The translations under genes and the position numbers were made by a program. Below, one piece after another: positions 1-64,000 of a stretch of DNA of 64,000 bases (position 1 is the first letter of the stretch; the number at the start of each line of letters is the position of its first letter). Origin of the DNA: Protonemura montana (lineage: Eukaryota > Arthropoda > Insecta > Plecoptera > Nemouridae); NCBI GenBank assembly GCA_947568835.1, contig OX387611.1:12562350-12626349 (forward strand). Direction: 5' to 3'. The notes below the pieces were generated by a model. It had not been told where the DNA came from and made no database searches. It saw only the letters and a list, made by a program, of their open reading frames with translations.

Positions 1-3000
1 ACGATGACGAAGACGAAGACGAAGACGAGGACGAGGACGAAGACGAAGACGAAGACGAAGACGAAGACGAAGACGAGGACGAAGACGAAGCAAGGACGAA
101 GACGAAGACGAAGACGAAGACGAGGACGAGGACGAAGACGAAGACGAAGACGAAGACGAAGCAAGGACGAAGACGAAGACGAAGACGAAGACGAAGACGA
201 GGACGAGGACGAAGACGAAGACGAAGACGAGGACGAGGACGAGGACGAGACGAAGACGAAGACGAAGACGAAGCAAGGACGAAGACGAAGACGAAGAAAA
301 AGACGGAGACGAGGACGAGGACGAAGACGAAGCAAGGACGAAGACGAAGACGAAGACGAAGACGAAGCAAGGACGAAGACGAAGACGAAGACGAAGACGA
401 AGACGAAGCAAGGACGAAGACGAAGACGAAGCTGAGGACGAGGACGAAGACGAAGACGAAGACGAAGACGAAGATGAAGACGAAGACGAGGACGAAGACG
501 AAGACGTAGACGAGGACGAGGACGAAGACGAAGATGAGGACGAAGACGGAGACGAAGACGAGGACGAAGACGAAGACGGAGACGGAGACGAAGACGAAGA
601 CAAAGCAAGGACGAAGATGAAGACGGAGACGAAGACGAAGACGAAGACGAAGACGAAGACGAAGACGAGGACGAAGACGAAGCAAGGACGAAGACGAAGA
701 CGAAGAGGAGGACGAGGACGAAGACGAAGCAAGGACGAAGACGAAGACGAAGACGAAGACGAAGCAAGGACGAAGACGAAGACGAAGACGAAGACGAAGA
801 CGAGGACGAAGACGAAGACGAAGACGAAGACGAAGACGAAGACGAAGACGAAGACGAGGACGGAGACGAAGACGAAGACGAAGACGAGGACGAAGACGAA
901 GACGAAGACGAAGACGAAGACGAAGACGAGGACGGAGACGAAGACGAAGACGAAGACGAGGACGAAGACGAAGACGAAGACGAAGACGAGGACGAGGACG
1001 GAGACGAAGACGAAGACGAAGACGAGGACGAGGACGAAGACGAGGACGAAGACGAAGACGAAGCAAGGACGAAGACGAAGACGAAGACGAAGACGAAGAC
1101 GAAGACGAGGACGAGGACGAAGACGAAGCAAGGACGAAGACGAGGACGAAGACGAAGACGAAGACGAAGACGAAGCAAGGACGAAGACGAAGACGAAGAC
1201 GAAGCAAGGACGAAGACGAAGACGAAGACGAAGTCGAAGAGGAAGCAAGGACGAAGACGAAGACGAAGACGAAGACGAGGACGAGGACGAAGACGAAGCA
1301 AGGACGAAGACGAGGACGAGGACGGAGACGAAGACGAAGCAAGGACGAAGACGAAGACGAAGACGAGGACGAGGACGGAGACGAAGACGAAGCAAGGACG
1401 AAGACGAAGACGAAGACGAAGACGAAGAAGAAGACGAGGACGAAGACGAAGACGAAGACGAAGACGAGGACGAAGACGAAGACGAAGACGAGGACGAGGA
1501 CGAAGACGAAGACCAAGACGGAGACGAAGACGAAGACGAAGACGAAGACGAAGACGAAGACGAAGACGAGGACGAAGACGAGGACGAAGACGGAGACGAA
1601 GACGAAGACGAAGAGGAGGACGAAGACGGAGATGAAGACGGAGACGAAGACGGAGACGAAGACGAAGACGAAGACGAAGACGAAGACGAGGACGGAGACA
1701 AAGACGAAGACGAAGACGAGGACGAAGATGAAGACGAAGACGAAGAGGAGGACGAAGACGGAGATGAAGACGAAGACGAAGACGGAGACGAGGACGAAGA
1801 CGGAGACGAAGACGCGGACGAAGACGGAGACGAAGACCAAGACGAAGACGAGGACGAAGACGAAGACGAAGACGAAGACGAGGACGAAGACGAAGACGAA
1901 GACGAAGACGAGGACGAGGACGGAGACGAAGAAGAAGACGAAGACGGAGACGAAGACGAGGACGAAGACGAAGACGAGGACGAAGACGATGACGAAGACG
2001 ATGACGAGGACGGAGACGAAGACGAAGCAAGGACGAAGACGAAGACGAAGACGAAGACGAAGACGAAGACGAAGACGAAGACGAAGACGAAGACGAAGAC
2101 GAAGATGAAGACGATGACGAAGACGAAGACGAAGACGAAGACGAGGACGGAGACGAAGACGAAGACGAAGACGAGGACGAAGATGAAGACGAAGACGAAG
2201 AGGAGGACGAAGACGGAGATGAAGACGAAGACGAAGACGAAGACGGAGACGAGGACGAAGACGGAGACGAAGACGCGGACGAAGACGGAGACGAAGACCA
2301 AGACGAAGACGAGGACGAAGACGAAGACGAAGACGAAGACGAGGACGAAGACGGAGACGAAGACCAAGACCAAGACGAAGACGGAGACGGAGACGAAGAC
2401 GAAGACGAAGACGAAGACGAAGACGAGGACGAAGACGAAGACGAAGACGAAGACGAGGACGAGGACGGAGACGAAGAAGAAGACGAAGACGAGGACGAAG
2501 ACGAAGACGAGGACGAAGACGATGACGAAGACGATGACGAGGACGGAGACGAAGACGAAGCAAGGACGAAGACGAAGACGAAGACGAAGACGAAGACGAA
2601 GACGAAGACGAAGATGAAGACGAGGACGAAGACGAAGACGAAGACGTAGACGAGGACGAGGACGAAGACGAGGACGAAGACGAGGACGAAGACGGGGACG
2701 AAGACCAAGACCAAGACGAAGACGGAGACGGAGACGAAGACGAAGACAAAGCAAGGACGAAGATGAAGACGAAGACGAAGACGAAGACGAAGACGAAGAC
2801 GAGACGAAGACGAAGACGAAGACGGAGACGAAGACGAGGACGAAGACGAAGACGGAGACGGAGACGGAGACGAAGACGAAGACAAAGCAAGGACGAAGAT
2901 GAAGACGGAGACGGAGACGCAGACGGAGACGAAGACGAAGACGAAGACGAAGACGAAGACGAGGACGAAGATGAAGACGAAGACGAAGACGAAGACGAGG

Positions 3001-5700
3001 ACGAAGATGAAGACGAAGACGAAGACGAAGACGAAGACGAAGACGAAGACGAAGACAAAGACGAAGACGAGGACGAGGACGAAGATGAAGACGAAGACGA
3101 AGACGAGGACGAAGACGAGGACGAAGACGAAGACGAGGACGAAGACGAAGACAGAGACGAAGACGAAGACGAAGACGAAGACGAGGACGAAGACGAGGAC
3201 GAAGACGGAGACGAAGACGAAGACGAAGAGGAGGACGAAGACGGAGATGAAGACGGAGACGAAGACGAAGACGGAGACGAAGACGAAGACGAAGACGAAG
3301 ACGAGGACGGAGACGAAGACGAAGACGAAGACGAGGACGAAGATGAAGACGAAGACGAAGAGGAGGACGAAGACGGAGATGAAGACGAAGACGAAGACGA
3401 AGACGGAGACGAGGACGAAGACGGAGACGAAGACGCGGACGAAGACAGAGACGAAGACCAAGACGAAGACGAGGACGAAGACGAAGACGAAGCAAGGACG
3501 AAGACGGAGACGGAGACGGAGACGGAGACGGAGACGTGGAAGAAGACGAAGACGAATACGAAGACGAGGACGAGGACGATGACGAAGACGAAGACGAAGA
3601 CGAGGACGAGGACGAAGACGAAGACGAAGACGAAGACGAAGACGAGGACGAAGACGAAGCAAGGACGAAGACGAAGACGAAGACGAAGACGAGGACGAGG
3701 ACGAAGACGAAGACGAAGACGAAGACGAAGCAAGGACGAAGACGAAGACGAAGACGAAGACGAAGACGAGGACGAGGACGAAGACGAAGACGAAGACGAG
3801 GACGAGGACGAGGACGAGACGAAGACGAAGACGAAGACGAAGCAAGGACGAAGACGAAGACGAAGAAAAAGACGGAGACGAGGACGAGGACGAAGACGAA
3901 GCAAGGACGAAGACGAAGACGAAGACGAAGACGAAGCAAGGACGAAGACGAAGACGAAGACGAAGACGAAGACGAAGCAAGGACGAAGACGAAGACGAAG
4001 CTGAGGACGAGGACGAAGACGAAGACGAAGACGAAGACGAAGATGAAGACGAAGACGAGGACGAAGACGAAGACGTAGACGAGGACGAGGACGAAGACGA
4101 AGATGAGGACGAAGACGGAGACGAAGACGAGGACGAAGACGAAGACGGAGACGGAGACGAAGACGAAGACAAAGCAAGGACGAAGATGAAGACGGAGACG
4201 AAGACGAAGACGAAGACGAAGACGAAGACGAAGACGAGGACGAAGACGAAGCAAGGACGAAGACGAAGACGAAGAGGAGGACGAGGACGAAGACGAAGCA
4301 AGGACGAAGACGAAGACGAAGACGAAGACGAAGCAAGGACGAAGACGAAGACGAAGACGAAGACGAAGACGAGGACGAAGACGAAGACGAAGACGAAGAC
4401 GAAGACGAAGACGAAGACGAAGACGAGGACGGAGACGAAGACGAAGACGAAGACGAGGACGAAGACGAAGACGAAGACGAAGACGAAGACGAAGACGAGG
4501 ACGGAGACGAAGACGAAGACGAAGACGAGGACGAAGACGAAGACGAAGACGAAGACGAGGACGAGGACGGAGACGAAGACGAAGACGAAGACGAGGACGA
4601 GGACGAAGACGAGGACGAAGACGAAGACGAAGCAAGGACGAAGACGAAGACGAAGACGAAGACGAAGACGAAGACGAGGACGAGGACGAAGACGAAGCAA
4701 GGACGAAGACGAGGACGAAGACGAAGACGAAGACGAAGACGAAGCAAGGACGAAGACGAAGACGAAGACGAAGCAAGGACGAAGACGAAGACGAAGACGA
4801 AGTCGAAGAGGAAGCAAGGACGAAGACGAAGACGAAGACGAAGACGAGGACGAGGACGAAGACGAAGCAAGGACGAAGACGAGGACGAGGACGGAGACGA
4901 AGACGAAGCAAGGACGAAGACGAAGACGAAGACGAGGACGAGGACGGAGACGAAGACGAAGCAAGGACGAAGACGAAGACGAAGACGAAGACGAAGAAGA
5001 AGACGAGGACGAAGACGAAGACGAAGACGAAGACGAGGACGAAGACGAAGACGAAGACGAGGACGAGGACGAAGACGAAGACCAAGACGGAGACGAAGAC
5101 GAAGACGAAGACGAAGACGAAGACGAAGACGAGGACGAAGACGAGGACGAAGACGGAGACGAAGACGAAGACGAAGAGGAGGACGAAGACGGAGATGAAG
5201 ACGGAGACGAAGACGGAGACGAAGACGAAGACGAAGACGAAGACGAAGACGAGGACGGAGACAAAGACGAAGACGAAGACGAGGACGAAGATGAAGACGA
5301 AGACGAAGAGGAGGACGAAGACGGAGATGAAGACGAAGACGAAGACGGAGACGAGGACGAAGACGGAGACGAAGACGCGGACGAAGACGGAGACGAAGAC
5401 CAAGACGAAGACGAGGACGAAGACGAAGACGAAGACGAAGACGAGGACGAAGACGAAGACGAAGACGAAGACGAGGACGAGGACGGAGACGAAGAAGAAG
5501 ACGAAGACGGAGACGAAGACGAGGACGAAGACGAAGACGAGGACGAAGACGATGACGAAGACGATGACGAGGACGGAGACGAAGACGAAGCAAGGACGAA
5601 GACGAAGACGAAGACGAAGACGAAGACGAAGACGAAGACGAAGACGAAGACGAAGACGAAGACGAAGATGAAGACGATGACGAAGACGAAGACGAAGACG
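1..5700. repeat. Higher-order duplication in the hexamer array, about 3.57-kb period
   Basis: The order of variant units in about 1-2137 is repeated in about 3570-5700. Matching landmarks lie 3569 bp apart early on (for example the GCTGAG variant near 431 and 4000, and the GATGAAGACGGAG landmark near 617 and 4186) and 3563 bp apart later (near 1632 and 5195), which implies one 6-bp indel. The copies diverge after about 2137 and 5700, where the second copy meets a GTAGAC unit. This is a block duplication of a diverged segment, not slippage of single hexamers. Confidence 0.85.
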
Positions 5701-8700
5701 TAGACGAGGACGAGGACGAAGACGAGGACGAAGACGAGGACGAAGACGAAGATGAAGACGAGGACGAAGACGAAGACGAAGACGTAGACGAGGACGAGGA
5801 CGAAGACGAGGACGAAGACGAGGACGAGGACGGAGACGAAGACGAAGACGGAGACGGAGACGAAGACGAGGACGAAGACGAAGACGGAGACGGAGACGAA
5901 GACGAAGACAAAGCAAGGACGAAGATGAAGACGGAGACGGAGACGCAGACGGAGACGAAGACGAAGTCGAAGACGAAGACGAAGACGAAGACGAGGACGA
6001 GGACGAGGACGAAGACGAAGCAAGGACGAAGACGAAGACGAAGACGAAGAGGAGGACGAGGACGAAGACGAAGCAAGGACGAAGACGAAGATGAAGACGA
6101 AGACGAAGACGAAGCAAGGACGATGACGAAGACGAAGACGAAGACGAAGCAAGGACGAAGACGAAGACGAAGACGAAGACGAAGACGAAGACGAAGACGA
6201 AGACGAGGACGAAGACGAAGCAAGGACGAAGACGAAGACGAAGACGAAGCTGAGGACGAGGACGAAGACGAAGACGAAGACCAAGACGAAGACGAAGACG
6301 TAGACGAGGACGAGGACGAAGACGAAGACGAGGACGAAGACGAGGACGAGGACGGAGACGAAGACGAAGACGGAGACGGAGATGAAGACGAGGACGAAGA
6401 CGAAGACGGAGACGGAGACGAAGACGAAGACAAAGCAAGGACGAAGATGAAGACGGAGACGGAGACGCAGACGGAGACGAAGACGAAGACGAAGACGAAG
6501 ACGAAGACGTAGACGAGGACGAAGACGAGGACGAAGACGGAGACGAAGACGAAGACGAAGACGAAGACGAAGACGAAGACGAAGACGAAGACGGAGACGA
6601 AGACGAAGCAAGGACGAAGACGAAGACGAAGACGAAGACGAGGACGAAGAGGAAGACGAAGACGAAGACGAAGACGAGGACGAAGACGAGGACGAAGACG
6701 AAGACGGAGACGAAGACGAAGACGAAGACGAAGACGAAGACGAAGACGAGGACGAAGACGGAGACGAAGACGAAGACGAAGACGAAGACGAAGACGAAGA
6801 CGAAGACGAAGACGGAGACGAAGACGAAGACGAAGACGAGGACGAAGACGAGGACGAAGACGAAGACGAAGACGAGGACGAAGACGATGACGAGGACGGA
6901 GACGAAGACGAAGCAAGGACGAAGACGAAGACGAAGACGAATACGAGGACGAGGACGAAGACGAAGCAAGGACGAAGACGAAGATGAAGACGAAGACGAA
7001 GACGAAGACGAAGCAAGGACGAAGACGAAGACGAAGACGAAGACGAAGACGAGGACGAGGACGAAGACAAAGCAAGGACGAAGACGAAGACGAAGACGAA
7101 GACAAAGACGAAGACGAGGACGAAGACGAAGCAAGGACGAAGACGAAGACGAAGCTGAGGACGAGGACGAAGACGAAGACGAAGACGAAGACGAAGACGA
7201 AGACGAAGCAAGGACGAAGACGAAGACGAAGACGAAGACGAAGACGAAGACGAGGACGAGGACGAAGACGAAGACGAAGACGAAGACGAAGACGAAGACG
7301 AAGCAAGGACGAAGACGAAGACGAAGACGAAGACGAAGACGAAGACGAGGACGAAGACGAAGACGAAGACGAAGACGAAGACGAGGACGAGGACGAAGAC
7401 GAAGCAAGGATGAAGACGAAGACGAAGACGAAGCAAGGACGAAGACGAAGACGAAGACGAAGACGGAGCCGAAGACGAAGCAAGGACGAAGACGAAGACG
7501 AAAACAAAGACGAAGACGAAGACGGAGACGGAGACGAAGACGAAGACGAGGACGGAGACGAAGACGGAGACGAAGACGAGGACGAAGACGAAGACGAAGA
7601 CGAAGACGAGGACGAAGACGAAGACGGAGACGAAGACGAAGCAAGGACGAAGACGAAGACGGAGACGAAGACGAAGACGAAGAAGAAGACGAAGACGAGG
7701 ACGAGGACGAAGACGAAGACGAAGACGAAGACGAGGACGAGGACGAAGACGAAGACGAAGACGAGGACGAAGACGAAGACGAAGACGAGGACGAAGACGA
7801 AGACGAAGACGAAGACGAAGACGAGACGAAGACGAAGACGAAGACGAAGACGAAGACGAGGACGAAGACGAAGACGAAGACGAAGACGAAGACGAGGACG
7901 AGGACGGAGACGAAGACGAAGACGAAGACGAGGACGAAGACGAGGACGAAGACGAAGCAAGGACGAAGACGAAGACGAAGACGAAGACGAGGACGAAGAC
8001 GAAGACGAAGACGAGGACGAGGACGAAGACGAAGACGAAGACGAAGACGAAGACGGAGACGAAGACGAAGACGGAGACGAAGACGCAGCCGGAGACGAAG
8101 ACGAAGACGAAGACGAAGACGAGGACGAAGACGAAGACGAAGACGAAGACGAAGACAAAGACGAGGACGATGACGAAGACGAAGACGGAGACGAAGACGA
8201 AGACGAAGACGAGGACGAGGACGAGGACGAAGACGAAGCAAGGACGAAGATGAAGACGAAGACGAAGCAAGGACGAAGACAAAGACGAAGACGAAGACGA
8301 AGACGAAGACGAGGACGAGGACGAAGACGAAGCAAGGACGAAGACGAAGACGAAGACGAAGACAAAGACGAAGACGAGGACGAAGACGAAGACGAAGACG
8401 GAGACGGAGACGAAGACGAAGACGAAGCAAGGACGAAGACGAAGACGAAGACGAGGACGAAGATGAAGACGAAGACGAAGGCGAAGACGAAGACGAGGAC
8501 GAAGCAAGGACGAAGACGAAGACGAAGACGAAGCAAGGACGAAGACGAAGACGAAGACGAAGACGAAGAGGAAGCAAGGACGAAGACGAAGACGAAGACG
8601 AAGACGAGGACGAGGACGAAGACGAAGCAAGGACGAAGACGAAGACGAAGACGAAGACGGAGACGAAGAGGAGGACAAAGACGGAGACGAAGACGAAGCA

Positions 8701-9549
8701 AGGACGAAGACGAAGACGAAGACGAGGACGAAGACGAAGACAGAGACGAAGACGAAGACGAAGACGAAGACGAAGACGAAGACGAGGACGAAGACGAGGA
8801 CGAAGACGGAGACGAAGACGAAGACGAAGAGGAGGACGAAGACGGAGATGAAGACGGAGACGAAGACGAAGACGGAGACGAAGACGAAGACGAAGACGAA
8901 GACGAGGACGGAGACGAAGACGAAGACGAAGACGAGGACGAAGATGAAGACGAAGACGAAGAGGAGGACGAAGACGGAGATGAAGACGAAGACGAAGACG
9001 AAGACGGAGACGAGGACGAAGACGGAGACGAAGACGCGGACGAAAACGGAGACGAAGACCAAGACGAAGACGAGGACGAAGACGAAGACGAAGACGAAGA
9101 CGAGGACGAAGACGGAGACGAAGACCAAGACCAAGACGAAGACGGAGACGGAGACGAAGACGAAGACGAAGACGAAGACGAAGACGAGGACGAAGACGAA
9201 GACGAAGACGAGGACGAGGACGGAGACGAAGAAGAAGACGAAGACGAGGACGAAGACAGAGACGAGGACGAAGACGATGACGAAGACGATGACGAGGACG
9301 GAGACGAAGACGAAGCAAGGACGAAGACGAAGACGAAGACGAAGACGAAGACGAAGATGAAGACGAGGACGAAGACGAAGACGTAGACGAGGACGAGGAC
9401 GAAGACGAGGACGAAGACGAAGACGTAGACGAGGACGAGGACGAAGACGAGGACGAAGACGAGGACGAGGACGGAGACGAAGACGAAGACGGAGACGGAG
9501 ACGAAGACGAGGACGAAGACGAAGACGGAGACGGAGACGAAGACGAAGA

Positions 9550-12500
9550 CAAAGCAAGGACGAAGATGAAGACGGAGACGGAGACGCAGACGGAGACGAA
9601 GACGAAGTCGAAGACGAAGACGAAGACGAAGCTAGGACGAAGACGAGGACGAAGACGAAGACGAAGACGAAGACGAGGACGAAGACGAAGACGGAGACGA
9701 AGACGAAGCAAGGACGAAGACGAAGACGGAGACGAAGACGAAGACGAAGAAGAAGACGAGGACGAGGACGAAGACGAAGACGAAGACGAGGACGAGGACG
9801 GAGACGAAGAAGAAGACGAAGACGAGGACGAAGACGAAGACGAGGACGAAGACGATGACGAAGACGATGACGAGGACGGAGACGAAGACGAAGCAAGGAC
9901 GAAGACGAAGACGAAGACGAAGACGAAGACGAAGACGAAGACGAAGACGAAGATGAAGACGAGGACGAAGACGAAGACGAAGACGTAGACGAGGACGAGG
10001 ACGAAGACGAGGACGAAGACGAGGACGAGGACGGAGACGAAGACGAAGACGGAGACGGAGACGAAGACGAGGACGAAGACGAAGACGGAGACGGAGACGA
10101 AGACGAAGACAAAGCAAGGACGAACATGAAGACGGAGACGGAGACGCAGACGGAGACGAAGACGAAGTCGAAGACGAAGACGAAGACGAAGACGAGGACG
10201 AGGACGAGGACGAAGACGAAGCAAGGACGAAGACGAAGACGAAGACGAAGAGGAGGACGAGGACGAAGACGAAGCAAGGACGAAGACGAAGATGAAGACG
10301 AAGACGAAGACGAAGCAAGGACGATGACGAAGACGAAGACGAAGACGAAGCAAGGACGAAGACGAAGACGAAGACGAAGACGAAGACGAGGACGAAGAGG
10401 AAGACGAAGACGAAGACGAAGACGAGGACGGAGACGAAGACGAAGACGAAGACGAGGACGAAGACGGAGACGAAGACGAAGACGAAGACGAAGACGGAGA
10501 CGAAGACGAAGACGAAGACGAAGACGAAGACGAAGAGGAAGACGAGGACGAAGACGAAGACGAAGACGAAGACGAGGACGAGGACGGAGACGAAGACGAA
10601 GACGAAGACGAGGACGAAGACGAGGACGAAGACGAAGACGAAGACGAGGACGAAGACGATGACGAGGACGGAGACGAAGACGAAGCAAGGACGAAGACGA
10701 AGACGAAGACGAAGACGAGGACGAGGACGAAGACGAAGCAAGGACGAAGACGAAGATGAAGACGAAGACGAAGACGAAGCAAGGACGAAGACGAAGACGA
10801 AGACGAAGACGAAGACGAAGACGAGGACGAGGACGAAGACAAAGCAAGGACGAAGACGAAGACGAAGACGAAGACGAAGACGAAGACGAGGACGAAGACG
10901 AAGCAAGGACGAAGACGAAGACGAAGACGAAGCTGAGGACGAGGACGAAGACGAAGACGAAGACCAAGACGAAGATGAAGACGAAGACGAGGACGAAGAC
11001 GAAGACGAAGACGTAGACGAGGACGAGGACGAAGACGAAGACGAGGACGAAGACGAGGACGAGGACGAGGACGAAGACGAAGACGGAGACGGAGATAAAG
11101 ACGAGGACGAAGACGAAGACGGAGACGGAGACGAAGACGAAGACAAAGCAAGGACGAAGATGAAGACGGAGACGCAGACGGAGACGAAGACGAAGACGAA
11201 GACGAGGACGAGGACGAAGACGAAGCAAGGACGAAGACGAAGAGGAGGACGAGGACGAAGACGAAGCAAGGACGAAGACGAAGATGAAGACGAAGACGAA
11301 GTAAGGACGATGACGAAGACGAAGACGAAGCAAGGACGAAGACGAAGACGAAGACGAAGACGAAGACGAGGACGAAGAGGAAGACGAAGACGAAGACGAA
11401 GACGAGGACGGAGACGAAGACGAAGACGAAGACGAGGACGAAGACGGAGACGAAGACGAAGACGAAGACGAAGACGAAGACGAAGACGAGGACAAAGACG
11501 AAGACGAGGACGGAGACGAAGACGAAGACGAAGACGAGGACGAAGACGAGGACGAAGACGAAGACGAAGACGAGGACGAAGACGATGACGAGGACGGAGA
11601 CGAAGACGAAGCAAGGACGAAGACGAAGACGAAGACGAAGACGAGGACGCGGACGAAGACGAAGCAAGGACGAAGACGAAGATGAAGACGAAGACGAAGA
11701 CGAAGACGAAGCAAGGACGAAGACGAAGACGAAGACGAAGACGAAGACGAAGATGAAGACGAGGACGAAGACGAAGACGTAGACGAGGACGAGGACGAAG
11801 ACGAGGACGAAGACGAAGACGTAGACGAGGACGAGGACGAAGACGAGGACGAAGACGAGGACGAGGACGGAGACGAAGACGAAGACGGAGACGGAGACGA
11901 AGACGAGGACGAAGACGAAGACGGAGACGGAGACGAAGACGAAGACAAAGCAAGGACGAAGATGAAGACGGAGACGGAGACGCAGACGGAGACGAAGACG
12001 AAGTCGAAGACGAAGTCGAAGACGAAGACGAAGACGAAGCTAGGACGAAGACGAGGACGAAGACGAAGACGAAGACGAAGACGAGGACGAAGACGAAGAC
12101 GGAGACGAAGACGAAGCAAGGACGAAGACGAAGACGGAGACGAAGACGAAGACGAAGAAGAAGACGAGGACGAGGACGAAGACGAAGACGAAGACGAGGA
12201 CGGAGACGAAGAAGAAGACGAAGACGAGGACGAAGACGAAGACGAGGACGAAGACGATGACGAAGACGATGACGAGGACGGAGACGAAGACGAAGCAAGG
12301 ACGAAGACTAAGACGAAGACGAAGACGAAGACGAAGACGAAGACGAAGATGAAGACGAGGACGAAGACGAAGACGTAGACGAGGACGAGGACGAAGACGA
12401 GGACGAAGACGAGGACGAGGACGGAGACGAAGACGAAGACGGAGACGGAGACGAAGACGAGGACGAAGACGAAGACGGAGACGGAGACGAAGACGAAGAC

Positions 12501-15500
12501 AAAGCAAGGACGAAGATGAAGACGGAGACGGAGACGCAGACGGAGACGAAGACGAAGTCGAAGACGAAGACGAGGACGAGGACGAGGACGAAGACGAAGC
12601 AAGGACGAAGACGAAGACGAAGACGAAGAGGAGGACGAGGACGAAGACGAAGCAAGGACGAAGACGAAGATGAAGACGAAGACGAAGACGAAGCAAGGAC
12701 GATGACGAAGACGAAGACGAAGACGAAGCAAGGACGAAGACGAAGACGAAGACGAAGACGAAGACGAGGACGAAGAGGAAGACGAAGACGAAGACGAAGA
12801 CGAGGACGGAGACGAAGACGAAGACGAAGACGAGGACGAAGACGGAGACGAAGACGAAGACGAAGACGAAGACGGAGACGAAGACGAAGACGAAGACGAA
12901 GACGAAGACGAAGAGGAAGACGAGGACGAAGACGAAGACGAAGACGAAGACGAGGACGAGGACGGAGACGAAGACGAAGACGAAGACGAGGACGAAGACG
13001 AGGACGAAGACGAAGACGAAGACGAGGACGAAGACGATGACGAGGACGGAGACGAAGACGAAGCAAGGACGAAGACGAAGACGAAGACGAAGACGAGGAC
13101 GAGGACGAAGACGAAGCAAGGACGAAGACGAAGATGAAGACGAAGACGAAGACGAAGCAAGGACGAAGACGAAGACGAAGACGAAGACGAAGACGAAGAC
13201 GAGGACGAGGACGAAGACAAAGCAAGGACGAAGACGAAGACGAAGACGAAGACGAAGACGAAGACGAAGACGAGGACGAAGACGAAGCAAGGACGAAGAC
13301 GAAGACGAAGACGAAGCTGAGGACGAGGACGAAGACGAAGACGAAGACCAAGACGAAGATGAAGACGAAGACGAGGACGAAGACGAAGACGAAGACGTAG
13401 ACGAGGACGAGGACGAAGACGAAGACGAGGACGAAGACGAGGACGAGGACGAGGACGAAGACGAAGACGGAGACGGAGATAAAGACGAGGACGAAGACGA
13501 AGACGGAGACGGAGACGAAGACGAAGACAAAGCAAGGACGAAGATGAAGACGGAGACGGAGACGCAGACGGAGACGAAGACGAAGACGAAGACGAAGACG
13601 AGGACGAGGACGAAGACGAAGCAAGGACGAAGACGAAGAGGAGGACGAGGACGAAGACGAAGCAAGGACGAAGACGAAGATGAAGACGAAGACGAAGTAA
13701 GGACGATGACGAAGACGAAGACGAAGCAAGGACGAAGACGAAGACGAAGACGAAGACGAAGACGAGGACGAAGAGGAAGACGAAGACGAAGACGAAGACG
13801 AGGACGGAGACGAAGACGAAGACGAAGACGAGGACGAAGACGGAGACGAAGACGAAGACGAAGACGAAGACGAAGACGAAGACGAAGACGAGGACAAAGA
13901 CGAAGACGAGGACGGAGACGAAGACGAAGACGAAGACGAGGACGAAGACGAGGACGAAGACGAAGACGAAGACGAGGACGAAGACGATGACGAGGACGGA
14001 GACGAAGACGAAGCAAGGACGAAGACGAAGACGAAGACGAAGACGAGGACGCGGACGAAGACGAAGCAAGGACGAAGACGAAGATGAAGACGAAGACGAA
14101 GACGAAGACGAAGCAAGGACGAAGACGAAGACGAAGACGAAGACGAAGACGAGGACGAGGACGAAGACAAAGCAAGGACGAAGACGAAGACGAAGACGAA
14201 GACAAAGACAAAGACGAAGACGAGGACGAAGACGAAGCAAGGACGAAGACGAAGACGAAGCTGAGGACGAGGACGAAGACGAAGACGAAGACGAAGACGA
14301 AGACGAAGACGAAGCAAGGACGAAGACGAAGACGAAGACGAAGACGAGGACGAAGACGAAGACGAAGACGAAGACGAAGACGAGGACGAGGACGAAGACG
14401 AAGCAAGGATGAAGACGAAGACGAAGACGAAGACGAAGCAAGGACGAAGACGAAGACGAAGACGAAGACGGAGCCGAAGACGAAGCAAGGACGAAGACGA
14501 AGACGAAAACAAAGACGAAGACGAAGACGAGGACGAGGACGAGGACGAAGACGAAGACGGAGACGGAGATAAAGACGAGGACGAAGACGAAGACGGAGAC
14601 GGAGACGAAGACGAAGACAAAGCAAGGACGAAGATGAAGACGGAGACGGAGACGCAGACGGAGACGAAGACGAAGACGAAGACGAAGACGAAGACGAGGA
14701 CGGAGACGAAGACGCAGACGGAGACGAAGACGAAGACGAAGACGAAGATGAAGACGAAGACGAGGACGAAGACGAAGACGAAGACGTAGACGAGGACGAG
14801 GACGAAGACGAAGACGAGGACGAAGACGAGGACGAGGACGAGGACGAAGACGAAGACGGAGACGGAGATAAAGACGAGGACGAAGACGAAGACGGAGACG
14901 GAGACGAAGACGAAGACAAAGCAAGGACGAAGATGAAGACGGAGACGGAGACGCAGACGGAGACGAAGACGAAGACGAAGACGAAGACGAGGACGAGGAC
15001 GAAGACGAAGCAAGGACGAAGACGAAGAGGAGGACGAGGACGAAGACGAAGCAAGGACGAAGACGAAGATGAAGACGAAGACGAAGTAAGGACGATGACG
15101 AAGACGAAGACGAAGCAAGGACGAAGACGAAGACGAAGACGAAGACGAGGACGAAGAGGAAGACGAAGACGAAGACGAAGACGAGGACGGAGACGAAGAC
15201 GAAGACGAAGACGAGGACGAAGACGGAGACGAAGACGAAGACGAAGACGAAGACGAAGACGAAGACGAAGACGAGGACAAAGACGAAGACGAGGACGGAG
15301 ACGAAGACGAAGACGAAGACGAGGACGAAGACGAGGACGAAGACGAAGACGAAGACGAGGACGAAGACGATGACGAGGACGGAGACGAAGACGAAGCAAG
15401 GACGAAGACGAAGACGAAGACGAAGACGAGGACGCGGACGAAGACGAAGCAAGGACGAAGACGAAGATGAAGACGAAGACGAAGACGAAGACGAAGCAAG

Positions 15501-18500
15501 GACGAAGACGAAGACGAAGACGAAGACGAAGACGAAGATGAAGACGAGGACGAAGACGAAGACGTAGACGAGGACGAGGACGAAGACGAGGACGAAGACG
15601 AAGACGTAGACGAGGACGAGGACGAAGACGAGGACGAAGACGAGGACGAGGACGGAGACGAAGACGAAGACGGAGACGGAGACGAAGACGAGGACGAAGA
15701 CGAAGACGGAGACGGAGACGAAGACGAAGACAAAGCAAGGACGAAGATGAAGACGGAGACGGAGACGCAGACGGAGACGAAGACGAAGTCGAAGACGAAG
15801 ACGAAGACGAAGCTAGGACGAAGACGAGGACGAAGACGAAGACGAAGACGAAGACGAGGACGAAGACGAAGACGGAGACGAAGACGAAGCAAGGACGAAG
15901 ACGAAGACGGAGACGAAGACGAAGACGAAGAAGAAGACGAGGACGAGGACGAAGACGAAGACGAAGACGAGGACGAGGACGGAGACGAAGAAGAAGACGA
16001 AGACGAGGACGAAGACGAAGACGAGGACGAAGACGATGACGAAGACGATGACGAGGACGGAGACGAAGACGAAGCAAGGACGAAGACGAAGACGAAGACG
16101 AAGACGAAGACGAAGACGAAGACGAAGATGAAGACGAGGACGAAGACGAAGACGAAGACGTAGACGAGGACGAGGACGAAGACGAGGACGAAGACGAGGA
16201 CGAGGACGGAGACGAAGACGAAGACGGAGACGGAGACGAAGACGAGGACGAAGACGGAGACGGAGACGAAGACGAAGACAAAGCAAGGACGAAGATGAAG
16301 ACGGAGACGGAGACGCAGACGGAGACGAAGACGAAGTCGAAGACGAAGACGAAGACGAAGACGAGGACGAGGACGAGGACGAAGACGAAGCAAGGACGAA
16401 GACGAAGACGAAGACGAAGAGGAGGACGAGGACGAAGACGAAGCAAGGACGAAGACGAAGATGAAGACGAAGACGAAGACGAAGCAAGGACGATGACGAA
16501 GACGAAGACGAAGACGAAGCAAGGACGAAGACGAAGACGAAGACGAAGACGAAGACGAGGACGAAGAGGAAGACGAAGACGAAGACGAAGACGAGGACGG
16601 AGACGAAGACGAAGACGAAGACGAGGACGAAGACGGAGACGAAGACGAAGACGAAGACGAAGACGGAGACGAAGACGAAGACGAAGACGAAGACGAAGAC
16701 GAAGAGGAAGACGAGGACGAAGACGAAGACGAAGACGAAGACGAGGACGAGGACGGAGACGAAGACGAAGACGAAGACGAGGACGAAGATGAGGACGAAG
16801 ACGAAGACGAAGACGAGGACGAAGACGATGACGAGGACGGAGACGAAGACGAAGCAAGGACGAAGACGAAGACGAAGACGAAGACGAGGACGAAGACGAA
16901 GCAAGGACGAAGACGAAGATGAAGACGAAGACGAAGACGAAGCAAGGACGAAGACGAAGACGAAGACGAAGACGAAGACGAAGACGAGGACGAGGACGAA
17001 GACAAAGCAAGGACGAAGACGAAGACGAAGACGAAGACGAAGACGAAGACGAAGACGAGGACGAAGACGAAGCAAGGACGAAGACGAAGACGAAGACGAA
17101 GCTGAGGACGAGGACGAAGACGAAGACGAAGACCAAGACGAAGATGAAGACGAAGACGAGGACGAAGACGAAGACGAAGACGTAGACGAGGACGAGGACG
17201 AAGACGAAGACGAGGACGAAGACGAGGACGAGGACGAGGACGAAGACGAAGACGGAGACGGAGATAAAGACGAGGACGAAGACGAAGACGGAGACGGAGA
17301 CGAAGACGAAGACAAAGCAAGGACGAAGATGAAGACGGAGACGGAGACGCAGACGGAGACGAAGACGAAGACGAAGACGAAGACGAAGACGAGGACGAGG
17401 ACGAAGACGAAGCAAGGACGAAGACGAAGAGGAGGACGAGGACGAAGACGAAGCAAGGACGAAGACGAAGATGAAGACGAAGACGAAGTAAGGACGATGA
17501 CGAAGACGAAGACGAAGCAAGGACGAAGACGAAGACGAAGACGAAGACGAAGACGAGGACGAAGACGAAGCAAGGACGAAGACGAAGACGAAGCTGAGGA
17601 CGAGGACGAAGACGAAGACGAAGACGAAGACGAAGACGAAGACGAAGCAAGGACGAAGACGAAGACGAAGACGAAGACGAGGACGAAGACGAAGACGAAG
17701 ACGAAGACGAGGACGAGGACGAAGACGAAGCAAGGATGAAGACGAAGACGAAGACGAAGACGAAGCAAGGACGAAGACGAAGACGAAGACGAAGACGGAG
17801 CCGAAGACGAAGCAAGGACGAAGACGAAGACGAAAACAAAGACGAAGACGAAGACGAGGACGAGGACGAGGACGAAGACGAAGACGGAGACGGAGATAAA
17901 GACGAGGACGAAGACGAAGACGGAGACGGAGACGAAGACGAAGACAAAGCAAGGACGAAGATGAAGACGGAGACGGAGACGCAGACGGAGACGAAGACGA
18001 AGACGAAGACGAAGACGAAGACGAGGACGGAGACGAAGACGCAGACGGAGACGAAGACGAAGACGAAGACGAAGATGAAGACGAAGACGAGGACGAAGAC
18101 GAAGACGAAGACGTAGACGAGGACGAGGACGAAGACGAAGACGAGGACGAAGACGAGGACGAGGACGAGGACGAAGACGAAGACGGAGACGGAGATAAAG
18201 ACGAGGACGAAGACGAAGACGGAGACGGAGACGAAGACGAAGACAAAGCAAGGACGAAGATGAAGACGGAGACGGAGACGCAGACGGAGACGAAGACGAA
18301 GACGAAGACGAAGACGAGGACGAGGACGAAGACGAAGCAAGGACGAAGACGAAGAGGAGGACGAGGACGAAGACGAAGCAAGGACGAAGACGAAGATGAA
18401 GACGAAGACGAAGTAAGGACGATGACGAAGACGAAGACGAAGCAAGGACGAAGACGAAGACGAAGACGAAGACGAAGACGAGGACGAAGAGGAAGACGAA

Positions 18501-21120
18501 GACGAAGACGAAGACGAGGACGGAGACGAAGACGAAGACGAAGACGAGGACGAAGACGGAGACGAAGACGAAGACGAAGACGAAGACGAAGACGAAGACG
18601 AAGACGAGGACAAAGACGAAGACGAGGACGGAGACGAAGACGAAGACGAAGACGAGGACGAAGACGAGGACGAAGACGAAGACGAAGACGAGGACGAAGA
18701 CGATGACGAGGACGGAGACGAAGACGAAGCAAGGACGAAGACGAAGACGAAGACGAAGACGAGGACGCGGACGAAGACGAAGCAAGGACGAAGACGAAGA
18801 TGAAGACGAAGACGAAGACGAAGACGAAGCAAGGACGAAGACGAAGACGAAGACGAAGACGAAGACGAAGATGAAGACGAGGACGAAGACGAAGACGTAG
18901 ACGAGGACGAGGACGAAGACGAGGACGAAGACGAAGACGTAGACGAGGACGAGGACGAAGACGAGGACGAGGACGAGGACGAGGACGGAGACGAAGACGA
19001 AGACGGAGACGGAGACGAAGACGAGGACGAAGACGAAGACGGAGACGGAGACGAAGACGAAGACAAAGCAAGGACGAAGATGAAGACGGAGACGGAGACG
19101 CAGACGGAGACGAAGACGAAGTCGAAGACGAAGACGAAGACGAAGCTAGGACGAAGACGAGGACGAAGACGAAGACGAAGACGAAGACGAGGACGAAGAC
19201 GAAGACGGAGACGAAGACGAAGCAAGGACGAAGACGAAGACGGAGACGAAGACGAAGACGAAGAAGAAGACGAGGACGAGGACGAAGACGAAGACGAAGA
19301 CGAGGACGAGGACGGAGACGAAGAAGAAGACGAAGACGAGGACGAAGACGAAGACGAGGACGAAGACGATGACGAAGACGATGACGAGGACGGAGACGAA
19401 GACGAAGCAAGGACGAAGACGAAGACGAAGACGAAGACGAAGACGAAGACGAAGACGAAGACGAAGATGAAGACGAGGACGAAGACGAAGACGAAGACGT
19501 AGACGAGGACGAGGACGAAGACGAGGACGAAGACGAGGACGAGGACGGAGACGAAGACGAAGACGGAGACGGAGACGAAGACGAGGACGAAGACGAAGAC
19601 GGAGACGGAGACGAAGACGAAGACAAAGCAAGGACGAAGATGAAGACGGAGACGGAGACGCAGACGGAGACGAAGACGAAGTCGAAGACGAAGACGAAGA
19701 CGAAGACGAGGACGAGGACGAGGACGAAGACGAAGCAAGGACGAAGACGAAGACGAAGACGAAGAGGAGGACGAGGACGAAGACGAAGCAAGGACGAAGA
19801 CGAAGATGAAGACGAAGACGAAGACGAAGCAAGGACGATGACGAAGACGAAGACGAAGACGAAGCAAGGACGAAGACGAAGACGAAGACGAAGACGAAGA
19901 CGAGGACGAAGAGGAAGACGAAGACGAAGACGAAGACGAGGACGGAGACGAAGACGAAGACGAAGACGAGGACGAAGACGGAGACGAAGACGAAGACGAA
20001 GACGAAGACGGAGACGAAGACGAAGACGAAGACGAAGACGAAGACGAAGAGGAAGACGAGGACGAAGACGAAGACGAAGACGAAGACGAGGACGAGGACG
20101 GAGACGAAGACGAAGACGAAGACGAGGACGAAGATGAGGACGAAGACGAAGACGAAGACGAGGACGAAGACGATGACGAGGACGGAGACGAAGACGAAGC
20201 AAGGACGAAGACGAAGACGAAGACGAAGACGAGGACGAAGACGAAGCAAGGACGAAGACGAAGATGAAGACGAAGACGAAGACGAAGCAAGGACGAAGAC
20301 GAAGACGAAGACGAAGACGAAGACGAAGACGAGGACGAGGACGAAGACAAAGCAAGGACGAAGACGAAGACGAAGACGAAGACGAAGACGAAGACGAAGA
20401 CGAGGACGAAGACGAAGCAAGGACGAAGACGAAGACGAAGACGAAGCTGAGGACGAGGACGAAGACGAAGACGAAGACCAAGACGAAGATGAAGACGAAG
20501 ACGAGGACGAAGACGAAGACGAAGACGTAGACGAGGACGAGGACGAAGACGAAGACGAGGACGAAGACGAGGACGAGGACGAAGACGAAGACGGAGACGG
20601 AGATAAAGACGAGGACGAAGACGAAGACGGAGACGGAGACGAAGACGAAGACAAAGCAAGGACGAAGATGAAGACGGAGACGGAGACGCAGACGGAGACG
20701 AAGACGAAGACGAAGACGAAGACGAAGACGAGGACGAGGACGAAGACGAAGCAAGGACGAAGACGAAGAGGAGGACGAGGACGAAGACGAAGCAAGGACG
20801 AAGACGAAGATGAAGACGAAGACGAAGTAAGGACGATGACGAAGACGAAGACGAAGCAAGGACGAAGACGAAGACGAAGACGAAGACGAAGACGAGGACG
20901 AAGAGGAAGACGAAGACGAAGACGAAGACGAGGACGGAGACGAAGACGAAGACGAAGACGAGGACGAAGACGGAGACGAAGACGAAGACGAAGACGAAGA
21001 CGAAGACGAAGACGAAGACGAGGACAAAGACGAAGACGAGGACGGAGACGAAGACGAAGACGAAGACGAGGACGAAGACGAGGACGAAGACGAAGACGAA
21101 GACGAGGACGAAGACGATGA
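9550..21120. repeat. Higher-order repeats in the hexamer array, 2.4 to 3.8-kb periods
   Basis: The rare variant GCTAGG occurs only at 9631, 12039, 15812 and 19145, so its spacings are 2408, 3773 and 3333 bp. Each copy sits in the same context: a GACGCAG unit and a GTCGAAG unit before it, then paired GATGAC units after it. Other landmarks follow the same offsets, such as the long arginine-frame stretches beginning near 10126, 12516, 16295 and 19640. The blocks near 14.4-15.4 kb and 17.7-18.7 kb match at an offset of 3327-3333 bp and account for the longer periods. Confidence 0.85.
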
Positions 21121-24100
21121 CGAGGACGGAGACGAAGACGAAGCAAGGACGAAGACGAAGACGAAGACGAAGACGAGGACGCGGACGAAGACGAAGCAAG
21201 GACGAAGACGAAGATGAAGACGAAGACGAAGACGAAGACGAAGCAAGGACGAAGACGAAGACGAAGACGAAGACGAGGACGAGGACGAAGACAAAGCAAG
21301 GACGAAGACGAAGACGAAGACGAAGACAAAGACAAAGACGAAGACGAGGACGAAGACGAAGCAAGGACGAAGACGAAGACGAAGCTGAGGACGAGGACGA
21401 AGACGAAGACGAAGACGAAGACGAAGACGAAGACGAAGCAAGGACGAAGACGAAGACGAAGACGAAGACGAGGACGAAGACGAAGACGAAGACGAAGACG
21501 AAGACGAGGACGAGGACGAAGACGAAGCAAGGATGAAGACGAAGACGAAGACGAAGACGAAGCAAGGACGAAGACGAAGACGAAGACGGAGCCGAAGACG
21601 AAGCAAGGACGAAGACGAAGACGAAAACAAAGACGAAGACGAAGACGGAGACGGAGACGAAGACGAAGACGAGGACGGAGACGAAGACGAAGACGAAGAC
21701 GAAGATGAGGACGAGGACGAAGACGAAGACGGAGACGAAGACGAGGACGAAGACGAAGACGAAGACGAAGACGAGGACGAAGACGAAGACGGAGACGAAG
21801 ACGAAGCAAGGACGAAGACGAAGACGGAGACGAAGACGAAGACGAAGAAGAAGACGAAGACGAGGACGAGGACGAAGACGAAGACGAAGACGAAGACGAG
21901 GACGAGGACGAAGACGAAGACGAAGACGAGGACGAAGACGAAGACGAAGACGAGGACGAAGACGAAGACGAAGACGAAGACGAAGACGAAGACGAGACGA
22001 AGACGAAGACGAAGACGAAGACGAGGACGAAGACGAAGACGAACACGAAGACGAAGACGAGGACGAGGACGGAGACGAAGACGAAGACGAAGACGAGGAC
22101 GAAGACGAGGACGAAGACGAAGCAAGGACGAAGACGAAGACGAAGACGAAGACGAAGACGAAGACGAGGACGAAGACGAAGACGAAGACGAGGACGAGGA
22201 CGAAGACGAAGACGAAGACGGAGACGAAGACGAAGACGGAGACGAAGACGCAGCCGGAGACGAAGACGAAGACGAGGACGAGGACGAGGACGAAGACGAA
22301 GCAAGGACGAAGACGAAGACGAAGACGAAGACGAAGACGAAGACGAGGACGAAGACGAAGACGAAGACGAGGACGAGGACGAAGACGAAGACGAAGACGA
22401 AGACGAAGACGGAGACGAAGACGAAGACGGAGACGAAGACGCAGCCGGAGACGAAGACGAAGACGAAGACGAAGACGAAGACGAAGACGAAGACGAGGAC
22501 GAAGACGAAGACGAAGACGAAGACAAAGACGAGGACGATGACGAAGACGCTGACGGAGACGAAGACGAAGACGAGGACGGAGACGAAGACGAAGACGAGG
22601 ACGAGGACGAGGACGAAGACGAAGCAAGGACGAAGACGAAGACGAAGACGAAGACGAGGACGAAGACGGAGACGAAGACGAAGACGAAGACGAAGACGAA
22701 GACGAGGACGAGGACGAGGACGAAGACGAAGCAAGGACGAAGACGAAGACGAAGACGAAGCAAGGACGAAGACAAAGACGAAGACGAAGACGAAGACGAG
22801 GACGAGGACGAAGACGAAGCAAGGACGAAGACGAAGACGAAGACGAAGACAAAGACGAAGACGAGGACGAAGACGAAGACGAAGACGGAGACGGAGACGA
22901 AGACGAAGACGAAGCAAGGACGAAGACGAAGACGAAGACGAGGACGAAGATGAAGACGAAGACGAAGGCGAAGACGAAGACGAGGACGAAGCAAGGACGA
23001 AGACGAAGACGAAGACGAAGCAAGGACGAAGACGAAGACGAAGACGAAGACGAAGAGGAAGCAAGGACGAAGACGAAGACGAAGACGAAGACGAGGACGA
23101 GGACGAAGACGAAGCAAGGACGAAGACGAAGACGAAGACGAAGACGGAGACGAAGACGAGGACGAAGACGATGACGAGGACGGAGACGAAGACGAAGCAA
23201 GGACGAAGACGAAGACGAAGACGAGGACGAAGACGAAGACAGAGACGAAGACGAAGACGAAGACGAAGACGAAGACGAAGACGAGGACGAAGACGAGGAC
23301 GAAGACGAAGACGGAGACGAAGACGAAGACGGAGACGGAGACGAAGACGAAGACGAAGACGAGGACGGAGACGAAGACGAAGACGAAGACGAGGACGAAG
23401 ATGAAGACGAAGACGAAGAGGAGGACGAAGACGGAGATGAAGACGAAGACGAAGACGAAGACGGAGACGAGGACGAAGACGGAGACGAAGACGCGGACGA
23501 AGACGGAGACGAAGACCAAGACGAAGACGAGGACGAAGACGAAGACGAAGACGAAGACGAGGACGAAGACGGAGACGAAGACCAAGACCAAGACGAAGAC
23601 GGAGACGGAGACGAAGACGAAGACGAAGACGAAGACGAAGACGAGGACGAAGACGAAGACGAAGACGAAGACGAGGACGAGGACGGAGACGAAGAAGAAG
23701 ACGAAGACGAGGACGAAGACGAAGACGAGGACGAAGACGATGACGAAGACGATGACGAGGACGGAGACGAAGACGAAGCAAGGACGAAGACGAAGACGAA
23801 GACGAAGAAGAAGACGAAGATGAAGACGAGGACGAAGACGAAGACGTAGACGAGGACGAGGACGAAGACGAGGACGAAGACGAGGACGAGGACGGAGACG
23901 AAGACGAAGACGGAGACGGAGACGAAGACGAGGACGAAGACGAAGACGGAGACGGAGACGAAGACGAAGACAAAGCAAGGACGAAGATGAAGACGGAGAC
24001 GGAGACGCAGACGGAGACGAAGACGAAGTCGAAGACGAAGACGAAGACGAAGCAAGGACGAAGACGAGGACGAAGACGAAGATGAAGACGAAGACGAGGA

Positions 24101-27100
24101 CGAAGACGAAGACGGAGACGAAGACGAAGCAAGGACGAAGACGAAGACGGAGACGAAGACGAAGACAAAGAAGAAGACGAGGACGAGGACGAAGACGAAG
24201 ACGAAGACGAGGACGAGGACGGAGACGAAAAAGAAGACGAAGACGAGGACGAAGACGAAGACGAGGACGAAGACGATGACGAAGACGATGACGAGGACGG
24301 AGACGAAGACGAAGCAAGGACGAAGACGAAGACGAAGACGAAGACGAAGACGAAGACGAAGACGAAGACGAAGATGAAGACGAAGACGAAGACGAAGACG
24401 TAGACGAGGACGAGGACGAAGACGAGGACGAAGACGAGGACGAGGACGGAGACGAAGACGAAGACGGAGACGGAGACGAAGACGAGGACGAAGACGAAGA
24501 CGGAGACGGAGACGAAGACGAAGACAAAGCAAGGACGGAGACGCAGACGGAGACGGAGACGCAGACGGAGACGAAGACGAAGTCGAAGACGAGGACGAGG
24601 ACGAGGACGAAGACGAAGCAAGGACGAAGACGAAGACGAAGACGAAGAGGAGGACGAGGACGAAGACGAAGCAAGGACGAAGACGAAGATGAAGACGAAG
24701 ACGAAGACGAAGCAAGGACGATGACGAAGACGAAGACGAAGACGAAGCAAGGACGAAGACGAAGACGAAGACGAAGACGAGGACGAAGAGGAAGACGAAG
24801 ACGAAGACGAAGACGAGGACGGAGACGAAGACGAAGACGAAGACGAGGACGAAGACGGAGACGAAGACGAAGACGAAGACGAAGACGGAGACGAAGACGA
24901 AGACGAAGACGAAGACGAAGACGAAGACGAAGAGGAAGACGAGGACGAAGACGAAGACGAAGACGAAGACGAGGACGAGGACGGAGACGAAGACGAAGAC
25001 GAAGACGAAGACGAGGACGAAGACGATGACGAGGACGGAGACGAAGACGAAGCAAGGACGAAGACGAAGACGAAGACGAAGACGAAGACGAGGACGAGGA
25101 CGAAGACGAAGCAAGGACGAAGACGAAGATGAAGACGAAGACGAAGACGAAGCAAGGACGAAGACGAAGACGAAGACGAAGACGAAGACGAAGACGAGGA
25201 CGAGGACGAAGACAAAGCAAGGACGAAGACGAAGACGAAGACGAAGACGAAGACGAAGACGAAGACGAAGACGTAGACGAGGACGAGGACGAAGACGAAG
25301 ACGAGGACGAAGACGAGGACGAAGACGAAGACGAGGACGAGGACGGAGACGAAGACGAAGACGGAGACGGAGATGAAGACGAGGACGAAGACGAAGACGG
25401 AGACGGAGACGAAGACGAAGACAAAGCAAGGACGAAGATGAAGACGGAGACGGAGACGCAGACGGAGACGAAGACGAAGACGAAGACGAAGACGAAGACG
25501 AAGACGAGGACGAAGACGAAGCAAGGACGAAGACGAAGAGGAGGACGAGGACGAAGACGAAGCAAGGACGAAGACGAAGATGAAGACGAAGACGAAGTAA
25601 GGACGATGACGAAGACGAAGACGAAGCAAGGACGAAGACGAAGACGAAGACGAAGACGAGGACGAAGACGAAGACGAGGACGGAGACGAAGACGAAGACG
25701 AAGACGAGGACGAAGACGAGGACGAAGACGAAGACGAAGACGAGGACGAAGACGATGACGAGGACGGAGACGAAGACGAAGCAAGGACGAAGACGAAGAC
25801 GAAGACGAAGACGAGGACGAGGACGAAGACGAAGCAAGGACGAAGACGAAGATGAAGACGAAGACGAAGACGAAGACGAAGCAAGGACGAAGACGAAGAC
25901 GAAGACGAAGACGAAGACGAGGACGAGGACGAAGACAAAGCAAGGACGAAGACGAAGACGAAGACGAAGACAAAGACAAAGACGAAGACGAGGACGAAGA
26001 CGAAGCAAGGACGAAGACGAAGACGAAGCTGAGGACGAGGACGAAGACGAAGACGAAGACGAAGACGAAGACGAAGACGAAGCAAGGACGAAGACGAAGA
26101 CGAAGACGAAGACGAAGACGAAGACGAGGACGAAGACGAAGACGAAGACGAAGACGAGGACGAGGACGAAGACGAAGCAAGGATGAAGACGAAGACGAAG
26201 ACGAAGACGAAGCAAGGACGAAGACGAAGACGAAGACGAAGACGGAGCCGAAGACGAAGCAAGGACGAAGACGAAGACGAAAACAAAGACGAAGACGAAG
26301 ACGGAGACGGAGACGAAGACGAAGACGAGGACGGAGACGAAGACGAAGACGAAGACGAAGATGAGGACGAGGACGAAGACGAAGACGGAGACGAAGACGA
26401 GGACGAAGACGAAGACGAAGACGAGGACGAAGACGAAGACGGAGACGAAGACGAAGCAAGGACGAAGACGAAGACGGTGACGAAGACGAAGACGAAGAAG
26501 AAGACGAAGACGAGGACGAGGACGAAGACGAAGACGAAGACGAAGACGAGGACGAGGACGAAGACGAAGACGAAGACGAGGACGAAGACGAAGACGAAGA
26601 CGAGGACGAAGACGAAGACGAAGACGAAGACGAAGACGAGACGAAGACGAAGACGAAGACGAAGACGAGGACGAAGACGAAGACGAAGACGAAGACGAAG
26701 ACGAGGACGAGGACGGAGACGAAGACGAAGACGAGGACGAAGACGAGGACGAAGACGAAGCAAGGACGAAGACGAAGACGAAGACGAAGACGAAGACGAG
26801 GACGAAGACGAAGACGAAGACGAGGACGAAGACGAAGACGAAGACGGAGACGAAGACGGAGACGAAGACGCAGCCGGAGACGAAGACGAAGACGAAGACG
26901 AAGACGAAGACGAAGACGAGGACGAAGACGAAGACGAAGACAAAGACGAGGACGATGACGAAGACGAAGACGGAGACGAAGACGAAGACGAGGACGGAGA
27001 CGAAGACGAGGACGAGGACGAGGACGGAGACGAAGACGAAGCAAGGACGAAGACGAAGACGAAGACGAGGACAAGGACGGAGACGAAGACGAAGACGAAG

Positions 27101-30100
27101 ACGAGGACGAAGACGAAGACGAAGACGAAGACGAGGACGAAGACGAAGACGAAGACGAGGACGAGGACGAAGACGAAGACGAAGACGAAGACGAAGACGG
27201 AGACGAAGACGAAGACGGAGACGCAGCCGGAGACGAAGACGAAGACGAAGACGAAGACGAAGACGAAGACGAGGACGAAGACGAAGACGAAGACAAAGAC
27301 GAGGACGATGACGAAGACGAAGACGGAGACGAAGACGAAGACGAAGACGAGGACGGAGACGAAGACGAGGACGAAGACGAAGACGAGGACGAAGACGGAG
27401 ACGAAGACGAAGACGAAGACGAAGACGAAGACGAAGAAGAAGACGAAGACGAGGACGAGGACGAAGACGAAGACGAAGACAAAGACGAAGACGAGGACGA
27501 AGACGAAGACGAAGACGAGGACGAGGACGGAGACGAAGACGAAGCAAGGACGAAGACGAAGACGAAGACGAGGACGAGGACGGAGACGAAGACGAAGACG
27601 AAGACGAAGCAAGGACGAAGACGAAGACGAAGACGAAGACGAAGACGAAGACGAAGACGAGGACGAAGACGAAGACGGAGACGAAGACGGAGACGAAGAC
27701 GAAGACGGAGACGAAGACGCAGCCGGAGACGAAGACGAAGACGAAGACGAAGACGAGGACGAAGACGAAGACGAAGACGAAGACAAAGACGAGGACGATG
27801 ACGAAGACGAAGACGGAGACGAAGACGAAGACGAGGACGGAGACGAAGACGAGGACGAAGACGAAGACGAGGACGAAGACGGAGACGAAGACGAAGACGA
27901 AGACGAAGACGAAGACGAGGACGAGGACGAGGACGAAGACGAAGCAAGGACGAAGACGAAGACGAAGACGAAGCAAGGACGAAGACAAAGACGAAGACGA
28001 AGACGAAGACGAAGACGAGGACGAGGACGAAGACGAAGCAAGGACGAAGACGAAGACGAAGACGAAGACAAAGACGAAGACGAGGACGAAGACGAAGACG
28101 AAGACGGAGACGGAGACGAAGACGAAGACGAAGCAAGGACGAAGACGAAGACGAAGACGAGGACGAAGATGAAGACGAAGACGAAGGCGAAGACGAAGAC
28201 GAGGACGAAGCAAGGACGAAGACGAAGACGAAGACGAAGCAAGGACGAAGACGAAGACGAAGACGAAGACGAAGAGGAAGCAAGGACGAAGACGAAGACG
28301 AAGACGAAGACGAGGACGAGGACGAAGACGAAGCAAGGACGAAGACGAAGACGAAGACGAAGACGAAGACGAAGACGAAGACGAGGACGGAGACGGAGAC
28401 GAAGACGAGGACGAAGACGATGACGAGGACGGAGACGAAGACGAAGCAAGGACGAAGACGAAGACGAAGACGAAGACGAAGACGAAGACGAAGACGAGGA
28501 CGAAGACGAAGACGAAGACGAGGACGAAGACGAAGACGAGGACGAAGACGAGGACGAGGACGAAGACGAAGACGAAGACGAAGACGAAGACGAGGACGGA
28601 GACGGAGACGAAGACGAAGACGAAGACGAAGACGAGGACGAAGACGGAGACGAAGACGAAGACGAAGACGGAGATGAAGACGAAGACGGAGACGAAGACG
28701 AAGATGAGGACGAAGACGAAGACGAAGACGAAGACGAGGACGAAGACGGAGACGAAGACGAAGACGAAGACGAAGACGAAGACGAGGACGAGGACGAAGA
28801 CGAAGCAAGGACGAAGACGAAGATGAAGACGAAGAAAAGACGAAGCAAGGACGAAGACGAAGACGAAGACGAAGACGAAGACGAGGACGAGGACGAAGAC
28901 GAAGCAAGGACGAAGACGAAGACGAAGACGAGGACGAAGACGAAGACGAAGACGAAGATGGAGACGGAGACGAAGACGAAGACGAAGCAAGGACGAAGAC
29001 GAAGACGAAGACGAAGACGAGGACGAAGATGAAGACGAAGACGAAGACGAAGACGAAGACGAAGACGAGGACGAGGACGAAGACGAAGCAAGGACGAAGA
29101 CGAAGACGAAGATGAAGACGAAGCAAGGACGAAGACGAAGACGAAGACGAAGACAAAGACGAAGACGAAGACGAAGACGAGGACGAGGACGAAGACGAAG
29201 CAAGGACGAAGACGAAGACGAAGACGAAGACGAAGCAAGGACGAAGACGAAGACGAAGACGAGGACGAGGACGAAGACGAAGACGAAGACGAAGACGAAG
29301 CAAGGACGAAGACGAAGACGAAGACGAAGACGAAGACGAAGACGAGGACGAGGACGAGGACGAAGACGAAGACGAAGACGAAGACGAGGACGAGGACGAG
29401 GACGAGGACGAAGACGAAGACGAAGACGAGGACGAAGACGAAGATGAAGACGAAGACGAGGACGAAGACGAAGACGAAGACGAAGACGAAGACGAAGCAA
29501 GGACGAAGACGAAGACGAAGACGGAGACGAAGACGGAGACGGAGACGGAGACGAAGACGAGGACGAAGACGAAGACGAAGACGAGACGAAGACGAAGACG
29601 AAGAGGGAGACGGAGACGAAGACGAGGACGAAGACGAAGACGGAGACGGAGACGAAGACGAAGACAAAGCAAGGACGAAGATGAAGACGGAGACGGAGAC
29701 GCAGACGGAGACGAAGACGAAGACGAGGACGAGGACGAAGACGAAGACGAAGACGAAGACGAAGACGAAGACGGAGACGAAGACGGAGACGAAGACGAAG
29801 ACGGAGACGAAGACGCAGCCGGAGACGAAGACGAAGACGAAGACGAAGACGAAGACGAAGACGAAGACGAGGACGAAGACGAAGACGAAGACGAAGACAA
29901 AGACGAGGACGATGACGAAGACGAAGACGGAGACGAAGACGAAGACGAAGACGAGGACGGAGACGAAGACGAGGACGAAGACGAAGACGAGGACGAAGAC
30001 GGAGACGAAGACGAAGACGAAGACGAAGACGAAGACGAGGACGAGGACGAAGACGAAGCAAGGACGAAGACGAAGACGAAGACGAAGCAAGGACGAAGAC

Positions 30101-31700
30101 AAAGACGAAGACGAAGACGAAGACGAAGACGAGGACGAGGACGAAGACGAAGCAAGGACGAAGACGAAGACGAAGACGAAGACAAAGACGAAGACGAGGA
30201 CGAAGACGAAGACGAAGACGGAGACGGAGACGAAGACGAAGACGAAGCAAGGACGAAGACGAAGACGAAGACGAGGACGAAGATGAAGACGAAGACGAAG
30301 GCGAAGACGAAGACGAGGACGAAGCAAGGACGAAGACGAAGACGAAGACGAAGCAAGGACGAAGACGAAGACGAAGACGAAGAGGAAGCAAGGACGAAGA
30401 CGAAGACGAAGACGAAGACGAGGACGAGGACGAAGACGAAGCAAGGACGAAGACGAAGACGAAGACGAAGACGAAGACGAGGACGGAGACGGAGACGAAG
30501 ACGAGGACGATGACGAGGACGGAGACGAAGACGAAGCAAGGACGAAGACGAAGACGAAGACGAAGACGAAGACGAAGACGAAGACGAAGACGAGGACGAA
30601 GACGAAGACGAAGACGAGGACGAGGACGAAGACGAAGACGAGGACGAAGACGAGGACGAGGACGGAGACGAAGACGAAGCAAGGACGAAGACGAAGACGA
30701 AGACGAAGACGAAGACGGAGACGAAGACGAAGACGAAGACGAAGACGAAGACGAAGACGAAGACGAGGACGGAGACGGAGACGAAGACGAAGACGAAGAC
30801 GAAGACGAGGACGAAGACGGAGACGAAGACGAAGACGAAGACGAAGACGGAGATGAAGACGAAGACGGAGACGAAGACGAAGACGAAGATGAGGACGGAG
30901 ACGAAGACGAAGACGAAGACGAAGACGAAGACGAAGACGAGGACGAAGACGGAGACGAAGACGAAGACGAAGACGAAGACGAAGACGAGGACGAGGACGA
31001 AGACGAAGCAAGGACGAAGACGAAGATGAAGACGAAGAAAAGACGAAGCAAGGACGAAGACGAAGACGAAGACGAAGACGAAGACGAGGACGAGGACGAA
31101 GACGAAGCAAGGACGAAGACGAAGACGAAGACGAGGACGAAGACGAAGACGAAGACGAAGATGGAGACGGAGACGAAGACGAAGACGAAGCAAGGACGAA
31201 GACGAAGACGAAGACGAAGACGAGGACGAAGATGAAGACGAAGACGAAGACGAAGACGAAGACGAAGACGAGGACGAGGACGAAGACGAAGCAAGGACGA
31301 AGACGAAGACGAAGATGAAGACGAAGCAAGGACGAAGACGAAGACGAAGACGTAGACGAAGACGAAGACGAGGACGAGGACGAAGACGAAGCAAGGACGA
31401 AGACGAAGACGAAGACGAAGACGAAGACGAAGCAAGGACGAAGACGAAGACGAAGACGAAGACGAGGACGAGGACGAAGACGAAGACGAAGACGAAGACG
31501 AAGCAAGGACGAAGACGAAGACGAAGACGAAGACGAAGACGAGGACGAGGACGAGGACGAAGACGAAGACGAAGACGAAGACGAAGCAAGGACGAAGACG
31601 AAGACGAAGACGGAGACGAAGACGGAGACGGAGACGGAGACGAAGACGAGGACGAAGACGAAGACGAGACGAAGACGAAGACGAAGACGAAGACGGAGAC
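21117..31700. repeat. Higher-order repeats in the right part of the hexamer array
   Basis: Two further block families are visible. The segment starting near 21117 recurs near 25755 (offset 4638 to 4650), including a GACGCAGCCGG landmark. The variant GAAGGCG occurs near 8477, 22964, 28183 and 30297 in the same context, so that block has four copies, one far to the left. A GAAAAGA landmark at 28834 recurs at 31037 (offset 2203) with matching flanks out to about 29500 and 31700. Confidence 0.8.
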
Positions 31701-32377
31701 GGAGACGAAGACGAGGACGAAGACGAAGACGGAGACGGAGACGAAGACGAAGACAAAGCAAGGACGAAGATGAAGACGGAGACGGAGACGCAGACGGAGA
31801 CGAAGACGAAGACGAAGACGAAGACGAAGACGAGGACGAAGATGAAGACGAAGACGAAGACGAAGACGAGGACGAAGATGAAGACGAAGACGAAGACGAA
31901 GATGAAGACGAAGACGAAGACAAAGACGAAGACGAGGACGAGGACGAAGATGAAGACGAAGACGAAGACGAGGACGAAGACGAAGACGAGGACGAAGACG
32001 AAGACAGAGACGAAGACGAGGACGAAGACGAGGATGAGGACGGAGACGAAGACGAAGCAAGGACGAAGACGAAGACGAAGACGAAGACGAAGACGAAGAC
32101 GAAGACGAAGACGAAGACGAGGATGAAGACGAAGACGAAGACGAAGACGAAGACGAAGACGAGGACGGAGACGAAGACGAAGCAAGGACGAAGACGAAGA
32201 CGAAGACGAAGCAAGGACGAAGACGAAGACGAAGACGAAGACGAAGACGAAGACGAAGCAAGGACGAAGACGAAGACAAAGACAAAGACAAAGACGAAGA
32301 CGAAGACGAAGACGAAGCAAGGACGAAGACGAAGACGAAGACGAGGACAAAGATGAAGACGAAGACGAGGACGAAGA

Positions 32378-33957
32378 TTCTAGAAAGTCAAGGGTGGCTG
32401 TTGACCGTGGTGATTTATATGCTATTGCAGTTAAGACAAGAGATCTCATGTTGCATTCTGGTCTTCATGATAAAGGTGGTGTTCTAGAAAGTCAAGGGTG
32501 GCTGTTGACCGTGGTGATTTATATGCTATTGCAGTTAAGACAAGAGATCTCATGTTGCACTCTGGTCTTCATGATAAAGGTGGTGTTCTAGAAAGTCAAG
32601 GGTGGCTGTTGACCGTGGTGATTTATATGCTATTGCAGCTAAGACAAGAGATCTCATGTTGCACTCTGGTCTTCATGATAAAGGTGGTGTTCTAGAAAGT
32701 CAAGGGTGGCTGTTGACCGTGGTGATTTATATGCTATTGCAGTTAAGACAAGAGATCTCATGTTGCACTCTGGTCTTCATGATAAAGGTGGTGTTCTAGA
32801 AAGTCAAGGGTGGCTGTTGACCGTGGTGATTTATATGCTATTGCAGTTAAGACAAGAGATCTCATGTTGCATTCTGGTCTTCATGATAAAGGTGGTGTTC
32901 TAGAAAGTCAAGGGTGGCTGTTGACCGTGGTGATTTATATGCTATTGCAGTTAAGACAAGAGATCTCATGTTGCATTCTGGTCTTCATGATAAAGGTGGT
33001 GTTCTAGAAAGTCAAGGGTGGCTGTTGACCGTGGTGATTTATATGCTATTGCAGTTAAGACAAGAGATCTCATGTTGCACTCTGGTCTTCATGATAAAGG
33101 TGGTGTTCTAGAAAGTCAAGGGTGGCTGTTGACCGTGGTGATTTATATGCTATTGCAGTTAAGACAAGAGATCTCATGTTGCACTCTGGTCTTCATGATA
33201 AAGGTGGTGTTCTAGAAAGTCAAGGGTGGCTGTTGACCGTGGTGATTTATATGCTATTGCAGTTAAGACAAGAGATCTCATGTTGCACTCTGGTCTTCAT
33301 GATAAAGGTGGTGTTCTAGAAAGTCAAGGGTGGCTGTTGACCGTGGTGATTTATATGCTATTGCAGTTAAGACAAGAGATCTCATGATGCACTCTGGTCT
33401 TCATGATAAAGGTGGTGTTCTAGAAAGTCAAGGGTGGCTGTTGACCGTGGTGATTTATATGCTATTGCAGTTAAGACAAGAGATCTCATGTTGCACTCTG
33501 GTCTTCATGATAAAGGTGGTGTTCTAGAAAGGCAAGGGTGGCTGTTGACCGTGGTGATTTATATGCTATTGCAGTTAAGACAAGAGATCTCATGTTGCAC
33601 TCTGGTCTTCATGATAATGGTGGTGTTCTAGAAAGTCAAGGGTGGCTGTTGACCGTGGTGATTTATATGCTATTGCAGTTAAGACAAGAGATCTCATGTT
33701 GCACTCTGGTCTTCATGATAAAGGTGGTGTTCTAGAAAGTCAAGGGTGGCTGTTGACCGTGGTGATTTATATGCTATTGCAGTTAAGACAAGAGATCTCA
33801 TGTTGCATTCTGGTCTTCATGATAAAGGTGGTGTTCTAGAAAGTCAAGGGTGGCTGTTGACCGTGGTGATTTATATGCTATTGCAGTTAAGACAAGAGAT
33901 CACATGTTGCACTCTGGTCTTCATGATAAAGGTGGTGTTCTAGAAGGGCAAGGGTGG
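32378..33957 (+). repeat. 104-bp tandem repeat, 15 copies plus a partial copy
   Basis: Copies begin with TTCTAGAAAGTCAAGGG at 32378, 32482, 32586 and every 104 bp to 33834. A last copy at 33938 runs only about 20 bp before unrelated sequence. Copies are nearly identical, differing by single bases such as GCACTC or GCATTC, and AAAGGT or AATGGT. The first copy starts directly against the last hexamer of the satellite, with no spacer. Because 104 is not a multiple of three, each pair of neighbouring copies produces the same 65-codon ORF starting ATGGCTGTTGACC-like; I see no reason to call these genes. I do not recognise the monomer. Confidence 0.97.
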
Positions 33958-34925
33958 ATTCCTATGCTAATGAAGTTCAGGGTAGCTAACCATTGTGTTC
34001 AGGATTTTGGCCGGTGTACAGGCTCAACAAGGATGCAATCTATGATTGCATGGAGGTGGTTGTGAAATGAGAGTAATCACGATGATTACATTGTGATACA
34101 CATTTACTTGATAGTTACTCCCTAATTTTTGCTTCAGAATTATATACAGTTGTTAGCTACGCTTTTCATTGATACTGTTCATTTGATGGCTTCATCAGTT
34201 TAACAATAAATTGTGCCAAATGCATGAGTTCGTAAAAACATGCATCAACTATAACCGCCTCTAACGTAATCCATAATAAGTATTCATCTAAAAGCTAAAT
34301 CACAAAAGTCACACTTGTTTAAATTACTAGTCTTTTGTGATAGTTTAGTAAAATTAGTCAATTTAAAAAAAAACTGTCGGCTGAACAAGCGACCAGTTGA
34401 CATGTTATCTCGATCCGTTGAAAGGAACACAGATTCTTACAGCTTCTTCAGGTGACCCAGACTCAAGGAAATGTACAAAAAACAATTTTTTCAATTTTTT
34501 ATTTTTCCATTTGATGTTTTAGCTTTTCAAATATATAATTACGGTTATGTAGTATTATTCTTACAATTACAGGATTGTTTTATATCGATCGATTTGCAAT
34601 AGCATATCGTGCATGGCATTAATTTTCTGAATATGGTAACCAAGTTTTGTTATTTTTCAATCCTGCTTTGTCATTTTCAATATCAGGCTGAATTTGGCTG
34701 AATCAAAATTTAAATAGTTGCGCCAACATTCGTCTGTACCGGCTGTCCTTGTTGAACAGATGTTGATTAAATGTTGGTTCCGATTTGAGTGGTATCAGAG
34801 GTGGTATACTTCAGTTTACTTCGATCGTTTTATATGGTTTTGTTTGTGCCATATTTGATAATGCCTTGTTGTTTACGTTTAACGAAGAAGCGGAAGCAAA
34901 GCTTTCAGATAAAATCAGTTTTTAA
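33958..34925. other. AT-rich stretch without a recognisable gene
   Basis: This follows the truncated last copy of the 104-bp array. A short open frame leaves the array and ends at 34065. The rest is AT-rich with runs of A and T and no ORF of interest. A TGGTATCAGAGG string at about 34791 resembles an initiator-tRNA primer binding site, but no LTR accompanies it. Confidence 0.6.
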
Positions 34926-35455
34926 GCTTCAAGATGTTGTAGTGGAAAAGAAGCAAAAGTGGGGTTAAATACGCCTGGTACCAGGCGCTCAATAACGCCT
35001 TTTTTAAGTTCGTCAAGACAAAAGTTGGAAGAACACTTTGAAGATTCAGAAATCAGTGAGAATAGTCCAGACAGTGGTAACGAAATTATCAAAATGGAAC
35101 TTTTGACGGTTGCTCTGCAGAGCTTCGTTGCTTGTCGCGAGTGCCACGACAAATCCTGCATCTCTACAGTGACCAGTGTGCATCATAGTCTTGCATCAAA
35201 ACTGAAACTTTTTGTGAACGTTGTAAAGCTGAGTTCGCCTTCGATTCATCAGAGAAAAGAGTAATTGCAGCTGCTGGTTAAGCTTTTTTGGTATGATGTG
35301 AATACACTTTTCGTTTTTGGTCTACGAAAGATTAGCAAGGAGCGCAAGGCAAGGCAGATTTGAAGAAACTGCAAGCGGCAGCTTGAGGACATGGAAGATA
35401 ACTTGGACAACCTTTCTTATCGAGCTGGAATCGCTTGCAAAATGAGAAAGTCAAA
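34926..35455 (+). pseudogene. Degenerate Mutator-like transposase, N-terminal part
   Basis: The frame from 34959 to 35264 encodes an acidic, serine-rich leader followed by CRECHDKSC. A single-base frame change near 35210 brings in FCERCKAEF. Together these give a pair of C-x2-C motifs about 30 residues apart, as in a zinc ribbon. After another break, the frame near 35295-35370 reads DVNTLFVFGLRKISKERKAR. The order zinc ribbon, then VN-x-x-FV-x-G-x-R-x-I, is what I recall from the start of Mutator-like transposases found as multicopy genes in marine invertebrates; that assignment is from memory. At least two frameshifts and several stops show it is dead, and the catalytic region is not visible. 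A host gene fossil with a zinc ribbon is the alternative. Confidence 0.35.
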
Positions 35456-35845
35456 TTTAATTTATTGTTACAGGTGGTACAATTTAGTAATTTAGTGGAA
35501 TTTATTGGTCAGCGAAACGCGTCAAACATGAAAATACTATGCAAGATCCAAGAAAACTATTGTATTACTTATAATTAGAAGTATGTCTGCTCAAATAAAA
35601 TAACTTTTTGGTTCTAATACTTTCAGAACATTGCGCTTTTATGGAAAAATAGCAAAAATAGCGTGCTAAAAATAACCACTGCGATTATCTCGGCTCCCAG
35701 TTTTGTTGTATTCATTGTACTTTTACTCAGAGTCTGAAAAGCAGCCTCATCATCCCCTCATTCACAGACCTCAATAGACCAGTGCCACATGGCCAATGCA
35801 ACCATCTTCTGACTTTGTGTTTGTTTGATTCTAGCTTGCAGTGAA

Positions 35846-36386
35846 GTCTGGAAGGACGTATAGTTGAGCTGTCAACTTCAACTCATCCTACAGCAGTGAC
35901 TCTTGACAGGTAGGTTTCAATATTTCAAGATGCAATACAAAGTGGAAATATAATATCATGGTTTGTTGAGGGGGCAGAGAGGGATGTTACTAATGTGGCA
36001 TCAAAGAAAATAAAGCCAGACTTAACGGTAATGTATCTCTACATCACAAAACATTCCATTCTGATTTAAATTTGTGCTAATAACTAAATGTTCCTTTGTA
36101 TTTGTTGCCTAAATTCACTTGCTTGATGTTTGCATAATTCCATTGATTTAGAGAATAACAAATGTTGAGCCTAAACCAAGTTTTAACCAAGTTTTAACCA
36201 AGTTTTAACCAAGTTTTAACCAAGTTTTAACCAAGTTTTAATCAATGCACGCCTGTCTTTTCTCAGTGGATACAATGGACATGTCATCAAGCATTGGACA
36301 GGCTGAGTTCATCAACCTCACTGCCCTCGGTCGCGATCTTTCTTCGGTGACCAACGTTGTTGAAGATTTACATGCTACTGACTCCG
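35846..36386 (+). other. Two possible exons of an unknown gene
   Basis: Two short stretches have good splice signals. The first, 35846-35909, follows a pyrimidine-containing AG and ends CAG before GTAGGT, a near-perfect donor; it reads LEGRIVELSTSTHPTAVTLD. The second follows TTTTCTCAG at 36265 and reads MDMSSSIGQAEFINL and onward in one frame, ending TGA at 36386, with GTGAGTG just beyond. The phases of the two do not join cleanly, so they may not belong to one transcript. They lie upstream of the acidic exon at 37124 on the same strand, with the 73-bp array in between. Confidence 0.2.
36174..36239 (+). repeat. 11-bp tandem repeat AACCAAGTTTT, six copies
   Basis: AACCAAG occurs at 36174, 36185, 36196, 36207, 36218 and 36229, each followed by TTTT. 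The reverse complement, AAAACTTGGTT, is present once in every monomer of the 73-bp array that begins some 200 bp to the right. Confidence 0.95.
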
Positions 36387-36439
36387 CATGACGTGGTGAG
36401 TGTATTCCATTTCTTAGCCGACACATGCGTGGGCATTAA

Positions 36440-37078
36440 ATACAAATAAGCACAACCACAAGCATCTTAAAACTTGGTTATCATATGGGACTGCACACAA
36501 TTGACATAGCAATAAGCACAAGCATAGCACACAAGGATCTTAAAACTTGGTTATCATATGGGACTGCACACAATTGACATAGCAATAAGCACAAGCATAG
36601 CACACACAGATCTTAAAACTTGGTTATCATATGGGACTGCACACAATTGACATAACAATAAGCACAAGCATAGCACACAAGGATCTTAAAACTTGGTTAT
36701 CATTTGGGACTGCACACAATTGACATAGCAATAAGCACAAGCATAGCACACAAGGATCTTAAAACTTGGTTATCATATGGGACTGCACACAATTGACATA
36801 GCAATAAGCACAAGCATAGCACACAAGGATCTTAAAACTTGGTTATCATATGGGACTGCACACAATTGACATAGCAATAAGCACAAGCATAGCATACAAG
36901 GATTTTAAAATTTGGTTATCATATGGGACTGCACACAATTGACATAGCAATAAGCACAAGCATAGCACACAAGGATCTTAAAACTTGGTTATCATATGGG
37001 ACTGCACACAATTGACATAGCAATAAGCACAAGCATAGCATACAAGGATTTTAAAACTTGGTTATCATATGGGACTGC
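36440..37078 (+). repeat. 73-bp tandem repeat, about 8.5 copies
   Basis: The landmark AACTTGGTTATCAT starts at 36471, 36544, 36617, 36690, 36763, 36836, 36909, 36982 and 37055, exactly 73 bp apart. The first monomer is diverged at its left edge. The last is cut at about 37078, where the sequence passes straight into the upstream flank of the acidic exon. Copies differ by single bases. The monomer is AT-rich, has no coding frame, and carries AAAACTTGGTT, the inverse of the nearby 11-bp unit. Confidence 0.96.
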
Positions 37079-37123
37079 CAGCCCTTGCTAAGTTACGATG
37101 CTCAGTCTTATCTTTGCTTGCAG

Positions 37124-37311
37124 ACAACGTTGCTGACCAAGATTGCTTCCTTGTTGCCATTGACAACCTGGTCAGCGCTGATGAAGACCAGGACGATGGT
37201 GACGGCGCCGGGAACGATGACCTCGCCTCGAAGTCCGACTCGGATTCCAGTCTTCGGTCGCGCTCAGAGGAAGCCGACTCAGATGCATACAAAGCTTTGT
37301 TCTTTGATTGA
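37124..37311 (+). CDS. Acidic terminal exon, copy 1 (unknown gene family)
   Basis: The exon starts after a good acceptor (TTTGCTTGCAG at 37113-37123) with two bases completing a codon, then reads NVADQDCFLVAIDNL, an Asp/Glu stretch with GAGND, a serine-rich part and DAYKALFFD before TGA at 37309. Three more copies in the window have the same acceptor, frame and C-terminus. The length differences between copies fall in the Asp-rich stretch and are 6 bp, keeping the frame, which supports past coding use. About 30 bp upstream match copy 3, after which the 73-bp array intervenes, so the upstream exons seen in copies 3 and 4 are missing here. Homology after the stop ends within about 15 bp. I do not recognise the protein. 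This copy is probably a stranded exon, though it has no internal stop. Confidence 0.5.
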
Positions 37312-38030
37312 AGTTTGCATCGTTTGGTTTTCATCAGTCAAAATTTGCATGCCAATTTCTCAAGCCCTTTCCAAGACCATGAAACCTTTGCTAAATTATT
37401 TAGTTGGTACATTATTTATTTATTTATTAATTTGAAACCCTGGACAGTAACAAAGTATCCGTAAAGATTCCATCAGTTGGCTAGCCTGGATCAACAGTAA
37501 TATTAACACAAGATGTTGGTACATATGTTTGATGATTATAGTTAGACAATGTGAGAATAGCTTTATAAATAGTTAATGTAGTTCTATGTGGGGTTGATCG
37601 TGGAGGATTGGTGTTCATCTCAGCAGTAGAAGAGATTATAAAGAAGTTTCAGAGGCTGGAGTCGAAGATTGAATGTTTGTAAGATGTTACTATTTGTGTT
37701 GGAAGATGGTTGTAAATGTTGGTGCATGGATAGAATGGGTTTAGTGTTAGAATTACTGGGATTCTCTAGTCTCTGATATTGTTGCAGTATTTTATTTGGC
37801 TGCTGACAGGTCACATGGTAATTATATGGGCTTATAGAATAAGTTTACATATGGCAATGTAAACAGTGATGTAATGGAATGAGTTTTATAAGGTTAATTA
37901 GTGTTTTCTTCAGGTAGATTACAGGCTGCTAGGCTTGAGCTGGATTTTAAAACAGTGTTGATCAACAATGTCATTTGTTTGAGTTCACTATTGTTGAAGG
38001 TTGCTGCTCTGTGTTTGACACAAGCTTTAT
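37312..38030. other. Stretch between two acidic-exon copies, no gene seen
   Basis: AT-rich sequence with a short run of TTTATT near 37415-37430. The longest minus-strand frame is 64 codons, with no recognisable motif. Nothing here matches the upstream exons of copies 3 and 4. Confidence 0.5.
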
Positions 38031-38061
38031 ATTTTCTTACTCAGTCTTACGGTGCTTGCAG

Positions 38062-38243
38062 ACAACGTTGCTGACCAAGATTGCTTCCTTGTTGCCGTTG
38101 ACAACCTGGCCAGCGCTGATGAGGACGATGATGACGGCGCCGGGAACGTTGACCTCACCTTGAAGTCTGACTTGGATTCCAGTCTTCGGTCGCTCTCAGA
38201 GGAAGCCGACTCGGATGCATACAAAGCTTTGTTCTTTGATTGA
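38062..38243 (+). CDS. Acidic terminal exon, copy 2, with matching 3' UTR
   Basis: The exon follows the acceptor ACGGTGCTTGCAG and reads NVADQDCFLVAVDNL, then the Asp-rich, Ser-rich and KALFFD parts, ending TGA at 38241. It is closest to copy 4 (59998-60179, minus strand), sharing the Val and Ala changes and the shorter Asp run. The match continues past the stop to about 38428, corresponding to 59997-59814 in copy 4, so this is a shared 3' UTR, not just a coding domain. Only about 25 bp of upstream flank is shared, and no upstream exon is visible. It differs from copy 4 by a few amino-acid changes, including Asp to Val and Ser to Leu. Function is unknown; it may be a partial gene duplicate. 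Confidence 0.5.
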
Positions 38244-38439
38244 AGTTTACATCGGTCTCCATTCGATGGCCACGTGCTGTTGTTTGCTCCCAGAGGTCAA
38301 CAGGGTACACAAGCATTCCAAGGAACTGGTGTCATGTGTAGAAATACAAATATTAATACGTTGTCTTATGCAATTCTGAAGTTCTACAAAGTTTTGTTAC
38401 CTGTCTTCAAGTTTGTCCTGAAATCTACTGAGATTTATT

Positions 38440-40541
38440 TAATTAAATTTATTTATTAGAACCAGATTGATGATATTATTGAAATATTGGTCAAGTGGGT
38501 TGTTGACAAATTCTTGTTCAGAGTTAAAGCTGTTTTTTGATAAAAATCTTGTCAGTTCCATTGAAAACCTTGTTTGTCTGACCCTTGACTTGAAAGTGCT
38601 TGTAAGTTTATTGAACATTTGTTACTGATTGGTCACGTCATTCCTTCTTGAAATATCATCACAGGTTTCTAAACGCAAGTTGACATTCTTATTTCTCAGT
38701 ACATCAATAATTGTGTTTTAAATATACATGCAGGGTAATGCCTGGATATTATATTTGCTAAACAGAGGCCTGCATGAGTCTTGGTAATAAAACCCCAGAC
38801 TGGTCGGGTCATAGTTTGTCTGTGCCAGGTGTTGGACTGCTTGATTTTATAGAGTGAATAGTTTTAATGCATGTGGGGAGTGACCCCAAAGGTCAATGAC
38901 TTAGTTTAATTGTGAAGGGATATATGCAAAGTATACAGTCGTGATTGAATTGAAATTACAAATGTTTATGGTTCTGTTTACAAGAAAACAACCTGATGCA
39001 ATTGCAAGATCAGTTTAATTAATATGTTCATCTCATTTTGGCAATTATTTGCACATCAAGGCATTTTCCTGCCCTCACAGTTGTTAGTTTGATATTACAA
39101 ATTGCCACGGCTTTATTGTAAAGTTTTAAACCAACGACGTAGGAATTCTTGGTGTCATATTTTGTCATTATTATTTCTGCTTTTTAAAGATGCCCATACC
39201 TTGTTTTTTCCTTCTTATTGGTATTGTCTACGCATGAAGATGCTGCTTTATTTTCTAACATCAGACAAATGACACTAAATATAGAAATATGGTAAGTTGA
39301 GTATTAGCAATTGTTTGAAGTATGATGGGCACGAATCTTTGCAGAACTTTGCCCGTCGTACTTGTTGGTTTGTATTTATTTCTCTTACAAGTGTGCATTT
39401 GCTGCACCGTGGTAAGGTACATACATAAACATCTAATATATTATTAGTTATTACAAATATCAAATATAATTGCTAGGAAAACATATAATGTTTTAATTTT
39501 ATTTGATGTTGTTCCTACAAATAGTTACATTAATTAGTAGGTACTAAGAATTTGTTATTATTTTAGGAACTAACTACAAATCTTAGTTCTGGATTCTTAG
39601 CTCCTGCTAGTTGTCATATTATTTGTTTTTAAAGGATGAACAATCGCTTACTTAATCGGAAGTGACCCCATAATAATATCCCATACAAGAGTCTGGAGTG
39701 AAAGTACAAGTAATACACTAGTTTCCCTGTAACTTCATCAGCAATTTGTACTCATCTATCTTTATAATGAAACATCCAGAAGCAATTTGTTTACTGATTG
39801 AATGTTTGTGTTCATCCCACTCAAGCATGTCGGCAATAATGACTGCCAAGAATTTACTTTTATTTTGTGATTCAAAGCTTTTGTCATCAAAGTTTAATAA
39901 GGGATGAGATTAGAAGTGGATATTGTGTTTATAGTTGAACTAAAGTATTACTGTTCTGTAAAAATTGATAGACTGTCAATTTTCTCGTAGCCAATTTGAG
40001 ATTTCATTAGTTGGCAATTTATTTTTATGAATTTCTCTTGTATTGGTTTGTGGAATGTTAAACAGCTGAGTGATATCATCTGCAATAATGATAATCAATA
40101 GTGAACCCAAACAACTGATATTGTTCAATCAACATCTACATTGACCTATTATTAGTTAATTACTTAGATTGTACTGATATGTCAACAATCAGACAGAGAG
40201 TTGCAGTGCTTGATTGATTAAACAAAATACATTGTTTAACAATTAATTTAAAATATCTAATAACTTATTACAAGTATTACTAATCCTAGTTAACATCAAT
40301 GCAGTGAATATGCCTACTTTTCTATACAAGCTACGAAAGTGAGGACTCCCAGAATATCTAAATGAAGAAGAAGAAGGTAACAAAGAAGAGAAAACAATGC
40401 ATGTGAGAAATAATCATCACATTCAAGTTGAAAGAAAGAATCATCTGAAAGAAATGCAATCAATATTCTACAGTGATTTCACATTTTACAATGAATTAGA
40501 TGTTGGTGTTGTAAATTCTATTGACGCAAATGTTTTTAAAG
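38440..40541. other. 2.1-kb AT-rich stretch, no gene recognised
   Basis: No repeats, RNA genes or conserved motifs stand out. Only short frames occur. One, 40397 to about 40560, reads MHVRNNHHIQVERKN and onward and is interrupted by the foldback element that begins at 40555. It could be a fossil of coding sequence, but I cannot assign it. Confidence 0.5.
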
Positions 40542-40554
40542 ATGAACGTATAGT

Positions 40555-40861
40555 GGTTTTTAGACTCATGTCTACTTGATTTATCCTTAGCACAAGTTTT
40601 TAGAAAAACTATTTCAACTGGGTTTTGAATGCTAAGTAGAGGGCTACTAAATTTCCCAACGTTTTGCAACAAATACTAGTTACTTCTTCAGAGGTTTGAG
40701 CAGTCCTGACAATTTTCCGATTTTGTGTGGTTCTTTTGTTATTGGAAAATTGTCAGGACTGCTCTTACCCTTGAGGAAGTAACTAGTATGTGTTGCGAAA
40801 CGTTGAGAAATTTAGTAGCCCTTTACTTAGCATTCAAAACCCAGTTGAAATAGTTTTTCTA
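40555..40861. mobile_element. Foldback element 1 (307 bp) with 13-bp target duplication
   Basis: Two inverted arms, 40602-40718 and 40744-40861, match over about 117 bp around a loop of about 25 bp; each carries AACTATTTCAACTGGGTTTT or its complement. The left end has a further 47 bp (GGTTTTTAGACTCATG and onward) that is absent from the right end but present in mirrored form at the right end of the copy at 46707-47318. The direct repeat ATGAACGTATAGT lies exactly at 40542-40554 and 40862-40874, so the insertion is flanked by a perfect 13-bp duplication. No coding capacity. Confidence 0.85.
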
Positions 40862-40865
40862 ATGA

Positions 40866-42125
40866 ACGTATAGTATTACCGACAGCCAACACGGTTTCAG
40901 GAAAAACCGATCCACAACCTCTGCGATTTTCCAATTCCTTACCACACTCCACACCCAACTAGACAAAGGCAACAACTCTCTTGGCATTTTTTATGACCTT
41001 TCAAAGGCCTTCGATACCATCGACCATAAACTCCTTCTCCACAAACTAAACCAATATGGTATCCAGGACACGGCTAACGACTGGATCTCCTCTTTCCTGT
41101 CAAACCGCTCCCAACGGGTATCCCTTCCTTCCACCACTTCCCCTCCCCTCACCCCATCCCTATCCTCCGCCAAAATAATACACTGCGGTGTGCCACAAGG
41201 CTCGGTGCTTGCCCCACTTCTTTTTCTCCTTTACATCAACGATCTACCCAATCTCATCACTCTCGGCAACCTGTACCAATACGCCGACGACACCAACCAT
41301 CTCCTCACCTCCACAAAAACCCAGCCCATCACCGCCCTCATATCCTCCGCCAATCAGCAAACCAATGCCATGGCCTCTTACTGCTCCAATAACAAACTAG
41401 CCCTACAACCCTCCAAAACAGCCTTCATCCACTTCCATCTCAAATCCAATCCCCCTACCATTTCCCCCCTAATCAAAATCAATCATCACACGATTCCCAG
41501 TACTCCGGCCACTAAATTCCTAGGCATCTACATCACCCCCACACTGGACTGGTCCACCCACATCCAGCATACTTTCACCAAAATTCAAAGTTCCTGCTAT
41601 CTTCTCAGACGCCTAAAGCCCATCGTCAATCCCAATTCCCTCCTCCTAGTCTACCATGCCCACTTACACTCCCACCTATCCTACGGCCTGCTCTTCTGGG
41701 GCAACTCATCCTCCTCCAAACGCATCCTTATCCTGCAAAAACAAGCCATCCGCATCCTAGCAGGAGTCTCCCGCCGCCAATCCGCCAAACCCCACTTCAC
41801 AAAACTATCCATCCTCACACTCCCCTGCACACTCATACAGATTGCTTCCACTTATGTCCGCACCCACCCTGATCAATTCCCCCCCAACTCCTCAGTCCAT
41901 CACCACACCACCAGAAACAGAAACAACATAAGACTACCGACTCACGCCCACTCCTCCTTCACAAATAGCCCCCACTACATCTGCACAATAATCTACAACA
42001 AACTCCCAGCCTCAATCGTCAGTTCAACCTCCCTCACATCGTTTGAAAGCCAGCTTAAGTCCTTCCTAATCCAACACCCCTTCTATACCCTCTCAGAATA
42101 CCTCAATCATGACACCTCCCATTAG
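40866..42125 (+). CDS. 5'-truncated non-LTR retrotransposon reverse transcriptase (LINE 1)
   Basis: One uninterrupted frame of about 419 codons. From 40884 it reads SQHGFRKNRSTTSA, then RT motif A (FYDLSKAFDTIDH near 40990), motif B (GVPQGSVLAPLLF from about 41187), the catalytic YADDT near 41280, the TKFLGIYI motif near 41512, and a C-terminal domain with HHHTTRNRNN and YNKLPASI, as in Jockey/CR1-type LINEs. It ends TAG at 42123. The endonuclease and start of the RT are missing, and the in-frame TGA at 40863 lies in flanking sequence, so this is a dead 5'-truncated copy whose remaining frame is undamaged and hence young. The coding strand is strikingly C-rich compared with its surroundings. 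A GTG at 41190 is internal and not a start. The 3' UTR follows to about 42460. Confidence 0.9.
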   Translation, partial: TYSITDSQHGFRKNRSTTSAIFQFLTTLHTQLDKGNNSLGIFYDLSKAFDTIDHKLLLHKLNQYGIQDTANDWISSFLSNRSQRVSLPSTTSPPLTPSLSSAKIIHCGVPQGSVLAPLLFLLYINDLPNLITLGNLYQYADDTNHLLTSTKTQPITALISSANQQTNAMASYCSNNKLALQPSKTAFIHFHLKSNPPTISPLIKINHHTIPSTPATKFLGIYITPTLDWSTHIQHTFTKIQSSCYLLRRLKPIVNPNSLLLVYHAHLHSHLSYGLLFWGNSSSSKRILILQKQAIRILAGVSRRQSAKPHFTKLSILTLPCTLIQIASTYVRTHPDQFPPNSSVHHHTTRNRNNIRLPTHAHSSFTNSPHYICTIIYNKLPASIVSSTSLTSFESQLKSFLIQHPFYTLSEYLNHDTSH

Positions 42126-42460
42126 CCTCCATCCCACCACCAAACTCTAACTGTACCTAGACCATAGACCCAGCCTCCCAACATCTAACCCTGTATCATA
42201 TCTGTATCATATCTGTATCATAACTGTATCATATCTTTCACCATCATTCACCAAAACCATACCATCATTATTATTATTATTTAAACATCATTTATCCTTC
42301 ACCACTCATCTACATGTATCATATGATCATATAAAATTATTCTATTCTAACCATACGCATAATCATAGCATAATCATATCACATAGCATAATCATAATCA
42401 TTGACGATACCCATACCATGTACAATGTACTAGTCAACGGGATAATAAATACAATACAAT
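42126..42460 (+). mobile_element. 3' UTR and tail of LINE 1
   Basis: The UTR holds four copies of TGTATCATATC-like 11-mers at 42192-42236 and an ATT run near 42266-42281. It ends CCCATACCATGTACAATG (about 42409), then AATAAATACAATACAAT at 42444-42460. The string CCCATAMCATGTACAATG also occurs near the 3' end of LINE 2 (63743), so the two LINEs share a 3' signal. Confidence 0.75.
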
Positions 42461-43371
42461 TTGTTAAAAATAAGATTCCTCGTGTTCAGGTCAATAGTTT
42501 TATGTGAATGAATTATAAATGTAATGAAAATAGCAGGACTGCTACATAAATAAATAAATCAACATTATATTTACTGATCTAATATCATTCATTATAGAAA
42601 TATGTATCGCTATATAATAATAATTATTATTATTACCTAGCAACTGCAGCAATATTAGTACAATGTTATAATATATCATATTATTAGCATTATTATTTAA
42701 ATTTGATTGACAATTGGTTTTATAGAAGATCAACTAGCAGTACCCGCTGCTGAGTATATGTATTTTACAAACTAAAGAAAATTGAATTGTACGTATATAT
42801 GCTGTAAGTACAGGATTAATATTAATAACTGGAATATTAAGACATTGCTTCTAAGAACAGTGAGGGTCTGCATACTCATCTGTCTTGGAGAGAATGGAAG
42901 GTGCTTGAGACTAGTGCAGCAAAATAGGCTGCTGCTGGGAATTTAACTACGGGTGCAAATCCACAGAGGGTGTCACATAGAAGCAACTCTGATGTATTTT
43001 TTAAATGACGATCGCTACAAATGTGGACCGAGAAGGATGCAGCATGAAGACATCATGGAATGCAGGGGACAGTTGTTAAGCCCAGAATGCCGTGAAGCAG
43101 GAAGCTTCCACTGCCATTCCTTCCCATCTCAACTGCAAGGAAACAAAGCGACAGGAATCCTAAAGTAATGGCTTTATCTTAACATTTACAAATCTCAGAC
43201 TATTTTCCGCTGCTTATGAAATAACATACTGTAAGGTAAGTAAAAAGTGAGAATGATTAATCGACAAGCACTTTTGTAAATGTTTGATGGCTAGACTAAC
43301 TAAAGCAGTCCATGCTGTAAAAAAATAAAATAAAATAAAAAAATAAATCTTCCATCTCAGTGAGAGATTTC
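42461..43371. other. AT-rich stretch without recognisable genes
   Basis: Includes ATAATAATTATTATTATT-like simple sequence near 42616-42640 and an A-rich run (43318-43346) just before the tRNA-like piece. No frame with recognisable content. Confidence 0.5.
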
Positions 43372-43440
43372 CCGCTGCAGTGGTCGAGTGGCTACACGGT
43401 GTACTTGATGTTCGACCCCCACTGCTCTGACGTCATAGCA
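43372..43440 (+). repeat. tRNA-like SINE head, plus strand
   Basis: TGGTCGAGTGGCTACACG fits a Pol III A box, and GTTCGACCCCCAC about 13 bases later fits a B box. The two are closer than in a functional tRNA and no acceptor stem closes, so this is a tRNA-derived repeat with part of the middle lost. Confidence 0.5.
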
Positions 43441-44420
43441 GAGGTCATAGTAACAAAAATGGCTGCAGCCGTCCGACTAAAGTTTTCTGCAAAATTCGCT
43501 GAATACATCGAAATAAAGTCACTACGTGTTGAGGAAGGCTGGAATATTATCCGGAATGTCCAGAAACCGTGTGTGAACAGGTAATTCAATCGGATATGTC
43601 TGAATCCCGCCACGTTAAAGTAATGCCGACTTGATTCCTTCTGCACGTGGCCACTACATTTTCTCATAAGTCATGAAATGTATTTTCTTTACTTTACAGT
43701 GGATCTGTAGAATCGTAGGAGACAGCAATGTTTGACGATGATAATCTAGTAGTTCACACGAAAGCCCAGGTCTATGAACTGTGCCTGTCGATGTCATGAC
43801 AATGTGCCATCGCCGTGGTGTCTCTTGGCAAAGTATCAAGGTAAGACTAAGGAATTTCATTTTATTTAATAAGAGAAAAAGCTTCCCTTGAAGAACAGTT
43901 GTTACATGTTCAAGTTTGATTTCGTACCTTCCAACAGACTGCGCCGCGTCAGGTAGGATAATGTGATCTTGCAGCCTAGAGTTTACTAAAATTGTTCTAC
44001 TTAAGTGTATTAAAGTGTATTGAAATTGTAGAAGTGCCTGCAAGTATGATTATTTTGAGAGGAAGGTTTCAGAAAGCTCTGTACACCGAATGTCAAGAAA
44101 TCTTACCGCAGTCTCCGAGCTTTAGTTTGGTTGATGCAAGTCCCATGTTTTGAAGCCTAACTCCCTTTGTCTGCATTGCAGGTTTACTGGTCTCCATGGT
44201 GATCTGTGGGAAGCAAACAACATCTAGGTCTTGTCAGGAACATGAAGGTATTTATTTCAGTCTATCCAAGCGTTATCATTGAATGTCTGGAATCCTGGCG
44301 CAGACTTCACTAACATTTGACCAGAGATAAAAGATAGGGAAGGGAGATACGTAGCCCAAGGCAGAGCAGGTGGGCTCGGTACTTTCTTAGTACTCAACGG
44401 TGTTACGGAATAGGAAAGCG
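43441..44420. other. No gene recognised
   Basis: Several frames of 70 to 130 codons occur on both strands between 43360 and 44043, overlapping one another with no shared motif, splice pattern or codon preference. I treat them as chance frames. Confidence 0.4.
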
Positions 44421-44424
44421 GCGC

Positions 44425-44635
44425 TAGTAGTAGCAAACCGCTGTAGGTACCGCGGAATTCGAAAAAACCGTAGTGCATAAGAACCGCACCACTGCGCTAG
44501 TGGTTGTTTGTACGAGCGGATACGCGCCGAGTTTAAAAGACCCGTAGTTCATGAAACCCAAGCCGCGCGCTAGAAGCACTTACCAACGCGCGTAGCGCTG
44601 AGTTTGAATCGGGGAACATTTGATTTTATTTATTA
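44425..44635 (-). repeat. tRNA-like SINE fragment, GC-rich
   Basis: On the minus strand CACTAGCGCAGTGGTGCGG resembles an A box, followed about 25 bases later by a TTTCGAATTCCGCGG B-box-like string. A neighbouring GCGC-rich stretch (about 44560-44620) reads like a second, more decayed head. The stretch is far richer in CpG than its surroundings. Confidence 0.35.
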
Positions 44636-45450
44636 GTTACAATTTGTATTCATACAGGTGGTAACTTTTTTTTTTTAATTAAGAATATAGATAGTAAAAT
44701 ATAAGTAATTAATATTAATTATAATGATAACTATATTAATGATGATAAAAATAATAATTGATAACAATATTAATATTCACGATAAAATAATCTTAGGAAC
44801 TATGAACTTCTCTCAATTTCTCCGCTCGAGTAATAGACAACAGGCAAGGTGATGATTTGTTCACTTTAGCGACTCGGTTGCTGTATCTGACATCTGTGCT
44901 TGTCCGCTCTAAATGCTTACATTTTTTGATGTTCGGAATAACACTCGTTTTTCAATGACGTACAGCCTGAAATAATTTCCCACGACCGTAATATGCGGTC
45001 ATGGCTGTCAAAGTGTTCATATCAGAGACTAAACCCAGTGCTGACTGCTGATACTGCAAGAAAGTCCACAAATGTAGCTTTTTGATTTATTATTATGGCA
45101 CTGGCTTATCTTAAATTATCAGCAAGTCGATTAAGAATTAATTTGTTGCGCCATTTCAAACACCGCGGAACTTTTGCTCCAACATCGACAACTATTGACT
45201 TTGCTGCTTACGACCACTCACGGTTAATTTGCTTAACTTATACAATTGCTTCTGTCAATGTAAGAGTGTGAATAGCTAGTTTGGAACGAAGATTAAAACA
45301 GGTGTATGCAAAAATATGGGAAACACGTAGTAGCGGGTGCAAACTTGATCGCTATCGATCGACGGCCATTTGAAATGAAAGGTCGAAATTGTTGTTGTAG
45401 CTACACAAAGAATACGTTAAAAAGGAAAACGTCAGATTTTCCATGGCAAC
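44636..45450. other. No gene recognised
   Basis: AT-rich sequence with a T run at about 44667 and ATTAAT-type simple sequence to about 44790. No coding signal. Confidence 0.45.
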
Positions 45451-46064
45451 TATTGACGCGGACACGTCAAGTTGCTCATGTTTAAATCTGAATATTCCCA
45501 ACTGCAGTCATTAAAGACGGCATCGTTTTCATCTACAGCACTGAATTACTAGCTGTGCAAATAAATCACGCGATGATAGCAGCCCAAGGATGGCCGTGGC
45601 CTGGTGGATAGGTACAGTACGCATGGAAAGATAAATCATCCAGGGTGATTCCACCACATTTTCAACTACTGCTGAAATTGTACAAAGTCAAGATTGCGCT
45701 TGATGGCGGTAATTCACTTGGTAAGTAACAATGACGATCGACAGCCCGGGTAGTGGAAAAGAATATACCTATGCCGGCTAGCCAAGTTATTTGATAATTG
45801 TCGGAATCGAGCTTCTGACATTTTGAGGAATTGCATTTTGGTATTTTTAACGCCGACACAGCTCTCCAAGCAACGTCAGGTACATCGCCAGTTTTGACGC
45901 GGATATGACAAGTTTTGCAGATAAAGGTCTGAATTTTGCCGACTGTAGTAAACGATGCTATTGTTGTGGCAAAAAACCACCCGGCGGCAGCTCGTCTGGG
46001 ATGGTCGCGGCCCGACGAGCAGGTACGCGGGGGAAGGGTCGCAAAAACTCAGGGATATTTCTCT
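45451..46064 (+). repeat. Diverged direct repeat, about 440 bp apart
   Basis: The stretch 45451-45660 resembles 45892-46064. Both begin TTGACGCGGA, pass through AAATCTGAAT or GGTCTGAATT and CAACTGCAG or CGACTGTAG, and then GGATGGCCGTGGCC or GGATGGTCGCGGCC. Identity is patchy, with many small indels. Nature unknown; it may be two copies of an old mobile element. Confidence 0.4.
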
Positions 46065-46389
46065 AAAATATCAACAGCTACTGATATTTTACGAAGACGA
46101 GAGTTGGGCGATACAAATTTCAGCTCGCATGGGTTTTTCTCGGCTGCTTGAATTGTTAGTCATTTAAATAATACTCATTTCGGTTCGCTGCTCGGGCCGG
46201 CAAATTTAATTTCACAGAGCATCGAATTTGAAGTGTTTTAGTTGAACAATTAGACGTTTGGAAGACCACGGATGATACTTAATTAAAATGACACCCAGTC
46301 AACCAAACGAGCAAAATGACCTGTTCTATCGACTACAGCAACTACTACAGTTCTAGGCTCTAGGTTCTAGTAACCTCTTTGATAGTTCT

Positions 46390-46634
46390 GCTTTCAACTC
46401 CCCTTCCTTAAGGTCTCCTATATGTTTGGTTTTTATCTCATTTTTTTGCAAGTATTTTGCACCCCATTACGTATAGGGCTGCTCTTTTCTGTACTTTTTC
46501 CACCTTTTGGTTGTCTCTGTCATTAGATGTCTCCCAAACATGTCCAGCATACTCTAGCAGTGGTCTCACTAGTGCAGTGCATGACTTTTCCTTGACATCA
46601 ACTAAACTTTGTTTCAACTCAACTTGGGCTCATG
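46390..46634 (-). pseudogene. LINE reverse transcriptase C-terminal fossil
   Basis: On the minus strand 46441-46629 reads without a stop: it includes CTALVRPLLEYAGHVWET, then KVEKVQKRAALYVMG. This is the conserved stretch after the RT palm in L2/CR1-type LINEs, where a VRP-x-LEYA-x-x-VW motif precedes E-x-VQ-R-A-A. Stops at 46438 and 46630, and out-of-frame remains beyond them, show an old fragment. No 3' tail can be traced. It is not the same lineage as the two longer LINEs in the window. Confidence 0.75.
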
Positions 46635-46706
46635 ATTTTATGTCAAGTTAGTCAACAAAAACAAAGCATTGCTTGAAAGGAAATGTTTTGTGATTTAGAA
46701 ATATGT

Positions 46707-47318
46707 CACTAGTTTTAACAAAAACTATTTCAACTGGGTTTTGAATGCTAAGTGAAGAACAACTGAATTTCCCTACGTTTCGTAACTTGAACCTGTTACT
46801 TTATCAAGGGTTAAAGCAGTCCTGACAATTTTCCAATAACAATAACAATATAAATAACAAGTGTAAAAGCAATGATAATGAATCTCTATGGGGAGAGATG
46901 TGGGAAGTTGGAAGATTGATTGGCAAGACTTCGAGAGAAGAGAACACAACTGGATGTTGTATTAGAATGAAATCTGATTTAAATTGCAAACGCTTGCAAT
47001 GCGCGGGGTATTTTATTATTATCAACACTATAACCGTCTCAGAAATTGATGCCCAAACGCGGATGTTTGGGCATCAATTTTTGAGACGGTTTTACTGGAG
47101 GTTGTAGATGACATTTTAGGTAATTGTTATAATTTGTTAGAGTTCTTTTGTTATCAGAAAATTGTCAGGACTGCTCTTACCCTTGATAAAGTAACAGGTA
47201 CAAGTTACGAAACGTTGGGAAATTTAGTTGTCCTTTACTTAGCATTGAAAACCCAGTTGAAATAGTTTTTGTTAAAACTAGTGCTAAGATTAGATCAAGT
47301 AGACATGAGTCTAAAAAC
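46707..47318. mobile_element. Foldback element 2, longer copy
   Basis: The inverted arms 46707-46834 and about 47157-47293 match those of the element at 40555-40861. The right end keeps the outer part (GATCAAGTAGACATGAGTC and so on to 47318), the mirror image of the outer left end of element 1; the left end here is truncated. The 320-bp interior differs from element 1 and contains a strong hairpin. No target duplication is clear. Confidence 0.8.
47032..47091. repeat. 27-bp perfect-type hairpin inside foldback element 2
   Basis: AACCGTCTCA and onward (47032-47058) pairs with GTTTGGGCATCAATTTTTGA and onward (47065-47091), 26 of 27 positions, around a 6-base loop. Confidence 0.9.
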
Positions 47319-47867
47319 AATCATATTTTCCAGTCACTATTTTCTATGAGTGTTAAATCTCTGTTGGTTTGGATCCAAATATTACAATATTTATTACAAT
47401 ATTTACAATAAATATCACACAAAGAGAAAATATTTCTGGCTTCAGAATAACATTTGGCTGCGATAAAAAAAATTTCACATTTTAACGAAAAAATCTTTTT
47501 TGTTTTGCATTTGAGTCTTGTTTAAAACCTTGGAACTGAATTAGAGACGGTCACGTGGCACAGTTGGCTATCCTGGTTTGTCTAAATGCTTCCCTCATTT
47601 TGTAGGTTGGTATTCCCTCCTGGCTTGACCCAGCACTTGGACCGGCAGCATCCAGCAACATCGGCAATCAACATCAACTCAGGAAACTTCATTCTACGTC
47701 GATAGAAGATCAGGAAAACCATCCGCGTTGTACACTTTCCATCACTCGGGGAGAAAAGCAAGGTTTTTATTTCATCATTGTGATGGATTCTTGGCTGCAA
47801 TGGAGGAAACACAATGCATTGTTAGGAATAAAACAAGTGCAGGATGTGAATCAAAGGGGTGCCGTCT
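47319..47867. other. No gene recognised
   Basis: AT-rich sequence with ATTACAATATTTATT-like repeats near 47380-47410. Short overlapping frames only. Confidence 0.45.
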
Positions 47868-48030
47868 AACTGCGGCTCTGTTTTCTGCAGCCCTGTTTTC
47901 TGCGCCTCAAACTAGCGTTTTGTGCGCCTCTGTTTTGTGCGGCCCTAGCTGCCGACTCGTAATGTGCTCCTCAGCAAACTGCGCCCCAAAGTGACCGATG
48001 TATTTAGGACGGAGAAACTATTTCTCAGCT
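47868..48030 (+). repeat. 15-bp minisatellite-like repeat, plus copy
   Basis: Irregular copies of CTGCGGCTCTGTTTT (CTGCAGCCCTGTTTT, GTGCGCCTCTGTTTT and similar), followed by GACCGATGT-x-TTT-x-GGACGG. The same arrangement lies inverted at 52947-53115. Confidence 0.7.
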
Positions 48031-48480
48031 AGTGTATTCTGCGGCCGACCTTGGGCAGTCACGGGGTGCTAACCCTTAGCCATAGACAACCCAACCAACA
48101 TCAACGGCTCACTGGGAAGTGAAAACCAAGGCGTTTGAAATCAAAGCTATGCAGCCACGACAGGTGACAAAGTGACTGGTAGGTAAATTCGTTGAATTAT
48201 TGCGACCCAATTTGTGGAGTTTAACAACGCTCTGATCTAACAACGGGGCCCGATGCACTTGCTAAAATCTTTGGTGAATAAGTGGATGATAATTAGGATA
48301 ATGATTAGCCTAACCTAGCCTACAACTGAAAAGTGGAGATCCGGAGACTGCCCTTTGCCTACTTCTGTCGTAGAGCATTAAGAAACCAACGGCTTTAAGT
48401 CACAAGTACTGGTAGAACTCGAGCAACTCCACTAATCTGACAAGGGGTTGAAAAATAAGTTGAACAAAGTTGTTAATACG
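48031..48480. other. No gene recognised
   Basis: Mixed-composition sequence with no repeat, RNA gene or long frame that I can assign. Confidence 0.45.
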
Positions 48481-48483
48481 TAA

Positions 48484-48562
48484 CGTCTCTCCAACCTCGC
48501 TCCCGCACTTACATGTGTATGATGGAAACCCATCCAATACCTCAGTGATGTATTGGTCAATG
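48484..48562 (-). repeat. Isolated, diverged monomer of the 91-bp satellite
   Basis: Carries CTCTCCAACCTCGCTCCCG, ATGTGTATGATGG and ACCCATCCAATACCT in the order found in the 91-bp array 0.8 kb to the right. The following CGTACCCCCACT string recurs just left of the array at about 49308, so flank and monomer were probably copied together. Confidence 0.7.
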
Positions 48563-49329
48563 CACGCGGGTGTACCCAGTCCACCCACTATTAATTTTAT
48601 TTTTGGCCGTACCCCCACTTTGAATTTTTGAGGGAACGCAGGTGAACGCACGGGAAAGCAGTATTAAATTATGATTATTCGAAATATCCTGCACTTCTTT
48701 ATTTTCAAGGCGAAAATATCCCAGTTACGGGTTTCATTCCTAATAATCCACTTACTTAAAAATAGACCTAGCAAGAATGGCACTGTATGCGAACGTACTA
48801 AGAGTAGGTAGGCTGGAATTATGTCGGCGTCGCGACTTGCAACAAAGGGGTTAGTTAGAACCATATTACTGTTATCACTTAGGGAAGTCGGTAGCCGCTT
48901 TCGCGGCGTCGCACGGCGGTGCAAGCTCTCAGAAGCAAGCCCGCTTCAAAAAATAAGAATTCGCAGGAAAGATAAAAAAACAAAGAATAACCAAAATGCC
49001 ACATACGAGCCACACTGGACGAGTTAGTTCTATTCAAGATACAGAAGAGGAAGCAAGTGGATTTGCATTCCCTATCGGGTAATTAAAAATGCAGTTCTGA
49101 CCATGTCATTCCAAGCCCAATTTCATCGTAAACTCGTAGATTGACTCCAAAAGAAACCTTAGAATAAAAATTCACTTGGAGCTGCGCCCGAAGCCCCCTA
49201 TTTCCCACTCTTTCGGTGCATTCGCCTTGGGTCTCCTCATCCCCCCCCCCCCCCCCCCGCGCGGCCCGCCGACACAAAAAAATTATAAAATATGTCATTT
49301 TTGCGTACCCCCACTAAAAATTTACGAAT
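48563..49329. other. Left flank of the 91-bp array, with an 18-C run
   Basis: No gene recognised. A homopolymer of 18 C lies at 49241-49258, followed by GCGCGGCCCGCCG. Confidence 0.6.
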
Positions 49330-51373
49330 ACATCACTGCAATACCTGGCCCAGAGCAGTGTTGCTTAACTTTCATCCCTCCAACCTCTCTCCCGAACAGA
49401 ACTGGTCATGTGTATGGTAACCCATCCAATACCTGACCCAGAGCAGTGTTGCTTAACTTTCATACCTCCAATCTCTCTCCCGAACAGAACTGGTCATGTG
49501 TATGATGGTAACCCATCCAATACCTGGCCCAGAGCAGTGTTGCTTAACTTTTATCCCTCCAACCTCTCTCCCGAACAGAACTGGTCATGTGTATGATGGT
49601 CACCCTTCCAATACCTGACCCAGCGCAGTGTTGCTTAACTTCCATCCCTCCAACCTCTCTCCCGAACAGAACTGGTCACGTGTATGATGGTCACCCATCC
49701 AATAACTGACTCAGCGCAGTGTTGCTTAACTTCCATCCCTCCAACCTCTCTCCCGAACAGACCTGGTCATGTGTATGATGGACACCCATCCAATACCTGA
49801 CTCAGCGCAGTGTTGCTTAACTTTCATCCCTCCAACCTCTCTCCCGATCAGAACTGGTCATGTGTATGATGGTAACCCATCCAATACCTGGCCCAGAGCA
49901 GTGTTGCTTAACTTTCATCCCTCCAACCTCTCTCCCGAACAGAACTGGTCATGTGTATGGTAACCCATCCAATACCTGACCCAGAGCAGTGTTGCTTAAC
50001 TTTCATACCTCCAATCTCTCTCCCGAACAGAACTGGTCATGTGTATGATGGTAACCCATCCAATACCTGGCCCAGAGCAGTGTTGCTTAACTTTCATCCC
50101 TCCAACCTCTCTCCCGAACAGAACTGGTCATGTGTATGATGGTCACCCTTCCAATACCTGACCCAGCGCAGTGTTGCTTAACTTCCATCCCTCCAACCTC
50201 TCTCCCGAACAGAACTGGTCACGTGTATGATGGTCACCCATCCAATAACTGACTCAGCGCAGTGTTGCTTTACTTCCATCCCTCCAACCTCTCTCCCGAA
50301 CAGACCTGGTCATGTGTATGATGGACACCCATCCAATACCTGACTCAGCGCAGTGTTGCTTAACTTTCATCCCTCCAACCTCTCTCCCGAACAGAACTGG
50401 TCATGTGTATGATGGTCACCCTTCCAATACCTGACCCAGTGCAGTGTTGCTTAACTTTCATCCCTCCAACCTCTCTCCCAACATAACTGGTCATGTGTAT
50501 GATGGTCACCCATCCAATACCTGACCCAGCGCAGTGCTGCTTAACTTTCATCCCTTCAATCCCTCTCCCGAACAGAACTGGTCATGTGTATGATGGTAAC
50601 CCATCCAATACCTGGCCCAGAGCAGTGTTGCTTAACTTTCATCCCTCCAACCTCTCTCCCAACAGAACTGGTCATGTGTATGATTGTAACCCATCCAATA
50701 CCTGACCCAGCCCAGTGTTGGTTCACTTTCATCCCTCCAACCTCTCTCCCAAACAGAACTGGTCATGTGTATGATGGTAACCCATCCAATACCTGGCCCA
50801 GAGCAGTGTTGCTTAACTTTCATCCCTCCAACCTTTCTTCCGAACAGAACTGGTCATGTGTATGATGGTCACCCTTCCAATACCTGACCCAGCGCAGTGT
50901 TGCTTAACTTTCATCCCTCCAACCTCTCTCCCAACATAACTGGTCATGTGTATGATGGTCACCCATCCAATACCTGACCCAGCGCAGTGCTGCTTAACTT
51001 TCATCCCTCCAACCTCTCTCCCGAACAGAACTGGTCTTGTGTATGATAGTCACCCATTCAATACCTGACCCAGCGCAGTGTTGCTTAACTTTCATCCCTC
51101 CAACCTCTCTCCCGAACAGAACTGGTCTTGTGTATGATGGTCACCCATTCAATACCTGACCCAGCGCAGTGTAGTTTAACTTTCATCCCTCCAACCTCTC
51201 TCCCGAACAGAACTGGTCATGTGTATGATGGTCACCCTTCCAATACCTGACCCAGCGCAGTGTTGCTTAACTTTCATCCCTCCAACCTCTCTCCCGAACA
51301 GAACTGGTCATGTGTATGATGGTCACCCTTCCAATACCTGACCCAGCGCAGTGTTGCTTAACTTTCATCCCAC
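49330..51373 (-). repeat. 91-bp tandem satellite derived from 5S rRNA sequence, about 23 copies
   Basis: CAGTGTTGCTTAACT (plus strand) occurs at 49356, 49444, 49535, 49626, 49717 and onward to 51349, at 91-bp steps with one 88-bp step that recurs. Read on the minus strand, each monomer contains TTAAGCA, then 20 bases, then TTGGATGGGTGACC (or GTTACC). Animal 5S rRNA has CTAAGCA, 20 bases, then TTGGATGGGAGACC, the region spanning box A to box C of its internal promoter. The same two blocks at the identical spacing point to descent from 5S rRNA or a 5S-headed SINE. The rest of each monomer (GTTCGGGAGAGAGGTTGG) is not 5S-like. Whether it is transcribed cannot be told. ORFs of about 63 codons on either strand are by-products of the repeat. 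Confidence 0.85.
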
Positions 51374-52741
51374 AAGGACCAGTATTTCCAACCCTTCGGT
51401 TTGTATATAGAGTACCCAATATAATCTTTATATCGTAATGACAGCAGGCAAAAGATAACATTTTTTATGTCAAATTTGCTAAACCTTTTTAAATCAGAGT
51501 TCTATATGATTTTATTTGTTTATGATACATATTTCCGTGGCACTTTAAAAAACTGTCACATCGGTTCTTTGTGGCTGTTTCCATGGTGAGATTTGAAAAA
51601 GTAAAGAAGCAGATAGATATTTCATAGATACCGTTATGAATCAACGGCGACACGGAGTAACATCTGCAAAAGATTAACAGGCTTCGAGGCTTGGGATCGA
51701 CCAAAGATTGTTTGACCAATCGGCCAGATGATGCTGCCAAACGATATTAGGGAGCAGGTATTTTAGGTAGGGCCTTCCGACCTGCAGTGCGCTCTTTAAA
51801 GATTCAATGACAATGACAGTACCTTCCCCTAAAGAGCGCACTTTGTTCACCGCAGTGGATAGATAACAATCTCAAAAATATTCACTCAAACACGACTGTG
51901 AGGAAAATTAACTACCATAAATTTATAATTGTATATCAATGTACCGTTTAATACGTTCTAAAATCAATGAATTATATATAGCAAAAAAAACTTAAACTTG
52001 GATCAATCTGTGCTTGGATGTAAATATAATTACTTTCTCAGAACATTGGCTAAAAACGAACAAAGCACTTATTTAGTTGCAGCATTACATTGGCATTTGC
52101 GTTGTGAAGGTTGCTTTGTGACATGTTACAGACAGAAATTATGCAATTGTTTTGTTGTAAGAAAAAGGGTACCCCGTTCTGGCAACATTGTCACAGTATC
52201 TACACCAACCAATAAACGCTTCGATCACCTTTTCGCGTACTAAGGATGAGCGATTTAAGATGAGTTTTTGATTTGAGTTGTTACCAATCAACAATAGATG
52301 CGTTTTTTTGACGCAATTTTGGGGCCGCAAATGTATATTCCTTGTGTTGAAATTATTCTTTGCTCTAAACAGTCACACACACACACACAGGACAAGTGAT
52401 TTTTGGAGCAGTGTAATTGAGAGGATTTTGCTCGCTTCCCTCGCTCATTCAATTAGAAATATATTTAGCATTATCTTAGTGTTTGCTACCAGAGGGCGCT
52501 CCAATATGGGAATGAAGTCTTATATATCACATTATAGGCTCAATATCATCCATTCATTCACCGACACCATGAGCCCAGTGCAACAATCCCAGTTATTAAA
52601 ACAGTGCGTTCGTTAAACATCACAATTCGGATCACAATTAGACAACGAGTGTAAATTTACTTTTCGAAGCTTTTCTTTCCTTAGCGGTTACTACATTGAT
52701 GACTTGCAAAGCGCTTTAATCCCACGCGCAGCCAACCCTTA
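51374..52741. other. No gene recognised; small inverted repeat and CA run
   Basis: AGTGCGCTCTTTA at 51786-51798 is mirrored by TAAAGAGCGCACT at 51830-51842. A CA microsatellite lies at 52374-52389. Otherwise AT-rich with short frames only. Confidence 0.55.
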
Positions 52742-52840
52742 TCCCTAAGTCACGTCAATGCGTCGTCAATCTGTTCCCTTAGTCGCGTCAATGCGTCGTC
52801 AATCTGTTCCATAAGTCGCGTCAATGCGTCGTCAATCTGT
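52742..52840 (+). repeat. 33-bp tandem repeat, three copies
   Basis: Copies at 52742-52774, 52775-52807 and 52808-52840 share GTCAATGCGTCGTCAATCTG and differ at only a few positions. Confidence 0.97.
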
Positions 52841-52946
52841 CAATTGATAGCTTTTATTGCAAACGCCTTGTTAACACTTGCCAGCAAGACGTTAAAGTTG
52901 AATGGGTTGCCCAACTAACAACACGTGACGTACTATGGTAGGGGAG

Positions 52947-53115
52947 GAGATTATTAAGCCCGTCCCAAAAACATCGGTCGCCAGTTGGGGCGCAGTATAC
53001 ACGGCTGCAGTTTCCACAGCCGCACAATCCCAAAACCAGTTTGCAGGGCCGCACAAAACAGAGCCGCACAAAACAATCGTTGAGGCGCAGAAAACAGAGG
53101 CGCACTTTACGCTCT
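52947..53115 (-). repeat. 15-bp minisatellite-like repeat, minus copy
   Basis: On the minus strand it reads GTGCGCCTCTGTTTTCTGCG, further TGTTTTGTGCGGC-type units, then GCGACCGATGTTTTTGGGAC. It is the inverted counterpart of 47868-48030. The 91-bp satellite lies between the two. Confidence 0.7.
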
Positions 53116-54152
53116 CCCAATCAAAGTCTTGCTGTTGATTCGTGGCTTTTATTTTTATTTTTATTTTTAAATGCAGTTTTATTCTTTCCAATGAACCTAC
53201 ATATTTATTTATACCAAGAATGAAAAGGAAATATATGTAAGAACAGGAATGAAGCCCACTTAAGACAAAGATAAGATAAGACCAAGATAAGCTATAAATA
53301 TAAATAAATAATAATTTCTTGTCAATGACGTCATAGAAATGTCTTACATTCTTATAAAGCCATTATTTTATTTATTTGTTTTGTTGTGTTACATATTTTT
53401 GTAAGATGTTGACGTGGGATTTCATGAAATTGTGCAGCTATAAAGTCTACCTGGCTTTGTCCGAGGCAATTGTTTTCAAACGGTGACTCGTGTTCTTATC
53501 TCAAGACGTAGCCTTCATCTTTTATTTTCCTATCAAATTGTGTTTTGTTGTTGAGCAGTTTATTGAGAGAAGAATTTTCAAGTTAAGTTGACGGATATCA
53601 AGAACAATTGCTTCTGGAAATACAAGTTCTGATGAATATCAACTTTTTATTCATTTCAGACCAACTTTTAGCATTGTTTTTGTGCCACTAATATTATTGA
53701 GATTATATTTGTGCTACGTCCACCCAACCAATTATGCCATATTGAAGTTAAGATCGTGTCATTGCTTTGTACAAAGTTATAATACGTGTATTATTAACAA
53801 TATTACTTAAACTATCAACATTGAACATAAGGAATGTAACTTTTCAGAGAAGTTGATCAACACGGGTTTATTGCATTTAAATTTTCCTCCATTACAACAG
53901 CAACTGGGACAAGATGTCAAGTCCCTGGTGTTGTGTATTGTGAGGGATAGGGTCAATGAAGACCAACAATTACCCCCCACCCCCTGCACACATTCCATCT
54001 TGAGCTTGGAGGGCTAAGATGTAATCTAGAACATATGACTTTGTTGCTGCTCGTGATTATGACATGTATTGCAATGACTTACAATAAAGACTATTATTCA
54101 CTTACACAATTGTTTAAATATCAGAAAACGTTTACCCCTTACTCTGTCCGCG

Positions 54153-54191
<39 letters not shown>

Positions 54192-54218
54192 AAACCTTGT
54201 CTAAAAGGAGTTATTGTG
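53116..54218. other. AT-rich stretch with a 34-A run, no gene recognised
   Basis: A homopolymer of 34 A occupies 54153-54186, immediately left of the first tRNA-like unit. That unit is on the minus strand, so the run is not its 3' tail. No coding frame of interest. Confidence 0.6.
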
Positions 54219-54292
54219 ACCGGATTCGAACCCAGGAATATAATTCCTCGTCCAGCCACGAAGCTAGCACGTTACCACTGGGCTACGCTGCC
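54219..54292 (-). repeat. tRNA-like unit 1
   Basis: On the minus strand TAGCCCAGTGGTAACG (54270-54285) fits a Pol III A box and GGTTCGAATCC (54222-54232) a B box, about 38 bases apart, near the usual tRNA spacing. The T stem has a mismatch and the two ends do not pair as an acceptor stem, so I call it tRNA-derived, not a tRNA gene. Confidence 0.65.
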
Positions 54293-54440
54293 CTGATAAT
54301 AAGGATGTGGTTTAGGTCGTATCTGTACCATCGATTTTGGACTTAGTAAAAAAATTTCAAGAAATACTTTGAAATATTTTTTCGCCATCCCTTCAACAGG
54401 AATATATTTCGGGTGGAGAATTTCGACTCTCAAAAACTTG

Positions 54441-54511
54441 CGGCGCCGGGGATCGAACAGCAGACCTCACGCACCGGAGATCCCGACCATCACACTGAGC
54501 CACTTGGACTA
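54441..54511 (-). repeat. tRNA-like unit 2 (type A)
   Basis: Minus strand AGTGGCTCAGTGTGATGG (54487-54504), then GTTCGATCCCC (B box at 54448-54458). The counterpart with the same GGCTCAGT start is unit 4, about 404 bp to the right. Confidence 0.65.
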
Positions 54512-54605
54512 ATTGATGTACAGTGATTAATTATCTAACAGGTGATGTCATTTGTTTCTTATAATGCATTGCAGTCGCCGCTCTCTGAAGAACAAAAATC
54601 ATTTC

Positions 54606-54671
54606 ATCGGGATTCGAACCCGATCTCGGAGGTTACTGATCAACGAACTTTCCAACCAGCCGTGAAGACGA
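54606..54671 (-). repeat. tRNA-like unit 3 (type B)
   Basis: Minus strand CGGCTGGTTGGAAAG, then TCGGGTTCGAATCCCGA, a perfect 5-bp T stem with a TTCGAAT loop (54607-54623). The counterpart is unit 5, which has the same GCTGGTTGGA start. Confidence 0.7.
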
Positions 54672-54848
54672 GGTAACAGTTGATTGAATTATTAGACAAG
54701 TGCATAGCAACGAGGCGGTCAGGGTCTGTTGCTAGGCGAGATCTGATGACATGAAACGAACATTAGACAGTCAAGTTATTCAAACTCAAGATATGTTAGC
54801 ATCGTACTCACCTCATTGCCGTGCGACTGTAGATCCAATCCTTGCATT

Positions 54849-54915
54849 CGACGGGGATCGAACCGAAGACCCCTCGCATTGAAGCACTTGTTCATTCAAC
54901 TGAGCCACATGGATC
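54849..54915 (-). repeat. tRNA-like unit 4 (type A)
   Basis: Minus strand ATGTGGCTCAGTTGAATG, then GGTTCGATCCCC (54853-54864). It is a diverged duplicate of unit 2; the sequence after it (TGTGATGTCATT on the plus strand) matches that after unit 2. Confidence 0.65.
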
Positions 54916-55002
54916 CATGCATTGAGGACGGATTCCCAGACAAACATGTGATGTCATTCTCACAATACAATCCAGTTGCAACTCTGATAAACAAAAAGCT
55001 AT

Positions 55003-55070
55003 CCGGGCGGGAATCGAACCCAAGCCGTCTGCTTGTCAGGGTAGCGTCTTCTCCAACCAGCTATAGGGAC
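55003..55070 (-). repeat. tRNA-like unit 5 (type B)
   Basis: Minus strand GTCCCTATAGCTGGTTGGAG, then a possible anticodon loop CTGACAA and GGGTTCGATTCCC (55009-55021). It is the most tRNA-like of the five, but the anticodon stem and acceptor stem do not close. Confidence 0.65.
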
Positions 55071-55126
55071 TGATTACATTCTGATGGAAATAACACATAC
55101 TTGACAGCAGAGAATCTCTCCTGAGG

Positions 55127-55300
55127 CCGTGCCAGCCCGTGAGATTGTTTCACTCCTTTAGGGATGGTTTTCACGCAACAAGGGGTGCTAATTGGGGTTA
55201 AACTTTACGGAGAAATGAGTAAACTCACATTCTTCATTCTACTATCAAAACTAAGAAAGTTAATAAACTTTAAATCAGCTAAGTACTGGAAAAATGTATA
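55127..55300 (+). repeat. Direct repeat, left copy (partner at 58194-58370)
   Basis: Begins GTGCCAGCCCGTGA, contains AAGGGGTGCTAAT and GGGGTTAAACTTTACG, then ACTCACATTCTTCATTCT. The partner has the same blocks with small indels. Each copy lies to the left of one copy of the 1.6-kb duplicated segment, so the original duplication was probably larger and later disrupted. Confidence 0.75.
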
Positions 55301-55321
55301 CAAATTCAATGTCAACAATGT

Positions 55322-55648
55322 ATTGTATTGTATTCATCTTTATTGTTTTAGGCATTATTGACCCGGTTACAATTTCTTCAAGTACATTTAAAATAGACAA
55401 TAGTAAATAATTACTATAATGATTGGTAACTATAGGTACCTACACAGTTAATCATGATACATAGTTGACATATTTACTTGTTAATACATCCTATTTATTA
55501 CTAATAGATACATAGTTATGATTTCTGAATTTATGAATGATTACAATATAATTTCCCTGTGGGATCTCAGCCTTTGTTTGAAGTCTTCTATTTTATCAGG
55601 CCAGGAACTTAGAACCACACAAAGGTTATTCCATTCAGGATTCATTAG
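55322..55648 (-). mobile_element. 3' end of a LINE, minus strand
   Basis: The minus-strand frame 55541-55645 reads NPEWNNLCVVLSSWP, then DKIEDFKQRLRSHREIIL and stops, the usual C-terminus of a Jockey/CR1-type RT protein. A 200-bp 3' UTR ends in ATACAATACAATACA at 55322-55336 (plus-strand TATTGTATTGTATT), like the tail of LINE 1. The inner end abuts the duplicated segment at 55646. This insertion, absent from the right copy, has replaced the 3' UTR flank of acidic exon copy 3. Confidence 0.7.
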
Positions 55649-57281
55649 AACTTCAGAATTGCATAAGACAATGTATTAATATTTGTATTTCTACACATGA
55701 CACCAGTTCCTTGGAATGCTTGTGTACCCTGTTGACCTCTGGGAGCAAACAACAGCACTTGGCCATCGAATGGAGACCGATGCAAACTTCAATCAAAGAA
55801 CAAAGCTTTGTATGCATCCGAGTCGGCTTCCTCTGAGAGCGACCGAAGACTGGAATCCAAGTCAGACATGGAGGTGAGGTCATCGTTCCCGGCGCCGTCA
55901 TCATCGTCCTTGTGTTCATCAGCGCTGACCAGGTTGTCAATGGCAACAAGGAAGCAATCTTGGTCAGCAACGTTGTCTGCAAGCAAAGATAAGACTGAGC
56001 ATCGTAACGTCCCGGCACTGCATGTCACGGGTCTACAGGTGTCAGACCTGCATGAACTTTTATTCCAACTTGCAACAAATCCAGCCTACAATTGTATTTC
56101 AAGTGTTACTTACGTACTATCATTGAGTGGTACCAATGCAAGGACCGTGATGTCACTGAACTAGGAGCCAGCAGGTGACTTCACGCTATGTGTTGATGTT
56201 GCAGGGAGATCACGTCGATGCTCTTGTTGAAAGTTCCATCAACCTGCAGTAGCGACATAAAAACAAATCAAACCTCCGTAACATTCCGTGACAAATACTG
56301 GTGCATCTGACTAATTAACAAAACAAAAAGTTGGAGCTAAATCTTTAATTACTTAATTCAACAAACAAATCTGAAATCTGAAAAGTGAATCACTGAATTT
56401 TCCTGAGAAAGTGTTGACCAATGATTGCTTTATAAAGAGTTTTAATAAAATAACTTTCAAGTTTCAATGCACAGGCCTAAAGCAACTTTTGATGTATTGA
56501 AAAGAGAATAATTAGCAGTAAAATTCATGGCTGACATTTACTTCTTTTACAATCTCTTAATAAATAAATTAATTACCACCTGCAATTAGTTACCAACGCA
56601 ATTGTGGTGGAGAGAGCGATGCAATACTTTTAAAAATATGCATTACACTTCAGTACCTTCATTCCTTCCACAAGAACTGTTGATGCCAATGAAATTTAAA
56701 GTTGGGCAAACTGGATTTGATTGCAAAAGAGAAGCTGAAAGTTTTAAAAATGGGGCCAGCTGATATCAGGTAGCACTTTTTGTATGGGGCATATTCTTGA
56801 GCTGCCCATCACGTTGTCTGCATTGCAAAATTGTTATAAATACAAGATATGCAACAGATTGCTTCTGCCCTTCGACTACGTACATCAGAGTCAATCATAA
56901 TCTCTTCACCGTAGACCAACATTTCTATCAGAAATCATGAAACATGTTTCAATCCAAACAAACCTCAACAAATCCCAACAAATAACAAAATTACATACTG
57001 TAGAGCTTTGTCAATTTTCTGTGTGTTTCTTGCGGTGTCTGTGAGCTAATTTTTCTCTTGGGCAGCAAGCTTCGAAGATGGATATAATGAAATCAAGCTA
57101 AACAAGCCGCTCCAGGTTGGATTGAATCGTCTTCCTAATGCCGACATCAAACATTCAGCTCAGTGAGTTGACACTTGCCTCGGATGAGATCTTAGACCGT
57201 GTCACTACAAGGTTGGTCTCATCTAATGCTGCTTCCTCGTTGAACGCTAAGACATGAGCAGGTGCCCTGGTGAAGAGAACA
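55646..57281. repeat. 1.6-kb duplicated segment, left copy
   Basis: Matches 59855-61485 in the same orientation at an initial offset of 4209 bp, with only scattered substitutions and a few short indels. It begins at TAGAACTTCAGAATTGC and ends around CTGGTGAAGAGAACA. Confidence 0.95.
55789..57266 (-). pseudogene. Four-exon acidic-tail gene, copy 3 (disrupted)
   Basis: Minus-strand exon model: e1 57179-57266 (acceptor TTCTCTTCACCAG; ends CCGAG before GCAAGT, a GC-type donor), e2 56657-56710, e3 56114-56243 (acceptor GTCGCTACTGCAG; ends GTAC before GTAAGTAA), e4 55789-55976 (acceptor TTTGCTTGCAG). Phases join throughout: e1 ends on a whole codon, e2 is 18 codons, e3 is 43 codons plus one base, e4 supplies two. 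e1 includes HVLAFNEEAALDETN; e3 starts VDGTFNKSID; e4 is the acidic exon ending KALFFD. There are two lesions: TAA at 56696-56698 in e2 and an in-frame TGA at 56181-56183 in e3. The e4 Asp run is 6 bp longer than in copy 4. I do not recognise the protein. The model is by eye only, and exons further 5' are not defined. Confidence 0.45.
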
Positions 57282-57670
57282 CACGAGTTTAGAAACATTT
57301 TTTATAAATTGAATTACAAATGACGCTCGATGACTTTATTGACAGGTACCCATGGCAGACTAAAAAGAAATATATCATGATCTCAAAGCTACAGATAATA
57401 CTTGTGGTCAAAAGTCAAGTGTGCATTTCTTAGCATGCTATGGATTTGATGTTACCATTGTGATCATAATCTTGGAGTCAACCAACATCTCATGTATCTC
57501 ATAGCAATCACTAGCCGCCGACTTTCATACAAAGGCTGAAGAGACCGTCTCTCAACAAGTCAACCAAATCACCAAGACAAGATCGTTAACTATCAGATGT
57601 AAGTGAAATCATGAACCTTGGTAGGTGGAACCACATTGAATCCTTGTAGCCAGGTTTTCTGATGATGTAA

Positions 57671-57961
57671 TTAAACAATACAATAAAATGCCCCAAATTG
57701 GAATCGGCCCAACACAACCTCAACAATTTCGTCTACTTTGCTTTCAAAACCAACCTGCACAAAGATAACTGAACCAAGCTTTAACTGAATCCAATTTTTC
57801 GGAACATGGCAATATATTTTCTTCTCCAAGCTGTCGCGGATATCGGCGAATGTTCCATTTTTCAAGACCACCTGTCGCCACCCTCGATCGGAATTTGCAC
57901 AGCTGACAGCGATCTGAATGGCGGCCAATGATGTTCTATCTCTCTCTAGCTTACGATTCAT
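57671..57961 (-). CDS. Hypothetical ORF or 5' exon, 96 codons
   Basis: The minus-strand frame starts MNRKLERDRTSLAAIQIAVS, contains GWRQVVLKNGTFADI and VPKNWIQLKLGSVIFVQ, and stops at 57671. A good donor, CAG before GTTGGT, ends a possible exon at 57755. It lies about 400 bp upstream of e1 of copy 3 on the same strand and could be an earlier exon of that gene, but its phase does not fit e1 directly, so another exon would be needed. The equivalent region is absent beside copy 4. Composition and length are more gene-like than most frames in this region; a chance ORF remains possible. Confidence 0.25.
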   Translation of the reverse strand: MNRKLERDRTSLAAIQIAVSCANSDRGWRQVVLKNGTFADIRDSLEKKIYCHVPKNWIQLKLGSVIFVQVGFESKVDEIVEVVLGRFQFGAFYCIV

Positions 57962-58092
57962 AGCATACCTTCTCTCTCTCTGCTCCTGGATAATCTTTCT
58001 CTCTCTTGCATCTTTTCTCTCGCTCTGCCCCCCAAAAATGTGTCTCTCTCTTGCCTTCTATTCGTAGCATAGTTTCTCTCTCTCTGCTCTCG
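57962..58092 (+). repeat. Interrupted TCTC microsatellite
   Basis: Several TTCTCTCTCTC blocks separated by TGCTC, TTGCATC and similar. It directly precedes, on the minus strand, the hypothetical ORF at 57671-57961. Confidence 0.8.
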
Positions 58093-58193
58093 AGCTACTA
58101 AATGCTACACCAACTTCTGCTCGCCTGGTACAAGACGGGGATTTCGAAGCTAGTTTTAGCCGTGTTTTCAGCTGGATGTCAGCTGCCAGCTGG

Positions 58194-58370
58194 CCGTGCC
58201 AGCCCGTGAACATTGTTTCACTCGTATAGGGATGGATGGTTTTCACACCACAAGGGGTGCTAATGGGGGTTAAACTTTACGTAGAGTTGAGTGAACTCAC
58301 ATTCTTCATTCTCTAATTACAAATGAGGAAGTTAATTAAGTATCCGGTTTGTACTGTAAAAAAGTATATG
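58194..58370 (+). repeat. Direct repeat, right copy (partner at 55127-55300)
   Basis: Shares GTGCCAGCCCGTGA, AAGGGGTGCTAAT, GGGGTTAAACTTTACG and ACTCACATTCTTCATTCT with the left copy; the spacing to the duplicated segment is 1.5 kb here against 0.35 kb there. Confidence 0.75.
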
Positions 58371-59813
58371 TAAGATATTTGAAAGATCAGCTTTAAAATT
58401 TATTTCATCATTTATGCCAACCAGATTAATACAAATACTTGCAAGAATGTGAAAGCTGAGTCGATGGCTGCTCGTGTATCATAAGAAGACCAACTTCAGA
58501 GCTGGCCACATCGAGGATGATCAACGCCACGCAAAACATCCCGCAGGAGCAACGTCGTCGAAGTCGCAGGTTTGAATCAGAACAACGATGCTACACTTCA
58601 TCCCTGGGACCAACGTGGCCAGCTTCCAGCCTTCCTATTGGCCGGTCTACTTTGTTCATCGACAGATATCACCGAGCAGAGCTCAAGCACGGCCACGTGG
58701 AGTAAACACTGACCTTCCTCTTCGTCTGCTGAACAAACCGATCAAATCCACCACAGTCCCAACTCTTAACACACAAAACCTGCACATAAATCACTCAAAT
58801 CATATACACTCTTTTAATTATCTGATAAATACTTACTTTCAGTTCTCCACAATTATTATTTGTAATTCACATTTTATATTTAATATCAAGATAAATGAAG
58901 TCCAATGTGTAAATGTGTTAAATAGTATTCACGCCATTGTATGATAACGTCTGCTTATTCTGTTCATCACAGCACAAGAAATCACAGACTTAAATAATAA
59001 TAAAATACAAATAAAACCTACAGCGGTAATATCAGAACAAGTGCGATGAAGGTTTTGGAAATGGTCTAAGAAATGAAGTTCAAGCTGTGCATCTAGAAAC
59101 CAACAAACACCATCCAGTGCCAGTGAGAGATCTTGTCTGAACATGAAGAGCTAAAAGACAATTGTTTAGATCTTCACTCAATGTCATTGTATTTCCACCT
59201 CGTAATACACGGGTTGCAAATCCAATCTTTTATACACACAAACAACAGAAATAAAACAGCCAAGATTCAAGATAATGCAAATTGTGCCAATCACGTTCAC
59301 TCAAGGAATGGTTTCAAAAATAAAACTCTGTGCATTTCATGACAAACTTCAAGACAGGTGACAGAACTATGTTGAACTTGCAAAATAACTTCATATAACT
59401 AGACCCAACCAAGAATCAAAGAACCAACGAACTTCCTGCCCCGGTCACGTCCCACTTCCCTAAGAATGCAAAGTAATTTAGACGCCGGTTAAAAGAAATC
59501 CAAAGACGGAACAATCCAAAAGACAAGACCTGTAATAACGTAGCTAACTTCAAAAAACTTGGCTAATTTCATTGTATAACTTCACTGTATTACTACATTT
59601 AATTTAATGTAACACTAACGTGGACACCATACAACCGGCGATCATGATTCAACAGAAATGTACTTTCCTATTACTCTAAGAACTTGCATGAGAACATGTA
59701 CCATGTCTAAGTATGAGAATAAATAAATAATAATAATAACCATATCCTCGTTGTTAATCTCACCAAGAGTTTGCTGCAAATATGATTGGTAAATTATAAT
59801 AATTAATAACTTG
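58371..59813. other. 1.4-kb stretch without a recognisable gene
   Basis: Frames of 60 to 118 codons occur on both strands, overlap one another and show no family motif. An AATAAATAATAATAATAA run lies near 59720-59738. This stretch has no counterpart in the left copy of the locus. Confidence 0.45.
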
Positions 59814-59854
59814 GTAGATTTCAGGCAAACTTGAAGACAGGTAACAAAACTTTG

Positions 59855-61485
59855 TAGAACTTCAGAATTGCATAAGACAATGTATTAATATTTGTATTTC
59901 TACACATGACACCAGTTCCTTGGAATGCTTGTGTACCCTGTTGACCTCTGGGAGCAAACAACAGCACGTGGCCATCGAATGGAGACCGATGCAAACTTCA
60001 ATCAAAGAACAAAGCTTTGTATGCATCTGAGTCCGCTTCCTCTGAGAGCGACCGAAGACTGGAATCCAAGTCAGACTTCGAGGTGAGGTCATCGTTCCCG
60101 GCGCCGTCATCATCGTCCTCATCAGCGCTGGCCAGGTTGTCAACGGCAACAAGGAAGCAATCTTGGTCAGCAACGTTGTCTGCAAGCAACGTAAGACTGA
60201 GCATCGTAACGTCCCAGCACTGCATGTCACGGGTCTACAGGTGTCAGACCTGCATGAACTTTTATTCCAACATGCAACAAATCCAGCCAACAATTGTATT
60301 TCAAGTGTTACTTACGTACTATCATTGAGTGGTACCAATGCAAGGACCGTGATGTCACTGAACTAGGAGCCAGCAGGTGACTTCACGCTATGTGTTGATG
60401 TTGCAGGGAGATCACGTCGATGCTCTTGTTGAAAGTTCCATCAACCTGCAGTAGCGACATAAAAACAAATCAAACCTCCGTAACATTCCGTGACAAATAC
60501 TGGTGCATCTGACTAATTAACAAAACAAAAAGTTGAAGCTAAATCTTTAATTGCTTAATTCAACAAACAAATCTGAAATCTGAAAAGTGAATCACTGAAT
60601 TTTCCTGAGAAAGTGTTGACCAATGATTGCTTTATAAAGAGTTTTAATAAAATAACTTTCAAGTTTCAATGCACAGGCCTAAAGCAACTTTTGATGTATT
60701 GAAAAGAGAATAATTAGCAGTAAAATTAATGGCTGACATTTACTTCTTTTACAATCTCTTAATAAATAAATTAATTACCACCTGCAATTAGTTACCAACG
60801 CAATTGTGGTGGAGAGAGCGATGCACTACTTTTAAAAATATGCATTACACATCAGTACCTTCATTCCTTCCACAAGAACTGTTGATGCCAATGAAATTGA
60901 AAGTTGGGCAAACTGGATTTGATTGCAAAAGAGAAGCTGAAAGGTTTAAAAATGGGGCCAGCTGATATCAGGTAGCACTTTTTGTATGGGGCATATTCTT
61001 GAGCTGCCCATCACGTTGTCTGCATTGCAAAATTGTTATAAATACAAGATATGCAACAGATTGCTTCTGCCCTTCGACTACGTACATCAGAGTCAATCAT
61101 AATCTCTTCACCGTAGACCAACATTTCTATCAGAAATCATGAAACATGTTTCAATCCAAACAAACCTCAACAAATCCCAACAAATAACAAAATTACATAC
61201 TGTAGAGCTTTGTCAATTTCCTGTGTGTTTCTTGCGGTGTCTGTGAGCTTCTAATTTTTCTCTGGGCAGCAAGCTTCGAAGATGGATATAATGAAATCAA
61301 GCTAAACAAGCCGCTCCAGGTTGGATTGAATCGTCTTCCTAATGCCGACATCAAACATTCAGCTCAGTGAGTTGACACTTGCCTCGGATGAGATCTTAGA
61401 CCGTGTCACTACAAGGTTGGTCTCATCTAATGCTGCTTCCTCGTTGAACGCTAAGACATGAGCAGGTGTCCTGGTGAAGAGAACA
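59855..61485. repeat. 1.6-kb duplicated segment, right copy
   Basis: Matches 55646-57281. Here the 3' UTR homology with acidic exon copy 2 continues to the left to about 59814, showing the undisrupted form of the locus. Confidence 0.95.
59998..61470 (-). pseudogene. Four-exon acidic-tail gene, copy 4 (in-frame TGA)
   Basis: Same model as copy 3: e1 61383-61470, e2 60859-60912 (reads FAQLSISLASTVLVEGMK, open here), e3 60316-60445, e4 59998-60179. The joined frame runs from e1 to the stop of e4 except for one TGA at 60383-60385 in e3, followed by the open SHLLAPSSVTSRSLHWYHSM. The TGA follows GCG, so it could be a CpG-type change from CGA; it is shared with copy 3 and so predates the duplication. 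No selenocysteine context can be argued. The 3' UTR (59997-59814) matches copy 2. The C-terminus is strongly acidic and serine-rich, with no membrane segment. Function unknown. The alternatives are an unprocessed pseudogene or an incorrect e3 boundary. Confidence 0.45.
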
Positions 61486-61872
61486 AACCAATTTATAAAC
61501 ATTTCATAATCAAGAGAGAAAAACTATGACTATAGAATAAATAATTCTATGCTAGGATCATACAATGATATCTTCTGTTAGATCTCTCGTACCGACCATC
61601 AGGAACAAAATCATTTACTTGATACGCGTCCTGCATTGTTTATTCACTGTCAACAGCGAAATTCTAGTTATCCAAGACGTAATTTACATGTGAGACAAAA
61701 ATACGATCCTACTTCGCCAAGCTCAGCTGTGACAGCCGGCCATTTTGCGGAGTATGACGTCACAGCCATGTGCTAGTGCATCATGAACTCCGTCGTTTGC
61801 GCCTCTGGTAGCTACGAGCTCAACTATCAGACGAGTTTCAAGCGAAATTTCAGCGCGAAAGTTGGAGAAGAA
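61486..61872. other. No gene recognised
   Basis: Flank between the duplicated segment and the LINE-related right edge. No repeat or coding signal that I can assign. Confidence 0.45.
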
Positions 61873-62341
61873 ATAAATGAATGAATATATTTATATTTAG
61901 CTGTCAAGTTATTGCATCACGTATAGCAGCTAACACAATATTATAACAATACATTAACATAACATATTGATACATAATAATAATAATAATACAAACATAA
62001 TAGCAATGCTAACATTTTTTTAAACATTATGTAATTTAAAAATGTTCTTGTATAAAGTTAATGTTTATTATAATTTAAAAGTTGTACTTATTTCTACTGT
62101 GATATTTGTACTCTAAGCAGTAAATTCACGGGGTGCTCTAAAAGTTGTTTTTTCCAGTATTTATTAGTTTTCACTTTCTTTGGTTGCTATTTATTAGCAG
62201 GCATTCTTGTCTGAGCAATTGCAAAATTAGTTGCATTCCTGACTTCATGCAGTAGTTTATTGAAAAGTAGTCTGCCTTTTGAAAATATAGTTTTATTATT
62301 AAATAAAGTTAAAGTTCTATGTACAAAGCAGTATTTAAAAT

Positions 62342-63709
62342 ACTATTTTCAAGAAGGGGGACAGAAGACTTGCCGAAAACTATCGACCCATTGCAATACA
62401 GTCTGTATTTTCCACACTACTGCAAAACGCGTTTGCGATGAAGATAACAGCATTCTTAAAAGAGCACGGCACTCACAATTACTGCCAGCATGGATTCACG
62501 AAGGGAAGATCTGTAAATACAGCGGTGGGAAGTTACGTCACCGAGGTGCTGAAAGCTTTGGATGCCAATGAAGAGGTGATGGGAGTCTTCTACGACTACA
62601 CAAAGGCGTTCGACACTGTTAATATCGAGCTCCTCCTCACGAAGCTAGCAAGGATCGGAATTGCCGGTAAAGCAAACGAGTGGTTAAGATCTTTTCTCAT
62701 CAACAGAAAACAGTCGGTGTTTGTCTCACGGCAAGGTGAATACTCCCAATCAGAAGAGACGACCTCGTCAATAGGGCTGCCACAAGGAGCCACCCTCTCC
62801 CCCCTGCTCTTCATCCTATCTACCAACGATTTACCTAATCATGTGACGACAGGAAAATTGACGCTCTTCGCTGATGACACTTCACATCTTTTCCGCTCCC
62901 ACACAGCGGACGTTTGCGCTGAAGCAAGAAAAGGGGTACTTGAACTGGAATCCTGGAGTAATAAGAATGGCCTATACTTAAACAGGGAAAAAACTACTGC
63001 AATGAAATTCAGCACAAAACGAATGACTATGGAAAGTTCACCTCTTATCAGACTGGACGGCAAATCAATCCATAGTCTCGAAGTAACTAAATTCCTAGGT
63101 ATTAAAATTGATAGTGCAATGAACTGGGATAGCCACGTGAAATCGGTATGTGCCAAGGTAGCCTCTGCATGCTATCTTATAGGCAAAATGATGAAATTAG
63201 TGAATATTGATACTGTGAAGCTCATATATTTTGGACTACTACAATCACATTTGCAATATGGTGTCATCGTCTGGGGGAACAGTTCCCAGGCCAAGAGACT
63301 GTTTGTCCTTCAGCAGCGTGCACTGAGATACATGGCACGGGCCAGCTTGAACCCGTGCGCTGAGGTTTTTTATAAAGATTCCTGCAGAAATTTATTTATT
63401 AAATTCAGAATGTTAACATTACCTAGTTTATATATGTATCATACCATAATGTACTGCATAGAGAACAACTATTTGAGTCGTACTAATGAGACCATTCATG
63501 ACCATAACACTAGGTTCAAAACAGACGTTCGAACCGAATCACACCGATTGAGCATCTATACGAAAGACCCCATCTATAATGGGAGCAAATTATTTAACGC
63601 TCTACCTGGGTCGATCAAATGTTTACCGCTTCCTAAGCTCAAAGGTCAATTGAAGGAGTATTTTATCACAAATTGTTTTTATTCTATTAATGAGTTTTAC
63701 AGCAGCTAG
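62342..63709 (+). CDS. 5'-truncated non-LTR retrotransposon reverse transcriptase (LINE 2)
   Basis: An open frame of about 456 codons. It begins mid-protein with FKKGDRRLAENYRPIAIQSV (from 62348, the start of the RT domain), then CQHGFTKGRS, motif A (FYDYTKAFDTVN near 62588), motif B (GLPQGATLSPLLF near 62776), the catalytic FADDT near 62867, TKFLGIKIDSAMNWDSHV, then the Jockey/CR1-type C-terminal part with HDHNTR and LFNALPGSIK, and TAG at 63707. The ATG at 62438 is internal to the RT domain. No frameshift or stop is present, so the copy is young, but endonuclease and 5' parts are missing. It shares its 3' signal with LINE 1 but is a distinct family, with neutral base composition. Confidence 0.9.
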   Translation, partial: TIFKKGDRRLAENYRPIAIQSVFSTLLQNAFAMKITAFLKEHGTHNYCQHGFTKGRSVNTAVGSYVTEVLKALDANEEVMGVFYDYTKAFDTVNIELLLTKLARIGIAGKANEWLRSFLINRKQSVFVSRQGEYSQSEETTSSIGLPQGATLSPLLFILSTNDLPNHVTTGKLTLFADDTSHLFRSHTADVCAEARKGVLELESWSNKNGLYLNREKTTAMKFSTKRMTMESSPLIRLDGKSIHSLEVTKFLGIKIDSAMNWDSHVKSVCAKVASACYLIGKMMKLVNIDTVKLIYFGLLQSHLQYGVIVWGNSSQAKRLFVLQQRALRYMARASLNPCAEVFYKDSCRNLFIKFRMLTLPSLYMYHTIMYCIENNYLSRTNETIHDHNTRFKTDVRTESHRLSIYTKDPIYNGSKLFNALPGSIKCLPLPKLKGQLKEYFITNCFYSINEFYSS

Positions 63710-63800
63710 TATAGCATGCTTGATTTGTATATAACTGACTGTCCCATAACATGTACAATGTTTCAAAGACAATAAATTAAATTAAAAAAAAAAAAAAAAA
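63710..63800 (+). mobile_element. 3' UTR and poly(A) tail of LINE 2
   Basis: A short UTR with CCCATAACATGTACAATG at 63743-63760, AATAAATTAAATT at 63771-63783, and 17 A at 63784-63800. Confidence 0.85.
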
Positions 63801-64000
63801 GATATTGTTACAATCTCTACTATTAGGAACAGACAGCATCAAGTAATTTATTATTTTCTCAAACAGGTTTCGTGGTAGGAGTCCCGTAGTTGATTTAAAA
63901 ATTAATGAAGGAGTTTTAATCAAAATCCTTTGCTTTACAAACATCTAACATTTCTCCAGATTAGGAGTACGTTTCTGCACCCGTGGGATAGATCTCATTA

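Follow-up and report, generated by a model that had tools for sequence, protein, structure and literature searches.

SINE-derived satellites (sSats) have been described in squamate reptiles by Vassetzky et al. 2023 (PMC10702118) and, in the portion of that account consulted, are said to prefer chromosome ends. SINEs whose head derives from 5S rRNA (SINE3) form a separate group, for which the consulted part of PMC7245038 names various vertebrates and some insects as hosts, and a fungal case of a 5S-derived SINE is treated in PMC5063351. Satellites with a 5S-like part are also known, for example 5SHindIII of the fish Hoplias malabaricus (PMC2713275). In the titles and abstract openings of the top-ranked literature, where subscription journals are thinly covered, no satellite derived from a 5S SINE is named. 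The array considered here lies in a 64,000-nucleotide stretch of the genome of Protonemura montana (the window), and is very probably the internal tandem expansion of one copy of an abundant 5S rRNA-derived SINE of the SINE3 type.

A preliminary description, made from the sequence alone, had reported a tandem array of about 23 copies of a 91-bp monomer, and the array is real. TRF on the window gave a period of 91 with 22.4 copies at 49339-51371 on the minus strand, and a minus-strand scan for the unit start found 23 starts, the last unit being truncated, with spacings of 91 (17 times), 90 (three times) and 88 (twice). One 91-bp unit is made up of a 44-nt segment of the 5S internal control region and 47 nt of SINE body. 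The two sequence blocks attributed to each monomer are widespread in the array, but "each" was too strong: TTAAGCA-N20-TTGGATGGG occurs exactly in 12 of the 23 units, and TTGGAAGGG replaces the second block, at unchanged spacing, in six further units. The array and its surroundings contain the following features.

48210-48542, minus strand: what remains of the last unit, followed by the body and the 3' end of the interrupted SINE (SINE 74-433, 70% over 361 columns)
48535-48542, no strand: left copy of the 8-bp target duplication (CAATACCT)
48543-49338, no strand: 796-bp hAT-like non-autonomous insertion with inverted ends CAGTGATGTATT...AATACATCACTG and the 8-bp duplication CAATACCT on both sides
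49339-49346, no strand: right copy of the 8-bp target duplication (CAATACCT)
49339-49371, minus strand: last unit, cut at SINE position 81 (SINE 49-81 = 49371-49339)
49339-51364, minus strand: array of 91-bp units, 22 whole units and one truncated
51365-51400, minus strand: degraded head of the SINE (5S-like leader, shorter by about 9 nt than in the family; SINE 18-145 = 51392-51268, 91%)

Other tandem repeats of the window are an (ACGAAG)n array at 1-32377 (about 5,445 copies, 85% matches by TRF), in which open frames of up to 6,724 codons are to be expected of a hexamer without stops, a regular 104-bp array at 32378-33957 (15.2 copies) and a regular 73-bp array at 36457-37078 (8.5 copies).

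The proposed 5S internal-promoter fragment is borne out by comparison with the genome's own 5S gene (locus L004), to which the consensus unit aligns without gaps over 44 nt with 36 of 44 positions identical. AAGTTAAGCAACA and TTGGATGGGTGACC are the same in both sequences, all eight differences lie between those blocks, and the 20-base spacing that had been equated with that of 5S holds in this alignment. Its score of 28 compares with a maximum of 18.5 among 5,000 dinucleotide shuffles of the monomer, a comparison that the preliminary description had itself put forward, and with a best score of 15 for sliding pieces of window 32378-64000 outside the array. The matched stretch, 5S 49-92, is the internal control region, and each unit runs from the A box through the C box. 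The remaining half of the unit had been called unrelated, which is correct with respect to 5S, but it is the body of a SINE. It shows no significant likeness to the own 5S (shuffle p 0.28 and 0.14), leaving a 5S origin for this half unsupported, and has no blastn match at E up to 1 in eight 5S loci and their flanks, a comparison in which the promoter half did find matches. From the first unit of the window the 5S likeness extends upstream, with gaps, to 5S position 17.

The covariance check suggested earlier gave a divided outcome. A cmscan (Rfam) search of window 49200-51500 at E up to 10 yielded 0 matches and no 5S, probably because the unit amounts to about one third of the 5S molecule and the head is degraded, whereas the heads of sister copies did match. 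Twelve such copies were sampled by their tails, chosen by hand, each on contig C1, from 100 listed exact matches out of 7,952; five of them exceed the Rfam 5S cut-off of 38 (53-60.9 bits, E 6e-9 to 5e-11), L064 (35 bits) and L067 (23.6) fall under it, and five that are truncated or rearranged have no Rfam 5S match. A true 5S gene reached 117.5 bits in the same run. Separately, a histone 3' stem-loop is found at a distance of about 185 bp from the 5S genes at L005:1501-1850 and L008:1501-1850, a 5S-histone linkage within a repeat of roughly 9.5 kb on contig C11, whose three 5S genes are of mixed orientation.

The parent family was recovered by a genome-wide pattern search, which returned 17,649 forward and 17,528 reverse matches and none for the reversed-pattern control. 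Twenty isolated-looking places were hand-picked among the 100 listed exact matches of these 35,177, all on C1, and 15 of them hold a 5S-like head, one unit and a common body. The others contain two units (L043, L057), five units (L042, L052) or a nested minisatellite (L039), and the tails at L054, L055 and L057 are broken. Thirteen single-unit copies from the 20 places yielded a consensus of about 433 nt, in which the tandem unit corresponds to positions 49-139. The SINE begins with a 5S-like head of 48 nt, followed by a variable number (n) of units and then by about 290 nt of body and tail. Against positions 17-92 of the own 5S the consensus scores 52 (maximum 18.5 in 2,000 mononucleotide shuffles), and in gapless alignment with 5S 1-92 it agrees at 69 positions, most of the first 16 being different; at family level, the head is thus homologous to 5S rRNA, as in SINE3. 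The body may resemble the central Meta domain of MetaSINEs.

The elements are short, dispersed on both strands and present in roughly 10,000 copies by junction counts. Their flanks share at least 8 nt in eight of 24 copies, one of the eight shared flanks being the low-complexity AAATAAAT, as against nine of 552 mismatched pairs; 31 loci were tried in this test for target-site duplications, and copies without recognisable head and tail were dropped. Many tails end in short AAT/AATC-like repeats. The genome counts are 7,952 for the SINE body core and 5,259 for the last 35 nt, so that the tail gives no sign of a more abundant sharer such as a partner LINE. Two places in the window, 35747-35795 and 52539-52625, are like the SINE 3' end and have neither head nor core, perhaps representing another SINE family or the end of a partner LINE. 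In L039, another copy of the 5S-derived SINE, a 15-bp minisatellite (ATACACATGACCATC) extends over 1592-2969 with 91.9 copies; it perhaps grew between GTGACC and ATGACC, which are 15 bp apart, and would be a second satellite from this SINE.

The window array is bounded by the degraded SINE head on one side and, past the transposon, by the SINE tail on the other. The tandem unit is a segment of the SINE and the rest of the SINE flanks the array, which is what defines a SINE-derived satellite. SINE 74-81 is present on both sides of the insertion and constitutes its 8-bp duplication; the hAT-like element probably inserted later, into the last unit of this SINE copy. An 8-bp target duplication and CAG-type inverted ends, both hallmarks of hAT, are found at 48543-49338; the 796 bp contain no transposase-sized frame (longest stop-to-stop stretch, 93 codons), and the element is at most a non-autonomous hAT relative. 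No target duplication of the SINE copy itself was clear by eye.

The same flanks bear on a true satellite formed from duplicated 5S rDNA (gene part and spacer) with no mobile element involved. The 44-nt match to 5S is real and a satellite of this kind exists in the fish Hoplias, but such an origin is very improbable for the window array, since the observed flanks contradict it: a SINE-head remnant stands at the start of the array, neither the non-5S half of the unit nor the SINE body matches the eight 5S loci and their flanks, and dispersed single-unit copies with head and tail are common. The window array is the expanded interior of a dispersed SINE, not a free-standing 5S satellite. Of the earlier reading as a 5S satellite, the internal-promoter fragment in the unit stands, but the unit comes from a SINE of about 433 nt with a 5S-derived head, and not straight from 5S rDNA.

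The boundaries of the unit coincide with a short direct repeat. AAGTTA occurs exactly twice in the single-unit consensus, at 49 and 140, 91 bp apart, and the tandem unit spans the first AAGTTA to the next. The head-unit junction reads CACCG-AAGTTA-AGCAAC and the unit-tail junction GATGA-AAGTTA-GTACAGCAAC, while the unit-unit junction, GATGA-AAGTTA-AGCAAC, has on its left what precedes the second AAGTTA and on its right what follows the first. Judged by their sequence, these are the junction forms that recombination or slippage at AAGTTA would be expected to leave, suggesting that the two AAGTTA copies gave rise to the second unit, through unequal exchange or through slippage in replication. 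The promoter segment would then be repeated because it is situated between them.

In ten multi-unit arrays, the bases before the first unit are TCACCG in five, GGATGA in two (including the window array, whose head remnant ends in this later-unit junction type) and truncated or otherwise different in three. By contrast, TCACCG precedes none of 80 later units, 64 of which are preceded by GGATGA and the others by variants. Genome-wide there are 11,110 head-unit, 26,970 unit-unit and 9,998 unit-tail junctions, and none for the reversed-pattern controls; the pattern counts allow up to three mismatches, so that more diverged copies are missed, which may bias the ratios. With 26,970 of 38,080 counted units (about 71%) at unit-unit junctions, most units are tandem extras, and the counts correspond to about 3.4 units per head. 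At C1:1225130-1225615, head-type junctions recur at multiples of 92 bp. The junction rule is therefore not universal, head counts slightly overstate copies, and some arrays are built of a variant unit with the head-side junction in it.

Copies with 1, 2, 5, 6, 7, 9 and more than 20 units coexist in this one genome. Among 111 units, the nearest unit comes from the same array in a fraction of 0.655 (permuted mean 0.138, maximum 0.287 of 500), suggesting that arrays grow in place by further unequal exchange; the other arrays compared (A62k, A130k, A267k and A490k) are the first places among the matches listed. Few-unit copies may spread by retrotransposition as well. A stronger form of the latter, in which multi-unit elements are the mobile masters and retrotransposition spreads a unit number already fixed in the source genes, is unlikely. 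Flanks share at least 8 nt in three of seven multi-unit copies, L061 (two units), L042 (five) and L063 (six), as such masters would lead one to expect, but the other four share less than 8 nt, units tend to cluster by array, and unit number differs widely between loci. Moreover, a duplication proves insertion at that place, not that the array was already on board.

Growth in place does not account for everything in the window copy. Its mean unit distance within the array, 0.108, is hardly below the 0.114 to units elsewhere, and at aligned positions its tail is 78% and its units are 96% like the family. Five other arrays (5-9 units) have units 96-98% and tails 94-97% like the consensus, in a comparison that left out arrays whose fetched flank was too short for the tail (A62k and A267k among them). 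The age mismatch between tail and units in the window is not predicted by simple in-place growth of an old copy, and this one case of an old tail with young-looking units points to exchange between loci or to later seeding by young units.

The arrays are also unevenly placed along C1. Among the 100 listed exact unit-unit junctions, counted by hand in a set of matches that ends at 29.5 Mb, 45 lie in the first 2.3 Mb, two at 2.3-19.0 Mb and 53 at 19.0-29.5 Mb, while the exact head junctions listed on C1 number 24 (19 loci) in the first 2.3 Mb and 19 at 2.3-19.0 Mb. By loci, arrays number 16 in the first stretch against two in the middle, and heads 19 against 19 (p 0.007, for one contig and exact matches only, with bounds chosen after viewing the list). 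This distribution resembles the chromosome-end preference given for squamate SINE satellites in the consulted part of PMC10702118.

Whether the repeated promoter matters to the arrays is a separate question. The clustered potential Pol III or TFIIIA sites proposed earlier are present as far as sequence alone can tell. Four consecutive T occur neither on the sense strand of the array nor in the SINE consensus, and in 19 of the 23 window units neither box has more than one mismatch. Such features, together with units that reach from the A box to the C box, would suit arrays kept or amplified since every unit is a working Pol III type-1 promoter, offering many starts or a TFIIIA sink. This is nevertheless quite unlikely: both boxes are exact in only one of the 23 window units, and within five arrays (7-21 units of 91 nt) conservation of the promoter half does not significantly exceed that of the body (p 0.056-0.83), the promoter half being the more variable one in two of the five. 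Nothing inside the arrays thus shows selection on the promoter. Over 99 units of 91 nt the promoter half had seemed the less variable (p 0.0006), but this failed within arrays and was rejected, being probably due to indel-shifted single units.

A related reading, also unlikely, is that the SINE multiplies its own complete 5S-type promoter, in which case the arrays would act as Pol III loci with several starts, and exchange of units between loci would keep the units young in old copies. The body between control regions (47 nt) and the 5S leader before the control region (48 nt) are almost equal in length, and transcription from each unit would accordingly begin where the previous control region ends. 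Two of the 12 tail-sampled copies, L066 and L069, start at CATACACATG, near such a would-be internal start; the control region behind the start is absent from them, and they do not count as evidence.

With the interior expansion of this SINE, the origin of a satellite from a SINE can be followed by counting, and the six-base direct repeat that would set the unit can still be seen. A satellite resembling 5S rDNA can mislead annotation, and if the promoters work, unit number would provide a natural dosage series for Pol III recruitment.

The closest parallels, as far as the consulted portions of the cited papers go, are the squamate sSats (PMC10702118), which likewise consist of tandem pieces of a SINE, in which the end unit runs on to the SINE terminus, and whose units, as in the window copy, are more alike than the SINEs (in cobra, 89% against 64%). 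The 67-nt unit of the snake sSat combines part of the promoter (box B) with body, as promoter and body are combined here, but squamate sSat promoters are represented by box B and a tRNA portion (Squam3), whereas in Protonemura the head comes from 5S and the complete 5S-type control region lies within the unit. The window copy keeps both SINE ends, a minor variant among squamate sSats. SINE3 elements share the 5S-derived head and dispersed copies, but the consulted part of PMC7245038 makes no mention of internal tandem expansion. Hoplias 5SHindIII (PMC2713275) has a 5S-like part and agrees with the earlier remark that 5S-derived satellites occur in some fish, but its construction differs: the 360-bp unit has a 5S portion of 95 bp and a 265-bp portion similar to the 5S spacer, and the satellite is centromeric and is traced to duplicated 5S rDNA rather than to a SINE. 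In the limpet Patella caerulea, PcH-Sat (PMC11121367) is, like the Protonemura array, an invertebrate satellite with a SINE-derived segment, but its SINE piece is without Pol III boxes A and B, whereas the Protonemura unit contains the promoter segment. Cassandra elements (PMC7215508, PMC10853983) also bring a 5S promoter on mobile elements into long tandem arrays, but are plant elements with long terminal repeats, not SINEs. SINE-derived satellites are already known, and the Protonemura array adds to them a member with the whole 5S-type promoter segment in its unit.
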